Source: an uncultured Alphaproteobacteria bacterium | GTDB taxonomy: Bacteria; Pseudomonadota; Alphaproteobacteria; Rs-D84 | Direction: 5' to 3' | NCBI GenBank assembly: GCA_944389555.1 | Contig: CALXMU010000001.1 | Coordinates: 194,676-258,675, forward strand | Length of the DNA: 64,000 nucleotides | In this document: positions 1 to 64,000 of the stretch, one piece after another | Layout: every line of letters starts with the position of its first letter | How positions within the stretch are numbered: position 1 is the first letter of the stretch | Notes under the pieces: generated by a model | The model's database searches: none | The model's input: the letters and a program-made list of their open reading frames with translations, nothing else | What the model was told of the DNA's origin: nothing | Program-made: the position numbers and the translations under genes

Positions 1-48
1 TATATTCTCTGTACGAAATCTCATTTGGCTTTAATTATATCATATTTG

Positions 49-57
49 TGATAAAGT
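49..57 (+). promoter_or_regulatory. Extended -10 promoter element
   Basis: TG at 49-50 is followed one base later by TAAAGT at 52-57, matching the extended -10 form seen repeatedly in this window. It lies 11 bases before the first gene. No convincing -35 is visible. Confidence 0.35.
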
Positions 58-67
58 AAAAAGAGTA

Positions 68-736
68 ATGATAACTACGGATAATATTCTTGATAAATTT
101 TCTGGTGTAGCATTGTGGTGCTCTGCAGATATTGAGGCAACGGATTTAGCAAATGCTGCCTCTGTTGCCATAGAAAAAAATATTCCCTGTATGTCTGTTG
201 CGCCCGGTTCTGTTTCGATATTGTGGCCGTGGTTAGAAAATAAAAACGTTAAAATATTTTCGCGGTTTTATTTTGACAGTCAAAATAAAGACGGAATAAA
301 TTTAATATCAGAAAATATAAATCAGGTTTTTAAGCACGGAGCAGATGGGACTCAAATTTTTGTTTCTATGCGCGATTTGAATGAATTTGTATCGCAATTA
401 TATCTAATAAGAGATGATTTATTTTTTAATAAAGATGTTTTTATAGGTTTAGATATAAATGAAATAGGTCCGTTCGATTGGCCGACGGTTTTTGAGGCCA
501 TAAAAAAAATGAGAGCGACAGGTTTAACATTAGCGATGACTCGTGACGATGGAGATAAATCTGATTTTGTTGGGCGAATATATGCTGCTTTATCTTATTT
601 AGATGAAAAAAAAGAAAATATCCCTTTGCATTTTGTTTGCGGTGTAAACGAAACCCGTATAGAACAAGCGCAGCGGTTAATTCAAGCTATGCGACCGGAA
701 ATGGTGGGGCAGGCAAAGTTTTTTATAAATATTTAA
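68..736 (+). CDS. Hypothetical protein, possibly TIM-barrel-like
   Basis: This 222-residue soluble protein is not one I recognise. It has no signal peptide or membrane segment. The order of hydrophobic strands and amphipathic helices, with segments such as VFIGLDINEIGPFDWP near residue 125 and GLTLAMTRDD near residue 152, hints at a beta/alpha fold of TIM-barrel type, but no catalytic motif stands out. The ATG at 68 follows an AAAGAG-like ribosome site and an extended -10. The gene converges on trmB and their 3' ends overlap by four bases, so it is not in an operon with its right-hand neighbour. The fold is a guess; that it is a real gene is well supported by length and context. Confidence 0.7.
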   Translation: MITTDNILDKFSGVALWCSADIEATDLANAASVAIEKNIPCMSVAPGSVSILWPWLENKNVKIFSRFYFDSQNKDGINLISENINQVFKHGADGTQIFVSMRDLNEFVSQLYLIRDDLFFNKDVFIGLDINEIGPFDWPTVFEAIKKMRATGLTLAMTRDDGDKSDFVGRIYAALSYLDEKKENIPLHFVCGVNETRIEQAQRLIQAMRPEMVGQAKFFINI

Positions 737-1365
737 TTTTTAAGAATCATATATTTTGGAGTTGAGGTCCCAGCTTTATTCTTTTCTTGATAACGTGTAT
801 GAATTATCTTTATGCTTGGGATTGTTGGAATAAGTTTGGTTTGTTTTACTTGTTCTGCAATCCAGTCAAAATATTCCCAATGGTCTGTACCTATTATAAT
901 TTCTCCTTCTGGGGCGAGATGCTCAGATAAAAGTTTTAGAAAATCTGAATTTAATAACCGTCGTTTTGTATGTTTCGCTTTGGGCCAAGGGTCTGGATGT
1001 AGAACCCAAATTTGGTCGAATTTCGAATCGGTGTTATGTAAAAAAATACGTACGTCATCTGGAAATATACGAACGTTTTTATATTCTGTGCGAATCGCAT
1101 TTTCTTCGTCTGTTATTGCAGATAGTAAAGATGCAACACCGTTCATAAATGGTTCGGCACCTATAATAATTTTTTCCGGCATTTTCCGGCTGATTTCGCG
1201 TAAATGTTCACCGGAACCAAAACCAATTTCTAAAATCAAATTAGTCTGGTTTGGTATATTTATTGGTGATATTTTAGGCAAAATGTTTTCAATAAGTGTG
1301 ATTTGACGGGAAGATAACTTTTTCCCGTGACGGCGCCCAAATGTTCTTATTTCTTGTTTTTCCAT
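733..1365 (-). CDS. trmB: tRNA (guanine-N7-)-methyltransferase TrmB
   Basis: This 210-residue protein transfers a methyl group from S-adenosylmethionine to N7 of G46 in the tRNA variable loop. The SAM-binding motif ILEIGFGSGEHL is at about residues 44-55. The family hallmark HPDPWPKAKHTKRR at 123-136 carries the catalytic region. The C-terminal TRYQEKNKAG corresponds to the usual T-x-Y-E tail. Length is typical of the family. It is transcribed alone on the minus strand, divergent from gltX, and its 3' end overlaps the preceding convergent gene by four bases. Confidence 0.95.
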   Translation of the reverse strand: MEKQEIRTFGRRHGKKLSSRQITLIENILPKISPINIPNQTNLILEIGFGSGEHLREISRKMPEKIIIGAEPFMNGVASLLSAITDEENAIRTEYKNVRIFPDDVRIFLHNTDSKFDQIWVLHPDPWPKAKHTKRRLLNSDFLKLLSEHLAPEGEIIIGTDHWEYFDWIAEQVKQTKLIPTIPSIKIIHTRYQEKNKAGTSTPKYMILKN

Positions 1366-1414
1366 ATATTTAGTATAAAATTCACCGTATACGAATACAA
1401 GATTAAAGTTGTTT

Positions 1415-1420
1415 TATAAT
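1415..1420 (+). promoter_or_regulatory. -10 element for gltX
   Basis: A perfect TATAAT lies 17 bases before the gltX start in the short divergent gap with trmB. No good -35 is seen at 16-18 bases upstream. Confidence 0.4.
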
Positions 1421-1436
1421 GTAAGAGAAATAAAAA

Positions 1437-3017
1437 ATGCGTAAAGGTTTATCAGCAGATTTGATTGCAAGGGTGTTGGGGAATGCACCGAAATATACTT
1501 TGGCAGAGTTAGAAGAAAAGTATCCTCCACGCAATTTACCAGACGGGGCTTTTGTTACACGATTCGCTCCAAGTCCTACTGGGTATATGCATATAGGTGG
1601 TTTATATCAGGCTTTTGTTGATTGCAAATTAGCGCGTCAATCTGGCGGTGTATTTATGTTACGCATAGAAGACACAGATACTAAACGCGAAGTTGCAGAC
1701 GCTGTAAAAATTATTGAAGATTCTATGCATAGGTTTGGTTTAGAATATAACGATGTACCAGAGTACGGCCCTTATTATCAATCACAACGTAAAGATATTT
1801 ATCATAGCGTAGTTGCTGATTTGTTGGCTCGTGGATTGGCATATCCTTGTTTTTTAACCGCAGAAGATATGGAAAAAATTCGTGAAAACCAAAAATCTGC
1901 TGGTTTCGCAACAGGTATTTATGGCGAATTTGCGCGTGATAGAGATATTTCAGAAGAAGAAATAATTCGTCATTTGAACGTAGGTGAAGTTCCATCGATT
2001 CGATTATATTCTACTGGAAATCCAGATAACCGTATCTTTTGTAAGGATGCGGTTCGTGGTTCAATAGGCTTCCCAGAGAATAACGAAGATATCGTTTTGA
2101 TTAAGTCAAATGATGGTTTGCCGACTTATCATTTCGCGCATTTATGTGACGATCATTTTATGCGTACAACACATGTAGTGCGCGGTGAAGAATGGTTGCC
2201 GTCGTTTCCTTTACATATTCAGTTGTTTCGTATGATGGAATGGACGCCGCCTTTATATATTCACACATCTACGATTGATAAAATTGATGAAGAAACAGGA
2301 AAACAAAGAAAATTATCAAAGCGGCATGACCCAGAGGCAAATGTTGCTTTCTTTTTACAGGACGGTTGGCCGACAGAAGCGGTATTAGAGTATTTAGGGA
2401 ATATCGCAGCATCTGGTTATGAAGAAGCAAAGTCAAAAGGGCAGGTTAAATCAATTTGGGAATATGACTTGAAACCTAAAAAAATTCCTATCTCGGGCGC
2501 TTTGTTTGATATGAAAAAATTAGAATGGTGGGCAAAAGAATATATTGCTACTTTGCCTGTTGATAAATTGGTCTCGTGTGTCCGCGATTGGGCAGAAGAA
2601 TATGATACGCAATGGGCGTCACGAATCGGTGATAATCCAGAATACTTAAAGAATATTTTGGCTATAGAACGCGATAATCCGAAACGTATTCGTAAGGACT
2701 TTATTACATGGAAACAAACTTTACAGGAAGTTTCTTATTTCTGGGATGATTTGTTTTTGCCGAATAAGGAATACGAATTTAATAAAGATTTGTTAAACGC
2801 GTTTTTAGCGACATTTGATATATGTGATGATAAAGATTCGTGGTGGGCAAAAATTGTGACAATTGCTGCAGATAAAGGTGTTAAAAATGGTGATGTAGCA
2901 ATGAATTTACGTGTGGCTTTAACTGGACGCACAAATACACCTGACTTGTATTCCATAATACAGGTTATGGGTGGGGATAGAGTAGTTTCTCGTATAAAGG
3001 ATGTAATAAATGGTTAA
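1437..3017 (+). CDS. gltX: Glutamyl-tRNA synthetase
   Basis: This class I synthetase charges tRNA with glutamate. The protein is 526 residues. The signature PSPTGYMHIGG at 46-55 is the HIGH motif, and KLSKR at 292-296 is the KMSKS loop. LRIEDTD at 75-81 and the stretch around VVRGEEWLPSFPLH at 248-260 are typical GltX segments. About 38 residues precede the usual core start, a modest N-terminal extension. trhA starts inside its last codons (8-base overlap), so the two are co-transcribed. Because gatCAB is also in this window, a non-discriminating GltX that also charges tRNA-Gln is a reasonable inference, not something the sequence proves. Confidence 0.95.
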   Translation: MRKGLSADLIARVLGNAPKYTLAELEEKYPPRNLPDGAFVTRFAPSPTGYMHIGGLYQAFVDCKLARQSGGVFMLRIEDTDTKREVADAVKIIEDSMHRFGLEYNDVPEYGPYYQSQRKDIYHSVVADLLARGLAYPCFLTAEDMEKIRENQKSAGFATGIYGEFARDRDISEEEIIRHLNVGEVPSIRLYSTGNPDNRIFCKDAVRGSIGFPENNEDIVLIKSNDGLPTYHFAHLCDDHFMRTTHVVRGEEWLPSFPLHIQLFRMMEWTPPLYIHTSTIDKIDEETGKQRKLSKRHDPEANVAFFLQDGWPTEAVLEYLGNIAASGYEEAKSKGQVKSIWEYDLKPKKIPISGALFDMKKLEWWAKEYIATLPVDKLVSCVRDWAEEYDTQWASRIGDNPEYLKNILAIERDNPKRIRKDFITWKQTLQEVSYFWDDLFLPNKEYEFNKDLLNAFLATFDICDDKDSWWAKIVTIAADKGVKNGDVAMNLRVALTGRTNTPDLYSIIQVMGGDRVVSRIKDVING

Positions 3018-3756
3018 GTCAAAAAAAGTTGTTAGGGCAAAATTAAAAGCGGTTAAATCCGATTCGCGAGGAAGTCGTTTGCTGCGCATACTGCGTGCAA
3101 CTGGTTTGTTTCGTTGGGAACGTCCAAGTACTAAGTCTGAAGAAGTTGTAAATATTTTAACCCATGGTATAGGAATTGGTTTGGCAATTGCCGGTTTGAC
3201 CCTGTTGGTCGTTTTCGCTTCAATAAAAGGCGACCCTTGGGCGATTGTGTCTTGTGCCATATTTGGGTTGACAATGTTTACGCTTTATTTTGGCTCAACA
3301 ATGTGTCACGCAACGATAGGTAAAAAAAGTGAATGCTTTTTTGAGGTATGGGATAGTGCCGCTATATATGCCTTGATTGCCGGTACATACACGCCTTTCT
3401 TACTTGTAAATCTGCGCGGTTGGATTGGGTGGACTGTATTCGGTATTTTATGGGCCATCGTTATATTTGGCTCAATTATGAAAATGAAAAACCCAAAGCA
3501 GCAGCCTAAGTGGATGGTGGCTCTTTATCTTATAATGGGGTGGACTTTACTGTTCATACTGCCTGCAATGCTATACAACATCCCGCCACGTGGTTTATGG
3601 TTTATATTGGCTGGTGGACTTTCTTATTCAATTGGCGTGTTTTTCTATTTGTGGCGCAAAATGAAGTATTCACATGCGATTTGGCACTTATTCGTTATTG
3701 CTGGCAGTGTGTGCTTCTTTTTCGCGGTGTTGTTTGGTTGTATTATAGATTTCTAA
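3010..3756 (+). CDS. trhA: Hemolysin III / TrhA family membrane protein
   Basis: This 248-residue protein of the HlyIII/PAQR superfamily has about seven membrane segments. Family marks are NILTHGIGIG near residue 48, the STMCHA segment near residue 97, DSAAIYALIAGTYTPF near residue 116 and the C-terminal HAIWHLFVIAGS. These His, Ser and Asp residues form the putative metal site of PAQR proteins. A basic cytoplasmic extension of about 40 residues precedes the first family motif. Bacterial members are implicated in membrane-energy or lipid homeostasis rather than proven haemolysis. It overlaps the gltX 3' end by eight bases, indicating translational coupling. Confidence 0.92.
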   Translation: MVKSKKVVRAKLKAVKSDSRGSRLLRILRATGLFRWERPSTKSEEVVNILTHGIGIGLAIAGLTLLVVFASIKGDPWAIVSCAIFGLTMFTLYFGSTMCHATIGKKSECFFEVWDSAAIYALIAGTYTPFLLVNLRGWIGWTVFGILWAIVIFGSIMKMKNPKQQPKWMVALYLIMGWTLLFILPAMLYNIPPRGLWFILAGGLSYSIGVFFYLWRKMKYSHAIWHLFVIAGSVCFFFAVLFGCIIDF

Positions 3757-3767
3757 GAAAAACTAGT

Positions 3768-3796
3768 TTGACATTATTTGTTTTAAGTACTAATAT
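3768..3796 (+). promoter_or_regulatory. Strong sigma-70-type promoter for the thr leader/thrS
   Basis: TTGACA at 3768-3773 is separated by exactly 17 bases from TAATAT at 3791-3796. The predicted start of transcription is about 3803-3804, only three or four bases before the leader-peptide ATG at 3807, so the leader ORF would be almost leaderless. Confidence 0.8.
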
Positions 3797-3806
3797 ATTT
3801 TTCAGT

Positions 3807-3863
3807 ATGAAAAAGTTCATGATAGTTTTTACTACAACTACAACAACCCCCGCGGGGGTGTAG
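3807..3863 (+). CDS. Threonine-rich leader peptide upstream of thrS
   Basis: An 18-codon ORF encodes MKKFMIVFTTTTTTPAGV. It has six consecutive Thr codons (ACT ACA ACT ACA ACA ACC at 3831-3848) and ends 81 bases before thrS. It begins just downstream of a near-consensus promoter. The Thr run ends in a C5-GC-G5 palindrome (3847-3858) that spans the Pro, Ala and Gly codons, and a second hairpin GCGGTT/AACCGC lies at 3873-3886. This is the layout of an amino-acid attenuation leader: ribosomes stalling for lack of charged tRNA-Thr would change RNA folding and raise ThrS synthesis. No U-rich terminator is evident, so control might act on translation. The function is inferred from sequence alone. 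Confidence 0.75.
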   Translation: MKKFMIVFTTTTTTPAGV

Positions 3864-3887
3864 ATTCTATTTGCGGTTTTAACCGCG
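3846..3887 (+). promoter_or_regulatory. Candidate attenuator hairpins before thrS
   Basis: Hairpin 1 is ACCCC-CGCG-GGGGT (3846-3859), overlapping the end of the leader ORF. Hairpin 2 is GCGGTT-TT-AACCGC (3873-3886). CGCGG at 3851-3855 can alternatively pair with CCGCG at 3883-3887, and AACCC at 3845-3849 is complementary to GGGTT (3934-3938) beside the thrS ribosome site. The structures are mutually exclusive, as expected for attenuation. Confidence 0.5.
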
Positions 3888-3944
3888 CAGTGCAATAATC
3901 AATAACAATTTAACTTTACTTTATAAATTATAAGGGTTTTTAAT

Positions 3945-5678
3945 ATGTCATATCCTATTGAAATGATTCGTCACTCATTGGCGCACGTTATGGCGGCAGC
4001 CGTACAGAAACTGTATCCAGATGTAAAATTTGCGGGTGGACCTGCAATTGAAAACGGATTCTATTATGACTTTGATACAGAGCACAGGTTTTCAGAAGAG
4101 GACTTTGAAAAAATAGAACAAGAAATGCGTTCTTTGATTAAATCCAACGGTCGTTTTGAACAAAGAAATGTTTCTTTGGATGAAGCAAAGCAAATTTTCG
4201 CAAATCAACCATATAAAATGGAATGGTTAAACGAATATGATGCGGCTGGCGAACAATTGTCTATATATACTTTCCGTGATTTTGTGGATTTATGTCGTGG
4301 ACCTCACGTTGAAAGCTCTAAGGACTTGCCACGCGATTCGTTTAAAATTCGTAACGTTGCAGGGGCTTACTGGAAGGGTGACGCAAAAAATAAGATGTTG
4401 CAGCGTATTTACGTTGATGCGTTTGCTTCAAAAGAAGAACTAGAAGAATTCTTAAAAATGCAAGAAGAGGCGGCTTCTCGTGATAACCGTAAATTGGGTA
4501 AAGATATGGATTTATTCCATTTCGAGCCTGATTATGCGCCTGGCGCCGTTTTCTGGCATGATAAAGGTTATAAAATTTATCGCAAGTTGATTGAATATAT
4601 TCGTCATCGTCAAGAAAAGGCTGGTTATCAAGAAATTTCTACGCCGTCCGTTATGGATAGGTCTTTGTGGGAACGCAGCGGTCACTGGGCAAAATACGGT
4701 GAACATAACTATTCAGGAAAAACCCAAGATGGTAAAACGTTCTGCGTAAAACCGATGTCTTGCCCCGGTGGTATGTTGGTGTTCGGACAGGGTATAAAGT
4801 CTTATAAAGATTTGCCTTTGTACTTAGCTGAATTTGGTAAGGTAAATCGCTATGAGGCAGCTGGTGGTTTGTCTGGGTTAATGCGCGTTCGTGAATTTAC
4901 TCAAGATGACGCTCATATTTTCTGCACGGAAGAACAGTTAGAGAAGGAAGTCGTAAAAATTTTGCGTTTCATTAAAGATATTTACGGAAAGTTCGGTTTT
5001 GATAAAATTTCTATGAAATTAGCTACTCGTAAAGAATCAGAATTCCGTATTGGTTCTGATGAAATATGGGATAAAGCTGAAGGTGCTTTAAAGCATGCGT
5101 TGGACGCCAATGGAATTGAGTATGAAATTGCAGAAGGTGACGCAGCGTTCTATGGACCGAAAATAGATAACTATCTGAAAGATGCGCTGGGGCGTACTTG
5201 GCAATGTGGTACGGTGCAATTAGATATGAATTTGCCGGAAAGATTCGATTTATCTTACATCGGTGAAGATGGTGAAAAGCATCGTCCGATTATGTTACAT
5301 CGTGCTATGTTGGGCTCTATTGAGCGCTTTATGGGAATTTTATTGGAGTCAACAGGGGGTAACTTACCTTTATGGTTGTCACCAGAACCTGTTGTCGTAA
5401 CGCCGATTTCTGAAAAATTCCGTGATTATGCGGTCTCAATAGTTGACGCGTTGCGAGATGCAGGAATACATGCTCGCGCAGATTTACGTGATGAGAAAGT
5501 AAATTATAAAATCCGTGAATTGTCATTGGCAAAAACTCCGATAATTGCGGTTGTTGGTGAAAAAGAAATGGCCGATAAAACCGTAACATTGCGTCGTTTG
5601 GGCGTTGAAAAGCAAGAAGTTATGAATCTTGATGATTTCATATCTCAAATGAAAGAAGCGGTTAAAATGCCGGCATAA
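3945..5678 (+). CDS. thrS: Threonyl-tRNA synthetase lacking the TGS domain
   Basis: This class II synthetase charges tRNA-Thr. The 577-residue protein starts directly at the editing domain: H10 and H14 (HSLAH) with C117 and H121 (CRGPH) form the deacylation site for Ser-tRNA-Thr. The catalytic core has the usual zinc ligands in CPGGM, DDAHIF and LHRAMLGS. The C-terminal anticodon-binding domain follows from about residue 475. Compared with the roughly 640-residue family norm, the N-terminal TGS domain of about 60 residues is absent. No in-frame upstream start could supply it, because the leader peptide and hairpins occupy that DNA. AAGGG before ATG 3945 is the ribosome site. Confidence 0.95.
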   Translation: MSYPIEMIRHSLAHVMAAAVQKLYPDVKFAGGPAIENGFYYDFDTEHRFSEEDFEKIEQEMRSLIKSNGRFEQRNVSLDEAKQIFANQPYKMEWLNEYDAAGEQLSIYTFRDFVDLCRGPHVESSKDLPRDSFKIRNVAGAYWKGDAKNKMLQRIYVDAFASKEELEEFLKMQEEAASRDNRKLGKDMDLFHFEPDYAPGAVFWHDKGYKIYRKLIEYIRHRQEKAGYQEISTPSVMDRSLWERSGHWAKYGEHNYSGKTQDGKTFCVKPMSCPGGMLVFGQGIKSYKDLPLYLAEFGKVNRYEAAGGLSGLMRVREFTQDDAHIFCTEEQLEKEVVKILRFIKDIYGKFGFDKISMKLATRKESEFRIGSDEIWDKAEGALKHALDANGIEYEIAEGDAAFYGPKIDNYLKDALGRTWQCGTVQLDMNLPERFDLSYIGEDGEKHRPIMLHRAMLGSIERFMGILLESTGGNLPLWLSPEPVVVTPISEKFRDYAVSIVDALRDAGIHARADLRDEKVNYKIRELSLAKTPIIAVVGEKEMADKTVTLRRLGVEKQEVMNLDDFISQMKEAVKMPA

Positions 5679-5690
5679 AGTAAAAAAAAT

Positions 5691-5713
5691 ATGGCGCGTT
5701 TTTAACGCGCCAT
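5691..5713 (+). terminator. Hairpin after thrS
   Basis: A ten-base perfect stem, ATGGCGCGTT with AACGCGCCAT, has a TTT loop and lies 12 bases after the thrS stop. The following tract is TATAATA rather than a clean U-run. Confidence 0.55.
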
Positions 5714-5744
5714 TATAATATGCGTGTATAGAAAAGGAAGGCAC

Positions 5745-5888
5745 ATGAAAAAAGCGCTTTTATTATTGGTTATTATTGCGATGCCGATGGTGTTATCTGC
5801 ATGCGCATCAAAATGTGAAACAGAACCGATTGTGGAAGAAAATCATAAATTGATTGTACCGCCAAATTTCGGTCAAATGCCAAAGTAA
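5745..5888 (+). CDS. Small BamF-like lipoprotein (47 aa)
   Basis: This short gene starts at ATG 5745 after GGAAGG. It encodes a lipoprotein signal peptide with lipobox LSAC (Cys 20) and a mature part of only 28 residues. The mature tail contains LIVPPNFGQMPK, which resembles the conserved PP-D/N-F-x-x-x-P stretch of the alphaproteobacterial DUF3035/BamF lipoproteins, accessory members of the beta-barrel assembly machine. Full BamF proteins are usually longer, so this is either a minimal version or an unrelated small lipoprotein. It lies between the thrS hairpin and the promoter of the SPOR gene and is probably its own unit. Confidence 0.65.
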   Translation: MKKALLLLVIIAMPMVLSACASKCETEPIVEENHKLIVPPNFGQMPK

Positions 5889-5904
5889 TTTATAGATATA
5901 ATCT

Positions 5905-5933
5905 TTGGAAATCACGGTTTTTTATGATATAAT
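5905..5933 (+). promoter_or_regulatory. Promoter for the SPOR protein operon
   Basis: TTGGAA at 5905-5910, a 17-base spacer and TATAAT at 5928-5933 with TG at 5925-5926 make an extended -10 promoter. ACGGTTT (5914-5920) and AAACCGT (5934-5940) form an inverted repeat bracketing the -10, a possible operator. Confidence 0.65.
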
Positions 5934-5962
5934 AAACCGTAAAGAACTATGGGAGAATCCAA

Positions 5963-6766
5963 ATGAATAACGATGATAACTTAGATTTATTGGATTTAAA
6001 TGATGATACAGATTCAATAGATGCATTACCTGATGCAGCGCCTTTTTCTGCACCTCGTCCAAAGAAACCGTGGTTGTTGATGGGGGTTGGTGTGTTGGTA
6101 ATCATATTGGCAACATATGTCATCATTCGCATCGTTGGGGGGGATTCTTCGTCTACGATGGAAGTAAATTTGGATGCACCAGCAGTTGTGGTTGAGGGTG
6201 AAGATCCGAATGCGCCATTGGTTGTGGGACCGGCACCAGAGGTACAGCCAGCACAGCCGGTAAATGTTGCACCGGCACCGCAACCTGTACAAGCGGCGGT
6301 CCAACCTGCACCCGCGGTACAAACGGGGCCTCAACCTGTTGCACAAAATACAACGCCAGGCGTCCCTGTTCGCGTGGTAGAAGATAGGAAAGATGTTACG
6401 TTTAATCCGGATAAACCTGCGACACAACCGGCAAAACAAGCAGTGAAGAAAACTTCTTCAAAACCAGCTTCTCAGCCGGCGCGTCGGACTCAAACGCAAC
6501 GCGCACAAACTGCGCCAAAGGCTTCTGCGTGGTATGCTCAAATAGGTTCTTATAGTTCTCGGGCTTTGGCGGAAGCGGGGCAACGTAAGTTACAAAATTC
6601 TCATAAAAACTTATTCTCTGGACATCAGTTTGTAATCTTGGCGGCGGTTCTGCCAAACGGTTCAACTACGTACAGATTACGTATAGGCTTTAATGCTGCT
6701 GCAGATGCAAATAGCTTCTGTCGTAATGCCAAAGCTGATGGTCTGGAATGTTATGTTACTAAATAA
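5963..6766 (+). CDS. SPOR-domain membrane protein
   Basis: This 267-residue bitopic inner-membrane protein has an acidic cytoplasmic N-terminus and one membrane segment (about residues 34-55). A long Pro/Ala/Gln/Val-rich periplasmic linker (about 75-180) follows, then a C-terminal SPOR domain from about residue 188 (AWYAQIGSYSSRALAEAG to the end). SPOR domains bind septal peptidoglycan stripped of stem peptides, so the protein probably localises to the division site, like FtsN or DedD. It has its own promoter and lies 14 bases before tatA, so the two are likely co-transcribed. Which SPOR subfamily it belongs to cannot be decided here. Confidence 0.88.
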   Translation: MNNDDNLDLLDLNDDTDSIDALPDAAPFSAPRPKKPWLLMGVGVLVIILATYVIIRIVGGDSSSTMEVNLDAPAVVVEGEDPNAPLVVGPAPEVQPAQPVNVAPAPQPVQAAVQPAPAVQTGPQPVAQNTTPGVPVRVVEDRKDVTFNPDKPATQPAKQAVKKTSSKPASQPARRTQTQRAQTAPKASAWYAQIGSYSSRALAEAGQRKLQNSHKNLFSGHQFVILAAVLPNGSTTYRLRIGFNAAADANSFCRNAKADGLECYVTK

Positions 6767-6780
6767 TAAGAGGTAGATAT

Positions 6781-7074
6781 ATGTTTGGACGTTTCGGCTG
6801 GGCTGAGATACTTGTAATCGTTGTTTTGGTATTGATTTTGTTTGGGCATAATAAAATACCTGGAATGATGAAAAATTTAGCGGACGGCATAAATGTTTTT
6901 AAGAAAGAATTAAAAGGTAACGATTCTAAGAAAACTTCAAAAGATTCTATAAAATCAGAAGAAGCAAATAAAGAAGCTGATTCTGTTGTGAAAAAATCTG
7001 CCGTTAAAAAGAGTGCAAAAAAAGTTGTAAAAGCTTCGGGAAAAAAGACCGTCTCTAAAAAAAGCAAAAAATAA
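6781..7074 (+). CDS. tatA: Sec-independent translocase subunit TatA
   Basis: This 97-residue protein has an N-terminal membrane helix (about residues 7-22), the FG hinge (LFGHNKIPG), an amphipathic helix near 28-42 and a long Lys/Ser-rich tail. That order is the TatA/B fold. TatA oligomerises to form the pore for folded proteins with twin-arginine signals. tatB and tatC lie together at 15093-16108, so the Tat genes are split in this genome. It follows the SPOR gene closely and ends at a bidirectional terminator. Confidence 0.88.
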   Translation: MFGRFGWAEILVIVVLVLILFGHNKIPGMMKNLADGINVFKKELKGNDSKKTSKDSIKSEEANKEADSVVKKSAVKKSAKKVVKASGKKTVSKKSKK

Positions 7075-7090
7075 ATAATATTTAAAAATA

Positions 7091-7117
7091 AAAAAACCGG
7101 TATTTGCCGGTTTTTTT
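7091..7117. terminator. Bidirectional terminator tatA/dksA-like
   Basis: AAAAAACCGG pairs with CCGGTTTTTT around a TATTTG loop, giving an A-run before and a T-run after, so it can serve both converging units. Confidence 0.85.
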
Positions 7118-7122
7118 ATGGT

Positions 7123-7551
7123 TTATTTACGTTTTTCGTATTCTTCTTGTTCATCTATTGTCATTGTTGCTAAAGGACGGGCAAGCATACGCGATATGCC
7201 GATTTCTTCACCAGATACAACACTATAACCATATGTACCGTTTTCGATTCGTTCTAATGCAGCATTTATCTTTTTTAGCAGGTTACTATCACGTTCGGAC
7301 ATACGTAAATTCATAGTAATTTCTTGTTCAAAAGATGCGTTGTCTGATTCGTCACCAACACCAGCATTGTCATTTTTTTCTGCAACGCGTACAGCACTTA
7401 GCGTTGAATCTGCATCGTGTAATAACTCTTCTTTTTGCGCCGTCAACAATTGATAAAAGTAGGCTAATTGTTCCGGACACATATATGGTTCAGACTTTTT
7501 AGGTACATATTTTGCCGGTAATTCTATGTTTTTATAGTTTTTTTCTGCCAT
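7123..7551 (-). CDS. DksA/TraR-family protein without zinc-finger cysteines
   Basis: This 142-residue protein has the DksA layout: a coiled-coil with an acidic tip (GVGDESDNASFEQE, about 65-78), then the C-terminal globular part ending in GEEIGISRMLARPLATMTIDEQ. DksA binds the RNA polymerase secondary channel and, with ppGpp, tunes rRNA and stress promoters. The four zinc-binding Cys of classical DksA are absent: the usual CGYC site reads YGYSVVSG, and the only Cys is near the N-terminus. Cys-poor DksA paralogues are known to act without zinc in other proteobacteria. It is two bases downstream of trxA and probably co-transcribed with it. Confidence 0.85.
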   Translation of the reverse strand: MAEKNYKNIELPAKYVPKKSEPYMCPEQLAYFYQLLTAQKEELLHDADSTLSAVRVAEKNDNAGVGDESDNASFEQEITMNLRMSERDSNLLKKINAALERIENGTYGYSVVSGEEIGISRMLARPLATMTIDEQEEYEKRK

Positions 7552-7553
7552 CT

Positions 7554-7880
7554 TTAGGATCCTTTTAGTTCACGTATCCAATCCATCAGAGTTTCCTCAT
7601 CCATAAGCCCCGTACGAGCCTCTATCAATTCACCACCGCGAAATGCCAACACACTTGGAATACTACGTATACCAAATTTTGCCGGTGTTCTACGATTGGC
7701 TTCATCAATTTCAAATTTAATGAATGTCACATCTGGAACTTTTTCGGACGTTGATTCAAATATCGGTCCAAACATACGGCAAGGACCGCACCATGGTGCC
7801 CAGAAATCAACCAACGCAATACCAGAACCTAATAAAGATTCAAATGTTGCATCATTTGCGTGTTCTAAAGCCATATTCAA
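7554..7880 (-). CDS. trxA: Thioredoxin
   Basis: This 108-residue cytoplasmic disulfide reductase has the complete thioredoxin fold. The active site WCGPC is at residues 30-34, the cis-Pro segment is RSIPSVLAF, and the FWAPW strand precedes the active site. Length matches the canonical family. GGAAGGAG precedes the start at 7880. The dksA-like gene follows after two bases. The promoter lies in the 67-base divergent gap with sufS, where overlapping TATAAT sequences occur on both strands (7912-7919). Confidence 0.93.
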   Translation of the reverse strand: MNMALEHANDATFESLLGSGIALVDFWAPWCGPCRMFGPIFESTSEKVPDVTFIKFEIDEANRRTPAKFGIRSIPSVLAFRGGELIEARTGLMDEETLMDWIRELKGS

Positions 7881-7947
7881 CTCCTTCCTTGTTGATATTT
7901 TTCACGAGTGTATTATAATCCCCATAAAATGCAAGAGAAATCATAAA

Positions 7948-9057
7948 ATGAATAATATCATATACTTAGATGCCGCAGCGACTGCGCTTAAACCCGAATC
8001 TGTCATAACGGCGGAAATGAATTTTTTACGGGATGAATATGCTAATTCTGGACGCGGAATTTGTCCCAGGGCTGCGGCAGTTGACGCTTCAATTGCTAAA
8101 GCCAGACAAAAGGTTGCAAATTTTATCGGCGCAGAGTCCACAGAGCAAATTATTTTTACGTCTGGGGCAACTGATGGATTAAATAGAGTGGTTCATTTGG
8201 TTTCGGCTCTTCCTAAATTTCAATCTAAGAAACCGATAGTTGCAGTATCTGATTTAGATCATCATAGTGCCAGACTCCCGTGGATGGAATCGGGGGCGGG
8301 TATAGTAATATGGCAATTAGGAGAAACATTTAATTACGACATGTCAAAAGTACCGGTTGCCGATGTCGTCGTCATAACTGCTATGTCTAATGTCTTGGGC
8401 TTACCAATCAATGTAACAGATTTGATAAAGGCGGTACGTAAAAAAAATCCAGATGCATTAGTTATCGTTGATGCGGCTCAATATGTTGTTCATAATCAAA
8501 TAATTGCAAAGGATTGGGATGCAGATTTCATTTGTTTCTCTGGGCATAAAATAGGCGCAGATACTGGTGTCGGTGTAATGTATATGAAAAGTCCGGATGA
8601 TTTTTTCCCAGATAAATTTGGTGGTGGAATGGTAAATAAGATAACGGGGGCAATGTCATGTACGTTAAATGTAGCCCCAGATAAATTTGAGGCCGGCACA
8701 TTACCTATCACTCAGATTATAGGTTTGCATAAAGCAATTGATTATTTATCGGAACATAGGCCAAATCTTGATTTGATAAAATATTTGTATGATAGGTTGT
8801 CGAAAATTTCTCGTATAAAAATAATCACATCTCGAAATGCTGCAATGCTTACTTTTTACATAGAAGGTATGCATGTTTTAGATTTTGGGGCCATAGTAGG
8901 AGCGAGGGGTGTTTGTTTAAGAGTTGGTAATATGTGCGCTGGTTGGTTGCATAATTTACTTGGGTTATCAGGAACTGTGCGTATATCTGTCGGTACTTGG
9001 AATACAATGGATGATGTGCGTAAGGCGGCAGATATTATAGAAGAAGCGGTTAAATAA
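7948..9057 (+). CDS. sufS: Cysteine desulfurase SufS
   Basis: This pyridoxal-phosphate enzyme removes sulfur from cysteine and passes it as persulfide to SufE for Fe-S cluster assembly. The start at ATG 7948 was chosen because the conserved YLDAAATALKP begins at residue 6; a longer frame upstream would run back into trxA. PLP Lys is K201 in SGHKIGADTG, D175 is in VDAAQ, and catalytic Cys C330 is in RVGNMCAG. At 369 residues it is about 35 shorter than E. coli SufS. It is the first gene of a tight sufS-sufT-sufE operon, with one base between sufS and sufT. Confidence 0.93.
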   Translation: MNNIIYLDAAATALKPESVITAEMNFLRDEYANSGRGICPRAAAVDASIAKARQKVANFIGAESTEQIIFTSGATDGLNRVVHLVSALPKFQSKKPIVAVSDLDHHSARLPWMESGAGIVIWQLGETFNYDMSKVPVADVVVITAMSNVLGLPINVTDLIKAVRKKNPDALVIVDAAQYVVHNQIIAKDWDADFICFSGHKIGADTGVGVMYMKSPDDFFPDKFGGGMVNKITGAMSCTLNVAPDKFEAGTLPITQIIGLHKAIDYLSEHRPNLDLIKYLYDRLSKISRIKIITSRNAAMLTFYIEGMHVLDFGAIVGARGVCLRVGNMCAGWLHNLLGLSGTVRISVGTWNTMDDVRKAADIIEEAVK

Positions 9058-9058
9058 A

Positions 9059-9376
9059 ATGTCGGCGTTGACGAAAGAAAATGTAATAGAAGTTTTGAAA
9101 ACTATATATGACCCAGAAATACCAGTAAATATTTGGGACTTAGGCTTGATATATGATATTTCTATTACTGATTCGGAAATAAATATAAAAATGACTTTTA
9201 CCAGTCCTACTTGTCCGATGATGGAAGATTTATTACAGCAGGTTCATGATACCGTTTCGGTTATTTCCGGCGGAAGAGATGTTAATATTGAACTTGTTTG
9301 GGATCCACCGTGGGATTTAAGTCGTTTGTCGGATGAGGCACGGTTAGATTTAGACTTAACAGAACAGGGATGGTAA
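9059..9376 (+). CDS. sufT: SufT / MIP18-family Fe-S assembly protein
   Basis: This 105-residue DUF59 (MIP18) protein has the family stretch YDPEIPVNIWDLGLIYD at 17-33 and the Cys-bearing TSPTCPMMEDLLQQ near residue 50. DUF59 proteins help deliver or mature Fe-S clusters and often sit in suf operons. It begins one base after the sufS stop and ends just before sufE, which supports the assignment. The C-terminal LVWDPPWDLSRLSDEARLDL is typical of the bacterial subgroup. Confidence 0.88.
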   Translation: MSALTKENVIEVLKTIYDPEIPVNIWDLGLIYDISITDSEINIKMTFTSPTCPMMEDLLQQVHDTVSVISGGRDVNIELVWDPPWDLSRLSDEARLDLDLTEQGW

Positions 9377-9378
9377 AG

Positions 9379-9741
9379 ATGAAATATGAAGAGATGAAGA
9401 ATATTTTATCAATGACATCAGACCCCGTAGAAAAGTTGGAAATGGTAATGGATTTTGGAAAGCATATACCTGACGTGCCAGATGACGCGGTATGTACAGA
9501 AATAAAAGGGTGCACATCGCGTGCAGAAATTTGCCGCTTAGGGAAACATTTTTACGGTCGGGCCGATTCGGTATTAGTAAGCGGAATAATTGCAATTATT
9601 ACCGCGATGGTGGAAGGAAAGACACCTGCTGAAATAAAAAAAATGGACTTAGCAGAAGAATTTGCTTCGTTAAACCTAAATTTAGGTACCGGTAGATTGG
9701 GTGGGGTAAATTCTATGATTCGTTTTTTGCAGAATTTGTGA
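9379..9741 (+). CDS. sufE: Sulfur acceptor protein SufE
   Basis: SufE takes persulfide from SufS and carries it to the SufBCD scaffold. The protein is 120 residues from ATG 9379. An alternative ATG at 9370 overlaps the sufT stop and is too close to the CAGGGA ribosome site. The acceptor Cys is C45 in EIKGCTSRAE, matching the family's V-x-G-C-x-S motif. The C-terminal LGTGRLGGVNSM corresponds to the usual L-S-x-x-R-x-x-G-x-x-x-M. It is the third gene of the suf operon. Confidence 0.92.
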   Translation: MKYEEMKNILSMTSDPVEKLEMVMDFGKHIPDVPDDAVCTEIKGCTSRAEICRLGKHFYGRADSVLVSGIIAIITAMVEGKTPAEIKKMDLAEEFASLNLNLGTGRLGGVNSMIRFLQNL

Positions 9742-9778
9742 TAACATTACTATGAATTATTATTAGGTATGTTAGATA

Positions 9779-10084
9779 ATGGGCGAATCAAAGAAAATGT
9801 TAAATATTGGGTTCTGGGCAGTATGTTTAGTCTTCATGCTGTCGGCAGTACTGCAAGTATGTTATCGTACGCAAAATAAGGTTCGTAATCGTGTACGAAC
9901 TGCGATTGTGCAGACTCAACAAGATATCGCTGTTGCTCAGGCTGATTTTGCCTCTTATGTCAGACCGGAAATTTTACGAAATATGGTAACAAGTGTTTAT
10001 CCAAAAACAGAAGTGATAAGTTATCGTAAACATATATCTATTTATGATTTACCAAATAGAGAAGAAAAAAATACGCAACAATAA
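9779..10084 (+). CDS. FtsL-like small division protein
   Basis: This 101-residue bitopic protein has one membrane helix at about 9-28 and a short periplasmic helical stretch rich in Gln/Val (about 32-60). It ends three bases before ftsI. FtsL is poorly conserved but normally sits immediately upstream of ftsI as a small single-pass protein with a coiled-coil that bridges FtsB and FtsI. Position and topology fit; sequence alone does not prove it. The rest of the usual mra/mur division cluster is not adjacent here. Confidence 0.6.
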   Translation: MGESKKMLNIGFWAVCLVFMLSAVLQVCYRTQNKVRNRVRTAIVQTQQDIAVAQADFASYVRPEILRNMVTSVYPKTEVISYRKHISIYDLPNREEKNTQQ

Positions 10085-10087
10085 GTA

Positions 10088-11713
10088 ATGTTTGAAATTG
10101 GTAAAGATATTTTTAAGCACGGTTTTTTAAGTGCCTCTGGTGATAAAAAGGGGCATCGTAGAATGCGCATAATTTATTATTTATTTGTTGCGGCGTTCGT
10201 GCTTTTTGTGGGAAGAACTTTACAATTAGGAATAGAAGGAACAGATAGATCAAGACGTGCAGGGGCAGACGGTGCGTGGTTAGTTCAACGTGCGGATATA
10301 GTTGATAGAAATGGTGACATATTGGCAAAAAATATTATGTCTGGCCATATTACATTGCGACCACCATACGTTAAAGATAGAGAAAAAGTCGCGCAAACAA
10401 TTCATGAAATATTGCCATATGAGTATACTTTAGCTCAGGCTATAGGTCTGGTAAATTCATCCCGTAAATTTATATATGTAAAAAAGTATGCTTCAGATGC
10501 ACAACGTTCCGTTGTTGAAAACGCTAAATTATCAGGTTTGGAAATTGAAGCAGAGCAAAAACGTAGGTATCCGAAACGTCGTTTATTTTCACATATAATT
10601 GGTTTCGTCGGACGAGATGGTTTTGGCTTGGAGGGCGTCGAACGTACTTACGATGAATATTTACGTGAAAATACAGATCCTTTACAGTTGTCGCTAGACG
10701 CTCGCATTCAATCTGTTTTTTATGAACAGTTATCTAAAGCTATGCAACATTATCAGGCTAAGGCTGCAATGGGATTGCTGATGAATTCACGTACAGGTGA
10801 AATGATTGCAATGGTATCTTTGCCAGATTATGACCCAGAAAATATAAGTTTAGATCCAGCATCAAACCGTCTGTTTATGCCTTTGCGCGGCGTATTTGAA
10901 ATGGGGTCTATCTTTAAGATATTTAATACAGCAATGGCCATGGAGAACGGTATAAATAAAGAATACTATGTTGCAAAACCGTTTGAAATAAAAGATAAAT
11001 TTGGGCGTACTGCTGCTAGAATTAGTGATGTACGTAGTTTTAAACCACCGCGCCCAAATTTAACCATTGAAGAAATTATGTTACATTCTTGTAATGCTGG
11101 AAGTGCTCAAATTGCGCTTGATCTGCCTGATGGTACACAAAAAGAGTTCTTTCACAGGTTGCATTTAGACGAAACTTTGGAATTAGAGTTTGGAACTACT
11201 GAGCGACCTTTAATGCCGGCTAAGTGGGGACCAGTTGAGCGTGCTACGCTTTCGTTTGGTCACGGTATTTCTGTTACGCCAATGCATCTTTTATTGGCGG
11301 TAAATGCGATGACTAATGGCGGTATTTATATTTATCCGACATTATTAAAACGCGGTGTTGGACCGGTACGCGGTGAAAGGATTTTATCTAGTGAAATATC
11401 GGCTCGACTGAGAGAAATAATGTTCCATATCGCAGAAGAAACAGGCGGTAAAAAAGCAAGAGTTGCAGGTATAGAAATTGGTGGAAAAACCGCCACAGCC
11501 GAAAAATACGAAAACGGTAAAGTAAACCATAAGAAAAATTTGACGGCTTTTGCTGGTATATTTCCCGTATCTGCACCGCAATATACAATACTTGTCATTT
11601 TAGATGAACCTAAAGGCACAGAAGAATCTTTCGGTCTTCGTACTGCAGCATGGAATGCGGTTCCTACAACTGGTAAAATTTTGGATAGTATACTGCCGTT
11701 GCTATTTGAATAA
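10088..11713 (+). CDS. ftsI: Peptidoglycan transpeptidase FtsI (PBP3)
   Basis: This 541-residue class B penicillin-binding protein cross-links septal peptidoglycan. It has a cytoplasmic N-terminus, a membrane helix (about 27-45), a pedestal domain with RADIVDRNGDILA (68-80) and the transpeptidase domain. The active-site motifs are S274-x-x-K277 (GSIFKIFN) and S334-C-N336. The third motif reads K467-T-A in GGKTATAEK, where family members almost always have KTG. The Gly to Ala change could affect beta-lactam or substrate binding. It follows the ftsL-like gene by three bases. No mraY or murE follows; recJ is next. Confidence 0.93.
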   Translation: MFEIGKDIFKHGFLSASGDKKGHRRMRIIYYLFVAAFVLFVGRTLQLGIEGTDRSRRAGADGAWLVQRADIVDRNGDILAKNIMSGHITLRPPYVKDREKVAQTIHEILPYEYTLAQAIGLVNSSRKFIYVKKYASDAQRSVVENAKLSGLEIEAEQKRRYPKRRLFSHIIGFVGRDGFGLEGVERTYDEYLRENTDPLQLSLDARIQSVFYEQLSKAMQHYQAKAAMGLLMNSRTGEMIAMVSLPDYDPENISLDPASNRLFMPLRGVFEMGSIFKIFNTAMAMENGINKEYYVAKPFEIKDKFGRTAARISDVRSFKPPRPNLTIEEIMLHSCNAGSAQIALDLPDGTQKEFFHRLHLDETLELEFGTTERPLMPAKWGPVERATLSFGHGISVTPMHLLLAVNAMTNGGIYIYPTLLKRGVGPVRGERILSSEISARLREIMFHIAEETGGKKARVAGIEIGGKTATAEKYENGKVNHKKNLTAFAGIFPVSAPQYTILVILDEPKGTEESFGLRTAAWNAVPTTGKILDSILPLLFE

Positions 11714-11756
11714 TTTTTGATTATAATTCTTTTGATAATAATAAAAAGAGTATAGC

Positions 11757-13520
11757 GTGAGAAAGGTTGTAGAGAAGTCTATGCTTGGCCAAGCATGGGC
11801 CGTGGCGACGTATCCGAGTGAAAACGGTGAGTCTAGTTCGATAGATAATTTATTGCAAAATATTTTAATCAGCCGTGGAATTACGGACATGGCTGAGATG
11901 GAAAAATTCTTGAACCCCTGTGTGAAAGATTATATGCCAGATCCGTCCGTTTTAAAAGATATGGACGCGGCTGCACGGATAATTGCTGATAGCATTTTGA
12001 ACAAAGAAAAAATTGCTGTATATGGTGATTATGATGTTGATGGTATAACGGCTACTGCGATTTTTGTGAAATATTTACGCGCTTTGGGGGTGGATGTGGT
12101 TTGGCATTTGCCAACAAGGGAAGGTGAAGGATATGGATTAAATGTCGGGGCAATTGATGAAATATATAAAAGTGGGGCGGGGCTTATAATTACGGTTGAC
12201 TGTGGAATTAGCGGTTTGGCAGAAGTTGAACATGCAAACTCGTTAGGAATGAAGGTCGTAGTTACAGATCACCATTCGCCAGATGCAACGTTGCCGAACG
12301 CAGATGCTGTTATAAACCCAAAAAGAAATGATGATACATCTGGGCTTATATATCTTGCCGGGGTAGGGGTTGCTTTTTTGACTATTGTTGCTTTAAGAAG
12401 AGAATTGAGAAACCGTAATTTACCTCAAGATTTATCTCTGCGCGTTTCTGATACCAATCCGATGAATTATTTAGATTTAGTTGCGTTGGGAACTATATGT
12501 GACACCATGCCTTTAATCGGTTTGAATCGTGCGTTTGTCGCGACTGGGTTAAAGGTTTTGGATCTGCGTAATAATTTGGGTTTAAGCACTTTAATGAAAG
12601 TCGCAGGAATAAAAAAATCTTCTGTTTATGCGGCGGGTTTTGCTTTGGGGCCTAGATTGAATGCGGCTGGACGGTTAGATTCAGCGGCACCAGCTTTGGA
12701 ATTATTATTAACGGACAATCCTTTAATTGCTAACGACCTGGCGCAAAAATTACATAAAATGAATCAGGATAGAGTAGATATACAAAATTCCATTATGATA
12801 TCTGCTGGAGATTTAGCTCAGAAGTGTTGCGATGCTGGTCGTTGCAGTTTATTTGTGTGCGGAGATAATTGGCATGGCGGCGTAATGGGGATAATTGCCG
12901 GCAGACTGAAAGATAAATATAACTTGCCATCTTGTGTGGCGACAAGAACCGATGGCGTAATAAATGGATCTGGGCGTTCCATACCAGGTGTTGATTTAGG
13001 GAAAATAATACATGATGCGCTGGCGCAAGGGATTATTTCTGAGGGCGGTGGACATGCAGCAGCAGCAGGTTTTTCATTAAATGTAGAGAACGAGAAACTG
13101 TTTTGCGAATTTCTGGAAAACGCTGTAAAAGAACAATTGAATGGGGAAATTCCGCATTGTGAGATAATTGCAGACGCAGAAATAGACGCAGGTGGGGCAA
13201 CGCTAAAGTTAGTAAATAGATTAAGTGCTTTGGAACCGTTCGGTCAGGGGAATCCAGAACCAACGCTTGTTTTAAATGGGGCGACTTTGAAATATGCAAC
13301 CACAATGGGGCACGGCAATCATGTTCGTGGCTCGTTTATGACAAGTAGCGGTAACCAATTGGCCTTTGTCGGGTTTAATTTAGTGGGTACACCGGTCGGT
13401 GATTTTTTACTGGACGAGGCCAACACAAACACTAAAATAATGTTATTAGGTAAATTAAAAGAAAATGAATATAACGGGCATGTTAGCGCTCAATTCTTTT
13501 TAGAAGATATTGCCGTATAG
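11757..13520 (+). CDS. recJ: Single-strand-specific exonuclease RecJ
   Basis: This 587-residue 5'-3' ssDNA exonuclease acts in recombination and repair. DHH-domain motifs are YGDYDVDGITATAIF near residue 94 and TDHHSP near residue 174. The DHHA1 region has GGGHAAAAGFSL near residue 431, and an OB-fold C-terminus contains LEPFGQGNPEP near 488. The start is GTG at 11757 with AGAG upstream; the protein aligns in length with the family. nrnA begins two bases after its stop, putting two DHH-family nucleases side by side. Confidence 0.95.
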   Translation: MRKVVEKSMLGQAWAVATYPSENGESSSIDNLLQNILISRGITDMAEMEKFLNPCVKDYMPDPSVLKDMDAAARIIADSILNKEKIAVYGDYDVDGITATAIFVKYLRALGVDVVWHLPTREGEGYGLNVGAIDEIYKSGAGLIITVDCGISGLAEVEHANSLGMKVVVTDHHSPDATLPNADAVINPKRNDDTSGLIYLAGVGVAFLTIVALRRELRNRNLPQDLSLRVSDTNPMNYLDLVALGTICDTMPLIGLNRAFVATGLKVLDLRNNLGLSTLMKVAGIKKSSVYAAGFALGPRLNAAGRLDSAAPALELLLTDNPLIANDLAQKLHKMNQDRVDIQNSIMISAGDLAQKCCDAGRCSLFVCGDNWHGGVMGIIAGRLKDKYNLPSCVATRTDGVINGSGRSIPGVDLGKIIHDALAQGIISEGGGHAAAAGFSLNVENEKLFCEFLENAVKEQLNGEIPHCEIIADAEIDAGGATLKLVNRLSALEPFGQGNPEPTLVLNGATLKYATTMGHGNHVRGSFMTSSGNQLAFVGFNLVGTPVGDFLLDEANTNTKIMLLGKLKENEYNGHVSAQFFLEDIAV

Positions 13521-13522
13521 AT

Positions 13523-14479
13523 ATGAAAGCAGAGTCATTAAAAATTTTGGTAGAAAAAATAAAAGGCGCACGTAGTATCGCAATTGCCGGACATAAAAAT
13601 CCAGACGGCGATTCGTTGTGTTCTGTTTTGGCGTTGGCTCAATTGATAAAGCTGAATTTTAACAAAGATGCTATTTGTGTATATGATGGTAATATACCAG
13701 ATATGTTAGATAATGTGCCAACACGCGAAAAAATGAAATATTTCTCACATGTTGATTTGTCTCGTAAATTTGATTTGGTTTTTGTGTTAGATTACGGGAC
13801 GAAGAATCATATTGGTGGTTTTATGCCTGCTATTGAAGGCGCAAAGTTTGTAATCGAAATAGATCATCATAAAAACGATAATCCAATGGGTGATTTGTGC
13901 TTAAATGATGATAAGTCTGCCGCAGTTGGGGAAATTATTTTTTATATCGTAAAAAAATTAAATTGGCTTAGAGATGAAACCGTAAATAATTTAATCGCTG
14001 TATCCATTTTAACGGATACTGGATTTTTTAGATATTCTCGTAAAGGTAGTGTGCTACGTGCCATGGCTACGCTTGTAGATGATGGCGTAGATATAGATTA
14101 TCTGGCTAATTTATTAAATAATAAACCACGGAAAACTATTTTGACAGAAGCAGCGGTCGTATCTCGGACTGAGTTTTTTAATCATGGGCGTTTGGCTGTG
14201 GCAACAATAGATGCTAATGATTACAAGAATTTAGACGGGCGTGGGGAAACTGTTTTGTCTCTATTAGGGCAAATAAAGGGTGTTGAATATATAATTTTAT
14301 TGAAACATCAGAAAGAAAAACAGACGGGCGTATCTTTGCGCAGCAAAACACAACCAATAAATGAAATTGCTGAAGCTTTAGGTGGTGGCGGGCATAAGTG
14401 TGCTGCTGGTGCGGTTGTTCAGGATTCTTTGGAAAATGTTAGAGCAAAGGTTTTAGATTTATTTAGGGGGGTAAAATGA
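13523..14479 (+). CDS. nrnA: DHH/DHHA1 phosphoesterase, NrnA-like
   Basis: This 318-residue protein belongs to the bifunctional oligoribonuclease/pAp phosphatase family. Metal-binding motifs are GHKNPDGDSLCS (about 24-35), LDYGTKNH near 91 and EIDHHKND near 113. The DHHA1 motif is GGGGHKCAAGA near residue 290. It degrades nanoRNAs or 3'-phosphoadenosine phosphate in relatives. In this window it may supply nano-RNase activity, and proteins of this broad family can also hydrolyse pApA made from c-di-AMP, which matters given the cdaA gene at 51966. Its 3' end overlaps lolA by four bases. Confidence 0.88.
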   Translation: MKAESLKILVEKIKGARSIAIAGHKNPDGDSLCSVLALAQLIKLNFNKDAICVYDGNIPDMLDNVPTREKMKYFSHVDLSRKFDLVFVLDYGTKNHIGGFMPAIEGAKFVIEIDHHKNDNPMGDLCLNDDKSAAVGEIIFYIVKKLNWLRDETVNNLIAVSILTDTGFFRYSRKGSVLRAMATLVDDGVDIDYLANLLNNKPRKTILTEAAVVSRTEFFNHGRLAVATIDANDYKNLDGRGETVLSLLGQIKGVEYIILLKHQKEKQTGVSLRSKTQPINEIAEALGGGGHKCAAGAVVQDSLENVRAKVLDLFRGVK

Positions 14480-15090
14480 GAAAGATATTTTTTGCCTTTA
14501 TAGGAATTGTGTTTTGTTGTGCGGCAAATGCTGCTGTGGATAGTTCTCTTGTTGGTTCCGCCGAAAAATATTTAAATTCTATAACGGGATTATCTGGTGA
14601 CTTTATTCAAACTGCAAACGGTAAAAAAGAAAAAGGTACGTTCGCGATGTTGCGACCAGGAAAAGTTCGTCTTGATTATGATGATATGCCTGTACAATTG
14701 ATTTCTGATGGACGCGATTTATATTTTTTTGATAAATCATTAGACCAAATAACAACTGTACCTTTAACTAGTACACCAGCAGGTATATTGATACGTGAAA
14801 ATATAGATTTAAGAAATGCGGATATAAACGTTATAGAAACTTCGGATATGAAAGATACTTTTTCGTTGAAAATGAATTTACGTGGGCAAGAAGGTATAGG
14901 AAATATGACGGTAGTTTTTGATAAAAGTCCCGTTAAGTTAAATTCTTGGACTGTAGTGGATGCGACAGGTGCAAAAACAGATGTTGAATTTGATGGGTTA
15001 AAAGAAAAAACGAATTTCGGTTCTAATTATTTTCAAATTCAGCACCACAGAACAATTAACACAAGTGGTGGCGACGCATTCTATGATTAA
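14476..15090 (+). CDS. lolA: Outer-membrane lipoprotein carrier LolA
   Basis: This 204-residue periplasmic chaperone carries lipoproteins from the inner membrane to the outer membrane. It has a signal peptide (residues 1-19, ending ANA) and the LolA fold: LNSITGLSGDFIQT (34-47), GTFAMLRPGKVRLDYDD (about 54-70) and LISDGRDLYFFD (75-86). Its start overlaps the nrnA stop (ATGA), and tatB follows after two bases, so recJ-nrnA-lolA-tatB-tatC forms one compact unit. Confidence 0.9.
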   Translation: MRKIFFAFIGIVFCCAANAAVDSSLVGSAEKYLNSITGLSGDFIQTANGKKEKGTFAMLRPGKVRLDYDDMPVQLISDGRDLYFFDKSLDQITTVPLTSTPAGILIRENIDLRNADINVIETSDMKDTFSLKMNLRGQEGIGNMTVVFDKSPVKLNSWTVVDATGAKTDVEFDGLKEKTNFGSNYFQIQHHRTINTSGGDAFYD

Positions 15091-15092
15091 AT

Positions 15093-15398
15093 ATGTTTGG
15101 CATAAGTTGGTCTGAATTTTTGGTCATTTTATTAGTAGGCGTGTTGGTAATTCCAGCGCGCATGTGGCCTGATGTTGCCAGATTTTTAGCAAAAACAGTA
15201 ACTTTTATTAGAAAATGGATTTGGAAGATAACAGATGCTTCAGAACAAATAAAGCAGCAGATAGATTTGGAAAAACCAATAGAAGATTTAATAAGTACGA
15301 CGACAGCGGAAATGTTAGACGGGATTTCAGAACCTTTAAAGAAAGCAAAAAAACGTACTAACTCATCTAATAAAAAGAAACAAGGAAAACGCAAATGA
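15093..15398 (+). CDS. tatB: Sec-independent translocase subunit TatB
   Basis: This 101-residue protein starts MFGISWSEF, with the Glu in the membrane helix typical of TatB. The hinge is followed by an amphipathic helix (MWPDVARFLAKTVTFIRKW, about 24-42) and a basic tail. Immediate overlap with tatC (four bases) assigns it as TatB rather than a second TatA. TatB with TatC forms the receptor for twin-arginine signal peptides. Confidence 0.88.
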   Translation: MFGISWSEFLVILLVGVLVIPARMWPDVARFLAKTVTFIRKWIWKITDASEQIKQQIDLEKPIEDLISTTTAEMLDGISEPLKKAKKRTNSSNKKKQGKRK

Positions 15399-16108
15399 AG
15401 CGAATGACACTGGGGCAACATTTTGCGGAATTACGTCGTCGAATATTATGGACGTTTGCGGTATTTGTATTGACTTTGATAATGGGGTGGTATTTGTCAC
15501 CTTGGTTACAAGATGTTTTGACGGCTCCATTGTTTAATGTCTGGCCAGAGGGTGCGTTGTTGTATACAGGTATTGCAGATGGTTTAATGATTCGGTTTTC
15601 TTTATCGGTTTTGTTCGGGTTATTTATAACTACACCGTTCGCTTTATCCCAAGTGTGGTTTTTTGTTGCACCGGGTTTGCATAAAAAAGAGCGGACTTTT
15701 GTGTGGCCAATTTTAATTGCGTCACCGCTTTTGTTTCTTTTAGGGGCGTGTTTCGCGTTTTATGTATTATTTCCTTTTGTGTTCGGTTTCTTTATAGAAC
15801 TAAATCAGTCTGCGCCTGTTCCGGCGGTTGTATTACCGGCGGCAACTGATTATCTGTCTTTTGCGATAGGGTTATTAAAGGTTTTTGGTATCGCCTTTCA
15901 GTTGCCGCTTGTGCTTGTTCTGTTGAACCGTGTTGGTATTCTTTCGCGTGAGCGTGCTTTGAAAATGCGACGTTATGCGATAGTTTTAATTGTTGTTGCG
16001 GCGGCTATTTTAACGCCACCTGATGTCGTTTCTCAGATTCTATTAGCACTGCCGATGTGGGGGTTGTTTGAAATAAGTTTATTATTTATGCGTGACGAAA
16101 GAAAATAG
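15395..16108 (+). CDS. tatC: Sec-independent translocase subunit TatC
   Basis: This 237-residue, six-helix membrane protein is the Tat receptor core. Family segments include the N-terminal HFAELRRRILW (about 9-19), FFVAPGLHKKERTF near residue 90 and the final helices with AAILTPPDVVSQILLALPM. The tatB stop overlaps its start by four bases. It ends 37 bases before the nlpD-like gene, which has its own promoter. Confidence 0.95.
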   Translation: MKRMTLGQHFAELRRRILWTFAVFVLTLIMGWYLSPWLQDVLTAPLFNVWPEGALLYTGIADGLMIRFSLSVLFGLFITTPFALSQVWFFVAPGLHKKERTFVWPILIASPLLFLLGACFAFYVLFPFVFGFFIELNQSAPVPAVVLPAATDYLSFAIGLLKVFGIAFQLPLVLVLLNRVGILSRERALKMRRYAIVLIVVAAAILTPPDVVSQILLALPMWGLFEISLLFMRDERK

Positions 16109-16133
16109 ATAAGATTTATCCTGTTTTTTGTGG

Positions 16134-16139
16134 TATAAT
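16134..16139 (+). promoter_or_regulatory. Extended -10 promoter of the nlpD-like gene
   Basis: TG-G-TATAAT lies at 16131-16139. The GTG start codon at 16146 falls exactly at the predicted transcription start, and no Shine-Dalgarno is present, so the mRNA may be leaderless. Confidence 0.6.
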
Positions 16140-16145
16140 TAGCGT

Positions 16146-17480
16146 GTGAAAAAAATCAGATTGTTTTTTATAGGGTTGGTGGCAATAAGTTTTTCTGCTT
16201 GCGATTTGCAGCCGAAAATTGTATCGCTGCCGGATACTGTCGGCGAATTTATTTCTACGCGTTATCCTGCGTTGTTGGCCGACCCTGAAACACAGCCGGA
16301 GATTTATAATTCTGCTGCAACCGACTATGGGGTGTATGCTTCTCCGACCTTATACGGTTCTGTAGAAGCAACAGACTATGTAGAATATGCCAGTGTAGAT
16401 GATTATATTGTACCCCCAGCAAAAGAGGGGGGGGCAATGTATGGTGATACCCCTGTCCAAGAAAGCGTTGATTATGGTGCACCGATAATTTCAGAAGAAA
16501 CTGCCGTTGCAGACGCGGATAGTGAGTATTTATATGTACCAATGTATGGCGGGACTAAAACTGTTGAATCGACTGTTGAGGTAACCGTTCAAGCAGGTGA
16601 TACTTTATATTCTCTTTCAAAGAAATATAATACGACGGTTGATGAGATTGCGCGTGCAAATTCTTTGGAAGAACCATATTCATTGTATGGTGGGCAAAAA
16701 TTAAAAATACCGTCAAAGACGGAAACAACTATTGCCCAACCTGTTTCTATTCAGAAACCTGCAGCATCTGTTGTACCTAACACAACTACTCGTGTTGAGT
16801 TACAAGAAATTACAGTAAAATCTGGCGATACGTTATATTCTTTGTCACGTCAGTATTCTGTTCCTGTAAATGATTTGGCAGTTATGAATAACTTAACGGC
16901 GCCGTTTGCCTTATCTGTTGGTCAAAAGTTAAAAGTTCCTAATTTAAGTACTGCGCCAGTTCGTACGGTTCCTTCAACAGTTACTACGAACGCCGCAAAA
17001 ACATCTTCTACGACAGTTGCTTCTACGCAGACGACTGCGAAACCGAAAACGAAAATTTCTTCGGATCCAACAAAAAAATTACCTACAATTAGCGCTCGTT
17101 CGTCGTCTAAATTTACGTGGCCAGTTCAAGGTAAAGTACTATCTAGTTATGGTTCAAAATCTAATGGCTTGTTTAATGACGGTATAAATATTGGTGCTGC
17201 CCGCGGAACAACAGTTAAGGCGGCAGAAAATGGGGTTGTAGCATATGCAGGAAACGAAGTTAAAGGTATGGGAAATTTAATAATTATTCAGCATTCTGGT
17301 GGTTGGATGACGGTATATGCACATCTAGATTCAATGACTGTGCGGCGTGGAACGAAGGTATTAGTCGGTCAGAAAATAGGCACTGTTGGTGAAACGGGTA
17401 AGGTTGATCAACCGCAATTGCACTTTGAAATAAGAAAGGGTACGAAAGCGTATAACCCATCATCGTATTTAAAGAAATAG
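16146..17480 (+). CDS. NlpD-like LysM/LytM lipoprotein
   Basis: This 444-residue outer-membrane lipoprotein has a signal peptide with lipobox FSAC. Two LysM domains (TVQAGDTLYSLSKKYNTT near 148 and TVKSGDTLYSLSRQYSV near 225) and a Ser/Thr-rich linker precede a C-terminal LytM (M23) domain (about 322-440). LytM zinc ligands are degenerate: the usual H-x-G-x-D reads NDGINIGA, and the HLH motif reads QLHFEIR. This is the NlpD/EnvC pattern, where the domain activates cell-wall amidases instead of cutting peptidoglycan. It probably acts in daughter-cell separation. The start is GTG, apparently leaderless. Confidence 0.88.
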   Translation: MKKIRLFFIGLVAISFSACDLQPKIVSLPDTVGEFISTRYPALLADPETQPEIYNSAATDYGVYASPTLYGSVEATDYVEYASVDDYIVPPAKEGGAMYGDTPVQESVDYGAPIISEETAVADADSEYLYVPMYGGTKTVESTVEVTVQAGDTLYSLSKKYNTTVDEIARANSLEEPYSLYGGQKLKIPSKTETTIAQPVSIQKPAASVVPNTTTRVELQEITVKSGDTLYSLSRQYSVPVNDLAVMNNLTAPFALSVGQKLKVPNLSTAPVRTVPSTVTTNAAKTSSTTVASTQTTAKPKTKISSDPTKKLPTISARSSSKFTWPVQGKVLSSYGSKSNGLFNDGINIGAARGTTVKAAENGVVAYAGNEVKGMGNLIIIQHSGGWMTVYAHLDSMTVRRGTKVLVGQKIGTVGETGKVDQPQLHFEIRKGTKAYNPSSYLKK

Positions 17481-17526
17481 TCTGTATATGCATTATTTCT
17501 AGGAAAATATAAATTTATAAAAAAAT

Positions 17527-17547
17527 AAAACCGCATTGCGGTTTTTT
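17527..17547. terminator. Bidirectional terminator nlpD-like/tRNA-Lys
   Basis: AAAACCGC-ATT-GCGGTTTT followed by a T-run; it serves the plus-strand gene and the minus-strand tRNA. Confidence 0.85.
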
Positions 17548-17551
17548 ATTT

Positions 17552-17627
17552 TGGTGGGCGCGCAGGGACTCGAACCCTGGACCCACTGATTAAGAGTCAG
17601 TTGCTCTACCAACTGAGCTACGCACCC
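17552..17627 (-). tRNA. tRNA-Lys (anticodon CTT)
   Basis: Read on the minus strand, the cloverleaf has a seven-base acceptor stem (GGGTGCG with CGCGCCC, one G-T pair). The D-arm is AGCTCAGTTGGTAGAGC, the anticodon loop is CTCTTAA with CTT, and the T-loop is GTTCGAGTC. The discriminator is A and the CCA end is encoded. It is 76 bases including CCA. Confidence 0.96.
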
Positions 17628-17653
17628 GGGTCCGTTCATAATTGACTTAGGCG

Positions 17654-17681
17654 ATTATAGTCCTTTTTTTACTAAATGCAA
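17654..17681 (-). promoter_or_regulatory. Promoter of tRNA-Lys
   Basis: On the minus strand, TTGCAT (17676-17681), a 16-base spacer and TATAAT (17654-17659) lie 27 bases before the tRNA 5' end. Confidence 0.6.
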
Positions 17682-17748
17682 GGGTATTTATAATGTCTCG
17701 CATAATGTAAGATAGGTGACCATACCTATGCAAACTTAATAAATTGTT

Positions 17749-17757
17749 TGTTAAAAT
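17749..17757 (+). promoter_or_regulatory. Candidate extended -10 for the outer-membrane protein gene
   Basis: TG-T-TAAAAT. The remainder of the roughly 180-base gap between the tRNA and the next start holds no other gene I can support. A TTGACA at 17765-17770 lacks a good -10. Confidence 0.35.
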
Positions 17758-17809
17758 GATAATGTTGACATGAAAATATCATATACAAATTTATAAAAGG
17801 AGAGAGAAA

Positions 17810-18421
17810 ATGAAAAAAATAGTTATATCAACTTTGGCCGTTCTTATCGCATGTCCGGCTTTTGCTGGTGCACCACGTGCTGGCGGCAGCAGTTGGCAGA
17901 TGTTCGGTTTGGATCCATATATCGGTATCCACGGTGGCGCAAGTTATTCTAACTTGAATTATAATTATAACGATAAGAAAGAAACTTTATCTGATACGGT
18001 TTTCCAGGGTAGAGCTGCATTAGGTTTGGAAGTATGCGATACAATGCGTTCAGAAATTGAATGGTCTATATATAGTAAAGCAAAAGATACGGCTAATTTC
18101 GGTGACGTCGGTGATGTAAAAGTTGAAACCAAATTACAGACGTTGTTATGGAATAACTACTGGGAATTCGGTAATTATCGTATAGTTCGTCCTTTTGTCG
18201 GACTTGGTGCCGGTGTGGCTTTTGCAGATGTTAAACGTGAAATCCCAGATGTAGGCCATCATAGCGAAAGTAAAACACGCTTTTCTGCAATGGGTACATT
18301 GGGGGTAACGTTTGATATGGAAATGTTCGCAATTGATTTGGCGGCACGTTATAACTACGTTGATATCAATTCTGGCCTTCATAACTTTGGTGGTGATATT
18401 GGTATCAGATTTATGTTCTAA
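17810..18421 (+). CDS. Outer-membrane beta-barrel protein
   Basis: This 203-residue protein has a clear signal peptide (residues 1-20, cleavage after AFA). It has alternating amphipathic strands and ends in a phenylalanine-terminated strand (GIRFMF), the Bam recognition signature. Gly/Tyr-rich segments (PYIGIHGGASYSNLNYNY near 37, RPFVGLGAGVAFADV near 126) fit the small OmpA/OmpW-like porin-fold families. AGGAGAGAG precedes the ATG. It is a single gene, closed by a strong terminator at 18438-18466. The precise family and any pore specificity are unknown. Confidence 0.8.
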   Translation: MKKIVISTLAVLIACPAFAGAPRAGGSSWQMFGLDPYIGIHGGASYSNLNYNYNDKKETLSDTVFQGRAALGLEVCDTMRSEIEWSIYSKAKDTANFGDVGDVKVETKLQTLLWNNYWEFGNYRIVRPFVGLGAGVAFADVKREIPDVGHHSESKTRFSAMGTLGVTFDMEMFAIDLAARYNYVDINSGLHNFGGDIGIRFMF

Positions 18422-18437
18422 AAAGAAAAAACTATAT

Positions 18438-18466
18438 GCCGCCGGAAAAATATTCGGCGGCTTTTT
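18438..18466 (+). terminator. Terminator after the outer-membrane protein gene
   Basis: GCCGCCG (18438-18444) pairs with CGGCGGC (18455-18461), followed by TTTTT. Its presence argues against a start of the next gene at 18436. Confidence 0.85.
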
Positions 18467-18540
18467 GTTTGTATAAAAATTGTCTATATGCACGTTTTTG
18501 TGCCTTTGGAGGAATTCTTTTAGAAATGAAAGAGGTTAAA

Positions 18541-20166
18541 ATGTCGAAAGCAAGTAAAAGTTCTATTAAACGTAAAGCGGCTAATACAAACGTTTATATG
18601 ATAGGAGCCGGTATAGGTTCTTTAGCTGCGGCTGTTTATTTAATAAGAGATGCAAAAGTACCAGGTAAAAATATTCATATTTTTGAAACATTGGACGTAG
18701 ATGGCGGAAGTCTTGACGGAGCAGGAGACGCCAAAAAAGGTTTTATGATTCGAGGCGGACGAATGTTGAACATACCGACATATGAATGTTTACAGGATGT
18801 AATGACGGCGGTACCTTCTACGGAATTTGACGGGATTTCTCTGGAAGAAGAGTTTTTAGAATACAACGAAGAGTTTAAAACTCATGCTCGGGCTAGATTA
18901 GTGGATAAAAATGGTAATAAAATTGATGTTACTGAAATGGGTTTTAGTCCAGAAGATAGAATAGATATGGAAAAGTTAATTCTAGTTGATTCAGAAAAGT
19001 CTTTGGGAAATAAACGAATTGACGAGGTTTTTGGAAAGCATTTCTTTAAGACGAATTTCTGGTATATGTGGCAAACTACGTTCGCTTTTCAGCCCTGGTC
19101 AAGTGCTGCTGAACTTAGAAGGTATATGCTACGTTTTATGCATGAATTTCCACGTATTCACACTTTGGCTGGTGTTGCCCGTACTGCATATAATCAGCAT
19201 GATTCGATAGTTAAGCCAATTGTTAAATGGCTTAAAGAAAATGGAGTGCAAGTTATTTTAGGTGCAACTGTTAAAGATATAGAATTTTCTCAAACGAAAA
19301 AGGGTGAAAAAGTTGCTAATAAAATAATTTATGTTCAAAGAGGTAAAAAACATTCTATTGAAGTTATGCCTACGGATATCGTTACGTTTACTAATGGGTG
19401 TATGACAGATAATTCTGATGAAGCGGGAACAGACACACCCGCAAAATACAACAAAACCGATTCGGCACCGTCGTTTGAATTATGGCGTAAAATTGCAAAC
19501 GGTAGACCAGAATTTGGTGACCCAGATGTATTTTGCTCAAACCCAGATGAATCTATGTGGATGTCTTTTACCGTTACAATAAATGATAACCCGAAGTTAT
19601 TAGACTATATACAACGTTTTACACGAAATCATCCGGGGGGTGGTGCGTTGGTTACTTTTAAAGATTCTGCATGGCGTTTATCTTTTGTTGTAGCGCGGCA
19701 ACCGCACTTTAAAAATCAGCCTATGAGTACGCAAATATTCTGGGGGTATTCTTTGAATATGTTTACTGATGGTGATTTCGTTAAGAAACCTATGTATAAA
19801 TGCACAGGAAGAGAAATTATTACAGAACTTATGGGACATTTACATATACCAAAGAAAGAGCAGGCGGAAATGATGCGAGGTTTAATATGCCGCACTTCTA
19901 TAATGCCTTATATAAATTCTCAGTTCCAGCCAAGAAAAATAGGCGATAGACCGTTAGTAATACCCGCTGGATATGAAAATTTTGCTTTTATTAGTCAGTT
20001 TGCAGAAGTCCCAGATGATGTGGTGTTTACAATGGAGTATTCGGTACGGGCTGCGCAACGTGCTATCTATTATCTTATGGGTGTAGATAAAGAATTAACA
20101 CCAATTAGTAAGCATCAGTATTCACCGAGAATTTTATTAAAATCATTTTTGAAATTACATAGTTAA
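18541..20166 (+). CDS. ohyA: Oleate hydratase
   Basis: This 541-residue FAD enzyme adds water to the cis-9 double bond of oleic acid, giving 10-hydroxystearate (the 'myosin cross-reactive antigen' family). The Rossmann motif MIGAGIGSLAAAVYL is at about 20-34. Next come the FAD-binding FETLDVDGGSLDGAG, then RGGRMLN, FAFQPWSSAAELRRY near 185 and the C-terminal GYENFAFISQFAEVPDDVVFTMEYSVRAAQ region. I chose ATG 18541 with AGAGG five bases upstream; ATG 18526, with GGAGG 13 bases upstream, is possible. It is a single gene between terminators. Such enzymes detoxify unsaturated fatty acids in gut bacteria, so this is plausible horizontal cargo. Confidence 0.92.
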   Translation: MSKASKSSIKRKAANTNVYMIGAGIGSLAAAVYLIRDAKVPGKNIHIFETLDVDGGSLDGAGDAKKGFMIRGGRMLNIPTYECLQDVMTAVPSTEFDGISLEEEFLEYNEEFKTHARARLVDKNGNKIDVTEMGFSPEDRIDMEKLILVDSEKSLGNKRIDEVFGKHFFKTNFWYMWQTTFAFQPWSSAAELRRYMLRFMHEFPRIHTLAGVARTAYNQHDSIVKPIVKWLKENGVQVILGATVKDIEFSQTKKGEKVANKIIYVQRGKKHSIEVMPTDIVTFTNGCMTDNSDEAGTDTPAKYNKTDSAPSFELWRKIANGRPEFGDPDVFCSNPDESMWMSFTVTINDNPKLLDYIQRFTRNHPGGGALVTFKDSAWRLSFVVARQPHFKNQPMSTQIFWGYSLNMFTDGDFVKKPMYKCTGREIITELMGHLHIPKKEQAEMMRGLICRTSIMPYINSQFQPRKIGDRPLVIPAGYENFAFISQFAEVPDDVVFTMEYSVRAAQRAIYYLMGVDKELTPISKHQYSPRILLKSFLKLHS

Positions 20167-20170
20167 AATA

Positions 20171-20193
20171 AACGCCCCTTTTGGGGCGTTTTT
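20171..20193. terminator. Bidirectional terminator after ohyA
   Basis: AACGCCCC-TTTT-GGGGCGTT with a flanking A-run and T-run. Confidence 0.85.
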
Positions 20194-20548
20194 ATAATAA
20201 TTTAGCGAGTGCCATTTTGTTTAAGAAACCTTCTTCTATTGCACTTAATAGAGATTTCATACCTTCATTTAATTCACCGTCATTTAATAATTCTTCTAAA
20301 CGAGATATTATGTTTTCGCACATTTTTACTAGGTCGTTTTCGATAAGTTTATAATTCAAAAGATTGGGTTTGAATACATCTTTTTCGTCCATCGCCATAA
20401 AATATGCTTCTGAAATATTATCAACCCAATCGTCTATTTCTTCGGTCAATCTATCAAATAATAAATGTTCTGCATACTTTTTTGACTTCCAATGATTGAT
20501 TTTACAAGCGTATTTAAATGCTATCAGGTGTTGTAATAGTTCGTACAT
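20192..20548 (-). CDS. Helical protein, ferritin-like/DUF5856-type
   Basis: This 118-residue, all-helical protein starts LLQHLIAFKYACKINHWKSKKYAEHLLFDRL. The spacing of His, Trp and His/Asp recalls the first helix of Dps/ferritin-like proteins and the phage-associated DUF5856 family. The remaining helices are acidic. Metal binding is possible but not shown. It is a lone minus-strand gene converging on ohyA, with a GGAGTC ribosome site before the start. I am confident it is a gene but only modestly sure of the fold. Confidence 0.7.
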   Translation of the reverse strand: MYELLQHLIAFKYACKINHWKSKKYAEHLLFDRLTEEIDDWVDNISEAYFMAMDEKDVFKPNLLNYKLIENDLVKMCENIISRLEELLNDGELNEGMKSLLSAIEEGFLNKMALAKLL

Positions 20549-20733
20549 TTTTGACTCCTTTGTATATATGTTTTTAGAATAATCTTTTCTGAAAAAATTG
20601 GTTATAGGAACTAATTCAAAAAACGCGCTATGTACATTATTTCTTGGGATTCCTAGGGATTCAAACCTGACGAAAAACAGATTTTTTTATTATAAAATGT
20701 TTATTGTAACCATAAGGAAAAAAGGAGAACTTT

Positions 20734-21285
20734 ATGAAAAACTTAATTAAAAAAATAACGATGTTATCAGCTGTATTAGGTGTAGCTGTATTGATGGCTG
20801 GTTGCGCCAATTGCGGTAAAAAGCAAATGAGACAGCATCCAAAACCAGCACCAGCAATGCAACAGCAAGCAACCGAAACAGTTGTTTTTTATCAGACATA
20901 TGAAGATTCCGACGTGAATCATGTTGAAGCAAAAATGTATACTCATAGTAGTCATGGTGGTGAATCAAGAATGGGTGATATAAAATTTGTCGAGACAGAT
21001 GCGGGGCTAAAGATGGAAGTAGATGTAACCGATTTGCGTCCAGGAAAAGTATATAGCGTAAAAATAGTTCCTTGTAGTGGCAGTAAAAATGCCATGACAT
21101 GTGCAAAATCACCAATGCAAATAGATTTGCCTACATTAAGCGTTCAAAAGAAAGGACGTCTGAAAGAATCATTCATTATTCGTGGGTTGACTGCGGAACA
21201 GTTGGATAATGCTAAGTTGTATTTAGAACGTGACGGAGGCTATAAAGCAGCTTGGGGAACCTTAAAAAAGGGAATGATGCTGTAA
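20734..21285 (+). CDS. Lipoprotein with degenerate Cu/Zn superoxide dismutase-like fold
   Basis: This 183-residue protein has a lipobox (LMAGC, Cys 24) and a Gln/Pro-rich linker. The following domain contains MGDIKFVETDAGLKMEVDVTDLRPGKVYSVKIVPC. The G-x-I/V-x-F-x-E-T-D-x-G-L ... L-x-P-G-x order matches the start of Cu/Zn SOD domains. The metal-binding HGFHIH that should follow is replaced by YSVKIV, and later metal ligands are also lacking. If the fold is right, it is non-enzymatic, perhaps a structural or copper-unrelated derivative. It is a single gene with its own terminator and a GGAGAAC ribosome site. Confidence 0.6.
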   Translation: MKNLIKKITMLSAVLGVAVLMAGCANCGKKQMRQHPKPAPAMQQQATETVVFYQTYEDSDVNHVEAKMYTHSSHGGESRMGDIKFVETDAGLKMEVDVTDLRPGKVYSVKIVPCSGSKNAMTCAKSPMQIDLPTLSVQKKGRLKESFIIRGLTAEQLDNAKLYLERDGGYKAAWGTLKKGMML

Positions 21286-21300
21286 AGCAATAGCTTTTTG

Positions 21301-21330
21301 ATATAGCCCCGTTGCGGGCTATATTTTTTA
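21301..21330 (+). terminator. Terminator after the SOD-like lipoprotein
   Basis: ATATAGCCC pairs with GGGCTATAT, followed by TTTTTTAT. Confidence 0.85.
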
Positions 21331-21359
21331 TAAAAATTCTTTAAGATTTTTTTCTTATG

Positions 21360-21368
21360 TGCTAATCT
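21360..21368 (+). promoter_or_regulatory. Extended -10 of the autotransporter-like gene
   Basis: TG-C-TAATCT ends seven bases before the GTG start at 21375, which would make the mRNA leaderless; no Shine-Dalgarno is seen. Confidence 0.4.
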
Positions 21369-21374
21369 ATTCGT

Positions 21375-22928
21375 GTGGAGATAAGGTGGTATCATTTTAT
21401 AGCAGCATTTTTTATTACGGCATCTACAATTATTGATGCCGGTGCAGGTTATTTAGAAAATTTTCGTGTAATAAGTGATACGACATTTGCTCCTTCTGAT
21501 ATTGTGTATGATATGAGCATTGAGAAATCCGCAAATATTACAAATATGGGAAATATAAGCGGGTTTGTAGAAGTACGGTCAGGACTAGACGTTTATATTC
21601 AGAACTTAGGGAACATAGATGCTACTTTTTATATTCCTAATACTTCTAGAATAACGCAAGTGATAAAGAATAAGGAGGATATAAATCCGATTCTTGGGGC
21701 AACGAATAATTTTCAAATTATGGTTCAGAATGAAGAAAAGATTGCTTGGACGGATTTACAAGAAATTTCTATATGGGCAGATAAGATTGTATTGAATAAT
21801 TCTGTGCTGGATTTATCTTCAAAGCTTAGTGCTGTTACGGTTGTTGATAATGTTTTCTCTCCGGAAATAGAATTGCGTGGTAATAATGTATTATATATTG
21901 ATGATGTATCTGAATTTTCGGATAAGCCATTGTTGTCAAATATTTCTGGTGAAGGTACCGTAAATATAAATGTTTCGGAGAAAAATCCGCTGTATAGAGT
22001 TTCTTCGTATATTAAGAATAATGAATTGTTTGTGACTCTGGTTCGTGAAACAGATTATTTAAGAATTTTAGGGGATAATAAGGGAAGTTTTCTAAACAAT
22101 TTACGTGAAACGAATCCAAATGATAAGTTATTATCTGTTTTAGATGCTGCTGAGTCTATTGATGATATAAATAAGATAATGGCTCGTTCAATAAGGTTAA
22201 ATCCGATAAATTTAATGGATTCAGTCGTAGTTTTTAACTCTTTCGTAATAAATGATTTTTCAAAGAATTTAGATGGATTTGCCGTTACACCTTTGTTTGT
22301 ATATTCTGATGATTTTTATATTTCTGGCGTTACTGTGGATGCGGCATATCGTATTGCTGACAAACTTACAATAGGGGCAACTGGTTATGCCGCAGAATCC
22401 GAATTCGCTAATGATATGGATGAATATAATTCTGTGCTATATGGCGGAAATGTTCGTATAGAATATATCGATAAACTTTTATTAGCACGTATGATGTTTG
22501 GTATGACGCAATCTGATTTTGATATTGGTGCTGTATTTGATGGTATAAGTACAGTTGTCGATCCTTCTGGGTCTTCGTTATATTCTGTTGCAGATTTCGG
22601 TTTCAATTTTAATCTTGGTGATAATTTTAGAATATCTCCTTTTGTTCGGGCTGGTTTTGATTCAATTAAGATTATCGGTTGTTCTGATAAAAATGTTTTT
22701 ACTGGTATCGGAACAGACATTTCTCTTAATGCCGGTATTTATGATATAGAATATAAATATGGTTTAAATTTTAGTGCGTATACGAACGGAACTGTAAACG
22801 CTGCTTTCCGTATAGGCGTAATATCTATTGCAGATAAAGCAGGTGGCAATATAGATGTTGGACTGGTTTTGAACGAATTTGGTGAGTATAGTTATAAAGT
22901 ATCTGCTGGTGTGAATTTTAAGTTTTAG
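21375..22928 (+). CDS. Autotransporter-like outer-membrane protein
   Basis: This 517-residue protein has a probable signal peptide (about 1-24, ending DAGAG). The middle (about 30-230) is rich in Asn, Ile and short beta repeats such as NITNMGNISGFVEV, suggestive of a small beta-helical passenger. The C-terminal 240 residues alternate as in a 12-strand autotransporter barrel and end in KVSAGVNFKF. The terminal Phe and the barrel-like pattern (VTVDAAYRIADKLTIGATGYAAESEF) support type V secretion. The passenger is short and has no recognisable protease or adhesin motif. The start is GTG without a ribosome site. Confidence 0.72.
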   Translation: MEIRWYHFIAAFFITASTIIDAGAGYLENFRVISDTTFAPSDIVYDMSIEKSANITNMGNISGFVEVRSGLDVYIQNLGNIDATFYIPNTSRITQVIKNKEDINPILGATNNFQIMVQNEEKIAWTDLQEISIWADKIVLNNSVLDLSSKLSAVTVVDNVFSPEIELRGNNVLYIDDVSEFSDKPLLSNISGEGTVNINVSEKNPLYRVSSYIKNNELFVTLVRETDYLRILGDNKGSFLNNLRETNPNDKLLSVLDAAESIDDINKIMARSIRLNPINLMDSVVVFNSFVINDFSKNLDGFAVTPLFVYSDDFYISGVTVDAAYRIADKLTIGATGYAAESEFANDMDEYNSVLYGGNVRIEYIDKLLLARMMFGMTQSDFDIGAVFDGISTVVDPSGSSLYSVADFGFNFNLGDNFRISPFVRAGFDSIKIIGCSDKNVFTGIGTDISLNAGIYDIEYKYGLNFSAYTNGTVNAAFRIGVISIADKAGGNIDVGLVLNEFGEYSYKVSAGVNFKF

Positions 22929-22929
22929 T

Positions 22930-24231
22930 TTACTTAATTATTTTTCCTCGTAAAGAGGCTTTATTTGCATCGGTTATTTCTATTTGTGCTAACATTGGTG
23001 CAATGCCGTCGCAGGCGTCCGTTATGCATTGTTGCATATAAGGTGTTCGGTATACTAAATGTTTACCAGTTTTATCAGAACCTTCATATAAACAAGTTAA
23101 GGTTTTACCCACGCAAGATGTATTAAATTCTCGTTGTAGATCATTTAAGTACGAGTCCAGTTTTGCCAAACGTTCGGCTTTTACTTTTTCTGGAATCTGG
23201 TTTGGCATAAGCGCGGCAGCCGTATGAGGGCGGGGGGAATACTTAAATGAGTAAGAATTTATGTATTTTACCCGTTTGGCTATATTCATAGTTTGTTCAA
23301 AATCTTCGTCCGTTTCACCGGGGAAACCTACAATGAAGTCGCTTGATATTTGGATATCAGAACGTGCAGACTTTAATTTGTCAACTATATCTATATATAG
23401 ATTCAGGCTGTACGGGCGGTTCATTCTTGTCAATACATTTTGGGAACCGCTTTGTATAGGCAAATTTAGAAATGGTAACAATTTTGGTTCTGTTTTAAAC
23501 ATTTCGATTAAATCGTCTGTCATCTCGGTTGGATAACTAGATGTAAATCTGATTCGTTTTATGGCTTCTAATTTTGCCGCCTCACGTATTAAATCCGATA
23601 GTTTATAAGTTTTACCGTCAGAATCCGTATATTTGTATCCATTTACGTTTTGACCTAAGAAACATATTTCGATGGCACCAGTATTTGCGACGTGAACAGT
23701 GTCTTTTATTACGTCATTAAAAGGGCGAGATAATTCTCTGCCGCGAGTGTACGGCACGATACAATAAGTACAACAATGGTTACAGCCTTCTTGAATTGGT
23801 ATATATGCGACAGCAGGCGATTTTTCCATTTGGGGTAGTTCATCAAATTTTTCAAGCCCCCCTAAATCAATATTTAAAAGTTTTATATCCGGGTTTTCTA
23901 ATATTTCAGGTAACTTATGATAGCTTTGTGGCCCAAGAACAAAATTTAGTTCTGGAATACGACGAAAAGCATCTGCACCAGATTCACGGGCAACGCACCC
24001 AACAATTCCAAATAAGGCATCGGGCTTTTTAGCGTTACGAATTCTGCCTAGAGCGCTAAATACCTTATCCGTTGCCTTTGCTCGTACCGCACATGTGTTT
24101 AATATTATTATATCTGCATCTGAAATGTTATCCGTTTGCTTCATACCGCGCGCTGTCAACATAGCGGCAATTCGTTGACCGTCATATACGTTCATCTGAC
24201 AACCGAAAGTATGAATATAAAATTTTTTCAT
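22930..24231 (-). CDS. miaB: tRNA methylthiotransferase MiaB
   Basis: This 433-residue radical-SAM enzyme adds methylthio groups to N6-isopentenyl-A37 of tRNA. The N-terminal UPF0004 domain supplies C11, C47 and C79 for the auxiliary 4Fe-4S cluster. The radical-SAM cluster is C150-x3-C154-x2-C157 in EGCNHCCTYCIVP. A C-terminal TRAM domain ends the protein. It is the last gene of a minus-strand run gatB, 57-residue ORF, miaB; it starts six bases after the stop of the small ORF. Confidence 0.95.
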   Translation of the reverse strand: MKKFYIHTFGCQMNVYDGQRIAAMLTARGMKQTDNISDADIIILNTCAVRAKATDKVFSALGRIRNAKKPDALFGIVGCVARESGADAFRRIPELNFVLGPQSYHKLPEILENPDIKLLNIDLGGLEKFDELPQMEKSPAVAYIPIQEGCNHCCTYCIVPYTRGRELSRPFNDVIKDTVHVANTGAIEICFLGQNVNGYKYTDSDGKTYKLSDLIREAAKLEAIKRIRFTSSYPTEMTDDLIEMFKTEPKLLPFLNLPIQSGSQNVLTRMNRPYSLNLYIDIVDKLKSARSDIQISSDFIVGFPGETDEDFEQTMNIAKRVKYINSYSFKYSPRPHTAAALMPNQIPEKVKAERLAKLDSYLNDLQREFNTSCVGKTLTCLYEGSDKTGKHLVYRTPYMQQCITDACDGIAPMLAQIEITDANKASLRGKIIK

Positions 24232-24237
24232 GATAAT

Positions 24238-24411
24238 TTATTTGTGTTTTGTTCTTTCCGCACGAATAGCAGCATTACGAGCAGACTGAATGTTTTGTAT
24301 TTTCTGTAGTGTACGATGCAATTTAGTGTTTTTTTTACCTTCTCGGATTTCTACGGTTCCATATTGAACACCTGTTATCGCGTTATCTTCAATTATTGTA
24401 ATAATTTTCAT
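24238..24411 (-). CDS. Small basic protein (57 aa) between gatB and miaB
   Basis: This short minus-strand ORF starts at 24411 after AAAGGAAAC and encodes 57 residues beginning MKIITIIEDNAITGVQYGTV. It is very basic and ends in RNAAIRAERTKHK. The first half could form a small beta-sheet; the second is helical and Arg/Lys-rich. The spacing (14 bases after gatB, 6 before miaB) and a good ribosome site support translation. I do not recognise it; a nucleic-acid-binding role is only a guess from charge. Confidence 0.65.
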   Translation of the reverse strand: MKIITIIEDNAITGVQYGTVEIREGKKNTKLHRTLQKIQNIQSARNAAIRAERTKHK

Positions 24412-24425
24412 AATGTTTCCTTTTT

Positions 24426-25946
24426 TTATGATAGTTTTTTTCGCAATAGTTCATTTACCAATGCAGGATTGGCTTTCCCACCAGTTGCTTTCATTACCGC
24501 ACCAACAAAGAAACCAAGCAAACCCGTTTTACCAGATTTATATTGTTCCACTTGTGTTTGATTGGCGTTAATTACGTCATCAACGGCTTTTTCAATTGCA
24601 CCGGTATCGGTGATTTGTTTCATTCCGAATCGGTCGGCGATTTCTTTCGGTGTTCCCGTTTCACCGTCCAACATCTTTATGAATATTTCTTTAGCTTGTT
24701 TACCATTGATTTCAGATGCAGAAATCATATCGACTAATTCTGCCAAATTTTCAGGTGTAATAATCCGTGCTGTGCCTTGATTTGATGTATCCACAGCGTT
24801 TTTTATATCCCAATTTTCTGGGTGGGCAAATAGTTCACTTATCATCCAGTTCGCAATCTGTTTTGCGCGTTCTGGTTTATCGCCAACGGCTGTATCAAAC
24901 CATTTTGATATATCTGTTGACTCCGTTAAACGTGCTGCATCGTATTCGTTTAACCCTAAACTGATGAAGCGTGCACGTGTGGCAGCAGGTAATTCTGGCA
25001 TAGTACTGCGAATTCTTTCAATTGTTTCTTCACTAATTTCCAGTGGTAATAAATCTGGATCAGGAAAATAACGATAATCTAATGCGTCTTCTTTACTACG
25101 CATAACAGAAGTTGTGCCTTCTGATTGGGAATAGCGCATTGTGTCTTGTGATACAGTGCCACCATTTTCATATATTTCTATTTGCCGACGTGCTTCATAT
25201 TCAATTGCCGATTTTATGAATTTGAACGATACCATATTCTTTGTTTCTGTTCTGGTGCGGAATTCTTTTGAACCGACAGGGCGCACGGATACATTAACGT
25301 CTGCACGCATGGAGCCTTCTTCCATATTTGCTTTTGATACACCAAGCGCACGGGCAATTTCACGAATTTCGCGTAAATAGCGTTCTGCTTCATCAGGAGA
25401 CGTTATATATGAATTATTTTCTGGGTTCTTGGTATCTAGAAATGTCACAATTTCTAATAAGGCAACTCCTGTGCGATTATAGTCCGCAAAAGATTTTGTT
25501 GGATGTACGTCATGCTTTAATTTACCAGCGTCTTGTTCCAAATGTGCGCGCTCAATTAGAATCTTTTTAGGTTTACCGTCATCCCCCATAATTTCAACCC
25601 AACCACGACCCACAACAGGTGGTTCTTCGGCAGGTTGTGAAATTTGATAACCTTGGGGCAGGTCAGGGTAAAAATACTGTTTACGAGCAAATTTACTTTT
25701 TTTGGATATTTCAGCGTTTAACCCTAAACCCATTTTTATCGCCTGTTCAACGCAAAATTCGTTTAACACCGGTAACATACCAGGCATTGCAACGTCAACC
25801 ATAGATACCTGTGTGTTCGGAGATATTGTCGGATTATAATTGGCAGAGGCACCACTAAATAGTTTACGGTTAGAAAGTACTTCTATATGCGTTTCTAATC
25901 CGATAACTAATTCCCAATCTGTCGTTTTGCCTTTTATCGTAAACAT
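24426..25946 (-). CDS. gatB: Asp/Glu-tRNA amidotransferase subunit B
   Basis: This 506-residue subunit of GatCAB binds the mischarged tRNA and activates Glu-tRNA-Gln (or Asp-tRNA-Asn) for amidation. Family features include VIGLETHIEVLSNRKLFSGA near residue 14, SMVDVAMPGMLP near 48, the cradle domain with RTETKNMVSFKFI near 230, and the C-terminal YqeY-like tail ending ATGGKANPALVNELLRKKL. It is separated from gatA and gatC by an opposite-strand tRNA-Phe, so it likely has its own promoter in the 25947-26000 gap. Confidence 0.95.
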   Translation of the reverse strand: MFTIKGKTTDWELVIGLETHIEVLSNRKLFSGASANYNPTISPNTQVSMVDVAMPGMLPVLNEFCVEQAIKMGLGLNAEISKKSKFARKQYFYPDLPQGYQISQPAEEPPVVGRGWVEIMGDDGKPKKILIERAHLEQDAGKLKHDVHPTKSFADYNRTGVALLEIVTFLDTKNPENNSYITSPDEAERYLREIREIARALGVSKANMEEGSMRADVNVSVRPVGSKEFRTRTETKNMVSFKFIKSAIEYEARRQIEIYENGGTVSQDTMRYSQSEGTTSVMRSKEDALDYRYFPDPDLLPLEISEETIERIRSTMPELPAATRARFISLGLNEYDAARLTESTDISKWFDTAVGDKPERAKQIANWMISELFAHPENWDIKNAVDTSNQGTARIITPENLAELVDMISASEINGKQAKEIFIKMLDGETGTPKEIADRFGMKQITDTGAIEKAVDDVINANQTQVEQYKSGKTGLLGFFVGAVMKATGGKANPALVNELLRKKLS

Positions 25947-25958
25947 TTTTATTTTTCC

Positions 25959-25987
25959 TTGCTTTTTTTATTTTGGTATCTTATTAT
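25959..25987 (+). promoter_or_regulatory. Promoter of tRNA-Phe
   Basis: TTGCTT (25959-25964), a 17-base spacer and TATTAT (25982-25987), 13 bases before the tRNA. Confidence 0.6.
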
Positions 25988-25999
25988 TCGTTTCGCGTT

Positions 26000-26075
26000 G
26001 GCTAGATAGCTCAGTTGGTAGAGCAAGGGACTGAAAATCCCTGTGTCAGTGGTTCGATTCCACTTCTAGCCACCA
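26000..26075 (+). tRNA. tRNA-Phe (anticodon GAA)
   Basis: A 76-base cloverleaf with acceptor stem GGCTAGA/TCTAGCC and D-arm AGCTCAGTTGGTAGAGC. The anticodon loop ACTGAAAAT carries GAA, the T-arm is GTGGTTCGATTCCAC, and the discriminator A is followed by an encoded CCA. It is embedded on the opposite strand between gatA and gatB. Confidence 0.97.
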
Positions 26076-26079
26076 TTTT

Positions 26080-27546
26080 TTATTTCCCCATTATTTTTGT
26101 CGGACGATTATCCACACCTGCAAATTGTTCTATATGCTTTGCCAGCTGCAATACGCGCATATCATCAAAGCGTTTTCCTACAACCTGCAAACCTAATGGT
26201 AAACCATTTCCTGCTAATCCTGCAGGAACGCTGCATGCAGGAATGCCGGCCAAATTCATCGCTACCGTAAATAAATCTAATGCATAGTATTCTAATGGCG
26301 TTAAATCTGAATCCAGTGGCATTGCTGTTCCAGCACTTGCTGGGCATAGTATTAAATCACATTGTTCAAATGCTTTATTAAAACTATCTGAAATCATTCT
26401 ACGAACACGAGCCGCTTGCATAAAGTATACTTCATACGATTCGCTAGATAATACCGCTGTACCGACAATCATACGACGCTGTACTTCTTCGCCGAAACCT
26501 GCTGCACGAGTCTTTTTATATGTATCAATTAAATCATCACCTTCTACGCGTAAACCATAGCGCATGCCGTCATAACGAGCTAGGTTAGATGAGGCCTCTG
26601 CAGGGGCAATAATATAATATGCCGCCAACGCATCCAGAATGTTTGGAATTGATACTTCAACTATTTCTGCACCAATCGATTTTAAATCTGCGATACGGTT
26701 TTCAAGCAGCTTTTTCATATCTGCTGAAATTTCAACATTTGCAAATTCTTTTATTACACCGATACGTAATTTTTTACCGTTACCTAAAATTGGGTCAAGC
26801 GGTGTATGTGCATGAAATCCGCCTTTTGCGCTTGTAGAATCTTTTTCATCATGACCTGCCATTGCTGACAATAATAACGCCGCATCATCTACTGTACGTG
26901 CAATCGGCCCAGGTGTATCTAAGCTGGAAGCAAATGCAATGCATCCCCAACGACTGCATAGGCCATATGTCGGTTTCATACCTACAAGACCAGTTATAGC
27001 AGACGGAAAACGAATCGAACCACCTGTGTCTGTTCCCGTGCCGCCAATTGCCAAACCAGAAGCAATTGCACTTGTCGCACCGCCAGATGAACCACCGGCT
27101 GTCAATCTACGTTCCATCTGCCACGGATTAACAGGTGCACCGAAATAACTTGTCTTACTGAAAGTGCCCATCGCGAATTCGTCTAAGTTTGTTTTACCAA
27201 GTAATACCGTTCCCGCATCTATGAATTTTTGAGATACAGTAGATTCATATTGTGGTACAAAATTTTCCAACATACGAGATGCAGCAGTTGTGCGAATGCC
27301 TTTTGTTGCAAATAAATCCTTCATACCAATCGGAAGCCCGTCTAGGGGTAGAGGATTTCCCGCCGCATAACGTGCATCAGATGCTTCAGCGTCGGATAGC
27401 GCACGTTCTGGTGTAATTGTAATATAGCAATTTAACTCTTTACCGTATTTTTCGATACGGTCTAAATACGCCTTGGTAAGTTCCGTGGAACTAATTGCCC
27501 CAGATTTTAGTTTTGCTAATGCTTCTGTAATTGTTAAATCTATCAT
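26080..27546 (-). CDS. gatA: Asp/Glu-tRNA amidotransferase subunit A
   Basis: This 488-residue amidase-signature enzyme is the glutaminase subunit of GatCAB, freeing ammonia for transamidation. The Ser-cisSer-Lys triad is visible: Lys in GMKDLFATKG (near residue 76), the cis-Ser in AGGSSGGATSA (near 151) and the nucleophile Ser in GTDTGGSIRFPSA (near 175). Length is normal. It follows gatC by 20 bases. The gene ends only four bases from the tRNA-Phe 3' end on the other strand. Confidence 0.96.
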   Translation of the reverse strand: MIDLTITEALAKLKSGAISSTELTKAYLDRIEKYGKELNCYITITPERALSDAEASDARYAAGNPLPLDGLPIGMKDLFATKGIRTTAASRMLENFVPQYESTVSQKFIDAGTVLLGKTNLDEFAMGTFSKTSYFGAPVNPWQMERRLTAGGSSGGATSAIASGLAIGGTGTDTGGSIRFPSAITGLVGMKPTYGLCSRWGCIAFASSLDTPGPIARTVDDAALLLSAMAGHDEKDSTSAKGGFHAHTPLDPILGNGKKLRIGVIKEFANVEISADMKKLLENRIADLKSIGAEIVEVSIPNILDALAAYYIIAPAEASSNLARYDGMRYGLRVEGDDLIDTYKKTRAAGFGEEVQRRMIVGTAVLSSESYEVYFMQAARVRRMISDSFNKAFEQCDLILCPASAGTAMPLDSDLTPLEYYALDLFTVAMNLAGIPACSVPAGLAGNGLPLGLQVVGKRFDDMRVLQLAKHIEQFAGVDNRPTKIMGK

Positions 27547-27566
27547 TTTAATTATCCAAATTTTAA

Positions 27567-27860
27567 TTATTCATCCATAACTTTTGGTACAGCAAAATAA
27601 CCACGAGAAACGCCCGCTGTGTCAGGATCATTAGCCAAAATTGCATCGCGGATATTGCCATCGGTAACAACGTCCGGGCTTTCCGGTAGTTTATGTTCTG
27701 CTGGGTTCAACATAGGTTCTATACCAGTTGTATCTATTTTCTGTAATTTATCTAGCCATTCAATTACTGAATCGATGTTCATTTTTTCTAACTTTTCATC
27801 AGAAACGTCAATTCGTATCAAATCAGCAAATTTTTTTAATTGTTGCTTGCTAAATGCCAT
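27567..27860 (-). CDS. gatC: Asp/Glu-tRNA amidotransferase subunit C
   Basis: This 97-residue clamp subunit wraps around GatA and GatB. It has the typical LKKFADLIRIDVSDEKLEKM start, a LQKIDTTGIEPML middle (family motif for the loop joining helices and belt) and a tail ending in the conserved VSRGYFAVPKVMDE. It is the first gene of the gatC-gatA unit and diverges from ruvX across 51 bases. Confidence 0.93.
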   Translation of the reverse strand: MAFSKQQLKKFADLIRIDVSDEKLEKMNIDSVIEWLDKLQKIDTTGIEPMLNPAEHKLPESPDVVTDGNIRDAILANDPDTAGVSRGYFAVPKVMDE

Positions 27861-27911
27861 TTTGAATCCTATTCTATTTATATCTATAAAAATACTGAGG
27901 AAAATTATACA

Positions 27912-28367
27912 ATGATTTTGCCAGATTTCAACGATTTTCCACGCACAGGGCGTATTTTAGGTATAGACTGGGGGGCCAGTCGTACAGGTGTTGCCGTATC
28001 TGATGAATCAAGAAAGTTCGTTTTCGTTAGACCAGTAATTGTCGCAAAGAGCGGTGGTATATCTATCGTAGGGCAGGTCGCAGATATTGTTGATAAGGAA
28101 AAAGTCGTTGGAATTGTCATAGGTTTGCCTATTTTTTCCGATGGAACGGAATCCGAGACAACTAAATATGTGAAAAGTTTTGCTAAAGAACTATCTGATT
28201 ATACAAATTTACCGATAGCGTTTATTGATGAAACATTGACAAGTTTGTCTGCTCAAGAAGAAATGGGACGTGTCAAAATTTCTGATATCAAAGGAAAATT
28301 AGATTCTGAATCTGCGCGAATAATTTTAGAAAATGCTATAGCTGTTATAAATAGATTAAAAACGTAA
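27912..28367 (+). CDS. ruvX: Putative Holliday-junction resolvase RuvX (YqgF)
   Basis: This 151-residue RNase H-fold protein of the YqgF family acts in pre-16S rRNA 5' maturation and possibly resolves Holliday junctions. Motifs are RILGIDWGASRTGVAVS near residue 13, VVGIVIGLPIFSDGTES near residue 68 and FIDETLTSLSAQ near 105. ATG 27912 with TGAGGA upstream is preferred over an earlier in-frame ATG at 27840, because that extension runs into the divergent gatC. Confidence 0.88.
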   Translation: MILPDFNDFPRTGRILGIDWGASRTGVAVSDESRKFVFVRPVIVAKSGGISIVGQVADIVDKEKVVGIVIGLPIFSDGTESETTKYVKSFAKELSDYTNLPIAFIDETLTSLSAQEEMGRVKISDIKGKLDSESARIILENAIAVINRLKT

Positions 28368-28374
28368 AATGCAT

Positions 28375-28402
28375 AAAAAACGGTGCATATAGCACCGTTT
28401 TT
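28375..28402. terminator. Bidirectional terminator ruvX/permease
   Basis: AAAACGGTGC-ATATA-GCACCGTTTTT. Confidence 0.88.
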
Positions 28403-29450
28403 AATCGTCATCATTTTTATCTGGGATTTTTCCGTCTGCGGATAATAATATGGCTATCCATCTGGTTGAATCAAATTGTGCGGTTATAATAAATATTGCT
28501 ACCAACAAAGGGACACTGAAGAACATTCCTGCAATGCCCCATATTGCGCCCCAAAATACCAAGTTTATCAATATAGCAAGCGTAGACAGGTTTAATGTTT
28601 TTCCTGTAAATTTTGGTTCCAATATGTTTCCAAAAATAACTTGTAAAGCGATTAACCCGATGGCGGTTAAAATAGGTTGGTGTAAAGAAGGTGCTGTTAC
28701 CAACGAATATAATATAGGCAGTCCGCATGCAACGATTGCGCCGATTGTTGGAATGTAACTTGTAATAAATACTATAAATGCCCATATTCCCGCAAATTCA
28801 ACGCCTATATGGTGTAACCAAAAATACGACAAAACGCCGGTAATGCCGGATAATAAAGTTTTCATAAATAAATACTTTTTCATATTTTCATCAATGCTAT
28901 CAATTATGTAACGAACCTTTTTATATTTATTTTTATTAGGGAATAGAGCAGAAAATTTTTGGTTAAATGTACTTTGTTCAACGAAAAAGAATATCATATA
29001 AACCAAAATCATGCCGGTAGAGGTTAAAATGCCGGCAACCGAAGAACCGATGTTTGCTGCAATATTAGTAATGTTTGGTATCATATTGGCATCAAAACGA
29101 ATTCCTAGCGATTGCGACAGGTAACTGCCGAATTGCACAAATTTATGTTGTATCTCAGGTAATGCAATAATTAATTCTTTAAACATCGGTTGAATTTGTG
29201 TTACAAAGAAATAAATTAAACCGCACATTGCCAGAACAGATATAATATTAGATGTCCAATCAAAGCTTATTGCTGTAATAGGATGTTTTTTTCGTTTTTC
29301 ATCTGAATTAAATGGAAATATTTTTCTGCAATATGTTGCAATTGCGTTTATTAAATACCATAAAAAGGTGGCGACTAGTAAAGGTATTAAAATTGGTCGT
29401 CCCAACCATAGTACTAATATCAATGCAAGAAATAAAATTATACCATTCAT
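28401..29450 (-). CDS. AI-2E/PerM-family membrane transporter
   Basis: This 349-residue protein with about seven to eight membrane segments has the PerM/AI-2E family order. Paired N-terminal helices are followed by a soluble helical stretch (LIIALPEIQHKFVQFGSYLSQ, near 90) and the conserved GVEFAGIWAFIVFITSYIPTIG ... FGNILEPKFTGKTLNLS ... WGAIWGIAGMFFSVPLLV region. Members export small signals or act as ion antiporters, so substrate cannot be told. It is followed upstream on the same strand by another membrane protein (29491-30390) at a 40-base gap. Confidence 0.85.
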   Translation of the reverse strand: MNGIILFLALILVLWLGRPILIPLLVATFLWYLINAIATYCRKIFPFNSDEKRKKHPITAISFDWTSNIISVLAMCGLIYFFVTQIQPMFKELIIALPEIQHKFVQFGSYLSQSLGIRFDANMIPNITNIAANIGSSVAGILTSTGMILVYMIFFFVEQSTFNQKFSALFPNKNKYKKVRYIIDSIDENMKKYLFMKTLLSGITGVLSYFWLHHIGVEFAGIWAFIVFITSYIPTIGAIVACGLPILYSLVTAPSLHQPILTAIGLIALQVIFGNILEPKFTGKTLNLSTLAILINLVFWGAIWGIAGMFFSVPLLVAIFIITAQFDSTRWIAILLSADGKIPDKNDDD

Positions 29451-29490
29451 AAAATCCTCCTATGCCTTATTACAGTGCATATAGCGCAAT

Positions 29491-30390
29491 TTAGTTATTT
29501 GTTTGTATTACTTCTGTGTCGCTAATATTTACGGTTACATTTTTAGTCGCGGACATAGAAATAAATGATATAAAACTAATCAACATTACTATATTAGCAA
29601 ATATTGCAAAGTATGCATATGTCTTTCCTTGGTGTTGCCGAAAGCGCGACAACCCGGAAAATCGCAACCATATGGTAAAGATTAAAGTAGACATTAAAGT
29701 TATGAAAATTGTATCAAAACCGTAAAAGAAAAATGAATAAATAGTCGTTAATATAAGAGCTATGGCTGTAAGCATACTGTTTGAAAGAATTTTGTTAGTA
29801 AATTTTGCATACCATCTCGCGCTTATTGTAACAGCTGGTATGTTTTTCTTTTGGTCATTTAATAAATACCCTGGCAACCACATCAGAGAAAAACCGAAAG
29901 GTAGTGAGCAAATAATTTTCCAATGTGCTAATCCCATTTCTCGGCAACGTATATATTTTGAATATAGGTTTATAACTTGCATACCTATCAAATATAAAGC
30001 AAAAAACGCAGCAGCGACGGCTAAAATGATGAAAGTTTTATTAAAATGAACGTTTAGCAGCATAAGTTGAGAGATAATGATTGTTTTATTGGCTTTTATA
30101 ATAGAAAAAAATATCAGACATGCTGTTGAGACTATAAATAATTGTGCGTTATTTAGTGCCACAAAACTATGTCTATCCATGTTTTCTTGCGGCATTTTAT
30201 AAAGTGTTATAAATGCTGACCCTATGATAGCTAGTAGAACCAAACTGGTTATAAATGTATTAGAGGCAGATGGGTACAAAATACTTGTTATAAATATAAA
30301 TAAAAAGAACAGGATGAAAGATATAAAAGCAAATTTCATCGGTGACCATAATAACCAGGATAATAATGAAAGCGATTTATTTTTAGCCAT
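29491..30390 (-). CDS. Polytopic membrane protein of unknown function
   Basis: This 299-residue protein is almost entirely hydrophobic, with about eight predicted membrane helices. It has one cytoplasmic-type loop containing YSKYIRCREMGLAHWKIICSLPFG near residue 140 and the polar WLPGYLLNDQKKNIPAV near 175. The latter, a Pro-Gly turn with basic residues, hints at a conserved loop, but I do not recognise a family. It lies between sufC (26 bases upstream on the same strand) and the PerM gene, so it may be transcribed with sufC. Confidence 0.7.
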   Translation of the reverse strand: MAKNKSLSLLSWLLWSPMKFAFISFILFFLFIFITSILYPSASNTFITSLVLLAIIGSAFITLYKMPQENMDRHSFVALNNAQLFIVSTACLIFFSIIKANKTIIISQLMLLNVHFNKTFIILAVAAAFFALYLIGMQVINLYSKYIRCREMGLAHWKIICSLPFGFSLMWLPGYLLNDQKKNIPAVTISARWYAKFTNKILSNSMLTAIALILTTIYSFFFYGFDTIFITLMSTLIFTIWLRFSGLSRFRQHQGKTYAYFAIFANIVMLISFISFISMSATKNVTVNISDTEVIQTNN

Positions 30391-30416
30391 TTTATGTCCT
30401 TTTTATATAACGTTAT

Positions 30417-31094
30417 TCATTCTACCACAACTTTACCTGACGACAAAGTTGTTATATGTGTCGGTTTTACTAATTCCGTAAAATTTTTTTGGTGGCTGAT
30501 AAATAAAAATGTGGTTTGTTTCATTTCTTTTATTATATCAACAAACTGGTTTTGAACGGCGGTATCGGCACCAGAGTCTGGTTCGTCAAGAATTGCAAGT
30601 TTAGGTTGCGTCATTATAAGCCTCAGTAACATTAGACGTTTCCTTTCGCCACCAGAAAATCCTACATTTATGCTACGATTTAACCATTCTTTTGGAATGT
30701 CTAGTTTTGTCCTCGCAGACTCCAAACGCATTAGAAATTCACCCATAGATAATTCTTTGCCAGTTTGAAAGTGTGTATGAGCCGCTAAAGAATGTTTAAG
30801 AAAACTTAATACAGTTAGCCCCGGAATTTCTGGTACGTTTTGCGCGCCAAGGAAAATTCCCATCAATGCTCGCGTTGTAGAATTTTCGTTTGTTATATCA
30901 ACCCCATCAAATATAATTTGACCAGAATCTACGTTATATTCAGGATTACCCATAATTACATTAACAAGTGTGGATTTCCCAGAACCGTTGTGACCAGATA
31001 ATAAGTGTCTAGCACCTTTTTCTACGTGCAGATTTATATCCGTTAGAAGTTTTTTCCCGTTCATTGATACAAATAAGTTTTTTACTTTTAACAT
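30417..31094 (-). CDS. sufC: Fe-S assembly ATPase SufC
   Basis: This 225-residue ABC-type ATPase drives conformational change of the SufBD scaffold. Walker A is GHNGSGKST (34-42), the signature is FSGGERKR (146-153) and Walker B is LAILDEPDSGAD (167-177). The PDSGAD variant is characteristic of SufC. It lacks membrane partners nearby. sufB lies 0.9 kb upstream on the same strand, separated by an opposite-strand RNA/secreted-protein unit, so sufC must have its own promoter or be reached by read-through. Confidence 0.95.
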   Translation of the reverse strand: MLKVKNLFVSMNGKKLLTDINLHVEKGARHLLSGHNGSGKSTLVNVIMGNPEYNVDSGQIIFDGVDITNENSTTRALMGIFLGAQNVPEIPGLTVLSFLKHSLAAHTHFQTGKELSMGEFLMRLESARTKLDIPKEWLNRSINVGFSGGERKRLMLLRLIMTQPKLAILDEPDSGADTAVQNQFVDIIKEMKQTTFLFISHQKNFTELVKPTHITTLSSGKVVVE

Positions 31095-31139
31095 TTATAA
31101 ACACCTTAAATTTATAGCCAGAATTATAACATAAATTGC

Positions 31140-31168
31140 TTGCGTTGCAATGTATTGAAAACTATAAT
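31140..31168 (+). promoter_or_regulatory. Promoter of the structured RNA region
   Basis: TTGCGT (31140-31145), a 17-base spacer and TATAAT (31163-31168). The predicted transcript starts near 31175, exactly where the first hairpin begins. Confidence 0.55.
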
Positions 31169-31174
31169 ATTTTT

Positions 31175-31265
31175 GTCAGCGGGTGTTCCGTTGACGAGGT
31201 GTAACGACCTCTTTACAGGCGTCGGAATATGTACTTATGGCGCGTATGTTTGCGCCGTTTTTAAT
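31175..31265 (+). ncRNA. Candidate small structured RNA (about 90 nt)
   Basis: Immediately after a promoter-like TATAAT lie three perfect hairpins in a row. The first is GTCAGCGG-GTGTT-CCGTTGAC (31175-31195, one G-T pair). The second is GAGGT-GTAACG-ACCTC (31196-31211). The third is GGCGC/GCGCC (31239-31256), followed by GTTTTT as an intrinsic terminator. No convincing ORF spans it; a 61-codon frame exists but has no ribosome site. This is the layout of an independent small RNA, or of a riboswitch-like leader with premature termination for the downstream secreted-protein gene. I do not recognise the RNA family. Confidence 0.5.
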
Positions 31266-31283
31266 ATTACGACGAAAAATAAA

Positions 31284-31385
31284 CTCCTGATTTGTGTCAG
31301 GAGGGCGTGCGAATATATTGAATAAGCAGCACAATTCCTGTAATTGTCGTTAACCTCCTGACCACCAAACCTTTTGGTGGTTTTT
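31284..31385 (+). promoter_or_regulatory. Attenuator-like leader of the Cys-rich gene
   Basis: CTCCTGA-TTTGTG-TCAGGAG (31284-31303) forms a hairpin. TCAGGAGG (31297-31304) can instead pair with CCTCCTGA (31354-31361), which directly abuts a terminator hairpin CCACCAAA/TTTGGTGG plus T-run (31362-31385). ACAATT-CCTGT-AATTGT (31331-31347) lies between. The alternative pairings in front of a terminator 14 bases before the ribosome site suggest conditional read-through. Confidence 0.45.
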
Positions 31386-31410
31386 CATTGTGAAAAATAG
31401 GAGTTTAATG

Positions 31411-32010
31411 ATGAAAAAAATATTATTTTCGTTGTTTTTTACATTTTGTTTTGTAAACCAATCTATAGGTGCAACACATTCAGGATTTCTCAATGGCAAG
31501 TATTGCTTAATAATAAATCCAGGAGATACTCAAAATGCTACTTGTTATTGGTGTGAGGGGCAAGGTGGAAGCACAGCTCCTGGAAATTGCAAAAAGGGTT
31601 ACCCTTCTTGTATGCATCAAGACGAAAAATATATTCACGTAGGCGAGAGAGTTGATAATTATGAATGTCGCTATGAAGGATATTGTGAGGTTAGTTGTAG
31701 CGGAGGCCGTTGGTATACGACTGGTAATGGATATGATGAGTTTCAAGAGAAAAGCGGTTGCTTGTGTGATAGCTATACTAGTACAACTACGTATCGTTGC
31801 TCTGCAGGTTATTATGGCACCGGTAAAAATTGTTCAAGATGTCCTGCAGTAGACGACACGGTTTCTCCTATTGTATACGGGAATAGTCTACCTAGTGAGG
31901 GTAATGAAAGTATAACGGATTGTTACATATCTGGTATAGCCGGGGAGTATTTTTATGATAAAACTGGTACTTTTGAAATCTATACAAGCAGATGTAATTA
32001 TAGTAATTAA
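31411..32010 (+). CDS. Secreted cysteine-rich protein
   Basis: This 199-residue protein has a signal peptide (about 1-21, ending SIGA) and about 20 cysteines in short spacings (CYWCEGQGG, CEVSCSGG, CLCDSY). It ends with a module RCSAGYYGTGKNCSRCPA near residue 130, which looks like the growth-factor-receptor/TNFR-type Cys modules. ATG 31411 is chosen because AGGAG lies seven bases upstream; ATG 31408 and GTG 31390 are in frame. It converges on sufB with a four-base overlap and splits sufB from sufC. Function unknown; extracellular and disulfide-rich is a safe inference. Confidence 0.75.
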   Translation: MKKILFSLFFTFCFVNQSIGATHSGFLNGKYCLIINPGDTQNATCYWCEGQGGSTAPGNCKKGYPSCMHQDEKYIHVGERVDNYECRYEGYCEVSCSGGRWYTTGNGYDEFQEKSGCLCDSYTSTTTYRCSAGYYGTGKNCSRCPAVDDTVSPIVYGNSLPSEGNESITDCYISGIAGEYFYDKTGTFEIYTSRCNYSN

Positions 32011-33341
32011 GAGTTTTTTATAGCCATTTGAATCAATTGTTTTGATTCTACTAAAAACTCCATTGGCAGTCTTGATATAACAGGGGCGGCGGTCGCACCA
32101 ATTATAAGTGCGGTTGCCGCGTCTTCTTCTATGCCTGCCGACATCAAATATTCTAATTGATTAGCATCTATGGCACCTGTTGAGGCTTCGTGGCTTTGTA
32201 AATTATCCCCGTTACTGTGTACTATTGTGGGCAATGTATTCGCAATTGCCTTATCTCCTATCAGCCTTGTGTCACATTTTGATGCGTTTTTGGCGTTATG
32301 ACCACTAAAACTTACAAGACTACGAAATGTTTGTCTGGATTTATCCAAAGCAACCCCATATGATAGGATGTTTGAAACCGTTTCGTCTCCGATGTGAATC
32401 ATTTTTGTACCCGTATCGGCCTGTTGAGCACCACGAGTTATAGTAAGTGAATAAAAGTCGCTATGTGCATGATTTCCGGCTAAAATTGTAGACGGATATT
32501 TCCATGTCATAGCAGAACCTATTTCAACTTGGGTCCAATCTAAACGCGCATTTTCAGCACATTTTCCACGTTTCGTAACAAAATTTAGTATACCGCCGCT
32601 GTTGGTATTTTTTTTCTCGTTAAAATCTCCGGCATACCAATTTTGTACGGTTGCATATTTTACAGTTGCGTTATCTTTTACAATTATTTCAACGACACCG
32701 CTATGTAATTGATGATTTGGGCGACGAGGAGCACTGCAACCTTCCATATAACTTAGTTCTGAACCAGTATCTGCTATAATTAGCGTGCGTTCAAATTGAC
32801 CGATTTTTGCGGTTTCTATTCTAAAATAACTTGCTAAGTCAATGGGGCATTTAGTATTTTCTGGAACATAAACAAAAGTTCCATCTGAAAATACTGCCGC
32901 ATTTAGCGCCGCAAAAAAGTTATCTGTTGCCGGGACAACTGTACCTAAGTATTTCTTTATTAAATCTGGGCATTTTTTTACGGCCTCAGAAAAAGGTAGA
33001 AATATAATTCCAAGCTTATTTAATTCTTCGGTATATGACGTATGAACGGATTTACTATCTATTACAGTATCCGTTGCCATACCAAGTAAAGCTTTTTGCT
33101 CGCTTTCTGGTAAACCCATTTTCTTATAAGTCTCACGAAGATCAGAATTATCTATCGGTTTAAATTCGTTATAATAATTCAGCGCATCATAATCTATCGG
33201 GGAATAGTCTATTTCCCCCCAGTGGGGCTCTGCCATTTTTTTCCATGCTTTGAACGCTTTTAAACGCCATTCTAATAACCAGTCTGGTTCTTCCCGCTGA
33301 ATAGATATTTCCCTGACAAGATTTTCGGAAAGTTTCGGCAT
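32007..33341 (-). CDS. sufB: Fe-S cluster scaffold SufB
   Basis: SufB is the scaffold on which Fe-S clusters are built with SufC and SufD. The 444-residue protein has the SufB N-terminus (EPDWLLEWRLKAFKAW, 18-33) and the beta-helix core. The functional residues C356 (SKCDTRLIGD) and E385 (SHEASTG) correspond to the essential Cys and Glu of E. coli SufB. The gene is minus strand, two bases after a membrane-anchored unknown (33344-33889). sufD is not in the window. Confidence 0.95.
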   Translation of the reverse strand: MPKLSENLVREISIQREEPDWLLEWRLKAFKAWKKMAEPHWGEIDYSPIDYDALNYYNEFKPIDNSDLRETYKKMGLPESEQKALLGMATDTVIDSKSVHTSYTEELNKLGIIFLPFSEAVKKCPDLIKKYLGTVVPATDNFFAALNAAVFSDGTFVYVPENTKCPIDLASYFRIETAKIGQFERTLIIADTGSELSYMEGCSAPRRPNHQLHSGVVEIIVKDNATVKYATVQNWYAGDFNEKKNTNSGGILNFVTKRGKCAENARLDWTQVEIGSAMTWKYPSTILAGNHAHSDFYSLTITRGAQQADTGTKMIHIGDETVSNILSYGVALDKSRQTFRSLVSFSGHNAKNASKCDTRLIGDKAIANTLPTIVHSNGDNLQSHEASTGAIDANQLEYLMSAGIEEDAATALIIGATAAPVISRLPMEFLVESKQLIQMAIKNS

Positions 33342-33343
33342 AC

Positions 33344-33889
33344 TTATTCGTTAGTTTGATTTGCAAGTTGTTTTGCCTGAGCAAAAAATGTCAATGACTG
33401 CCCCAATAGCCCGTCCGTAAACGTTGCGGCTAATATTCCATCAGGGTCTGTCGTAGTCAGATGATTTAAAAAGCTGTCTGCTCTGTTCATATAATTATCG
33501 ACGCTGCGGGCAACTTCTGAATCAAGTTTTATACATCTGCGCAATTTTTCTAGTGCGAACGGATTTTTTGCATATTCGTCCATTATTCCACCAACTGCAC
33601 GCCATAAAGGGTGCTCATTCGTGTTCCTTGGCATTACATCAATTGCGGCCATGATGGGTATTAAGTTTTGTAATAAATCTTGATAAATCATTTCTGCGTT
33701 TTCTGCAACCGCGTTTGTAGCAGATTTATTTTTCAATACCGATTGAATTTTTACAATTAAGTTATACTGATGGGTTAATGTTTTTGCAATGTCACGGACA
33801 CGCACATTAGTAGCATAAATAAAGTACAAAATTATGATTTGAACTAGTAAAATTATACCGAAACCGACAATGATCAACGTATTTTGCAT
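33344..33889 (-). CDS. Single-pass membrane protein of unknown function
   Basis: From ATG 33889 (GAGG six bases upstream; a GTG at 33901 would add four residues) this is a 181-residue protein. It has an N-terminal membrane helix (about 4-26) and a long cytoplasmic or periplasmic helical domain, with possible coiled-coil around KTLTHQYNLIVKIQSVLKNK. No family is recognised. It directly precedes sufB (two-base gap), so it is co-transcribed with it. Confidence 0.7.
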   Translation of the reverse strand: MQNTLIIVGFGIILLVQIIILYFIYATNVRVRDIAKTLTHQYNLIVKIQSVLKNKSATNAVAENAEMIYQDLLQNLIPIMAAIDVMPRNTNEHPLWRAVGGIMDEYAKNPFALEKLRRCIKLDSEVARSVDNYMNRADSFLNHLTTTDPDGILAATFTDGLLGQSLTFFAQAKQLANQTNE

Positions 33890-34002
33890 ATATAGCCTCA
33901 CTAATTTATTCTTATCCAGTTTAGTATAGCATCTTTTATCGATTCGTGCGATTTTATCTTTTTATTATATCAAATTACAAGAAAATCATATGCGTTTTAA
34001 TC

Positions 34003-34031
34003 TTGCACAGATTCGGTCAAGTTGTTATAAT
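34003..34031 (+). promoter_or_regulatory. Promoter of the tcpQ-like/pilN unit
   Basis: TTGCAC (34003-34008), a 17-base spacer and TATAAT (34026-34031). Confidence 0.7.
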
Positions 34032-34075
34032 AATATGTAATAAATAAGATAAACTATTCAGGAAAGGAAGTTTTT

Positions 34076-34984
34076 ATGTTCCGTAAATTTTTCATCATAG
34101 CCATGTTTGCCACTGCTGCAGGGTATTGCTTTGCCGCGGAAAATTTGCCACAGGTTGTTACGTCAGAGGTGTTTTATTCACAAGAACCTGTTGTTACAGA
34201 AACTCAAACTGTAGAATATGATGCTAATGCCGCAGGACAAGAAATACCTGTTTGGCCCATCGCAGGGTCTGACGCAGACGTTACTGTTGCATGTGAAGAC
34301 AATGCCTGTTCTGGTAAGCAGGATGATAATATTCGCATCGTTTCAAAAATAGGTGCCGATTTGGTTGTTGAAAATAATTTCAATTTAGGTAGGGCTACAG
34401 ACGGTGATTTCAATGGTTGGTCTGGTGGTGCCAATATGCTGCATGGAACTCAGGTTCCCGCCGGTTTTGATGATCCATGTAAAAGTGGTGCAGAAATGCC
34501 GTTGTTAAGTCGTGAAATGTTAGAAGATGATGGTGGAACTGTTTTGTCTGTGTCTCGTAGCAGCCGTCAAGATTGTACACAATATCGTGATGGTTATGAA
34601 GCCTTTATGGCTAAATTCGGTATGACTGAAGAAGAAATTGCTGCCGCAAATGCTGCTTCTGAATCGTTGGATGCAGAAATTGCTGTTGATGTGTCGGCAG
34701 ATGCGGAAGCACCTGTAACTTTGACGGATCAAGTTCGTTCTTGGGTTGTCGCAAATGGTCAGACGTTACGTGAAGTTTTACAGGATTGGTGCAATAAAGA
34801 GGGCTGGGATTTAGTATGGGCGACTTCCAGAGAATATCCGATTGAAGCAAGTGCTGTATTCAAAGGGCGTTTTGTTGATGTGGCATCTGCGTTGGTTCGT
34901 AACTTTGCTAGGGCCATGCCTGTGCCATATGCAAAGTTCTATAAAGGAAATCGCGTTCTGGTAATTTCCACAACAGAAGAATAA
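34076..34984 (+). CDS. TcpQ-like periplasmic pilus/secretin accessory protein
   Basis: This 302-residue protein has a signal peptide (about 1-20, cleaved after CFA) and an acidic variable middle. Its C-terminal domain reads SWVVANGQTLREVLQDWCNKEGWDLVW (about 222-248) and then YPIEASAVFKGRFVDVASALVRNF. That is the TcpQ pattern (toxin co-regulated pilus biosynthesis Q), a domain that works with type IVb secretins. The gene is followed after 33 bases by a PilN-type secretin, which strengthens the call. Part of the N-terminal half (DPCKSGAEMPLLSRE) is unfamiliar. Confidence 0.8.
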   Translation: MFRKFFIIAMFATAAGYCFAAENLPQVVTSEVFYSQEPVVTETQTVEYDANAAGQEIPVWPIAGSDADVTVACEDNACSGKQDDNIRIVSKIGADLVVENNFNLGRATDGDFNGWSGGANMLHGTQVPAGFDDPCKSGAEMPLLSREMLEDDGGTVLSVSRSSRQDCTQYRDGYEAFMAKFGMTEEEIAAANAASESLDAEIAVDVSADAEAPVTLTDQVRSWVVANGQTLREVLQDWCNKEGWDLVWATSREYPIEASAVFKGRFVDVASALVRNFARAMPVPYAKFYKGNRVLVISTTEE

Positions 34985-35017
34985 TAGTCGTTTCGTTTGC
35001 CGTAGGAGAAAATAAAA

Positions 35018-36646
35018 ATGACCAAACCGATAAAATTTTTAGTTATGTGCACTCTTTTGGGGGCAATGGTTACAGGATGTGCCACAAAAGAATCGGCCAA
35101 GGTTGCGGCAGGTGTGGACCAAGATTTTATAAATGCATACGATGCGTTTGAAATGTCTAAAAACCCACCGGCTAAGGTTGCAAGCGGCGACACCGTTTCT
35201 ATGTCTGAAGGGGTATGGCTTGGGGCGTCTTCTACCTTATTGGAACATCGTAACAATTTACCGTCACAGTTTGAGTCAAGTACGGGCATTACGATTTTAT
35301 TAGATGAACCCGTTACATTAAATATGTTGGCAAATAATATTACTTCTATAACGGGGATACCAGTAAAGATAGATAATCAAGTAAGTTCTGAAAAATTAAA
35401 AAAGACAATAAACGTCGCTTATACTGGTAGTTTGTCTGGTTTGTTATCTCAGGTTGCAACAGATTTAGATTTATTGTGGTATTATGATAAAACTTCAATT
35501 GTTTTCTATGAAACTGAAACAAGAACATTTACTTTATATGCGTTAGGTACAGACGTTTCATATCAGACCGCAGTAGAAACGGATGATGGTAATACAGTTT
35601 CTTTGGAATCTACATTAAAGGAATGGGATGAAATTGAAAATGCAATAGAAACTATAACTGGTAATGTGGATAATGCTAGTTTTACGGTTTCGCGTAGTTT
35701 GGGTACAATAACTGTTACGGCACCGCCGTCAACGTTAGCGCGCGTTGCGGATTATATAGATAAACAAAATAGACGTTTGTCTCAGTTAGTTACAATTGAC
35801 GTGAAAGTTTTGCAGGTATCTATATCTAATGATTCTGCCTTTGGGTTGAATTTGGCGGCGGCTATAAATTCTGCATCGGGTTTGAACATTGTTGCTAATC
35901 CGAAAAATAATCTGACAAGTACAGAGGCCGGTTCAATGAATATCGCTGTATTGTCTAATACTGTTTCGGCAATGACAGGGGCCACGCACTTAGAAGGAAC
36001 TAAAGAGGTTGCCGGTGCTTATACTCAAGATCAGATTAAAAATGGTTCTTTGTCCGGATTGGCTGGAACAGACGCTTTGATACAAGCGCTGGCAAAGCAG
36101 GGTAAAGTGTCTTTAGTTACGAACGTTGGTGTAACGACACGTAATAATCGCGTTGCACCAGTAAATAATACTCGTACAACTGGTTATATTAAACGGTTTG
36201 AGTCTCGTAACTTTACAACTGTTGAATCTAGTACGGTTGATCAGGATGATTTGGAAACGGGTTTCTCAATGCAGTTGTTGCCGAATGTTTTGGAAAATGG
36301 AAAGATTTTATTACTGTTCAGAATGTCCATTCGTGAATTGCTAAAAATGTCTACGCAGACTATCGGCGAAGTTACGTTGCAATTACCAGAAGTAGAAGAA
36401 CGTAGCTTTATGCAAGAAGTTATTATGGAGTCTGGGCAGATGTTGGTAGTATCTGGTTTCGAAAAACAAACAAATAATGATACTCGTTATGGTTTGGGTG
36501 ACCCAGACTTTATGGCACTGTCGGGGTCTCGCGAAACTTCTGCAACTCGTGATGTGTTGGTTGTAATTCTGACACCGCAGGTATTAGTAAGTCCGATGGA
36601 TGCGGAACGTACAATTCAACAGCATTGGGGGGCTCCTTTGAACTAA
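35018..36646 (+). CDS. pilN: PilN-type secretin lipoprotein (type IVb pilus)
   Basis: This 542-residue outer-membrane lipoprotein has lipobox VTGC (Cys 21). N-terminal domains include an STN-like region (LDEPVTLNMLANNITSITGIPVKI near 92) and a ring-forming N-domain with GTITVTAPPSTLARVADYI. The C-terminal secretin core has VEERSFMQEVIMESGQMLVVSGFEK, then RDVLVVILTPQVL. It forms the ring through which a type IVb pilus or filament leaves the cell. It pairs with the upstream TcpQ-like protein; assembly ATPase and platform genes are not in the window. Confidence 0.9.
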   Translation: MTKPIKFLVMCTLLGAMVTGCATKESAKVAAGVDQDFINAYDAFEMSKNPPAKVASGDTVSMSEGVWLGASSTLLEHRNNLPSQFESSTGITILLDEPVTLNMLANNITSITGIPVKIDNQVSSEKLKKTINVAYTGSLSGLLSQVATDLDLLWYYDKTSIVFYETETRTFTLYALGTDVSYQTAVETDDGNTVSLESTLKEWDEIENAIETITGNVDNASFTVSRSLGTITVTAPPSTLARVADYIDKQNRRLSQLVTIDVKVLQVSISNDSAFGLNLAAAINSASGLNIVANPKNNLTSTEAGSMNIAVLSNTVSAMTGATHLEGTKEVAGAYTQDQIKNGSLSGLAGTDALIQALAKQGKVSLVTNVGVTTRNNRVAPVNNTRTTGYIKRFESRNFTTVESSTVDQDDLETGFSMQLLPNVLENGKILLLFRMSIRELLKMSTQTIGEVTLQLPEVEERSFMQEVIMESGQMLVVSGFEKQTNNDTRYGLGDPDFMALSGSRETSATRDVLVVILTPQVLVSPMDAERTIQQHWGAPLN

Positions 36647-36651
36647 TATGA

Positions 36652-36679
36652 ACAACCGCCATTTACGGCGGTTGTTTTT
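36652..36679 (+). terminator. Terminator after pilN
   Basis: ACAACCGCC-ATTTAC-GGCGGTTGT followed by TTTTT. Confidence 0.88.
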
Positions 36680-36684
36680 GGCAA

Positions 36685-36716
36685 ATAAAAATACCCCAGA
36701 CGGGGTAATTTTTATT
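36685..36716 (-). terminator. Terminator of rpsT (bidirectional)
   Basis: AAAAATACCCC-AGAC-GGGGTAATTTTTAT; the A-rich left arm gives a U-run on the minus strand after rpsT. Confidence 0.8.
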
Positions 36717-36734
36717 TAGAATTCTGAAAACCAA

Positions 36735-36995
36735 TTATGCCATTTTGGCAACTTTTTTGGTTAAACGAGAAATTTTACGCGCTGCACGTTTTTTCGGCAT
36801 AACCTTACCAGCAGATTTCATAATTTTGCTTTCTGCTGAACGAACTGCTGCAGATGCAGCAACTTTGTCACCGGATTCAACAGCAACTAATACTTTTTTC
36901 GCAGCCGTTTTAACAGCACTACGACGAGAATTGTTTACGGAATTCTTTTTTTCCGTTACCAGAATTCTTTTTTTAGATGACTTGTGATTTGCCAC
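36735..36995 (-). CDS. rpsT: 30S ribosomal protein S20
   Basis: This 86-residue, strongly basic, helical protein has the family start MANHKSSKKRILVTEKKNSVNNSRRSAVKTA and ends with AGKVMPKKRAARKISRLTKKV. Length matches bacterial S20, which binds 16S rRNA early in assembly. It is a monocistronic minus-strand gene with AAAGGAAAA before its start and a hairpin terminator after it. Confidence 0.95.
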   Translation of the reverse strand: MANHKSSKKRILVTEKKNSVNNSRRSAVKTAAKKVLVAVESGDKVAASAAVRSAESKIMKSAGKVMPKKRAARKISRLTKKVAKMA

Positions 36996-37068
36996 TTTAT
37001 TTTCCTTTTATTTTGTCACGTTTTCTGCTATTTTATAAAAAACAAACATAAAATCAAGGAAAAATAAA

Positions 37069-37677
37069 ATGATACCAACGGATTTCAATATAATTTTTAT
37101 CGTTGCCATAATCGTTTCTTATTTATTGGGCTCTATTCCTATGGGGTTGATTTTAACAAAAGTTATGGGTAAGGGCGATCTTCGTAAAGTCGGAAGCGGC
37201 AATATCGGGGCGACTAACGTCATGCGGGTAGGTGGTTTACGCATGGCTGCAGCAACATGGTTGTTGGATATGTTAAAGACAATTGCCGCCGTGTGTATAG
37301 GGTGGGCTGTTGGCGGTGAAGTGTTCGGTGCTTGGTGTGGTTTTGTCGCTATAGTCGGCCATTGTTACCCTGTGTGGTTAAAGTTTCACGGTGGTAAAGG
37401 GATTTCTTCTTTGTTCGGGGTTTTGTTAGCAATCAACCCATTGGCTTTCATTACGTGTGGTGTTGAATGGTTGATAGTTGCCTTGACAAGCGGGTATTCT
37501 TCTTTGGGGGCGGTGGTTGCTTTTTGTTTAATGCCTGTTCTTGGTTTCGTAATTAGCTTTCAGATGGGGTGGCCTTTCCTGGCTATAGCACTATTATGTT
37601 TATGGCGGCATCGTGAGAACATAAAGCGCTTATTATCTGGTACGGAATCTAAAGTGGAATGGAAGTGGAAAAAATAA
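37069..37677 (+). CDS. plsY: Glycerol-3-phosphate acyltransferase PlsY
   Basis: This 202-residue, multi-pass membrane enzyme uses acyl-phosphate to acylate glycerol-3-phosphate, the first step of phospholipid synthesis. Conserved motifs are LGSIPMGLIL (about 20-29), KVGSGNIGATNVMRVGG (about 42-58), FHGGKG near 102 and the final HRENIKRLLSGTE. It has a single-gene context with its own terminator. PgsA at 46251-46886 works later in the same pathway. Confidence 0.94.
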   Translation: MIPTDFNIIFIVAIIVSYLLGSIPMGLILTKVMGKGDLRKVGSGNIGATNVMRVGGLRMAAATWLLDMLKTIAAVCIGWAVGGEVFGAWCGFVAIVGHCYPVWLKFHGGKGISSLFGVLLAINPLAFITCGVEWLIVALTSGYSSLGAVVAFCLMPVLGFVISFQMGWPFLAIALLCLWRHRENIKRLLSGTESKVEWKWKK

Positions 37678-37703
37678 AAAACGCCTTTTTGGCGTTTTTT
37701 TAT
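37675..37703 (+). terminator. Terminator after plsY
   Basis: AAAAAACGCC-TTTTT-GGCGTTTTTT. Confidence 0.85.
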
Positions 37704-37733
37704 TTATTTAGTATTTATTTTTAGGGCTTTTTG

Positions 37734-37742
37734 TGGTATAAT
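37734..37742 (+). promoter_or_regulatory. Extended -10 promoter of the 37770 gene
   Basis: TG-G-TATAAT preceded by a T-run, the same CTTTTTGTGGTATAAT-type element seen at 16122-16139. Confidence 0.6.
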
Positions 37743-37769
37743 ATTAAAGACAAAAACAGGGAAAGAGAG

Positions 37770-38621
37770 ATGAAAAAAATAATATCCTGGTTCGCGGTTT
37801 GCTTAATAACTGTTCCAGCTTTTGCTGCCGCAGAGTCTTCAAGAGCGCGCCCTTCCGTTGGCGGGCAGGTTGTTATGTCGGCACCAAGGGTTACCGCATC
37901 TACTAATCAAATTGCAGCAATGACAAATGCAAATGCTGGTGCGGCAGTTGTCGATATGTCTAGTATTCGTGTACCAGTAGGTACAGATTCTGCTGATAAG
38001 GAAGAAGAACCAGAACAGGATGATAATAGCGAGTACGAAAAACAAAAACTTGCTTGTTTAAGTAATAATATTGGTATCGGTAATACTTTTGTTTGGGCGT
38101 CTCGTTATAGCAATACTAATAATTATTCTTCTATGGTTGAGGATGTAAGTAACCCAGAAAATAACGTTTGTTTTGTTTTAGTAGAAGTAAAGTCCTCGGA
38201 TGCGAAGATAAACGTTTCTGATGTTCCGGATAAATATTTTCAAATGGGTCAGAATATAACTTGTGGAAGTTGGGCAGATGAGGAAACTTTACGTCAGCGA
38301 ATATTAGACGCTAAAAAAAGTGCTCGTACCTGGGCGACTGTTGGCGGCGTTGTCGGTGGTGCAGGTGTTGGCGTAGGTGCCATGGAATTATTTGGAAACA
38401 GGTTGATTGGTGGTGCTGTTATGGGGCAGAAAGATTTAGAGGGTGATGCCCAATTATTGGCTCAGTTACGTGCTTTGAAAAACCAAAGTCCCAGTGAATT
38501 TGATCAATTTATGGATGCTTTAGAAACTTTGAAAGACGAATGTGATAACTGGGAGGGTGATAATAAACCTTCGGAATGCAGCAGGTATAATTATGAATAT
38601 TTATTAAATGCGAGAAATTAA
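37770..38621 (+). CDS. Secreted protein with Gly-rich hydrophobic segment, unknown
   Basis: This 283-residue protein begins with a signal peptide (about 1-19, ending AFAA) at ATG 37770, preceded by GGGAAAGAGAG. An acidic low-complexity stretch (DKEEEPEQDDNSEYEK near 74-90) is followed by a Cys-containing domain and a Gly/Val segment (ATVGGVVGGAGVGVGAMELFG near 194-214) that could insert into or lie on a membrane. The C-terminus is helical and acidic. A similar order (signal peptide, Cys region, late Gly-rich hydrophobic patch) is found in the 41451 gene, so the two may be distant relatives. No known family. Confidence 0.7.
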   Translation: MKKIISWFAVCLITVPAFAAAESSRARPSVGGQVVMSAPRVTASTNQIAAMTNANAGAAVVDMSSIRVPVGTDSADKEEEPEQDDNSEYEKQKLACLSNNIGIGNTFVWASRYSNTNNYSSMVEDVSNPENNVCFVLVEVKSSDAKINVSDVPDKYFQMGQNITCGSWADEETLRQRILDAKKSARTWATVGGVVGGAGVGVGAMELFGNRLIGGAVMGQKDLEGDAQLLAQLRALKNQSPSEFDQFMDALETLKDECDNWEGDNKPSECSRYNYEYLLNARN

Positions 38622-38636
38622 AAAAGGTTTTATAAA

Positions 38637-38666
38637 ATAAAAAATGCCCATGCGGGCATTTTTTAT
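38637..38666 (+). terminator. Terminator
   Basis: AAAAATGCCC-ATGC-GGGCATTTTTT. Confidence 0.88.
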
Positions 38667-38716
38667 TGGGAAAATAGTGCTTTTATTGAAGAGTATAAAT
38701 CTTTTATAGTTATATT

Positions 38717-39745
38717 ATGAATTACGATGATATTTTTAATAAGTTATTGATATTACGTAGCCCTAAAGTTGGACCGGTACGTTATAAAGAACTTATAAAT
38801 AAGTATGGCAGTCCAGAAGCAGCAGTTGCAGAGATAAAACCTGACGATTCGATTCGTAATGCGGTTTTGCATGAATTAGATTTAGCAAATAAGTTAGGCA
38901 TATATTATATATGTGATGATTCTATCGATTACCCAGATACATTACGTATGTTGATACCTCATCCGCCGGTATTATCTGTTCGCGGGAATCTAAAAACATT
39001 ATCTAGTCCGATGGTTAGTATTGTAGGTACTCGGCACGCAACAGCGGCAGGAATGAGTTTTATAGGACAGATTGCGCAAACTTTTGCCGCTCACGGTTAC
39101 GCAGTCGTTTCTGGTATGGCAATGGGGACAGATACTGCGGCCCATCGTGGGGCTTTACGTTCGTCAGGGAATAAACAGACTATCGCTGTTCTTGCAGGTG
39201 GGGTTGATTATATATGGCCAATGGAAAACGAATCGTTATATTGGGAAATCGTAGAGCGTGGAGCGGTAATTAGTGAAATGCCCGTTGGTTTTGTGCCTGT
39301 TGCTTCAAATTTTGTAATGAGAAATCGTTGGATTGCGGGGTTGGGGCAGAAATTGATATTAGGTGAGGCTGATTTGAAGTCAGGTAGTATGAAAACTGCG
39401 CGATTCGCGATAGATGCGAATCGAGAAATTTATGCGATTCCTTCACATCCGTCTGATTCGCGGGCGTTTGGGCCGAATTCTTTAATAAAATCTGGGGAAG
39501 CGAAAATATGTATGGGGGTGTCAGATTTTTTTGAAACGGATAAAATTACGTCTGATAATAAAAAAAATGATAAAAAAAATGATTCGGAAAATTCTTTATT
39601 AGATGCTTTAGGAACAATTCCGGTCTCAGAATCTGTATTGTCAGAAATTGTCAAAAAAAGTATTTCGGAAATAAAAAGCCATTTAGTTGTTTTGGAATTG
39701 CAAGGTTTAGTAAGAAAAGTTGATGGTGGGTACATTCGCGTATGA
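38717..39745 (+). CDS. dprA: DNA-processing protein DprA
   Basis: This 342-residue protein protects incoming single-stranded DNA and loads RecA during transformation. The Rossmann-like domain has SIVGTRHATAAG (near 98), VSGMAMGTDTAAHRGAL (near 130) and VLAGGVDYIWPMEN (near 156). The usual RNRWIAGL motif is near residue 195. A Lys/Asn-rich linker (DNKKNDKKND near 276) leads to a C-terminal winged-helix domain. Competence is a reasonable inference, especially with type IV pilus-like genes nearby. Confidence 0.94.
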   Translation: MNYDDIFNKLLILRSPKVGPVRYKELINKYGSPEAAVAEIKPDDSIRNAVLHELDLANKLGIYYICDDSIDYPDTLRMLIPHPPVLSVRGNLKTLSSPMVSIVGTRHATAAGMSFIGQIAQTFAAHGYAVVSGMAMGTDTAAHRGALRSSGNKQTIAVLAGGVDYIWPMENESLYWEIVERGAVISEMPVGFVPVASNFVMRNRWIAGLGQKLILGEADLKSGSMKTARFAIDANREIYAIPSHPSDSRAFGPNSLIKSGEAKICMGVSDFFETDKITSDNKKNDKKNDSENSLLDALGTIPVSESVLSEIVKKSISEIKSHLVVLELQGLVRKVDGGYIRV

Positions 39746-40055
39746 AAAAAAACTTGTATATACATTGTATATACAAAGCGCGGAAAACTGGCAAAAAAAC
39801 GAATCGTTGTCAAAAAATAAATGTTCAAAAATTGTTTAACAATTAGTTGCAAACTCAGTTTTATCTTATAACTTATTTGACGTATCCAAAACGATTGAGA
39901 GCACCTCAATCACAAACGAAGCGAGAGAGTTGAAAAGTAGGGCAAAGCATAATAACTAAGTTTTACAGTGGTAAAATTTAGCGTTTATGGGCAGGTGATT
40001 TTTATACTCTTGCGCGGTGACGAGAAACTCTTTTAGGGAAGGAAAGGAGAAACAT
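39746..40055 (+). other. 310-base inverted-repeat-rich region upstream of dnaA
   Basis: This gap has no gene. It holds TTGTATATAC-ATT-GTATATACAA (39754-39776), AATTGTT-T-AACAATT (39830-39844) and GATTGAG-AGCAC-CTCAATC (39893-39911), all perfect inverted repeats. I looked for DnaA boxes (TTATCCACA and near variants) and found none convincing, so an origin cannot be claimed. TTGAAA (39933-39938) with TAACTA could be a weak dnaA promoter. Confidence 0.45.
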
Positions 40056-41336
40056 ATGCAGGCAGCGGCAACAATAAAAATGACTAACTTGGAACAAATC
40101 AAGGAGGCCATCGCCGCGAAAATGGATTCTGCAAGTTTTACTTCTTGGATTGCACCTTTACAGTTTGATATTTGCGGTGACAATTTAATTCTGACGGCAC
40201 AAAATCAATTTTCTGCAGATTTTATAGGCAGCGTTCATCAAAATGTTTTGTCTTCTGTTGCTGCACAGTTCGGTTTGAATGTTTCTTTATGTGTACGTGG
40301 TGTTACCGCAACAACTACATCTATAGCAAATGATAATAATGTTCAGGCGTATGCACCGGTAAAAACCGCACAAGTTACAACATCAACTGGTTTTGATTCT
40401 TTCGTATGTTGTGATGAGAATGCATTTGTTTTATCAGCATGCAAAAAAATAGCGGCGGGTTCAGTATCTTTCTCGCCGCTGTTCATTTACGGTGCGTCGG
40501 GTTGTGGTAAATCTTTATTAACTGATTGTATAGAATCTTCTGCAAACGGTCGCACAGTAAAAATGTCTGGCGGTCAATTTGTTGCCGAATTTACACGTAG
40601 TTTGCATGACAGAACTATATTTGCTTTTAAAGATTTCTGCCGTAATTGTGACACTTTCATTTTAGATGATGTTCAGGCGTTGGCAGGAAAACGCGCAACT
40701 TGCGAAGAATTTGCTCAGTTGGTAATGGATTTACGCGCCGCAGGTAAAAATATTGTTTTAACTGCAAATGTTGCTCCCAATAATTTAAATGGTTTTGATC
40801 GTCGTTTGCAGTCTTTATTGGCTTCGGGGTTGGTTGCAGATGTTGCGGCCCCTAATACAAATGTAAAACGCGTTATGTTGATGCGTTCTGGCGTTTCTTC
40901 AGACGTAGCAGAAGCAATATCTGCGCGAATTGCCGGTGACGGTCATTTGGTTGGTGGTGTTGCAATGAAAATCAAAACATATACCGAATTGATGGGGCAG
41001 ACGGTTACAATGGATGTTGCGCAACATTTGTTAGCGGATACTTTGCAGAAAGCAAAGACACCTATCGCAATGGTAAAGTCTATGTGTGAAAAATTAGGTG
41101 TTGCTTATGATGCGGTATGCGGAAAAGGTCGTTGTCGTGCGGTTGTTTTGGCTCGTCAGATGATGATGGCGGTATTGAAAGAGGCGACAAATTTGTCTTT
41201 GACGGAAATAGGTCGTGTATGCGGTGACCGTGATCATGCGACAGTTGTTTATGCGATATCGCAGATTGAAAAGTTAAAAAATACGGATTTGGTTTTGGCC
41301 GCTCAAATCAATCAATTGGTTGCAGATTGTAAGTAA
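40056..41336 (+). CDS. dnaA: Chromosomal replication initiator DnaA, divergent
   Basis: This 426-residue protein has domain I (MDSASFTSWIAPLQFD, 23-38) and a short Thr/Asn linker. The AAA+ domain has Walker A GASGCGKS (146-153) and Walker B FILDDVQ (201-207). Domain IV carries the DNA-binding signature LTEIGRVCGDRDHATVVYA (382-400). Departures from the family are notable: the box VII arginine finger (normally RLxSRFxWGL) reads RLQSLLASGL at 250-259, and sensor II is altered. ATG 40056 is preferred over GTG 40017 for its AAAGGAG. It is about 25-30 residues shorter than typical DnaA. Confidence 0.88.
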   Translation: MQAAATIKMTNLEQIKEAIAAKMDSASFTSWIAPLQFDICGDNLILTAQNQFSADFIGSVHQNVLSSVAAQFGLNVSLCVRGVTATTTSIANDNNVQAYAPVKTAQVTTSTGFDSFVCCDENAFVLSACKKIAAGSVSFSPLFIYGASGCGKSLLTDCIESSANGRTVKMSGGQFVAEFTRSLHDRTIFAFKDFCRNCDTFILDDVQALAGKRATCEEFAQLVMDLRAAGKNIVLTANVAPNNLNGFDRRLQSLLASGLVADVAAPNTNVKRVMLMRSGVSSDVAEAISARIAGDGHLVGGVAMKIKTYTELMGQTVTMDVAQHLLADTLQKAKTPIAMVKSMCEKLGVAYDAVCGKGRCRAVVLARQMMMAVLKEATNLSLTEIGRVCGDRDHATVVYAISQIEKLKNTDLVLAAQINQLVADCK

Positions 41337-41341
41337 AGACA

Positions 41342-41364
41342 AGCCATAATAAGTGGCTTTTTTA
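41342..41364 (+). terminator. Terminator after dnaA
   Basis: AAGCCA-TAATAAG-TGGCTT followed by TTTTAA. Confidence 0.7.
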
Positions 41365-41374
41365 ATTTCATTGT

Positions 41375-41403
41375 TGGAAATAGGCGGTAAATGTGATAAA
41401 ATT
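41375..41403 (+). promoter_or_regulatory. Promoter of the 41451 gene
   Basis: TTGGAA, a 17-base spacer and TAAAAT preceded by TG-A; same architecture as at 5905-5933. Confidence 0.65.
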
Positions 41404-41450
41404 ATAAATAATAGTTATGGTTTACCATATCCTATAAATGGAGAAGAGAT

Positions 41451-42863
41451 ATGAAAAAATTATTATTTCCACTATGTTTGTTCGGTATATTTTTATTTGG
41501 AACGCAGAGTTTCGCAGATGATGGTAGTGGTTTTGCTATGGCGCAGATGCAGATGAATCAGCTAAAAGAACAATCTAAAGCTAGTGAAGAAAAAATGTGT
41601 GGGGAAACCCATGTTAGTTTTAGGGTGGCACAAGGGCCAAGAGATGATGAATTTTTATATTCAACAGCAGAGGCGTATAATTCTGTAAAAAATAGACCAG
41701 ATGGTGGAACAGTTAGCGGTGGTGTGGTATACGAGTGTGATAATGACCATTGTCAAGGTGGTAAATTACAGTCAATGGCAGCAGGGCATGTTTTTGAAGG
41801 CATGGTAATTAATAAGGCCGTAAAATATCAATGTAAAACAGGTCTTGCAGATAGGTGGGTTGTTGTAGCAGAAGGTTGTTTATATAGAGATGACGTTTTG
41901 CCAGAAAATTCATGGTATATAATAAATGGTGAAAAAGCTAAGCTGACAAGGGCAGAATGTTTGCAATTTGATTTGAGCATAGATCAAGGGGTTAATGAGT
42001 TTTATGCAAAGTGTGAAAATGTTTCGGGAGAGTTGAAACTTCGTTGCTATCCTGTGAATCAACCAGAAAAAGATTCTGTTGAGCAAGAAACACCAGAAAA
42101 AGAACCAGAAAACTCTACAAATCCGACGCAATCTTGCGTTCAAAGTCGTTGTGGAGGGCTATCTGGTGAAGATTATAGTCAGTGTATAACATGTTGTTAT
42201 GTCTCAAGTTCAGTTGCTGTGTGGGACTCGTCTGCTAAAATTTGTAAGTGTGCTGATTCAACAAAAACGTTTAACCCGTCCACTTTACAATGTGAGGGCA
42301 CGGCTGCTGCCACAGAACCTGTCGCGCAAAATAATGCGCCTAAATATGAATGTGATGCAAATAAATTACAGATTTTAACACAATGGTCCGTTCAATTTGC
42401 TACGAATACAACGGTTGTTTCTCAGATAAATCAAATATTGGTTTATTGTGGTGCGGCACCTTCGGAAATTGTGTTTAACAATATGTTTAACCAAGTTCAA
42501 GCGATGATAAATCAGAGTGCTGCGGATGCCGCCGCTGCACAGGCAGAGGCTGCCGCCGCTGCAGAATTGAAAATTACTCAGAATCGTGCACGGAGTAATA
42601 TATCAAGTGCCATATCAAAGATGGATGATATAAGATCGGGCTTAAAATTGACGGTTTGGCGTGATGATGAAGGAAACTTTAATACGTCTCGTCTGTTATC
42701 GGACTCTATCGCTGGTGTAGTGTTAGGTACTGCTGGTGGTTTGATAACAAGTAATGTCGTTAAGAAAAACCAAGTGGAAAACGGTTTTGAAGATATTCAA
42801 TGCACAGTCGGCGGTCAAGTGGTTGCTGGTTGGGGCGATGAGTTCCGCGTCGGTATCCAATAA
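41451..42863 (+). CDS. Secreted Cys-rich/Ala-rich protein, unknown
   Basis: This 470-residue protein has a signal peptide (about 1-22, ending SFA). The N-terminal half has scattered Cys. The middle module CVQSRCGGLSGEDYSQCITCC ... CKCADSTKTF ... CEG (about 225-282) is disulfide-rich. A later Ala-rich helix (SAADAAAAQAEAAAAAELK near 355) may form a coiled coil. The C-terminus carries a hydrophobic Gly patch (GVVLGTAGGLITSNVV near 424) and ends WGDEFRVGIQ. It is a single gene between promoter and terminator. No family recognised; probably surface- or periplasm-located. Confidence 0.7.
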   Translation: MKKLLFPLCLFGIFLFGTQSFADDGSGFAMAQMQMNQLKEQSKASEEKMCGETHVSFRVAQGPRDDEFLYSTAEAYNSVKNRPDGGTVSGGVVYECDNDHCQGGKLQSMAAGHVFEGMVINKAVKYQCKTGLADRWVVVAEGCLYRDDVLPENSWYIINGEKAKLTRAECLQFDLSIDQGVNEFYAKCENVSGELKLRCYPVNQPEKDSVEQETPEKEPENSTNPTQSCVQSRCGGLSGEDYSQCITCCYVSSSVAVWDSSAKICKCADSTKTFNPSTLQCEGTAAATEPVAQNNAPKYECDANKLQILTQWSVQFATNTTVVSQINQILVYCGAAPSEIVFNNMFNQVQAMINQSAADAAAAQAEAAAAAELKITQNRARSNISSAISKMDDIRSGLKLTVWRDDEGNFNTSRLLSDSIAGVVLGTAGGLITSNVVKKNQVENGFEDIQCTVGGQVVAGWGDEFRVGIQ

Positions 42864-42883
42864 AAACAGATGGGGAAAACTAA

Positions 42884-42914
42884 AAAACGTCGGATATTTA
42901 TCCGGCGTTTTTTA
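42884..42914. terminator. Bidirectional terminator before parE
   Basis: AAAACGTCGGA and TCCGGCGTTTTTT with one G-T pair and a TATTTA loop. Confidence 0.8.
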
Positions 42915-42922
42915 TATGTTGT

Positions 42923-44902
42923 TTATACAAATAAATCTTTTACAAATTGCGCGTGTTCTGTTATGAATTTAAAACGAAATTCTGGCTTTTTACCCATCAA
43001 TTCAGAAACTATCGTACGCGTTTTTTCTGTGTCTTCCGCACCTTCATCTGTTCGCGGCGGTAAATCAACCCTTATCAAACGACGCGTTTTCGGTGACATG
43101 GTTGTTTCTTTTAATTGGTTTGGCATCATTTCACCTAAACCCTTAAATCTAGAAATTTCTATCTTTTTATTTTTGTATTTTGTGTTTTTTAATTCTTCTA
43201 ATTCTTCGTCTGTATCTACATATATAGACTCTGTACCACAAGTTAATTTATAAAGTGGCGGGCAAGATAAGTACAGATGACCCCCATAAATTAACTGTGG
43301 CATAACTTGATAAAAGAATGCCATCAATAAAGACGCAATATGGCTGCCGTCAACATCCGCATCTGTCATAACTATGATTTTTTCATATCTTAGTTTATTT
43401 TCATCCCAATCTTTTGCTGTTCCGGCACCGATTATGTCAATTAATTCATTTAATTCTTTGTTCGCGCTGAAACGTTCATCGGAATTTGATACTACATTTA
43501 GTACCTTACCGCGTAGCGGCATAATGGCTTGTGTTGAACGATCTCTTGCTTGTTTCGCGGTACCACCAGCAGATTCACCCTCAACAATAAATAATTCTGT
43601 TCCTTCAACACCATGCTTTGAACAATCTGCTAACTTTGCAGGCATACGAACGCGCTTTGTAGGCGTCTTTCTAGCAATTTCTTTTACTTGTTTTGTTTTT
43701 ATGCGCGCATTCGCAAGATTTATCACAAAATCTAATATTGCGTTCGCAGTTTTAGGGTCCGACGCTAAGAATATTTCCCATGGGTCTCGTAAAGCATTTT
43801 CCGTAAAGCGAGCAATTTCTGGATTTGATAATTTTTCTTTTGTTTGCCCTAAAAATTGCGGAGTTTTGTAAAACACAGATACAATTGCTGCAACAGAATC
43901 AAAAACATCCTCGCTTATAATTGCTGCGGCTGCTTTATTATTTACTTTTTCTCCATACGCTTTGATACCACGAGTAATCGCAGATTTGAAACCTGTTTCA
44001 TGTGTACCGCCATCTATTGTTGCAATTGTGTTGCAGTATGAAGAAAAGAAACCATCGTCTGATGCTGCACCGTTCTCATCAGTTAAAAATGTTAAAGCCC
44101 ATTCTACGCGACCGGACTCATCAGGGAAATCAACTGTGCCGCTAAAAATTTTGGGTAAAATTTTTGGTTTGTCTTTGGTTTTTTCGTCTAAGAAATCTGC
44201 TACTCCGTTCGGATAATAGAATTCCGTTTGCGCTGGAATGTTCATATCTTCGGTTAACAGTTCTGGGTTACATGTCCAGTTTACACGTACGCCCTTAGAT
44301 AAAAAGGATTTTGCGCGTGCCATACGATATATTTTTATCGGTTTAAATGTGGCATTCGCACCAAAAATTTCGTCGTCAATAGTAAATCTAATTTTGGTCC
44401 CGTGATTTTTTGTCGGAGCAATCTGAGTCATTTTACTTGTAGGTTTACCGCGAGAAAAACTTTGCTGCCATTCATAACCGTCCCTAGAAATAGTTACAAT
44501 CATTTCTGACGATAAAGCGTTTACAACAGAACTGCCGACGCCATGTAACCCACCGCTGGTTTTATAAACATTATTATTAAACTTACCACCAGAGTGCAAC
44601 GTTGTTAAAATTACTTCCAGTGCAGATTTACCTGGAAATTTTGGGTGTTCGTCAACAGGTATACCACGACCGTCATCAGTTATTTCAATTGTTTTAGAAT
44701 CTATTAAGTTTACAGATATTTTCTTTGCAAAACCGGCAACCGCTTCGTCAATCGAGTTATCTAAGATTTCTATCGGAAGATGATGCCAAGCTTTTTCATC
44801 CGTGCCCCCAATATACATGCCGGGGCGTAGACGAACCGGTTCTAGTCCTTCTAGTACCTGAATATCTGATGCATCATAAGTATGTGTATTCTGTTCTGTC
44901 AT
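42923..44902 (-). CDS. parE: DNA topoisomerase IV subunit B (ParE)
   Basis: This 659-residue type IIA topoisomerase ATPase subunit decatenates daughter chromosomes with ParC. The GHKL ATPase domain has EILDNSIDEAVAG (N-box, near 45), DDGRGIPV (near 76) and GLHGVGSSVVNALS (near 119). The TOPRIM domain has EGESAGGTAKQAR near 448 and DADVDGSHI near 528. The C-terminal FRFKFITEHAQFV is the alphaproteobacterial ParE ending rather than GyrB's. It is monocistronic on the minus strand, convergent with the 41451 gene. Confidence 0.93.
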   Translation of the reverse strand: MTEQNTHTYDASDIQVLEGLEPVRLRPGMYIGGTDEKAWHHLPIEILDNSIDEAVAGFAKKISVNLIDSKTIEITDDGRGIPVDEHPKFPGKSALEVILTTLHSGGKFNNNVYKTSGGLHGVGSSVVNALSSEMIVTISRDGYEWQQSFSRGKPTSKMTQIAPTKNHGTKIRFTIDDEIFGANATFKPIKIYRMARAKSFLSKGVRVNWTCNPELLTEDMNIPAQTEFYYPNGVADFLDEKTKDKPKILPKIFSGTVDFPDESGRVEWALTFLTDENGAASDDGFFSSYCNTIATIDGGTHETGFKSAITRGIKAYGEKVNNKAAAAIISEDVFDSVAAIVSVFYKTPQFLGQTKEKLSNPEIARFTENALRDPWEIFLASDPKTANAILDFVINLANARIKTKQVKEIARKTPTKRVRMPAKLADCSKHGVEGTELFIVEGESAGGTAKQARDRSTQAIMPLRGKVLNVVSNSDERFSANKELNELIDIIGAGTAKDWDENKLRYEKIIVMTDADVDGSHIASLLMAFFYQVMPQLIYGGHLYLSCPPLYKLTCGTESIYVDTDEELEELKNTKYKNKKIEISRFKGLGEMMPNQLKETTMSPKTRRLIRVDLPPRTDEGAEDTEKTRTIVSELMGKKPEFRFKFITEHAQFVKDLFV

Positions 44903-44998
44903 AGCACAGTATTATTAGTACATTTTCCGGTTTCTTGCAAGTGAAACAATTCTTTATTTTTTGCTATTATCTTAATTTCTAGGAAAAATTTTTATAAT

Positions 44999-45026
44999 CT
45001 TGATTTTTTTATTATTATAACTATAT
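44999..45026 (+). promoter_or_regulatory. Possible heat-shock (sigma-32) promoter of dnaJ
   Basis: CTTG (44999-45002), an 18-base spacer and CTATAT (45021-45026) partly match the alphaproteobacterial sigma-32 consensus CTTG-N17/18-CYTATNT. The region is very AT-rich, so chance matches are likely. Confidence 0.35.
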
Positions 45027-45057
45027 ATTTTGAACAAAGTAATTACGAGATATTAAA

Positions 45058-46194
45058 ATGAACAAAAATCCTTATGAAGTTTTGGCTGTTGCCCGTGATG
45101 CGTCAGATGAAGATATAAAAAAGGCGTATCATAAGTTAGTTATGAAATATCACCCAGATAGAAATCCAGGTGATAAGGCTGCAGAAGAAAAATTTAAGGA
45201 AGTAAATAACGCTTTTGATATTTTGAAAGACCCTCAAAAGCGTGCAGCATACGATAGATTTGGTGACGCGGCATTTGCTGGTGGTAATGCGGCCGGTGCA
45301 AATCCTTTTGGGGCAGGGGGAAATCCGTTTGGTAACGGTGCGTTCCATTTTGATATGGGTGGTGGCGCCGGAATGGAAGATATTTTACGCGAGGCGATGC
45401 GCGGTTTTGGTTTTGATATGGGTGGCGGTGCGTCGACTCGTGGCGGTAAGACGCAACGTCGCGGACGCGATTTATTAGATGAAGTCGTAATTGACCTACG
45501 TGATGCTTATTTTGGTAAAACTCACACTGTAAAATTTACAACTAATGTTGAGTGCGAGAAATGCCACGGCTTCGGAACTGCAGACGGAAAAGAAGCACCT
45601 GTTTGTTCTCGGTGTGGTGGAACTGGGTATGTTCGTACTGCACGTGGTTTTTTTGCAATGGAAACTCCGTGCCCAGAATGTAATGGTTTGGGGCATAAAA
45701 TTGATAAGAAATGTCCTGAATGCGACGGGGCAGGAACTGTTCGTAAAACAAGAACGTTAGATGTAAAAATTCCAGCCGGTGTAGAAGACGGAGCACGTTT
45801 GCGTCTTGCAGGACAGGGTGAGGCCGGACAAAATGGGGCGCCAGCCGGGGATTTTTATTTAGACGTACGTATTCGCACAGACAAACGTTTTGAACGGGAA
45901 GGAAATGATTTGATAACGAAAGTCGATGTGCCGTTTACTACGCTTGCATTGGGTGGTGAAATCGAAGTTGAAACAATAGATGATAAAAAATTATCTGTGA
46001 AGGTTCCTGCTGGAACTCAGGTCGGTGAAAAGTTACGTGTTCGGGGACATGGTATGCCGGGGCGCAGAGTAGGTAGTTTCGGGGATTTATATATTGATAT
46101 AAATATGCCAGTGCCGACAAAGTTGACGGAAAAGCAGAAGAAAATTCTTGCAGAGTTTGCAGAAACAAAAAACCCTAAAAAGGGTTGGTTTTAA
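45058..46194 (+). CDS. dnaJ: Chaperone DnaJ
   Basis: This 378-residue type I J-protein stimulates DnaK. The J-domain has HPD in KYHPDRNPGD (about 31-40), followed by a Gly/Phe-rich region (about 78-130). The zinc-binding domain has four CxxCxGxG repeats (CEKCHGFG, CSRCGGTG, CPECNGLG, CPECDGAG), then two substrate-binding beta domains. Length is typical. dnaK and grpE are not adjacent, so it is transcribed alone. Confidence 0.97.
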   Translation: MNKNPYEVLAVARDASDEDIKKAYHKLVMKYHPDRNPGDKAAEEKFKEVNNAFDILKDPQKRAAYDRFGDAAFAGGNAAGANPFGAGGNPFGNGAFHFDMGGGAGMEDILREAMRGFGFDMGGGASTRGGKTQRRGRDLLDEVVIDLRDAYFGKTHTVKFTTNVECEKCHGFGTADGKEAPVCSRCGGTGYVRTARGFFAMETPCPECNGLGHKIDKKCPECDGAGTVRKTRTLDVKIPAGVEDGARLRLAGQGEAGQNGAPAGDFYLDVRIRTDKRFEREGNDLITKVDVPFTTLALGGEIEVETIDDKKLSVKVPAGTQVGEKLRVRGHGMPGRRVGSFGDLYIDINMPVPTKLTEKQKKILAEFAETKNPKKGWF

Positions 46195-46216
46195 AGTATA
46201 TAGCGCTTTTATAGGT

Positions 46217-46253
46217 AAAAATAAATCCCGTTTCAAACGGGATTTATTTTTTA
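46217..46253. terminator. Bidirectional terminator dnaJ/pgsA
   Basis: AAATAAATCCCGTTT and AAACGGGATTTATTT, a long near-perfect palindrome with flanking A-run and T-run. Confidence 0.88.
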
Positions 46254-46886
46254 TTTTTTAACTTGTTTTAATTTTTCAATAAACGTAAATGTGTATTGGG
46301 TCGCGGACCATAATGATGCAATCAACGCCAACCATAAAACTATTATCCCCGCATATGCCATTACAAAGAATGTATATGAAGCAAAAACTGCATATGATGG
46401 GAACATGGCCAATCTTGGCATACACATCATAAATAGCAATGCACATAAAGCAACCATTTGTAATGTGGTTTTTATTTTACCCATTGAAAAGCGTGCCTTT
46501 GGTACAGGCATTTCTATTTTTTGTGTGCCTAAGAATTCACGTAGACCACTGATATACAATTCACGCGCAATCATCATAATAACAGGTATTATAATCAACC
46601 ATACCGGGAAACCAGGTATGAAAGCAGGTAATACCAAAGTTAAAACTATTGATAATATAATCATCGTGTTTACTACCAATAATTTATCGCCGATATGATC
46701 CATAACGCCACCAAGTTTTGTGCATACGTTATATTTACGAGCCAGATACCCATCAAACCAGTCGGATATTGCTGCTAATACGAATAATATAAAACTTGTC
46801 CAATACCAGCCGAACATTAACGTAGGGATAATTGCAAATGCCGCAGCAATGCGGAATGCAGACAAAAAGTTTACAAAAAATTTCAT
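46251..46886 (-). CDS. pgsA: CDP-diacylglycerol-glycerol-3-phosphate phosphatidyltransferase
   Basis: This 211-residue membrane enzyme makes phosphatidylglycerol phosphate. The CDP-alcohol phosphotransferase motif D-G-x2-A-R-x8-G-x3-D-x3-D fits exactly, with D45, G46, A49, R50, G59, D63 and D67. I start it at 46886, where AAAGGAG lies nine bases upstream; a longer in-frame start at 46922 would overlap the uvrC stop. The other enzymes of this motif family are similar, so PgsA rather than Pss rests on overall resemblance. Confidence 0.9.
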   Translation of the reverse strand: MKFFVNFLSAFRIAAAFAIIPTLMFGWYWTSFILFVLAAISDWFDGYLARKYNVCTKLGGVMDHIGDKLLVVNTMIILSIVLTLVLPAFIPGFPVWLIIIPVIMMIARELYISGLREFLGTQKIEMPVPKARFSMGKIKTTLQMVALCALLFMMCMPRLAMFPSYAVFASYTFFVMAYAGIIVLWLALIASLWSATQYTFTFIEKLKQVKK

Positions 46887-46921
46887 AATATTTTCTCCTT
46901 TTATAATATCCAATATAAACA

Positions 46922-48346
46922 TTATATCACTTCAGAATGAAAATGGGCATATATTTTTTTTGCCGCGGCTTTCCCAAGCCCAGGTACTTTTAACAGTGCG
47001 TCTAAGTTGGCATCTGTTATGGCGCGAACAGAACCGAAATGAGTTAAAAGAGCCTTCTTTCTAGTTGGACCAATGCCTTCTATTTCATCTAAAACAGAAC
47101 TGGTCATCTTTTTTGCGCGTACGGTTCTATGAAATGTTATTACAAATCTGTGGGCTTCGTCACGTACGGCTCGTAATAACAAAAATAATCTAGAATCTTT
47201 TGCTAAATCGCGACATACGCTGCCATCTGGCATAATGAAATGTTCGTCCCCATCTCGAACTTCGCCTTTAGTTACGCCAAGAATCGGTATGTTGGGCGCG
47301 GTTTTATGGGCGATATTCCATTGTGCCGGACCACCGTCTACAATTATTAAATCTAGTTTTGGACCTCTTGCTGTTGCTCGTGAAACGAATTCTGCCATCA
47401 TTGCTATATCGTTTCCTGCTCGTGATGCATCTCTTAATTTAAAATGTCTGTAACCAGTTTTGATAAAACCGTCATGCCCGAATGTTATCATGGCACCAAC
47501 AGGATTTTTACCAAATAAATGCGAATTATCAAATACGCCTGCGCATTCTATTTTTATACCTAACCAATTTTCTAAATCGTTGATACTTTCTGCCCACTGT
47601 AAATTCGCGCTATGTGCACGATTCTGCCGCATACCGCGATTTGATGTTTGTGTTAAAGCCGCAATTTTGTCGCGACATTGTGCAGCAGATTCAAAGTCCA
47701 TAGCGTCTGAAAATTTTTTCATTTGTTCGGTTAAATCTGCGATTATGGGTTCGCTGTCACCCGTCAATATTCTTCGGGCAAGTTGAACGTTTTCAGAGTA
47801 ATCTTTTTGTGGTATGGTACAAGGACCACTGCATCTACCTATTTGATATAATAAGCAGGGGCGTGCACGGTTGCGCATAAACGTGTCTGTGCAGGTACGT
47901 AATTTACAAACTTTTTGAATGGTCTTTATTGTTTCATTAAGCGCTGAAACAGAAGGATATGGGCCGTAAACGTCACGACGTTGAGATATTTTCCCCCTAA
48001 ATTTTAAAAGCCTTGGATATTCAGATGCCGTCAGCGCAATCATCGGATACATTTTTCCGTCTGTCAGCATAATGTTGTATTTAGGTTTTAGAGTTTTTAT
48101 AAGATTTTGCTCTAATAATAAAGCGTCCGATTCGGTCGCAGTTATATCCCAATCAACACGACTTACTAATGTGCGCATAACCTGTTTATGAGGTTCTAAT
48201 TTAGAAATATCTAAATATTGGTTAAGTCTTTTAGATAGATTTTTCGCCTTTCCTACATATAATAAGGTCCCGTCGGCATCATACATCTTATATATGCCCG
48301 GGGCGTTGGGACTGTTTTCAATTAAATCAGAAAATTGAATATTCAT
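46922..48346 (-). CDS. uvrC: Excinuclease ABC subunit C, shortened
   Basis: UvrC makes both incisions in nucleotide excision repair. From ATG 48346 (AAAAGG upstream) it is 474 residues, well short of the usual 600 or so. The GIY-YIG domain (APGIYKMYDADGTLLYVGKAKNLSKRL, about 14-41), a Cys cluster region (CLLYQIGRCSGPC), the UVR motif (MKKFSDAMDFESAAQCRD) and the RNase H-like nuclease with Asp-Asp-His (VFDNSH, VDGGPAQ, RDEAHRF) are all present. So is the C-terminal HhH pair. The missing length lies between the UVR motif and the nuclease domain. The upstream 20-codon extension looks like promoter DNA. Confidence 0.93.
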   Translation of the reverse strand: MNIQFSDLIENSPNAPGIYKMYDADGTLLYVGKAKNLSKRLNQYLDISKLEPHKQVMRTLVSRVDWDITATESDALLLEQNLIKTLKPKYNIMLTDGKMYPMIALTASEYPRLLKFRGKISQRRDVYGPYPSVSALNETIKTIQKVCKLRTCTDTFMRNRARPCLLYQIGRCSGPCTIPQKDYSENVQLARRILTGDSEPIIADLTEQMKKFSDAMDFESAAQCRDKIAALTQTSNRGMRQNRAHSANLQWAESINDLENWLGIKIECAGVFDNSHLFGKNPVGAMITFGHDGFIKTGYRHFKLRDASRAGNDIAMMAEFVSRATARGPKLDLIIVDGGPAQWNIAHKTAPNIPILGVTKGEVRDGDEHFIMPDGSVCRDLAKDSRLFLLLRAVRDEAHRFVITFHRTVRAKKMTSSVLDEIEGIGPTRKKALLTHFGSVRAITDANLDALLKVPGLGKAAAKKIYAHFHSEVI

Positions 48347-48363
48347 ACCTTTTATGATAAAAT
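48335..48363 (+). promoter_or_regulatory. Promoter of the pilin-like gene
   Basis: TTGAAT, a 17-base spacer and TAAAAT preceded by TG-A. It overlaps the start of the divergent uvrC gene and is nearly identical in form to the promoter at 60578-60606. Confidence 0.65.
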
Positions 48364-48397
48364 ATAAAAAAATAAATAGCAAATGGGGGATGTAAAT

Positions 48398-48862
48398 ATG
48401 AGACAAGAATCTGGACGTTCTATGATTGAGATGATGGGTGTATTGGCTATTATGGGCGTGATTACCGTTGGAGCAATTGCAGCAATATCTAGCGCGATGA
48501 ATATGCAGAAACGTAATACCGTAAACGATGAGGTATTACAAATGGTAACCCAAGTTCGTCAGATGTTCACGGAATATGATGATTATTCTAATATAAATAA
48601 TGCCACCATATTTGGTGCCATAGGGATGACGAATAAAAACCCATATGGTGGTACGTATCAGATTTCTGTAAATCCGTCTAATGCGCGTCAGTTTATTATT
48701 TCTATAAACGGTTTGTCTCAATCCGATTGTGAATATTTTGTCACAAAGGGGTGGGACGGTTCCGTTGGTTATGAAATGTCTGGTCGTACACAAAGTGGTG
48801 CGTCTGGTACATGTAATAATGCTAACGGTGAAAACGTGGTTCAGATAACCTACGGGGAATAG
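48398..48862 (+). CDS. Type IV pilin-like protein (PilS-type)
   Basis: This 154-residue protein begins MRQESGRSMIEMMGVLAIMG. A short leader ends in Gly 6 and the mature protein starts at Arg with Glu at position +5 (E11), the requirement for prepilin peptidase. A 20-residue hydrophobic helix follows. Two C-terminal Cys (in SDCEYF and GTCNNA) could form the D-region disulfide of type IVb pilins. I use ATG 48398 because GGGGGAT lies upstream and the leader then has standard length. It probably belongs with the TcpQ-like/PilN genes at 34-36 kb, though it is 12 kb away. Confidence 0.8.
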   Translation: MRQESGRSMIEMMGVLAIMGVITVGAIAAISSAMNMQKRNTVNDEVLQMVTQVRQMFTEYDDYSNINNATIFGAIGMTNKNPYGGTYQISVNPSNARQFIISINGLSQSDCEYFVTKGWDGSVGYEMSGRTQSGASGTCNNANGENVVQITYGE

Positions 48863-48886
48863 TCGGTACGCTGACAGGGGTGTGTA

Positions 48887-49855
48887 ATGGCGGAACTGAT
48901 ACAGGTTTCTAAGACCGAAGAAGGAACGCGATTGCTGCGCTGGTTTCTGCGTAGGTATCCTGCTATGCCTCAACGTGAATTTTATAAATTATGTCGTGGT
49001 GGGCAGATACGAGTAAATTCTTCTCGGGCGCGTGGGCAGGAAATTTTAAGAGCAGGTGACGTCGTTCGAGTGCCGCCAACTTTAAGTAGTTACGCAAACG
49101 TTCCCGCCAAAAAAACTGAAAGCGGTTCTCATTTTTCTCTGTCAGATTTAGAATTATTACGTAAGTGCATAATTCATAGCGATGAAGATATCGTGGTTTT
49201 TAATAAACCAGCTGGGCTTGCCGTCCAAGGTGGAACGGGTATAAGAAAATCTATTGATAAAATGGCCGCGGCTTTGTTCCCTTATGATAAAATATCTTTG
49301 GTACATCGCTTGGATCGTGAAACAAGTGGTATCCTTGTCGTTGCAAAGAATCAACGTGCTGCCCAGATTTTATCAAATCAATTTCAAACAAAGGCCGCGT
49401 ATAAAGAATATTTGGCGTTGTTAAATGGAGATGTTCGACCGCAACAAGGAATTATTGATAATTATATGGTAAAAGGGCAGGTGTTTGAGGATGCGTCGCG
49501 TCTTAATGACGGGACAGGACAGCGTCCACAGCGTGCGATTACAGAATATAAGGTTTTATCTCAGGCTGGACATTTGTCGTGGGTATCTTTTTCACCTAAA
49601 ACCGGTAGAACGCATCAATTGCGCATTCATAGTGCGTTATGTTTACACGCACCTATTGTCGGAGATGTCTTATACGGAACAGATAAGAAATTAGACGGTG
49701 CTTTGCGGTCAATGCTAGAAACAAATAACTTGTTTTTGTTGGCATATAAACTAACATTTCGGCATCCGGCTAGCGGTAAGACTCTTACTATGAAAGCGCC
49801 TATACCAGATTTTATGCAGCCGGTAATAAAGTTTTTAGAGTTTAAATTACCATAA
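48887..49855 (+). CDS. RluC/RluD-family 23S rRNA pseudouridine synthase
   Basis: This 322-residue enzyme isomerises uridine in rRNA. The N-terminal S4 RNA-binding domain (about 10-70) has YKLCRGGQIRVNSSRA. The catalytic domain has the motif HRLDRETSGILVVAK near residue 144, with the essential Asp, and later GRTHQLRIHSA. Which 23S positions it modifies (RluC versus RluD) cannot be settled by eye. It starts 24 bases after the pilin stop and ends 19 bases before the AsmA gene, so these plus-strand genes may be co-transcribed. Confidence 0.88.
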   Translation: MAELIQVSKTEEGTRLLRWFLRRYPAMPQREFYKLCRGGQIRVNSSRARGQEILRAGDVVRVPPTLSSYANVPAKKTESGSHFSLSDLELLRKCIIHSDEDIVVFNKPAGLAVQGGTGIRKSIDKMAAALFPYDKISLVHRLDRETSGILVVAKNQRAAQILSNQFQTKAAYKEYLALLNGDVRPQQGIIDNYMVKGQVFEDASRLNDGTGQRPQRAITEYKVLSQAGHLSWVSFSPKTGRTHQLRIHSALCLHAPIVGDVLYGTDKKLDGALRSMLETNNLFLLAYKLTFRHPASGKTLTMKAPIPDFMQPVIKFLEFKLP

Positions 49856-49874
49856 AATATTGCGGCGATTGAAG

Positions 49875-51962
49875 ATGGTCAAAAAGAAGAAAAAAGAGAA
49901 AAATTTTTTCAAAATTATGCGAATTTTAACCATATTTGTTATGGGGTTAGTCGTTGCAGTTATAATTGCTTTGTCTCAGATAAATTTAGAAACTTTACGT
50001 GGAGACGTCTTAGAAATTTTAAGAGATTCTACAGGATTGCCCGTTGAAATTGATGGCAGTGTATCTTGGAAATTATCTTTGCGTCCGCAGATTGAGTTAA
50101 ATAAAGTTCGCGTTCCAAATGCCGATTGGGCAAAACATAAAGATGCTTTTAGCGCAGAAAAAATAGACGTAACATTAGACTTAATATCTTTGTTTCGTGA
50201 TAGACCGACAATTCAGAACGTAAAAGTTTATGATGCAAATATCTGTGTCGAGCAAAATGAAAAGGGTGAATTCTCAATTACTTCGGCATTAAGCAATGAA
50301 GAACACAGTTATGAAGAAAATGTACAGCAAAATCAATCAGAATATCCTTTCATAGACCCTGGTTTAGGCGGTTTAGAAATTCAGAATGTGGATATTGATG
50401 TTTTGGGTAGAATGTATTCTTTAAGCGGTTTTCAAATACGTTATATGCCTCGTAATGACACACGTGAATATAGCGGTTGGATAAAATCTAAATCTGATGT
50501 ATTTCCGTTTATATTATCGTTTTCTAAATATAATGCGGAACGAAAGGTATATCCGGTACGTATCGCTTTCGCAACAGGTGGAGATGCCTTAATAGCTAAC
50601 TTGGCTTTGGAAGGGAAAAGCAAAGCACCCATAGATTTTATCATAAAAGGTGATATCCCAGATATTAAGGAAGTCGGAAAATTTTTTAATTTAAGTTTTA
50701 TTTCTATGCCAATGATGAGTGTGAATATTTCTGGTGGATACGATTGGCAGAAATTAACTTTACGTAATTCTTCAATAAAGTTTCGCGGTAATACATTAAA
50801 CTTTTCTGGTGTTGTTGATTGGTCGGGTAAACTACCAAATATAAAAGCAAAGTTAGACTCTAAATCAATAAACCTTGTAGAAATATTCCCAGAAGCATAC
50901 GATAAAAAATGGGTTCGCCCAGATAGAGAACTTAATGTTTTTCAAGACATCCCGTTGTTCGGTGAAATTTTTGCGCAATGCAATTTAGATTTACGGGTAA
51001 CTTTGAATAATTTCATTGTTTATCGAGAGTTTAATTTGAAAGATACAGATGTAAAATTAAATGTAAATAATGGTAAAGGGCGTGTAGATGTAACAACAAA
51101 TATTGCGAATGGTGAGGTAAATGCCGCTGCTGATGTTGATATATTTCCTGACGGCAGAATGGAGGCGCGCGTCGGAGGAACAGGTAGAGGAATAATTATA
51201 GGAGAACTATTAAATCAAATTCGCGTTAATAATTTTATTTCTGATTTACCGGTAAATTTTGATATGTATGTCGAGACAAATGGTTCTAACTTATCCGAAT
51301 GGATGCAAACTATGACGGGCCCCGTTACTATTTATTCGGCAGATTCAGGATATGCTCATTCAACTTTGGTTGCAAATATGTATGGTTCAGATTTTTTGAC
51401 GACTTTGCGTCACAGCATTCAAGATTTGTTTAGGTCAGAAAAGAAATATAATCAAATGAAAATTTCTTGTGTCGCGCTGAACACAAAATTACGTAACGGT
51501 TTGGCGGAAACTAAAAATGGTGTCGCTGTAGAAACAAATGCTATAAATGTTCGTTTGGCAGGAAGTTTAGATTTAGGGAAAGAAAAAATGCAATTATCTT
51601 TGATGACAGTCCCCGTTCGCGGATTAAAATTATCTTTGACTGGGAATGTCGTAAATTCAATGGAAATTACAGGGAATTTAGCTGAGCCGACAATTCGTAT
51701 TAGTGGAGCCGCGGTTGCAGGCAAAGTTGCTTCGGCGACGGGCATTGGACTTTTATTAGCACCGTTTACGGGTGGAATTGGTTTGGTCGCAGGGGCGGGC
51801 GTTGGTTTGTTGGCAGGCGACTTGTTGGAAAATTGGTTGGCGGATGATAACCCTTGTAGTACTGCGATGGAGAAAGGGGCACCCGTTCGCCATGATGACC
51901 CAGAATGGATGAGTTTACCTGTCGCAGATTTAGCAAACAGCGTATTAAATAAGGAGCAATAA
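49875..51962 (+). CDS. AsmA-family envelope protein
   Basis: This 695-residue protein has a basic N-terminus, one membrane helix (about 16-36) and a long periplasmic beta-rich region. The AsmA start reads LRDSTGLPVEIDGSVSWKLSLRPQIELNKVRVPNADW (about 52-88); the C-terminal AsmA repeat region has MTGPVTIYSADSGYAHSTL near 478. A final Gly-rich hydrophobic segment (ATGIGLLLAPFTGGIGLVAGAGVGLLAGDLL) is near 630. AsmA-like proteins are thought to bridge the membranes and move phospholipids. ATG 49875 is used; a TTG at 49860 is also in frame. It precedes cdaA by three bases. Confidence 0.85.
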   Translation: MVKKKKKEKNFFKIMRILTIFVMGLVVAVIIALSQINLETLRGDVLEILRDSTGLPVEIDGSVSWKLSLRPQIELNKVRVPNADWAKHKDAFSAEKIDVTLDLISLFRDRPTIQNVKVYDANICVEQNEKGEFSITSALSNEEHSYEENVQQNQSEYPFIDPGLGGLEIQNVDIDVLGRMYSLSGFQIRYMPRNDTREYSGWIKSKSDVFPFILSFSKYNAERKVYPVRIAFATGGDALIANLALEGKSKAPIDFIIKGDIPDIKEVGKFFNLSFISMPMMSVNISGGYDWQKLTLRNSSIKFRGNTLNFSGVVDWSGKLPNIKAKLDSKSINLVEIFPEAYDKKWVRPDRELNVFQDIPLFGEIFAQCNLDLRVTLNNFIVYREFNLKDTDVKLNVNNGKGRVDVTTNIANGEVNAAADVDIFPDGRMEARVGGTGRGIIIGELLNQIRVNNFISDLPVNFDMYVETNGSNLSEWMQTMTGPVTIYSADSGYAHSTLVANMYGSDFLTTLRHSIQDLFRSEKKYNQMKISCVALNTKLRNGLAETKNGVAVETNAINVRLAGSLDLGKEKMQLSLMTVPVRGLKLSLTGNVVNSMEITGNLAEPTIRISGAAVAGKVASATGIGLLLAPFTGGIGLVAGAGVGLLAGDLLENWLADDNPCSTAMEKGAPVRHDDPEWMSLPVADLANSVLNKEQ

Positions 51963-51965
51963 GCA

Positions 51966-52724
51966 GTGTTTAGTTGGATAAATTTAGCACAAATTTTAAT
52001 AATAGTTATCGTGCTGTTGGTTTTTTATAGGACTTTTATAAAAAATACTTCTTCTGAGCGTTTGGTTCGGGGGTTGTTGGGCTTGGCTTTGTTATGGGGG
52101 GCTAGTTTCTTTTTGTCTTGGGCGAATTTAGATTTGTTGGCCGGTTTTTTGCATTGGACTGCATTGTTTTTATCAATAAGTGTCATAGTCATCTTTCAAC
52201 CAGAATTACGTAAATTTATGGCGCTTATGGGGAATATAGATGAGTGGCGCAGAATCTTTAAGTATACACCAGATAAAAGTAGGAATACTAAATCGTTAGA
52301 CGCGATAGTTTCTGCAGTTGAATATATGTCTGCTAAACATACGGGGGCGTTGATTGTTTTTATGGGGACCTTGGAAGAAAGCGCGATAGATAAAACAGGG
52401 GTCGTTGTTGATGCAGAAATTTCAAGCGAACTATTATTGACGATATTTTTTAATAAAACACCGCTACATGATGGAGCAGTTATAATAGAAAAAAATCGTA
52501 TCGCTTATGCGGGTGGCATATTGCCTTTATCTAAAAACAATTTGAATTGGAAATATGGAACCAGACATCGCGCCGCTTTGGGTTTGACAGAAGTATCAAG
52601 CGCAACGGTATTAGTTGTGTCTGAAGAAAGTGGTGATATATCAATAGCAGAAAAAGGAAAATTTACTAAATATGATGATATAAAGAAATTACGTGCAAAA
52701 TTGGAAAAAGTAATGTTTAAGTAA
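51966..52724 (+). CDS. cdaA: CdaA-type diadenylate cyclase (c-di-AMP synthase)
   Basis: This 252-residue protein joins two ATP into c-di-AMP. It has three N-terminal membrane helices (about 6-22, 36-54, 61-78), then a DAC (DisA_N) domain. The catalytic DGA is in TPLHDGAVII (D169-A171) and RHR is in YGTRHRAALGLTEVSSA (R200-R202); both motifs are intact. This is the CdaA architecture, common in Firmicutes and rare in Proteobacteria. It starts at GTG 51966, with AAGGAG upstream inside the AsmA 3' end. The usual partners cdaR and glmM are not adjacent. The next hairpin ends the operon. Confidence 0.93.
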   Translation: MFSWINLAQILIIVIVLLVFYRTFIKNTSSERLVRGLLGLALLWGASFFLSWANLDLLAGFLHWTALFLSISVIVIFQPELRKFMALMGNIDEWRRIFKYTPDKSRNTKSLDAIVSAVEYMSAKHTGALIVFMGTLEESAIDKTGVVVDAEISSELLLTIFFNKTPLHDGAVIIEKNRIAYAGGILPLSKNNLNWKYGTRHRAALGLTEVSSATVLVVSEESGDISIAEKGKFTKYDDIKKLRAKLEKVMFK

Positions 52725-52731
52725 AAATTAT

Positions 52732-52753
52732 ACCGCCTAAGGGCGGTTTTTTA
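52732..52753 (+). terminator. Terminator after cdaA
   Basis: ACCGCC-TAAG-GGCGGT followed by TTTTTATT. Confidence 0.85.
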
Positions 52754-52802
52754 TTAGACGTAATAGTCGTTTTGTCTAGTGTGTTTTTGCTTTGAATAAC
52801 CC

Positions 52803-52832
52803 TTGCACCGAATCGGGCTTTTTTGGTAAACT
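52803..52832 (+). promoter_or_regulatory. Promoter of dnaN
   Basis: TTGCAC, an 18-base spacer and TAAACT preceded by TG-G. Confidence 0.5.
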
Positions 52833-52879
52833 TACTTGAAAGGAATGTAGGACGAAGATAGATTTAACAGGAGCAAGTT

Positions 52880-53998
52880 ATGGAATTTTCAGTATTTCGT
52901 CAGGTTTTAATTCGTGCGCTGGGACACATGCAGTCCATAGTAGAAAAGCGTGCAACCTTGCCGATATTGGTAAATGTAAAAATAGAAGTCGGTGATGATT
53001 TGATATTGTCGGCAACAAACGTTGATTTGGAATTGGTTGAGCATGTTGCAGCGGATATAACTTTGGGTGGGAAGACGACAGTACCTGTTCAGATGTTGTA
53101 CGATATTGTACGTAAGTTGCCGGATGACGCAGAAATTTCTTTTAAGCAGTCAGGTGATCAATTGGTTGTGTCTAGCGGTCGGGCAGTATTCCGTTTGCCG
53201 ACTTTACCCGCTGAAAATTTCCCAGCAATGGCCGGTAGTAATTTGACAACAAAATTCCAAATGACAACAGGTGATTTGGCTCACTTGATAAACCAGACGA
53301 AGTTTGCAATCCCGACAGATGACGTACGTTATCATTTAGGGGGCATTTATTTTCATATTGCGGATGAGGGAAAAGAAAAAATGTTGACTGCTGTTGCAAC
53401 AGACGCTCAACGTATGGCGTTGTGCGCAATGCCTGCACCGGTTGGTAGCGCGGAAATGCCGGCGGTCATTTTACCTCGTCGTGTAATTGGAGAATTGTCT
53501 AAGTTGTTAGAAGATGCTACTGTTGACGATGTTACGGTTGAGTTGTCAGATACAAAAGCACGCTTTACAGTTGGGGCTGCGACTTTAACCAGTAAGTTGG
53601 TTGATGCTCAATATCCTAATTATCGCGTGGTCATTCCAAAAGGAAACGATAAAATCGCCGTTTTAGATAGAAAATCATTCTTAAACGCGGTTGATTTGGT
53701 TTCTGTCGCAAGTGTTGATAAAACAAAATCTGTACAGTTGACTTTTTCTATGAATAAATTGGTCGTAAACGCTTCTAGTCCAGATGCCGGTACCGCAACG
53801 CAAGAATTGGATATAGAATATAATGGCGACAGTTCTTTTACCGTCGTGTTTAATGTAAAATTCTTGATGGACGTTGCCGGGCAGGTAGAGGGAGAAACGT
53901 TCCAGATGGAAATGCAGGATCCTTTATCTCCGACTATAATAAAGTCAACGGACAAGAATACAGATGCATTGTTCGTATTGATGCCGATGCGTATGTAA
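52880..53998 (+). CDS. dnaN: DNA polymerase III sliding clamp (beta subunit)
   Basis: This 372-residue protein forms the ring clamp that tethers polymerase. It shows the three-fold repeat typical of beta. N-terminal VEKRATLPILVNVKIEV (about 21-37), LPTLPAENFPAM near 115, LVDAQYPNYRVVIP near 240 and the terminal DALFVLMPMRM with the conserved C-terminal LMPMR are all present. GGAGCAAG precedes the ATG. It lies 12.8 kb from dnaA rather than next to it and is monocistronic. Confidence 0.97.
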   Translation: MEFSVFRQVLIRALGHMQSIVEKRATLPILVNVKIEVGDDLILSATNVDLELVEHVAADITLGGKTTVPVQMLYDIVRKLPDDAEISFKQSGDQLVVSSGRAVFRLPTLPAENFPAMAGSNLTTKFQMTTGDLAHLINQTKFAIPTDDVRYHLGGIYFHIADEGKEKMLTAVATDAQRMALCAMPAPVGSAEMPAVILPRRVIGELSKLLEDATVDDVTVELSDTKARFTVGAATLTSKLVDAQYPNYRVVIPKGNDKIAVLDRKSFLNAVDLVSVASVDKTKSVQLTFSMNKLVVNASSPDAGTATQELDIEYNGDSSFTVVFNVKFLMDVAGQVEGETFQMEMQDPLSPTIIKSTDKNTDALFVLMPMRM

Positions 53999-54016
53999 TA
54001 TACGGAAAGAAGTATT

Positions 54017-54043
54017 AAAGACCCCATTGTTGGGGTCTTTTTA
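54017..54043 (+). terminator. Terminator after dnaN
   Basis: AAAGACCCCA-TTGT-TGGGGTCTTT followed by TTATA. Confidence 0.88.
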
Positions 54044-54063
54044 TATTAAAAATCGGATTAAAA

Positions 54064-54091
54064 TTGCAAATCAGATTTTTTGTGGTAATAT
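54064..54091 (+). promoter_or_regulatory. Promoter of ppa
   Basis: TTGCAA, a 16-base spacer and TAATAT (54086-54091) preceded by TG-G; T-run and TGTGG match the recurrent motif. Confidence 0.5.
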
Positions 54092-54117
54092 TTCGCCGAA
54101 AACAAAGGATTTTAATT

Positions 54118-54660
54118 ATGACACTAGAAGAAATTGTACCGGGTAAAGAACCTCCAAAGAAGATGAATGCAATAATAGAGGTTCCAGAAGACGGGCATGT
54201 TAAATATGAAATAAATAAAGAAACAGGTTTGTTAAGGGTGGATAGAATTTTACATACGCCTATGGCATATCCTGCGAACTATGGTTATTTCCCGGGGACT
54301 TTGGGGGATGATGGCGACCCATTAGACTGCGTGGTCGTTTGTAATGCTCCTTTACGTCCAGGTGTTTTGATTGAGGTACGACCAATAGGGGCCTTGCTGA
54401 TGGAAGATCAAGCGGGTGGTGATGAAAAAATTATTTGCGTTCCGCGTGATAATATTGACCCTTTTTATACGACAACAGAATATATTGAACAATTGCCGGC
54501 AATTTTACGTTCCAAAATAGAATACTTCTTTCAGCACTATAAAGACCTGCAACCGAATTCTTGGTCAAAAGTTACCGGTTGGGCGGATAGAGCAACAGCG
54601 GATAAATTGATTATGGAAAGTATAGATAGGTACTGGGAGCATAAACGTGCAGGTCAATAA
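54118..54660 (+). CDS. ppa: Inorganic pyrophosphatase
   Basis: This 180-residue family I pyrophosphatase pulls biosynthetic reactions forward by hydrolysing PPi. Metal-binding DGDPLDCVV is near residue 62. ANYGYFPGTLGDD precedes it, and WSKVTGWADRATADKLI lies near the C-terminus. ATG 54118 with AAAGGA upstream is used; an earlier in-frame start would fall within the promoter. efp follows at 54721. Confidence 0.95.
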   Translation: MTLEEIVPGKEPPKKMNAIIEVPEDGHVKYEINKETGLLRVDRILHTPMAYPANYGYFPGTLGDDGDPLDCVVVCNAPLRPGVLIEVRPIGALLMEDQAGGDEKIICVPRDNIDPFYTTTEYIEQLPAILRSKIEYFFQHYKDLQPNSWSKVTGWADRATADKLIMESIDRYWEHKRAGQ

Positions 54661-54720
54661 TTGCTTGCGCGATATATTGTGGAAAATTATAATAACACGA
54701 AAAAAATAAGAGGTTTGATT

Positions 54721-55290
54721 ATGGCATCATATATTGCAAATGATATGCGCGTCGGTTGGGTTATTGCCCATAATGGTAAACGTTATTCTGTAATGTCAAT
54801 AACGAAAGTTAAACCTGGTAAGGGCGGCGCTTTTGTTCAGGCTGATTTACGTGATATTGATTCTGGTAATAAAGGTAATGATCGTTGGCGCGCGGAAGAC
54901 AAAGTTGAAAAGTTGATGGTTGAAGATTTTGATTGTCAATTCTTATATTCAGATGGTACTGATGCATACTTTATGAATTTGTCTAATTATGAACAGTTTA
55001 CTATGCCCGTTGAAACGATGGGTGAGCAAATGAAGTTCTTGGCACCAGAAATGATGGTAAAGGCAAATTTTGTTGAAGGTAATCCAGTATCAATTTCTTT
55101 ACCGAAAACAGTTGTTGCAACTGTTGAAGAGACGGAGCCTGCGTTAAAAGGGCAAACCGTATCAAGTAGCGGTGGAAAACCAGCAATTCTAGATAATGGT
55201 GTTCGCGTTCAAGTTCCTTTATTCATTGAACAGGGCGAAAAAATCGTTGTAAATACAGAAACCCTAGAATATGTAGAGCGCGCAAAATAA
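54721..55290 (+). CDS. efp: Translation elongation factor P
   Basis: This 189-residue, three-domain protein relieves ribosome stalling at polyproline. The modification loop is KPGKGGAF with Lys at position 34, the residue beta-lysylated by EpmA in relatives. The C-terminal OB domain ends GEKIVVNTETLEYVERA. ATG 54721 is chosen with AGAGG upstream; a TTG at 54661 would add 20 unrelated residues. It lies 60 bases after ppa and may share its transcript. Confidence 0.95.
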   Translation: MASYIANDMRVGWVIAHNGKRYSVMSITKVKPGKGGAFVQADLRDIDSGNKGNDRWRAEDKVEKLMVEDFDCQFLYSDGTDAYFMNLSNYEQFTMPVETMGEQMKFLAPEMMVKANFVEGNPVSISLPKTVVATVEETEPALKGQTVSSSGGKPAILDNGVRVQVPLFIEQGEKIVVNTETLEYVERAK

Positions 55291-55317
55291 AAAACCGGCT
55301 TTTTAGCCGATTTTTTA
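55290..55317. terminator. Bidirectional terminator efp/fba
   Basis: AAAACCGGCT-TTTT-AGCCGATTTTTT, one C-A mismatch. Confidence 0.78.
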
Positions 55318-56259
55318 TAATTTATTTGCAGAGTTCATAATATTTTTTATTTCTTCAACACAATTATCGTAAATATTTTTAAGACCCACCCCTAAATAAT
55401 CGCGAGGATTGAAATTCTCTGGTTTTTGAGCCAGTGCTTCACGTATTCCTGCGGTAAACGCTAATCTTGAATCACTGTCTACGTTTATTTTACAAATGTT
55501 TTTTTCAACGGCACGTTTCAGTTGTTCAACTGGAATCCCCAGCGCGTTTGATATTTTACCGCCAAATTCGTTTATTGTTTTTATAAAGTGTTGCGGAATA
55601 CTAGAAGCACCATGTAAAACTAACGGGAAATCCGGCAATTGTTGTGCCACTTTGTCTAGAATGTCAAAACGTAATTCTTCATCATTTGATTTGCGTTTAT
55701 ATGCACCGTGACTGGTGCCTATCGCAATCGCTAAAGAGTCTATGTTGGTGGCGTTTACGAAATTTACTACATCATCTGGATTGGTATAACTGGATTTAGA
55801 AGATTTAGTGTTTTCATCTTCTATGCCAGATAATACGCCAAGTTCTGCCTCAACAGAAACATCGTATTGGTGTGCATAATCTGCAACTTGTTTTGCTAAA
55901 GCGACATTAGCATCAAAAGGTAATTTCGAACCGTCTATCATAACGCTGGAAAAACCAAGTTCTATGGCTTGTATACAAGATTCAAAAGATGAACCATGAT
56001 CTAAATGTAAGGCCACACTATTAGAATCTTTTAAGTTTAGCCCCCAAATCATACCACGTAATAAATCTGTCCCCATATATTTAAGCGCGGATTCTGATAC
56101 CGCCAGAATTACTGGGCTGTGTGTATCATGTGCCGCATTTATTATGGCTTGTAAAGTTTCCATGTTGTAGAAATTAAAGGCAGGTACTGCATAGTGCCCA
56201 GAAAGAGCGTCAGAAAACATTTTTTTAGTGTTAACCAGACCGAAATCTTTGTAATCCAT
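55315..56259 (-). CDS. fba: Class II fructose-bisphosphate aldolase
   Basis: This 314-residue zinc enzyme cleaves fructose-1,6-bisphosphate in glycolysis or forms it in gluconeogenesis. The N-terminal YAVPAFNFYNMETLQAII, zinc ligands in ALHLDHGSSFE (near 83), VEAELG near 136, IGTSHGAYK near 180 and LHGASSIP near 214 mark the class. The closely related tagatose aldolase cannot be fully excluded. It is monocistronic, with an extended -10 (TG-C-TATAAT on the minus strand, 56291-56299) and GGAAG before its start. Confidence 0.92.
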   Translation of the reverse strand: MDYKDFGLVNTKKMFSDALSGHYAVPAFNFYNMETLQAIINAAHDTHSPVILAVSESALKYMGTDLLRGMIWGLNLKDSNSVALHLDHGSSFESCIQAIELGFSSVMIDGSKLPFDANVALAKQVADYAHQYDVSVEAELGVLSGIEDENTKSSKSSYTNPDDVVNFVNATNIDSLAIAIGTSHGAYKRKSNDEELRFDILDKVAQQLPDFPLVLHGASSIPQHFIKTINEFGGKISNALGIPVEQLKRAVEKNICKINVDSDSRLAFTAGIREALAQKPENFNPRDYLGVGLKNIYDNCVEEIKNIMNSANKL

Positions 56260-56290
56260 ATTGAACTTCCTTTGTCTTATTATGAAAGAA

Positions 56291-56299
56291 ATTATAGCA
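56291..56299 (-). promoter_or_regulatory. Extended -10 of fba
   Basis: Minus-strand TG-C-TATAAT, 32 bases before the ATG; -35 not evident. Confidence 0.55.
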
Positions 56300-56360
56300 T
56301 AATATATTGTACTTTGCCCGATTTTTTATAAGGAAAGTTTACAGATTCATTATTATAAAC

Positions 56361-56389
56361 TTGACAAAGGTATATTTTTAGTCTATATT
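56361..56389 (+). promoter_or_regulatory. Near-consensus promoter of the 51-codon ORF
   Basis: TTGACA (56361-56366), exactly 17 bases, then TATATT (56384-56389); among the strongest-looking promoters in the window. Confidence 0.8.
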
Positions 56390-56433
56390 TATAAATGAAA
56401 TAACAAACAATACAGAGGTATTGGGTGGGGTTT

Positions 56434-56589
56434 ATGATTAAAAAAGATCGAGTTTTCCTTTTCAGTTCTGGGGGTACCCCGGATTGGCCGCCTTGTGATG
56501 AATATGTTGCAAGTGGAGGATTTTGGAGAGGGGGATTTTCGTCTGAATCTTTGAACTCTGCGAATGCTTTTGTGTTAAAAAGGCTATAA
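56434..56589 (+). CDS. Solitary 51-residue ORF or RNA gene
   Basis: Starting at ATG 56434 this ORF encodes 51 residues beginning MIKKDRVFLFSSGGTPDWPP and ending NAFVLKRL. It is rich in Gly, Ser and Phe/Trp with one Cys; there is no signal peptide. It sits between a near-consensus promoter and an immediate terminator, so it is one short transcription unit of about 220 bases. The upstream ribosome site is weak (GAGGTATTGGGTGGGG is 4-18 bases away). GGGGGTACCCC near 56473 could fold, so a structured RNA is the alternative. No known family; it could be a small regulatory or secreted peptide. Confidence 0.5.
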   Translation: MIKKDRVFLFSSGGTPDWPPCDEYVASGGFWRGGFSSESLNSANAFVLKRL

Positions 56590-56618
56590 AAAGTCCGGAT
56601 TTTTTTCCGGGCTTTTTT
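56587..56618 (+). terminator. Terminator after the 51-codon ORF
   Basis: AAGTCCGGA and TCCGGGCTT (one G-T pair) with a T-loop and TTTT tail, starting directly at the stop codon. Confidence 0.85.
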
Positions 56619-56670
56619 GCTTTTGTCAGGAAAAAAATCTTGACGAATTAAGATGATAAAGGAGTCACAA

Positions 56671-57132
56671 ATGAAATTAAAAAAAGTGGTGCCATATAAA
56701 CTAAAAAGATTGATTCCTATGTTGGGTATGGCAGGTGCAACATTATTTAGTGGGTGTAGTAAAGAGGAAATTCCAAGGCTTCCACAACGTGATGTGGAGG
56801 TAAAAATTTATAGTGATGATTATTCTGCTATTGCCTGTTATGAAGGATGGTATTACGGGTGGCGACATATAGAGTTGCCGAAAGCGTATGCGGATTCTCA
56901 TAATATAAAGAATGTATATATAGTTGCGGAACCTGTTGGTTGGGAAAACCACAGTGCAGAGAACGTAACGGAATTATGCCAAGAAGTATTGAAACCAACG
57001 GTTGATTATTCACCAAAGATTAAAGGTAAGGGGGATTTTAATTTTAAACCTGGTGTTGCGTCACAAGTCCCAGCCGATAGTTTATGGTTGGTTCAGCATG
57101 GCTGGACGATAAATAAACAAAAACAATATTAA
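56671..57132 (+). CDS. Tandem-array lipoprotein 1
   Basis: This 153-residue lipoprotein has an unusually long basic n-region (MKLKKVVPYKLKRL), hydrophobic core and lipobox LFSGC (Cys 29). The mature part has short beta segments and the conserved ending GDFNFKPGVASQVPADSLWLVQHGWTINK. It is the first and most divergent of four tandem paralogues. ATG 56671 with AAAGGAG upstream is used (an in-frame ATG at 56653 adds six residues). Function unknown; surface or periplasmic attachment is inferred from the lipobox. Confidence 0.75.
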   Translation: MKLKKVVPYKLKRLIPMLGMAGATLFSGCSKEEIPRLPQRDVEVKIYSDDYSAIACYEGWYYGWRHIELPKAYADSHNIKNVYIVAEPVGWENHSAENVTELCQEVLKPTVDYSPKIKGKGDFNFKPGVASQVPADSLWLVQHGWTINKQKQY

Positions 57133-57152
57133 ACGAATATAAGGAGACAAAA

Positions 57153-57602
57153 ATGAACTTTAAGAAAGTAGTACCATATAAACTAAAAAGATTGGTTCCT
57201 ATGTTGGGTATGGCTGGGGCAACGTTGCTTGGTGGATGTGAAAAAGAAGAAACGCTGCGCGATGTTGAATTACGTTTTACTAATGAAGATTGTTCATCAA
57301 TTATGTATATGAATGAGAATAAAGAAAGGTGTATAAGTGATGTAGCTAAAGAATATGTAGAAGATGAAACGGTAAGATACATATATCTTGTGCCAGAGGG
57401 TCCTTGGTATACTTTTGTCGCGCCAACAATCACAGCGCTGCGAAAAAATTTTTTAGAAATAGTGTTTGAATATTCATCAAAATTTAGAGGAAAAGGCGAA
57501 TTTAATTTTTATCCTGGTGCCGCGTCACAGGTTCCGGCCGATAGTTTGTGGTTAGTTCAGCATGGTTGGACGATAAAAAAATATAAAGATTATAATAAAT
57601 AA
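57153..57602 (+). CDS. Tandem-array lipoprotein 2
   Basis: This 149-residue paralogue starts at 57153 with AAGGAGAC upstream. Lipobox LLGGC (Cys 29) is followed by EKEETLRDVELRFTNED and the shared ending AASQVPADSLWLVQHGWTIKK. It differs from copies 3 and 4 mainly in the centre (SIMYMNENKERC, TALRKNFLEIVF). It lies 20 bases after copy 1; repeat period to the next copy is 475 bases. It has no recognised domain. Confidence 0.75.
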   Translation: MNFKKVVPYKLKRLVPMLGMAGATLLGGCEKEETLRDVELRFTNEDCSSIMYMNENKERCISDVAKEYVEDETVRYIYLVPEGPWYTFVAPTITALRKNFLEIVFEYSSKFRGKGEFNFYPGAASQVPADSLWLVQHGWTIKKYKDYNK

Positions 57603-57627
57603 AAATGAATAATATAAAGAGACAAAA

Positions 57628-58077
57628 ATGAACTTTAAGAAAGTAGTACCATATAAACTAAAAAGATTGTTTCCTATGTTGGGTATGGCTGGGGCAACGT
57701 TGCTTGGTGGATGTGAAAAAGAAGAAACGCTGCGCGATGTTGAATTACGTTTTACTAATGAAGATTATTCATCACTTATGTATATGAATGAGAATAATGA
57801 AAGGTGTATAAGTGATGTAGCTAAAGAATATGTAGAAGATGAAACAGTAAGATACATATATCTTGTGCCAGAGGGTCCTTGGTATACTTATGTTGCCTCA
57901 ACTATTACGGGTGTGCGTCACAATGTTTTTGAAAGAATGTTTGAATATTCACCAAAATTTAGGGGGAAAGGTGACTTTGATTTTTATCCTGGCGCCGCGT
58001 CACAGGTTCCAGCCGATAGTTTGTGGTATGTTTCAAAGGGTTGGACAATAAATAAATATAAAGATTATAATAAATAA
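57628..58077 (+). CDS. Tandem-array lipoprotein 3
   Basis: This 149-residue paralogue is nearly identical to copy 4 except for two internal substitutions and the last few residues. Lipobox Cys is at 29. Its ribosome site is weakened (AAAGAGAC versus AAGGAGAC for copies 2 and 4), so its expression may be lower. The C-terminal motif reads SLWYVSKGWTINKY. Silent bases near 57993-58014 differ from those shared by copies 2 and 4, showing mosaic history. Confidence 0.75.
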   Translation: MNFKKVVPYKLKRLFPMLGMAGATLLGGCEKEETLRDVELRFTNEDYSSLMYMNENNERCISDVAKEYVEDETVRYIYLVPEGPWYTYVASTITGVRHNVFERMFEYSPKFRGKGDFDFYPGAASQVPADSLWYVSKGWTINKYKDYNK

Positions 58078-58102
58078 AAATGAATAATATAAGGAGACAA
58101 AA

Positions 58103-58555
58103 ATGAACTTTAAGAAAGTAGTACCATATAAACTAAAAAGATTGTTTCCTATGTTGGGTATGGCTGGGGCAACGTTGCTTGGTGGATGTGAAAAAGAAGA
58201 AACGCTGCGCGATGTTGAATTACGTTTTACTAATGAAGATTATTCATCACTTATGTATATGAATGAGAATAATGAAAGGTGTATAAGTGATGTAGCTAAA
58301 GAATATGTAGAAGATGAAACAGTAAGATACATATATCTTGTGCCAGAGGGTCCTTGGTATACTTATGTTGCCTCAAGTATTACGGGTGCGCGTCACAATG
58401 TTTTTGAAAGAATGTTTGAATATTCACCAAAATTTAGGGGAAAGGGCGACTTTGATTTTTATCCTGGTGCCGCGTCACAGGTTCCGGCCGATAGTTTGTG
58501 GTATGTTTCAAAGGGTTGGACAATAAATAAATATAGGTATAATAAACAACATTAA
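58103..58555 (+). CDS. Tandem-array lipoprotein 4
   Basis: This 150-residue paralogue starts exactly 475 bases after copy 3, with AAGGAGAC upstream. The protein matches copy 3 except SITGA for TITGV and an altered tail (KYRYNKQH). Its 3' DNA carries silent variants (ggtgccgcg, ttccggcc) found in copy 2 but not copy 3, which points to gene conversion or unequal exchange in the array. A terminator closes the unit. Confidence 0.75.
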   Translation: MNFKKVVPYKLKRLFPMLGMAGATLLGGCEKEETLRDVELRFTNEDYSSLMYMNENNERCISDVAKEYVEDETVRYIYLVPEGPWYTYVASSITGARHNVFERMFEYSPKFRGKGDFDFYPGAASQVPADSLWYVSKGWTINKYRYNKQH

Positions 58556-58581
58556 AAAAGCCGGTGTTTACCGGTTTTTTT
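58554..58581 (+). terminator. Terminator of the lipoprotein array
   Basis: AAAAAGCCGG-TGTTTA-CCGGTTTTTTT, one mismatch below the CCGG stem. Confidence 0.8.
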
Positions 58582-58649
58582 AATAAATTGACACCATAAC
58601 AAAAAACATGTAAAAATATAATGTATAAATATATTTTGAGGGTTGTCGG

Positions 58650-59981
58650 ATGAGGAATTTTTTATTCTCTTGTTTTTTTGTTTTTATAATTAGTGGTGCT
58701 TTTGGCGGGCAAACAACTGTTTGTTCAAGCCAACCAACAATTGATGGTTTTACATGTAGTTTGGGGTGCGAATATGTTGAGGGCGTATATAATCAATGTC
58801 AAGTTTGTGGGGTTGGGACATATAAAGACGAATGGGGTGTTGGACCTTGTACAAATTGTACCGGACCTGTAAATGGTACTTTTTTGAAAAGTGAAGAAGA
58901 GCCTACATTATATACTGGTTTTACTGCAGATGAATGTCCTTGGACTATTACGTGTAAAGCTGGAAGTTACTGGAATGGAATGATTTATTTTCAAACAAAT
59001 GAAATACTGGGTTGTACAAATTGTGGTATATATTATAATGCCACAACTACTGAAGATTTCACGGTGACAGGTAGGGGAAATAGTTATGAAAGTGATATAA
59101 GTATTTATTCTTTAGCAAATGTTTGCCAACCGAAAATTTATACGTTAAATTTAGATAAAAATACATCTTTGGAAAATTTAGTGGTTGATAAAACGCTGTC
59201 TGCTCAGCCTGGTGAGGAGGCTAGTATAACTTATGAGAACAAAACGATATATGCAAAATATGGGGTTGGTTTTTCTGATAATAACCAAGGTGCTTGGAAT
59301 AGTAGATTACCTAGCTCTGCATATCAGCCATCAATTTCAATTAAACAATTCCTTGGGTACTCAAACAAGAAAGACTATAATGAATGCGAGAACAGTCTAG
59401 TTTTTAACTCGGATAGCAGTTTGAATAAAAACTGGAACGAAATAGGCTTTACAAGTGATGAAAATACGCCCGTTGAATTATATGCATGCTGGGCAAATAA
59501 AAACCTTGAAGTTCATTATCTTGATAATAATGGAAATGAGGTTTCAGCTATGAGCCAGCAGTGCTCAATTAACGAAAGAAACGGAACTTTTGAATGTAAA
59601 GCCAAAAAATTTACGGGTTCTGTTGAAGGTTTAGTTTTTGATCATTATGAATGTTGCCTTGAGTTTGACGCTGAGAGTAAGGTGTGTAGGTCTCCGTGTA
59701 ATAGTAAAGAGTCCTTAAAACCAGACGATGCCGTTCCTATACCGTTGACAAATCCTAGTATTTATTTAAAGGCGGTGTTTGCAAAATGTCCAGCAGGTAA
59801 ATACTGTAATAACGGTGAACAAAAAAATTGTCCAGCAGGTACAACAAGCGCCGAAGAGGCAGAAAAAGCAGAAGATTGTTATATGCCGGCAGGAACTAGC
59901 GGAACAGAATTTTGTGATAAAAACGGATGTTTTAATTTGCCGGGCAATGAAAAAATTTCGTACTTTCCGTCTTTGTCATAA
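58650..59981 (+). CDS. Large secreted cysteine-rich protein
   Basis: This 443-residue protein has a signal peptide (about 1-19, ending AFGG) and about 30 Cys. N-terminal modules (CQVCGVGTYKDEWGVGPCTNCTG, about 51-73) and a C-terminal repeat CPAGKYCNNGEQKNCPAGTTSAEEAEKAEDC (about 381-411) resemble GCC2/GCC3 or TNFR-type modules better known from eukaryotic receptors. A central segment (VDKTLSAQPGEEASITYENKTIYAKYG) looks like an InlB-type B-repeat, as does YACWANKNLEVHYLDNNGNE. It is probably an extracellular adhesin-like protein. The ribosome site GAGGGTTG is close to the ATG. Confidence 0.75.
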   Translation: MRNFLFSCFFVFIISGAFGGQTTVCSSQPTIDGFTCSLGCEYVEGVYNQCQVCGVGTYKDEWGVGPCTNCTGPVNGTFLKSEEEPTLYTGFTADECPWTITCKAGSYWNGMIYFQTNEILGCTNCGIYYNATTTEDFTVTGRGNSYESDISIYSLANVCQPKIYTLNLDKNTSLENLVVDKTLSAQPGEEASITYENKTIYAKYGVGFSDNNQGAWNSRLPSSAYQPSISIKQFLGYSNKKDYNECENSLVFNSDSSLNKNWNEIGFTSDENTPVELYACWANKNLEVHYLDNNGNEVSAMSQQCSINERNGTFECKAKKFTGSVEGLVFDHYECCLEFDAESKVCRSPCNSKESLKPDDAVPIPLTNPSIYLKAVFAKCPAGKYCNNGEQKNCPAGTTSAEEAEKAEDCYMPAGTSGTEFCDKNGCFNLPGNEKISYFPSLS

Positions 59982-60000
59982 TTTTTATGAAAAGATTTTA

Positions 60001-60030
60001 TACCCGCGTTTGCGGGTATTTTTATTTTTT
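60001..60030 (+). terminator. Terminator
   Basis: TACCCGC-GTTT-GCGGGTA followed by a T-run. Confidence 0.88.
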
Positions 60031-60127
60031 AACAAAAACTTGACAATAGGTTTTTTTGTGCAACAATTAAAGTACGAATCGGGGAGCGCGTAAGAGAATA
60101 ACGAGATAGAATTTAAGGATACGAAAT

Positions 60128-60514
60128 ATGAAAAAAGCTCTGGTTTCTGTAATCGCACTGACTGCGCTGGCGGGATGTGGCGGATATTATGATTATTACA
60201 AGGGTGGCGTAAGATATACTCAAGATGGTCAGGATTGTATTTACTATGCTGGTGAATATGGTCGTAATTTCTCACGCTATGTTAGTGGTATAGATAACGG
60301 TAAAAAAATCGTTTATCGCAATACTCGCTGTGAAGATTTGTATGCTATTGACAACTTTGGTCAGGCTCCGCGTAACGATCGTCAGATTTTGGTTCCGGCA
60401 GCGCAAGAAGTTCCTTGTAATGCGTGCACACAGGTTGAAAAAGTTTCCTGTGATTCTTGCAGTAAGGCGCAACCAGTCTTAAAACGTAGATATATTATCG
60501 TTCCTGCTATGTAA
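60128..60514 (+). CDS. Small Cys-containing lipoprotein
   Basis: This 128-residue lipoprotein has lipobox LAGC (Cys 17) and then a Tyr/Gly-rich start (GGYYDYYKGGVRYTQDGQDC). The Cys pair motifs VPCNACTQVEKVSCDSCS near residue 96 suggest two CxxC-type sites, possibly disulfides or metal ligands. It has its own terminator, and TTGACA at 60040-60045 may be its -35, though the -10 is unclear. I do not recognise the family. Confidence 0.72.
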   Translation: MKKALVSVIALTALAGCGGYYDYYKGGVRYTQDGQDCIYYAGEYGRNFSRYVSGIDNGKKIVYRNTRCEDLYAIDNFGQAPRNDRQILVPAAQEVPCNACTQVEKVSCDSCSKAQPVLKRRYIIVPAM

Positions 60515-60531
60515 TAGTTACATAGAATAAT

Positions 60532-60563
60532 AAAAAGGCGACATAAATTATGTCGCCTTTTTG
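60532..60563 (+). terminator. Terminator
   Basis: AAAAAGGCGACATAA and TTATGTCGCCTTTTT, a long perfect palindrome. Confidence 0.9.
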
Positions 60564-60577
60564 TGTGTCAAGTTTTC

Positions 60578-60606
60578 TTGAATACCACTATTTTTTATGA
60601 TAAAAT
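60578..60606 (+). promoter_or_regulatory. Promoter of the VirB2-like gene
   Basis: TTGAAT, 17 bases, TAAAAT preceded by TG-A. Confidence 0.65.
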
Positions 60607-60631
60607 TATAAAAAAAGAAAAGGGGATTTAT

Positions 60632-61024
60632 ATGAAAAATTTGTTAAAAAGAATTGGCTTTGCCGGATTAGTTGTCGTTGCGGGTTCTGCGATGGCGTTT
60701 GCTGCTGGGCCTGCTGGAATGGCCGGTGGCGTAGGTGTGAATGAATCTGGTCTGTGTGCTCTAATTGGGCAAATGTATGGCATATTTAAGATTTTACGTA
60801 CGTTGGCCTTTGTTGGTGCCGCTTTCTATATCGCTGGTTGGGCTTGGGGATATATCTCAAAGGGCGAAGTCGGAATGGACGATTTGAAGAAGAAAGGTAC
60901 AGGTATGCTAGTAGGTTTTGCACTGTTATTCGGTATCGGTGTGGTTTTACAGTTCTTATTGTCTTCAACGGGTTTGGGGATAATCGGTTGTTCTAATTTG
61001 ATTACTAGTTGGGGGGCAATGTAA
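60632..61024 (+). CDS. VirB2/TrbC-like pilin subunit
   Basis: This 130-residue protein has a signal peptide (about 1-24, cleavage after AFA). It has two membrane helices (about 48-68 and 88-112) separated by a short Lys/Gly/Asp loop (GYISKGEVGMDDLKKKG), as in VirB2/TrbC type IV secretion pilins. Two Cys flank the helices. It is a lone gene: no other T4SS component is in the window, so the rest would have to lie elsewhere. ATG 60632 has AGGGGAT upstream. A small-phage-like or unrelated two-helix protein is the alternative. Confidence 0.65.
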   Translation: MKNLLKRIGFAGLVVVAGSAMAFAAGPAGMAGGVGVNESGLCALIGQMYGIFKILRTLAFVGAAFYIAGWAWGYISKGEVGMDDLKKKGTGMLVGFALLFGIGVVLQFLLSSTGLGIIGCSNLITSWGAM

Positions 61025-61053
61025 AAAAAAGTGGCCTTTATGGCCGCTTTTTT
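61023..61053. terminator. Bidirectional terminator
   Basis: AAGTGGCC-TTTAT-GGCCGCTT with A-run and T-run, shared with the converging DinD-like gene. Confidence 0.85.
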
Positions 61054-61999
61054 ATCTCAGGCTTTGGAATGCAAATTTGTTTATAAATTCGCGTTCCATT
61101 TTTTTTAGTTCGCTGGCAACACGGCCAACAGATTTTTGTGATATATCTGCTTCTGGGGCGCGACCTGTACGTTGTATCATTTTTACACGGGACTTTATAA
61201 GTTCTGCAGACAATATATTTATAAATGACTCAAATGGCATTTTATTACACGTGTTGTGATGGTTTATGGCGATGTTTAGTGCTTGGTGTCGTGCCATAAG
61301 TGATTGAGAGCCCATATAGTCAAATATTGTGCCGTTTATACCATATGCGTATTTTATTTTATCGATATCTGTCGTATAGAAGAAAGCACGATGCATAAAA
61401 TTATTAAATTGGCGCATGTCCGCGTTGTGTTTGTATGCAATACCATTTACTATCTTTTCTGCTTGGGCCAATTCTGTGCGATGATAAATTCTAGAAAACT
61501 TATATGCTGCGTTATAGACTTGCTCAAAGGTAGCGTCCGGCATCATAAAGTATAGTTGCGCAAAAATCATATTCGGCCATTGTTTTAATAGCGTCCAACA
61601 TGCATAACGGCTTAGTCTGGCGTCTTGCCCGTTCTTTCTTTTAATGATTTTACCTTGTGGTTCTTTTATATCGTAATCGTTTACTATTGATACTACGTGG
61701 TCAGAAAAAAAAGTATGAAAGTTTGGTGCCCGTGGTTCTTTTGCCGCATTCTTTTTAGGCAACTTTTCAAAATTTGATAGTTTTATACTTGTGGCAGTTG
61801 TGTTGATTATATTGCTGTGGTCGCCTACATAAATTGGACCAAACAAATTATATAAATCTGAAAAAAGCCAATATTGAGAATCGTTTTGGGATTTTTCTGT
61901 GTTTTTATATAACGGCAGCTGGTTTAAATAATCTTCATTGACACGATGGGTATGTTGCTGTAGAAAATTAAATGTATGTTGTGATTTGCGTGAACCCAT
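61052..61999 (-). CDS. DinD-like protein
   Basis: This 315-residue protein resembles the DNA-damage-inducible DinD family in its middle and C-terminal half. DARLSRYACWTLLKQWPNMIFAQLYF (about 125-150) is followed by RTELAQAEKIVNGIAYKHNADMRQF, then AFFYTTDIDKIKYAYGINGTIFDYMGSQSLMARHQAL. DinD in E. coli is LexA-controlled and inhibits RecA filaments. Here the gene lies 14 bases after a ribbon-helix-helix protein in a two-gene unit, like a toxin-antitoxin or stress module. The N-terminal 100 residues look different from DinD. No LexA box was recognised. Confidence 0.65.
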   Translation of the reverse strand: MGSRKSQHTFNFLQQHTHRVNEDYLNQLPLYKNTEKSQNDSQYWLFSDLYNLFGPIYVGDHSNIINTTATSIKLSNFEKLPKKNAAKEPRAPNFHTFFSDHVVSIVNDYDIKEPQGKIIKRKNGQDARLSRYACWTLLKQWPNMIFAQLYFMMPDATFEQVYNAAYKFSRIYHRTELAQAEKIVNGIAYKHNADMRQFNNFMHRAFFYTTDIDKIKYAYGINGTIFDYMGSQSLMARHQALNIAINHHNTCNKMPFESFINILSAELIKSRVKMIQRTGRAPEADISQKSVGRVASELKKMEREFINKFAFQSLR

Positions 62000-62013
62000 T
62001 TTTTATCCGTTTG

Positions 62014-62241
62014 TTATTGCTGTTGTTCTTCGGCACTTACCAATGAATATAAAACAGAAGAAATCAATAATTGGTAGGGCACATGTTGCTTTTCCGCCAT
62101 TTGTTTTATGCGTTCCAATATTTGATGAGGAATTCGCATATTTATAACGCTGTCAGACTTATTGAATGCACGGTAAGCAGCATATTCTTTAAGCAGCGCT
62201 TCTATGTTCATTATGAACAATTGTTGCATTACGTTTGGCAT
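62014..62241 (-). CDS. Ribbon-helix-helix regulator/antitoxin-like protein
   Basis: This 75-residue protein has the RHH pattern: a short strand VINMRIPHQIL (about 32-42), then two helices (ERIKQMAEKQHVP and YQLLISSVLYSLVS). RHH proteins bind palindromic operators as dimers of dimers and often autoregulate toxin-antitoxin operons. It has GGAGATGG upstream and sits first in the operon with the DinD-like gene. A perfect 20-base palindrome overlaps the promoter, a fitting operator. Confidence 0.75.
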   Translation of the reverse strand: MPNVMQQLFIMNIEALLKEYAAYRAFNKSDSVINMRIPHQILERIKQMAEKQHVPYQLLISSVLYSLVSAEEQQQ

Positions 62242-62288
62242 ATACCATCTCCTATACAGACGGCAATACTGCCGTACTTACAACTGAC

Positions 62289-62317
62289 TATATCATCGTA
62301 TTGACAATTGTCAATAC
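62289..62317 (-). promoter_or_regulatory. Palindromic promoter/operator of the RHH-DinD unit
   Basis: GTATTGACAATTGTCAATAC (62298-62317) is a perfect palindrome. On the minus strand its TTGACA (62309-62314) is a -35, with TATAGT (62287-62292) 16 bases away as the -10. A repressor bound here would block polymerase. A hairpin ACGGCA-GTAT-TGCCGT (62261-62276) follows in the 5' leader. Confidence 0.7.
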
Positions 62318-62443
62318 ATTTGTAATTGTGGTCGTCAACACGGCTGTAATGACTGTTGTGGGGGCGAGTGTGTTGTTGTTTGTGTTGAGCATTTTTTTTT
62401 ACGAATGTTTGTAATTGCGGTCTTGTTTTCTTATTGTGATTTC

Positions 62444-62472
62444 TTGCTTTTTAGATAATATCTATATAAAAT
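62444..62472 (+). promoter_or_regulatory. Promoter of tolB
   Basis: TTGCTT (62444-62449), 17 bases, TAAAAT (62467-62472). Confidence 0.45.
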
Positions 62473-62503
62473 TACAGAAAACTATTTGGGAAAGGATTTA
62501 TAT

Positions 62504-63823
62504 ATGATTAAAAAGATTCTTGGTTTGTTTATGTTTTTGTGTGTGACGGTTATGCCTGCTCATGCAGAGTTAAAAGTTGATATTATTGCAGGAGCTGTAG
62601 AACCAATCTCTGTAGCAGTACAGAAAATTGAAACCGTTGGAAACGTTTCTTCTTCAGATGCCAAGATGATACGAGATGTTGTTGATGCCGATTTAAAATC
62701 TACTGGTTTGTTCAGAATAGTTTCTAGAGACGCATTGCCAGAGTTCGTTGCTATGGGGGATTTACCAGATTTTCAATTATGGTCTGCTGTAAAAGCTCAG
62801 GTTTTAGTTCAGGCAAAATTGTCCGCTGAATCTGGCGATAAGTATAATCTAGAATTTTATGTTTGGGACGTAAATGCAAAAGAACAGATAGAGGCGCAAA
62901 GTTTGGTCGCGTCAAAAAAATCTGCTCGTCGTTTGGCTCATATCATGGCAGATGCAATTTATGAACGTTTAACGGGTGAGGTTGGTTATTTTGATACTCA
63001 AATAGTTTTTATTGCTGAAACAGGACCAGTACATGACAGAACAAAACGTATGGCAATTATGGATCAAGACGGATATGGATTGCGTTATTTATCTGATAAA
63101 AAGACTTTTGTTATGTCACCACATTTTTCACCAAACATGCAGACGATAGTATTTTTATCTTATCGTGATGATGATCCTATGGTTTGGACTTTAGATTTAG
63201 AAACTGGTGAGCAACGTCGGTTAGGGCAATTCGGTGGAATGAACTTCGCACCCCGTTTCTCGCCAGATGGAACTAAGATTGCCTTATCGCTAGTTAAAAA
63301 TGGTATTACACATATATATGAATATGATATAGAAACAAAGGCTTTACGGCAATTGACGTTCGGTAATTCGTTAAATACCAGTCCTTCTTATTCGCCAGAT
63401 GGTAAAAAGATGGCGTTTAATTCAGACCGCAGCGGTAAACAACAGATTTATGTATTAGATTTAGAAACTGGTGCCGTAGAACGTATAACTTATGGTGCTG
63501 GTCGTTATGCGACACCGGCTTGGTCGCCAGACGGAAAATTTATAGCATTTACTAAGATGGCAGATGATACTTTTTATATAGGTATTATGGATCCGCGTGG
63601 GCGTAATGAAAAAATTTTGGCTGGTGGTTGGTATATGGAAGCACCGTCTTGGGCACCGGGGTCTCGTCGGGTAGTGTACTATGAAACAGAAAAGGCGCTG
63701 GACGGTATCGAACGTATAAGCCACATTCGTAGCGTTGATATTACCGGACAGAATATTTATGAGATAGAATTGCCAGATGATATCAATGGTGTGGAACCAA
63801 CTTGGTCACCGAAATTGCCATGA
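62504..63823 (+). CDS. tolB: Tol-Pal system protein TolB
   Basis: This 439-residue periplasmic protein couples the TolQRA motor to Pal during outer-membrane constriction. It has a signal peptide (about 1-21, AHA) and an N-terminal alpha/beta domain. The C-terminal six-blade beta-propeller has repeated FSPDGTKIA, YSPDGKKMAF and WSPDGKFIAF blades, typical of TolB. ATG 62504 with GGGAAAGG upstream is used rather than an earlier in-frame ATG at 62486. Its stop overlaps the next gene (ATGA). tolQRA are not in the window. Confidence 0.95.
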   Translation: MIKKILGLFMFLCVTVMPAHAELKVDIIAGAVEPISVAVQKIETVGNVSSSDAKMIRDVVDADLKSTGLFRIVSRDALPEFVAMGDLPDFQLWSAVKAQVLVQAKLSAESGDKYNLEFYVWDVNAKEQIEAQSLVASKKSARRLAHIMADAIYERLTGEVGYFDTQIVFIAETGPVHDRTKRMAIMDQDGYGLRYLSDKKTFVMSPHFSPNMQTIVFLSYRDDDPMVWTLDLETGEQRRLGQFGGMNFAPRFSPDGTKIALSLVKNGITHIYEYDIETKALRQLTFGNSLNTSPSYSPDGKKMAFNSDRSGKQQIYVLDLETGAVERITYGAGRYATPAWSPDGKFIAFTKMADDTFYIGIMDPRGRNEKILAGGWYMEAPSWAPGSRRVVYYETEKALDGIERISHIRSVDITGQNIYEIELPDDINGVEPTWSPKLP

Positions 63824-64000
63824 TAAGAAACTTTCTTATTCCTTTTTTGTCTTTTTCTTTAATGGCGGGTAGGGCAATTGCTGTGCCCGCGGTTGTTGAT
63901 AGAGTTTTAGATGGTGATACTTTTGCGGCGCGTGTTAAATTAGAAGATGAAACTAATATTACGGTTAGAGTAAGATTGTTAGATGTGGATACCCCAGAAA
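63820..64000 (+). CDS. Thermonuclease-like (SNase domain) protein, partial
   Basis: This gene runs off the window end after 60 codons. A signal peptide (about 1-21, ending AIA) is followed by DRVLDGDTFAARV (27-39) and VRVRLLDVDTPE (49-60). Together these are the start of the staphylococcal-nuclease fold, including the calcium-binding Asp and first catalytic Arg region. It overlaps the tolB stop by four bases and is likely a secreted or periplasmic nuclease. Confidence 0.85.
   Translation, partial: MIRNFLIPFLSFSLMAGRAIAVPAVVDRVLDGDTFAARVKLEDETNITVRVRLLDVDTPE

Follow-up and report, generated by a model that had tools for sequence, protein, structure and literature searches.

A threonine-codon leader peptide upstream of thrS, without the usual terminator, in the alphaproteobacterial order Rs-D84

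In Escherichia coli the threonyl-tRNA synthetase (ThrRS) regulates its own synthesis by means of its N-terminal region, which binds the thrS operator. In classical attenuators, such as those of trp, his, thr and pheST, a run of cognate codons precedes or overlaps region 1 of a hairpin 1:2, and the leader also holds a 2:3 antiterminator and a 3:4 terminator with a U-run. The closest known system to the one described here, and the one precedent for it, is thrL-thrS of Streptomyces lividans TK24, in which a leaderless Thr leader is annotated before thrS (PMC8079986). No alphaproteobacterial thrS leader was found in the open-access literature searched.

The locus analyzed here belongs to a reduced, 882-kb genome from Rs-D84, the order of Ca. 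Enterousia and its relatives; the closest named relatives of the host are Candidatus Enterousia and other alphaproteobacterial MAGs from guts and termites. Enterousia has been assigned to Rs-D84, and its genomes are ~1 Mb or less and lack amino-acid biosynthesis (PMC12306168). Positions refer to the window, i.e., the whole 64,000-nucleotide stretch of DNA that was analyzed. A short ORF with a run of Thr codons precedes thrS (Table 1) and very probably lets the cell raise ThrRS when charged tRNA-Thr runs short, without the usual terminator.

Table 1. Features of the thrS leader region, with window positions
Feature	Position	Strand	Basis
Promoter P1: TTGACA (3768-3773), 17-nt spacer, TAATAT (3791-3796)	3768..3796	+	Conserved in relatives
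Leader ORF, MKKFMIVFTTTTTTPAGV and stop, predicted leaderless or nearly so	3807..3863	+	In frame in 62/62 genus-level loci
Six Thr regulatory codons, ACT ACA ACT ACA ACA ACC (codons 9-14)	3831..3848	+	Codon conservation, 62 loci
Hairpin 1, ACCCC-CGCG-GGGGT, over the ORF end	3846..3859	+	Folding energy about -8 kcal/mol; other families show compensatory changes or a different stem
Pyrimidine-rich stretch ATTCTATTT behind hairpin 1 (possibly a weak, delayed U-tract)	3864..3872	+	T/C-rich composition
Second promoter P2: TTGCGG-N17-AATAAT, extended -10 TGC at 3891-3893	3871..3899	+	Conservation in 62 loci
Hairpin 2, TGCGGT-TTTA-ACCGCG, only in P1 transcripts	3872..3887	+	Folding of 62 loci
thrS Shine-Dalgarno, AAGGG	3932..3936	+	Read directly
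thrS, threonyl-tRNA synthetase, 577 aa, without N-terminal TGS domain	3945..5678	+	NCBIfam match

The leader ORF, its threonine codons and its distribution

When short ORFs upstream of genes were scanned for runs of one amino acid, the leader was singled out. It comprises 18 codons (ATG AAA AAG TTC ATG ATA GTT TTT ACT ACA ACT ACA ACA ACC CCC GCG GGG GTG TAG) and ends 81 nt before the ATG (3945) of a gene identified as thrS (NCBIfam TIGR00418, 688 bits). Upstream, this reading frame stays open into the gene before it, and a mechanical listing gives a 117-aa GTG ORF there (window 3510-3863); both the position of P1 and the relatives speak for the ATG at 3807 as the sole start. Searched in every frame and on either strand, the 882-kb genome has a single stretch of the form (ACN)6, and ACCCCNNNNGGGG(T/G) occurs in that genome only at the thrS leader and at one bidirectional terminator. 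A bidirectional terminator-like hairpin at window 36692-36707 (TACCCC-AGAC-GGGGTA) has the stem of hairpin 1, but with a proper T-run on both sides. Neither the T-box nor any other RNA family described in Rfam matched the thrS leader, even at E up to 1.

An in-frame leader precedes thrS, at a distance of 70-215 nt, in 61 of 61 close relatives (ThrRS 75-96% identical, upstream DNA readable), and the leader peptides of these relatives end in T(3-8)-P-x-G-V. Over 62 loci, Thr occupies the last two codons of the run in all cases, the search pattern having demanded AC as the start of these two, the third from last in 56 and the fourth from last in 51. Synonymous Thr codons vary among the loci with the exception of the final one, which is ACC in 62/62 as against 13% of genomic Thr codons; likewise, the Gly codon of the leader is GGG in 62/62 as against 15% in the genome. 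The presence of a Thr leader before thrS is thus far from chance, and a putative Thr-codon sensor is strongly supported by these comparisons. The first-pass annotation had claimed a Thr-codon leader peptide for thrS, with 18 codons, six of them for Thr, and 81 bases to the gene, all of which was confirmed by direct reading with exact coordinates. It had proposed that related genomes be examined for a Thr run with changing synonymous codons, and this is what the 62 loci hold, none of the 61 relatives being devoid of the Thr-rich ORF.

Beyond the genus, Thr leaders before thrS occur in the order Rs-D84 (families f2, f174, f175 and f176) and elsewhere in the class (families f23, f40, f67 and f90), most members of the class being without one. 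The pattern ACNACNACCCCNNNNGGGGK, searched across 385 genomes of the class, gave few matches outside the genus, and only that of G080 lies before thrS. No leader was found at the ThrRS loci L067-L081 (61-62% identical), examined from the true start of the TGS domain. The leader has been lost before thrS in two family members (L169 in G011 and L173 in G003); at L169 an opposite-strand tRNA-like sequence replaces it and a single promoter is left. The N-terminal TGS domain is absent from the ThrRS of the window, in comparison with autoregulation of the E. coli type. With rows classed by hand and without correction for phylogeny, a leader accompanies 12 of 20 ThrRS genes without TGS and 3 of 67 with it (Fisher p = 2.4e-7); outside the order the figures, equally uncorrected for phylogeny, are 3/6 and 1/60 (p = 0.0017). 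This co-occurrence with TGS loss suggests that the leader may replace protein autoregulation of ThrRS.

Promoters and hairpins between the leader and thrS

The promoter that had been reported directly upstream of the leader was confirmed. P1 mostly reads TTGAC or TTGAT in relatives, with a spacer of 17, and its -10 box lies 6-10 nt before the leader ATG in 59 of the 62 genus loci and likewise in 14 of 15 leaders that lie at the edge of the genus or beyond it, so the P1 mRNA is predicted to be leaderless or nearly so. The initial description of the start codon as close to the 5' end is therefore supported, but not its description as unusual, since among Alphaproteobacteria the trpL RNA of Sinorhizobium meliloti starts with its ATG (PMC7298713) and Caulobacter has 375 leaderless mRNAs (PMC4117421).

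In the consensus fold of the leaders, hairpin 1 is the sole structure. Its general form is ACCCC-NNNN-GGGGU, and the 5' arm begins with the invariant last Thr codon, ACC. Variants include ACCCC-GUAA-GGGG, whose loop contains the stop codon (G445), ACCC-GAAA-GGGU with loss of the Pro (G452), the stem AACCC/GGGUU (G147) and UACCGC-UUAG-GCGGUA (G097). As the stem differs between families while its place is kept, selection acts on the RNA and not on the peptide PxGV. The latter was rejected as a conserved arrest motif, being lost in G445 and G452 where the hairpin persists. In G124 the thrS attenuator is of the full classical type, including a U6 terminator, and hairpin 1 forms its region 1:2.

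The stem of hairpin 1 has only 5 bp, and the tail score behind it (median 0.84) compares with 0.63 for coding-region hairpins and 2.34 for post-gene hairpins of the host genome; as a normal intrinsic terminator hairpin 1 is thus a weak candidate, its tail score being at coding background. Positions 6-13 after the hairpin are T/C-rich and A-poor relative to their A-rich surroundings, a bias that is real but late. Extension of the stem through UACA/UGUA is not conserved and needs GTG after GGG (37/62). By tail scores, no good U-run terminator was found in the thrS leaders of the genus (62 loci), and no mutually exclusive antiterminator pairing is conserved, as nothing emerges from the consensus fold once the 5' arm of hairpin 1 is masked. 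The lack of an obvious U-run terminator, noted in the first-pass annotation, was thereby borne out.

The same genomes carry a leader before ileS. In the host it lies outside the window (G000:C1:78403-78508, locus L126), encodes MKKAMIIIIK followed by a stop, and is succeeded by a GC hairpin with U6 directly before the gene. The form MxxxxIIIIK is conserved in 30 of 30 relatives, with ATG as start in 29 and GTG in the remaining one. This leader resembles that of thrS in being a peptide leader ahead of an aminoacyl-tRNA synthetase gene and, in the absence of an upstream tRNA, in starting close to its promoter; unlike the latter, it has a normal GC hairpin with a U5-U7 terminator (29-30 of 30) and is, judging by these elements, an ordinary Ile attenuator. 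Since the clade uses such an attenuator at ileS, thrS genuinely differs in having no terminator.

The second predicted promoter, P2, has TTGC in 62/62 loci of the genus, followed after a spacer of 16 or 17 by TATAAT or AATAAT, and the AATAAT versions carry, in compensation, an extended TGn in 12 of 12 scored cases. With -35 and -10 hexamers 16 or 17 nt apart, within the 16-18 nt expected of such promoters, and kept among relatives, P2 answers to the description of a sigma70 promoter, its scores being set against shuffles that preserved base composition only. Its position is fixed relative to hairpin 1, the -35 box starting 9-14 nt after it in 61/62 loci. In the genus P2 overlaps hairpin 2, which folds in 61/62 loci (mean z -2.6) with the compensatory stems GCGG/CCGC, GCGC/GCGC, GCAC/GTGC and GCGA/TCGC. 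Because the P2 spacer is fixed at 16/17 while hairpin 2 spans 11-21 nt, the promoter spacing is no by-product of the hairpin. As a terminator hairpin 2 was rejected, for it has no U-run and is absent in G454. P2 is also clear in G454, G456, G453 and G447; none was recognizable in G445, G449, G147, G080 and G097, though leader and hairpin 1 are present in these. P2 is thus, as predicted from these loci, an addition of some lineages, outside the core. The overlapping hairpins of the first-pass annotation correspond to hairpins 1 and 2, but P2, beneath hairpin 2, had been missed. Taken together, comparison among genomes shows the leader ORF, the Thr codons, hairpin 1 and the predicted promoters P1 and P2.

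Proposed mechanism and alternative explanations

The P1 RNA would begin at or beside the leader AUG, and a ribosome translating the leader would stall on the Thr codons when charged tRNA-Thr is scarce; we infer translation and stalling from the frame and the codons. With a ribosome whose front edge is some 12-13 nt past its A-site codon, hairpin 1 would stay free during stalling at the first Thr codon; at the second the ribosome would touch the hairpin, and from the third on it would block the 5' arm. As the last Thr codon itself forms part of this arm, a stalled ribosome is expected to prevent hairpin 1, and as a shortage of Thr-tRNA calls for more thrS while stalling disfavors the hairpin, hairpin 1 should be a negative element. 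When Thr-tRNA is plentiful the ribosome would clear the run and leave, hairpin 1 would form and, together with the pyrimidine-rich stretch, it would lead to pausing or release of the polymerase before thrS, at partial efficiency. P2, which bypasses the leader, would supply basal thrS expression. This single-hairpin Thr leader, in which stalling masks hairpin 1 and spares P1 transcripts from premature arrest while P2 provides the basal supply, has in our judgment about an even chance of being correct. In replete cells, a ribosome following the polymerase closely would mask the hairpin as well, and the model therefore needs pausing or slow leaderless initiation. The least certain part is the output, taken here to be premature P1 arrest and not an effect of Rho, of RNA decay or of interference with P2, and the short stem and the coding-like tail score of hairpin 1 count against arrest.

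The absence of an intrinsic terminator, the roughly 80 untranslated bases from the leader to thrS and the A/C-rich Thr run would also suit a Rho-dependent version as in tnaC, in which the C-rich, G-poor run loads Rho after the ribosome departs, while a stalled ribosome covers the run and P1 transcripts reach thrS; a weak suggestion of a role for Rho was made for cys leaders of Actinobacteria that have no terminator (PMC1262725). This version is nevertheless unlikely, as it leaves the invariant hairpin 1 unexplained and the stretch offers little length for a rut site, the remaining leader being C-poor.

Control of message stability is quite unlikely. Here a ribosome stalled near the 5' end would shield the leaderless P1 mRNA, as in erm leaders, and hairpin 1 would hold the ribosome on the Thr run. 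Such shielding would suit a leaderless 5' end that has the Thr codons no more than about 45 nt away, a single hairpin immediately in front of the stall codons and a leader devoid of a terminator; however, it gives no role to P2 and hairpin 2, and it is the position of the stem that is kept, not only its strength.

The fixed distance between hairpin 1 and P2 bears on promoter interference, by which a P1 polymerase paused behind hairpin 1 would occlude the P2 -35 box, and a ribosome on the Thr run would melt the hairpin and free both promoters. The -35 box, 9-14 nt past the hairpin, lies about where a hairpin-paused polymerase would stand, and release of such a polymerase by the ribosome is established for trp (PMC1183508). 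If true, a terminator-free switch would couple tRNA charging to the use of two tandem promoters; it is rendered quite improbable by the five genomes named above that have leader and hairpin 1 with no recognizable P2.

Translational control, by pairing of the C-tract of the Thr run with the thrS ribosome site, had been suggested in the first-pass annotation. A duplex of -6.7 kcal/mol can be drawn in the window, and leaderless mycobacterial poly-Cys ORFs reportedly affect translation (cited in PMC9031893). Native pairs nonetheless show no advantage over pairs exchanged among genomes (-4.19 vs. -4.26 kcal/mol), masking of the 5' arm leaves no conserved structure, and hairpin 1 would outcompete the pairing; the suggestion is unsupported and very improbable. 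That the leader is an inert relic of a classical 1:2/2:3/3:4 attenuator, its terminator having been lost, is the least credible explanation, although G124 retains all the parts with hairpin 1 as 1:2, since the Thr codons, ACC, GGG and the frame are strictly kept over five families of the order, which does not fit decay.

Relation to known systems

With thrS and ileS, two genes join those under peptide leaders in an uncultured order, and for cells described as lacking amino-acid biosynthesis (PMC12306168) tRNA charging may be among the few amino-acid signals that can be used. The thrS leader of Rs-D84 agrees with classical attenuators, and with thrS of G124, in the placement of the cognate codon run before or over region 1 of hairpin 1:2, ahead of the matching gene, with residues selected while codons change; it differs in having neither the 2:3 antiterminator nor the 3:4 terminator. 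Other systems share single features with it. The trpL RNA of S. meliloti, also alphaproteobacterial, begins at its ATG but serves Trp biosynthesis and has an ordinary terminator (PMC7298713), and the cys leaders of Actinobacteria are terminator-less (PMC1262725). The mycobacterial poly-Cys attenuators (Canestrari 2020, cited in PMC9031893) are described there as leaderless short ORFs with a codon run and no intrinsic terminator; in contrast to the thrS leader they have Cys codons, precede biosynthetic operons and are reported to act on downstream translation.

As annotated, S. lividans thrL resembles the Rs-D84 leader in being leaderless, in placing its Thr codons immediately upstream of thrS and in having a single hairpin that lacks a U-rich tract, and differs from it in having only two Thr codons (MKRVRPFLETTPGFVPAR) and in belonging to another phylum; the passage on thrL mentions neither comparative evidence nor a second promoter (PMC8079986). 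The lone-hairpin form poses the question of how a stalled ribosome acts without a U-run terminator, a puzzle that S. lividans thrL shares, and for which dozens of natural leader variants are now available to test terminator-free action.

Follow-up and report, generated by a model that had tools for sequence, protein, structure and literature searches.

The window analysed here, a 64,000-nt stretch of DNA from an uncultured alphaproteobacterium, contains a split pair of suf genes, and the question raised by the locus is what the DNA lying between them encodes. The organism was assigned to the genus Candidatus Enterousia, a name taken from its named relatives, and Enterousia belongs, according to PMC12306168, to the order Rs-D84. 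An intergenic stretch separates sufC (30417-31094, minus strand, ABC_tran) from a gene for a Cys-rich protein on the plus strand, beyond which lies sufB (32007-33341, minus strand, SUFBD_core), so that the leader RNA and the Cys-rich gene are nested within the sufB/sufC pair in the opposite orientation. The reading preferred here, to which a probability of roughly two in three is given, is that the region forms a riboswitch-like transcription attenuator in the 5' leader of a Cys-rich secreted-protein gene, operating through an exchange between the helices P5 and P7 (Table 1).

Table 1. Features of the leader RNA and of its surroundings, in window positions; percentages refer to pair cells in aligned copies.
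Feature	Position	Strand	Pairing or sequence	Basis
Promoter	31140-31168	+	TTGCGT 31140-31145, 17-nt spacer, TATAAT 31163-31168	direct sequence
Leader RNA, ~211 nt	31175-31385	+	ends in terminator U-tract	model R1 and covariation
P1 hairpin	31175-31195	+	31175-31182 with 31188-31195	8 pairs, 7 changed on both sides; 99.4% paired, 42 copies
P2 hairpin	31196-31211	+	31196-31199 with 31208-31211; loop is 5' strand of PK1	91.0% paired
Pseudoknot PK1		+	31202-31207 (UAACGA, P2 loop) with 31347-31352 (UCGUUA)	100% of cells paired; 4 of 6 pairs changed on both sides
Pseudoknot PK2		+	31214-31219 (UACAGG) with P6 loop 31337-31342 (CCUGUA)	98.1% paired; 5 of 5 counted pairs changed on both sides
P3/P3a arm	31220-31274	+	P3 31220-31223 with 31271-31274; P3a 31239-31243 with 31252-31256, then T-run	alignment
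P5 hairpin	31284-31303	+	31284-31290 with 31297-31303; local partner of switching segment (terminator state)	99.7% paired, 42 copies
P7		+	31296-31304 (GUCAGGAGG) with 31354-31362 (CCUCCUGAC); exclusive with P5; 3' strand overlaps terminator foot	98.8% paired
P5a stem	31308-31328	+	31308-31310 with 31326-31328; conserved loop GAAUAUAUUGAAUAA	99.1% paired
P6 hairpin	31332-31346	+	31332-31335 with 31343-31346; loop pairs in PK2	100% paired but invariant, 42 copies
Intrinsic terminator	31361-31385	+	31361-31369 with 31373-31381; U-tract 31381-31385	5 of 9 pairs changed on both sides, 42 copies
Shine-Dalgarno	31399-31403	+	AGGAG	direct sequence
Putative controlled gene	31408-32010	+	200-aa Cys-rich protein, signal-peptide-like start; ATG 31408 or 31411	

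The TATAAT-class promoter and the two hairpins beginning at the predicted 5' end, as described in an earlier reading made from the sequence alone (the sequence-only reading), were both found, the promoter boxes being placed as corrected in Table 1 and the predicted start, at about 31175, coinciding with the first base of P1. Of 153 copies, 129 had a promoter-like match of at least 8/12 directly 5' of the RNA start, compared with 8.5% of shuffled upstream sequences. A Pfam search with the 200-aa product of the Cys-rich gene matched no family. On the minus strand, a further site at 31123-31150 (TTGCAA, 16 nt, TATAAT, with TG before the -10 box) points at sufC and shares bases with the -35 region of the leader's own promoter; a promoter for the split suf genes may therefore lie here. 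Control of the leader by iron or sulfur, the stresses under which read-through had been proposed for testing, was dropped as a candidate and the suggested link gained no support, as the other copies of the RNA that were examined do not adjoin suf genes.

Comparison of copies was used to examine the fold. Forty-nine oriented copies were aligned, of which 42 formed alignment A2; L020, L021, L026, L027, L031 and L032 were omitted because they were divergent or their 5' end was uncertain, and L048 because it almost duplicates L043. The stems, whose conservation in relatives had been put forward as a check, were kept: 98.1% of 2043 pair cells were standard, 27 of 49 pairs were changed on both sides, double-change cells numbered 270 as against 67 ± 8 in shuffles, and the covariation score was 0.403 (0.161 in shuffles), while control structures slid by 1-3 columns were only 32-50% paired. 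Folding z-scores were -3.1 for 31175-31265 and -4.5 for 31266-31411, and a terminator scan of 1101 bases returned 5 sites (0.5 ± 0.6 in shuffles). The window copy, which was part of the training set of model R1, scored 228.3 bits with that model (E = 2.3e-58 in its own genome).

When copies were compared side by side, two long-range complementary pairs were seen to differ in sequence from copy to copy. Neither pseudoknot had been encoded in the search models, and 76 unique distant copies therefore served as an independent test. PK1 showed 5 or more consecutive Watson-Crick pairs in 74 of these (mean 6.30, shuffled 3.07) and PK2 in 60 (mean 5.93, shuffled 2.65). As PK1 and PK2 covary in the 42 copies and recur in the distant ones, the halves would fold as one unit, a connection that was not visible to the sequence-only reading because it had only one sequence. 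A single folded leader RNA, with two pseudoknots tying its first half to its second, is well supported as the common source of the reported features by these comparisons, and a conserved structured domain is present in the 5' leader, as is characteristic of riboswitches.

An alternative suggested by the same region was that a small RNA of about 90 nt (31175-31262) ends at P3a and is followed by a separate attenuator, or that two terminators act in tandem. The GC-stem and T-run on which this idea was based do occur at 31239-31262 and score as a terminator, but they form the tip of the internal P3/P3a arm and are not shared by most distant copies. A terminator-like P3a was found in 41/42 close copies (6% of shuffles) and in 25/30 loci of the RF02221 type discussed below (11% of shuffles), as opposed to only 18/76 distant alphaproteobacterial copies (3% of shuffles) and 1/5 copies from the same genome, such copies keeping the rest of the fold. 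The shared fold does not need this stem. Given that PK1 and PK2 connect both halves with covariation, and that the internal stem is so sparsely distributed among the distant and own-genome copies, a separate small RNA is considered quite unlikely; of the two options that had originally been offered, the attenuator or leader is the one that is well supported. Since two branches retain this terminator-like arm, an early stop yielding a ~90-nt RNA is nevertheless conceivable: P3a is possibly a first, internal terminator within the leader, and may be an extra, earlier checkpoint in some branches including this one. Its terminator-like form in many copies lies outside the simple two-state picture. 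A leader-peptide attenuator was also considered and dropped, since ATG-started frames in P3 varied in length among copies when inspected by eye.

The key feature of the attenuator reading is the second hairpin, whose right arm, as the sequence-only reading had noticed, can instead pair next to the final terminator. The segment GUCAGGAGG can pair either with CUCCUGA, forming P5 and leaving the terminator intact, or with CCUCCUGAC, forming P7 and occupying the terminator foot. In A2, the alternative structure (P5 plus terminator) was paired in 96.8% of 1826 cells. P5 and P7 are nearly invariant inside the genus and the triad varies only between diverged copies, so that within the genus the switch rests on complementarity. 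In diverged copies from the same genome the switch segments change jointly, for example GGTTGGAGG with CCTCCAACC in L172-L174; P7 pairing is kept despite sequence change in own-genome and distant copies, and P5 has changed in step with P7 in copies outside the 42. A terminator stem was present in 74/76 distant copies, with 2/76 lacking one by scan, and in 63 of the 74 terminators the 5' arm and the P7 3' strand overlap by 3 nt or more. The P5 partner of the P7 5' strand gave a modest signal in the distant copies, with a mean run of 7.46 as against 6.13 when partners were shuffled (highest shuffle 6.55).

Model energies of the two states were close, with means over the 42 copies of -44.6 kcal/mol for P5 plus terminator and -46.0 kcal/mol for P7 plus a short terminator (pseudoknots not counted), and values for the window copy of -52.9 and -50.4 kcal/mol, respectively. 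Loss of 3 basal pairs weakened the modelled terminator, its mean over the 42 copies going from -9.7 to -2.8. The OFF state was the one of lower energy in only 6/42 copies, even without pseudoknot terms, and the balance between ON and OFF is therefore to be read as a model result. As judged from sequence and model energies, the RNA thus possesses the mutually exclusive structures of a riboswitch expression platform (P5 versus P7, with terminator overlap) and, as expected of an intrinsic-terminator attenuator, its terminator lies between promoter and gene and overlaps an alternative stem. Elsewhere in the core, an alternative P5a internal loop, with UAUGUCCA...UAAAG replacing AAUA...GAAUA, was observed in L223-L226, L229, L259, L261, L263 and L193-L197, and this second form could reflect a different ligand or contact; the P5a loop core is the same in some distant copies.

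A mechanism can be proposed from the helices, both pseudoknots, exclusive pairings, terminator overlap, promoter-like sites and placement before predicted secreted or surface genes that are evident in the comparative data. RNA polymerase would start near 31175, and the 5' domain (P1, P2 and P3) would fold first. The segment GUCAGGAGG would then be made and pair back with CUCCUGA, in which case the terminator would be completed and transcription would end upstream of the gene (OFF). Should P6, PK1 and PK2 instead fasten the 5' domain to the core, P7 would displace P5 and take base pairs at the terminator foot, and transcription would continue (ON). That P7 is the ON state is itself part of the proposal, as is a signal, presumably a small molecule or ion, that would tip the balance. 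Terminating riboswitches with pseudoknotted aptamers combine a conserved and complex fold, alternative pairing and an overlapping terminator in gene leaders, with several copies per genome. The leader has all of these traits; it differs in being unusually multi-copy (27 copies in one ~1-Mb genome and 53 in another) and in that the genes it precedes share a location (envelope or secreted) and not a pathway.

The distribution of the RNA was examined with several searches. Using blastn with the region, 63/99 genomes were matched at E ≤ 0.1. An exact pattern recovered at least 118 stretches in named genomes, the titles among the 80 listed being Alphaproteobacteria, Pseudomonadota or proteobacterium, Rickettsiales or Candidatus Enterousia. 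Model R1 identified 7 copies in the same genome (E ≤ 5e-6) and detected the leader in 89/96 genomes of the genus (at most 25 candidates scored per genome) and 129/142 of the order. In the class it was found in at least 17/385 genomes with R1 and at least 31/384 with the broader model R2, and in the phylum in at least 6/398 with R2; these class and phylum counts are lower bounds, as 6-7 candidates were scored per genome. Fuller scoring of the two ~1-Mb relatives gave the 27 and 53 copies mentioned above. Diverged copies were seen across the Alphaproteobacteria, on rhizobial plasmids and in phages. In viral contigs, the strict Enterousia pattern gave no match and a looser pattern gave 5 matches, of which the model scan matched 3.

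Several individual placements were recorded. Tandem arrays of 2-4 leader copies occur in genome G049 (C2:101-910, 54891-55292 and 97716-98122; C1:482149-482577). A diverged copy, as in L311 and L312, was found in 207 plasmid records, many of them rhizobial and conjugative, and in L311 it precedes a DUF2285 gene; a copy 5' of a phage antirepressor gene (L309) had matches in 159/5426 E. coli genomes, in prophages. In the same genome as the window, L176 (G000:C4:23053-23231) lacks a U-tract and a clear following gene and is possibly decayed. Integron attC sites, suggested by the folded repeats, were dropped as a candidate because the copies are dispersed and have promoter-like sites of their own. 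The many copies, some in tandem arrays, and their presence on conjugative plasmids and in phages would also be expected of a mobile or merely duplicated repeat that moves with genes and has no regulatory role. This is highly improbable in view of the compensatory changes in both pseudoknots and of the same architecture recurring at short distance before unrelated genes.

The genes following the RNA were then considered in a set of 156 unique elements from A2, A3 and A4. The set still includes some weak antisense matches from A3, which lower the totals. An ORF started within 160 nt of 144/156 elements, the median distance from the element being 29 nt. Signal-peptide-like starts, as called by a simple hydrophobicity rule and not by a trained predictor, were present in 122/143 downstream ORFs of at least 50 aa versus 259/829 control ORFs, and Cys contents of at least 3% in 115/143 versus 162/829. 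The copies fetched from blastn likewise stand before different genes, most with a signal-peptide-like start. In other Alphaproteobacteria, the downstream genes encode, among others, lipoproteins, outer-membrane, pilin-like and glycosyltransferase-like proteins and small XRE-type regulators; Pfam searches covered ten proteins. In one genome (G458), copies L205 and L230-L233 each precede very similar XRE-type regulator genes.

As these genes do not come from one pathway, no metabolite stands out as the signal. An RNA-binding protein, and not a small molecule, might stabilise one of the two states, as surface proteins and small DNA-binding regulators, unlike the enzymes of a single pathway, point to no particular metabolite. 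The double-pseudoknot fold, however, resembles small-molecule aptamers, and although this is a resemblance only, a protein-binding leader is regarded as quite improbable. Among small molecules, c-di-GMP deserved attention, as c-di-GMP riboswitches are multi-copy elements before surface and pilus genes. The leader shares with these its many copies before surface or pilus genes; it differs in giving no Rfam match and in that the GGDEF domain (PF00990) was found in 0/9 of the family genomes with the RNA that were tested, as opposed to 13/13 others. Because of this absence of GGDEF, c-di-GMP is an unlikely ligand in this family.

The relation of the leader to known RNA families was examined with Rfam, as the sequence-only reading, which could match the region to none, had recommended. 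For the window sequence this assessment was correct: no RF02221 (sRNA-Xcc1) match was obtained on the window copy in the full window at the gathering score, nor across 30800-31700 at E values up to 10, and permissive E values returned chance-level matches only (Ref1C, Phe_leader). No other Rfam family, including the c-di-GMP riboswitch, was found over the element. The assessment did not extend to relatives, as L300, a copy from outside the class, matched RF02221 at 76.6 bits (cut-off 53) in its 3' half only, the 87 positions of RF02221 corresponding to the P7-P5a-P6-P7' core of L300. With the RF02221 model, the own-genome copies L176 and L174 scored 39.7 and 35.2 bits, below the cut-off, and 50/96 genomes of the genus gave hits at E ≤ 0.001, 2/96 of them over the cut-off and several at places also found by R1 or R2.

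Thirty RF02221-type loci, out of more hits, were examined for the upstream half of the element. A PK1 partner of at least 6 pairs was present upstream of 28/30 (mean 7.7; highest shuffle 5.6), and a PK2 partner, more weakly, upstream of 20/30 (mean 5.8; highest shuffle 5.57). In these loci (L313-L342), the sequence surrounding the start of the following gene also contained repeats of both pseudoknot strands, L322, L327, L328 and L338 being examples; repeats of at least 6 nt were PK1-like in 18/30 and PK2-like in 20/30, and the means, 5.7 and 6.1, exceeded the highest shuffle (5.07). In Enterousia, strand copies at the ribosome site were found in 1/42 for each strand, and in the distant Alphaproteobacteria they were within the range of shuffles. 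As strand copies flank the ribosome site in RF02221 loci and not in Enterousia, the output of the core may differ between branches, the alphaproteobacterial copies ending in a terminator and the RF02221 types often showing strand copies around the ribosome site, which would suggest translational control.

In Xanthomonas, sRNA-Xcc1 is reported as a cloned, trans-acting RNA of 88 nt with mapped ends and a Northern band of ~100 nt (PMC2996969). It is placed 5' of symE in integron cassettes (PMC12444791), a Xylella genome has seven copies of it (PMC12189769), and Rfam 15 lists two added covarying pairs for RF02221 (PMC11701678). Unlike the leader, it is annotated without a 5' domain or pseudoknots, and a trans-acting RNA with mapped ends, as so described, fits a simple leader poorly. 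It was considered whether a core fragment works in trans as an antisense RNA, the role suggested for sRNA-Xcc1, with two short antisense segments in the P6 loop and in the 3' strand of PK1 and with the 5' domain as a decoy or cis brake. The mapped 88-nt RNA (PMC2996969), the matches to both strands around the downstream start in the RF02221-type loci and the differing, self-matching sequences held by copies within one genome are in keeping with this; the signal is missing below the Enterousia copies, the targets found are in cis, and the PK1 partner stands upstream in nearly all of the RF02221 loci, and the antisense explanation is accordingly judged unlikely. With that partner in 28/30 loci, the 88-nt RNA seems to be a piece of a longer RNA, and its short form would represent a processed core or a second start. 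From these comparisons, sRNA-Xcc1 appears to be the 3' half of the same element, as a partial and distant relative. In the open literature, with subscription papers mostly outside the search, no description was found of this architecture or of a longer sRNA-Xcc1, a result that speaks weakly for novelty.

Together, PK1 and PK2 give each copy a two-part code of its own, about 12 base pairs long and matched within the locus. In the RF02221 branch this code is repeated around the ribosome site of the downstream gene. In genome G119, where 15 copies were read of 27, all codes were different and 0/210 cross pairs matched in both parts; in the code comparison for G049, 2 of 22 rows were cut copies of other rows. 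Such codes could belong to a self-addressed RNA network, in which a released core recognises only its own messenger and dozens of surface genes are given separate feedback by a single common design, although differing codes would also be expected from neutral drift with compensation, and the network is thought rather unlikely. If it were true, sRNA-Xcc1 would be one released core.

Under the preferred reading of a transcription attenuator, the finding introduces a large, doubly pseudoknotted leader RNA, standing before many secreted-protein genes of gut bacteria with reduced genomes in up to 53 copies per ~1 Mb. It also recasts a published sRNA (RF02221) as what appears to be one half, the 3' one, of a longer element that occurs on chromosomes and plasmids and in phages throughout the Proteobacteria. 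The copies before the antirepressor gene of E. coli prophages make the mechanism testable in laboratory strains. With so many copies in one genome, a single signal could set a whole surface and secretion regulon.
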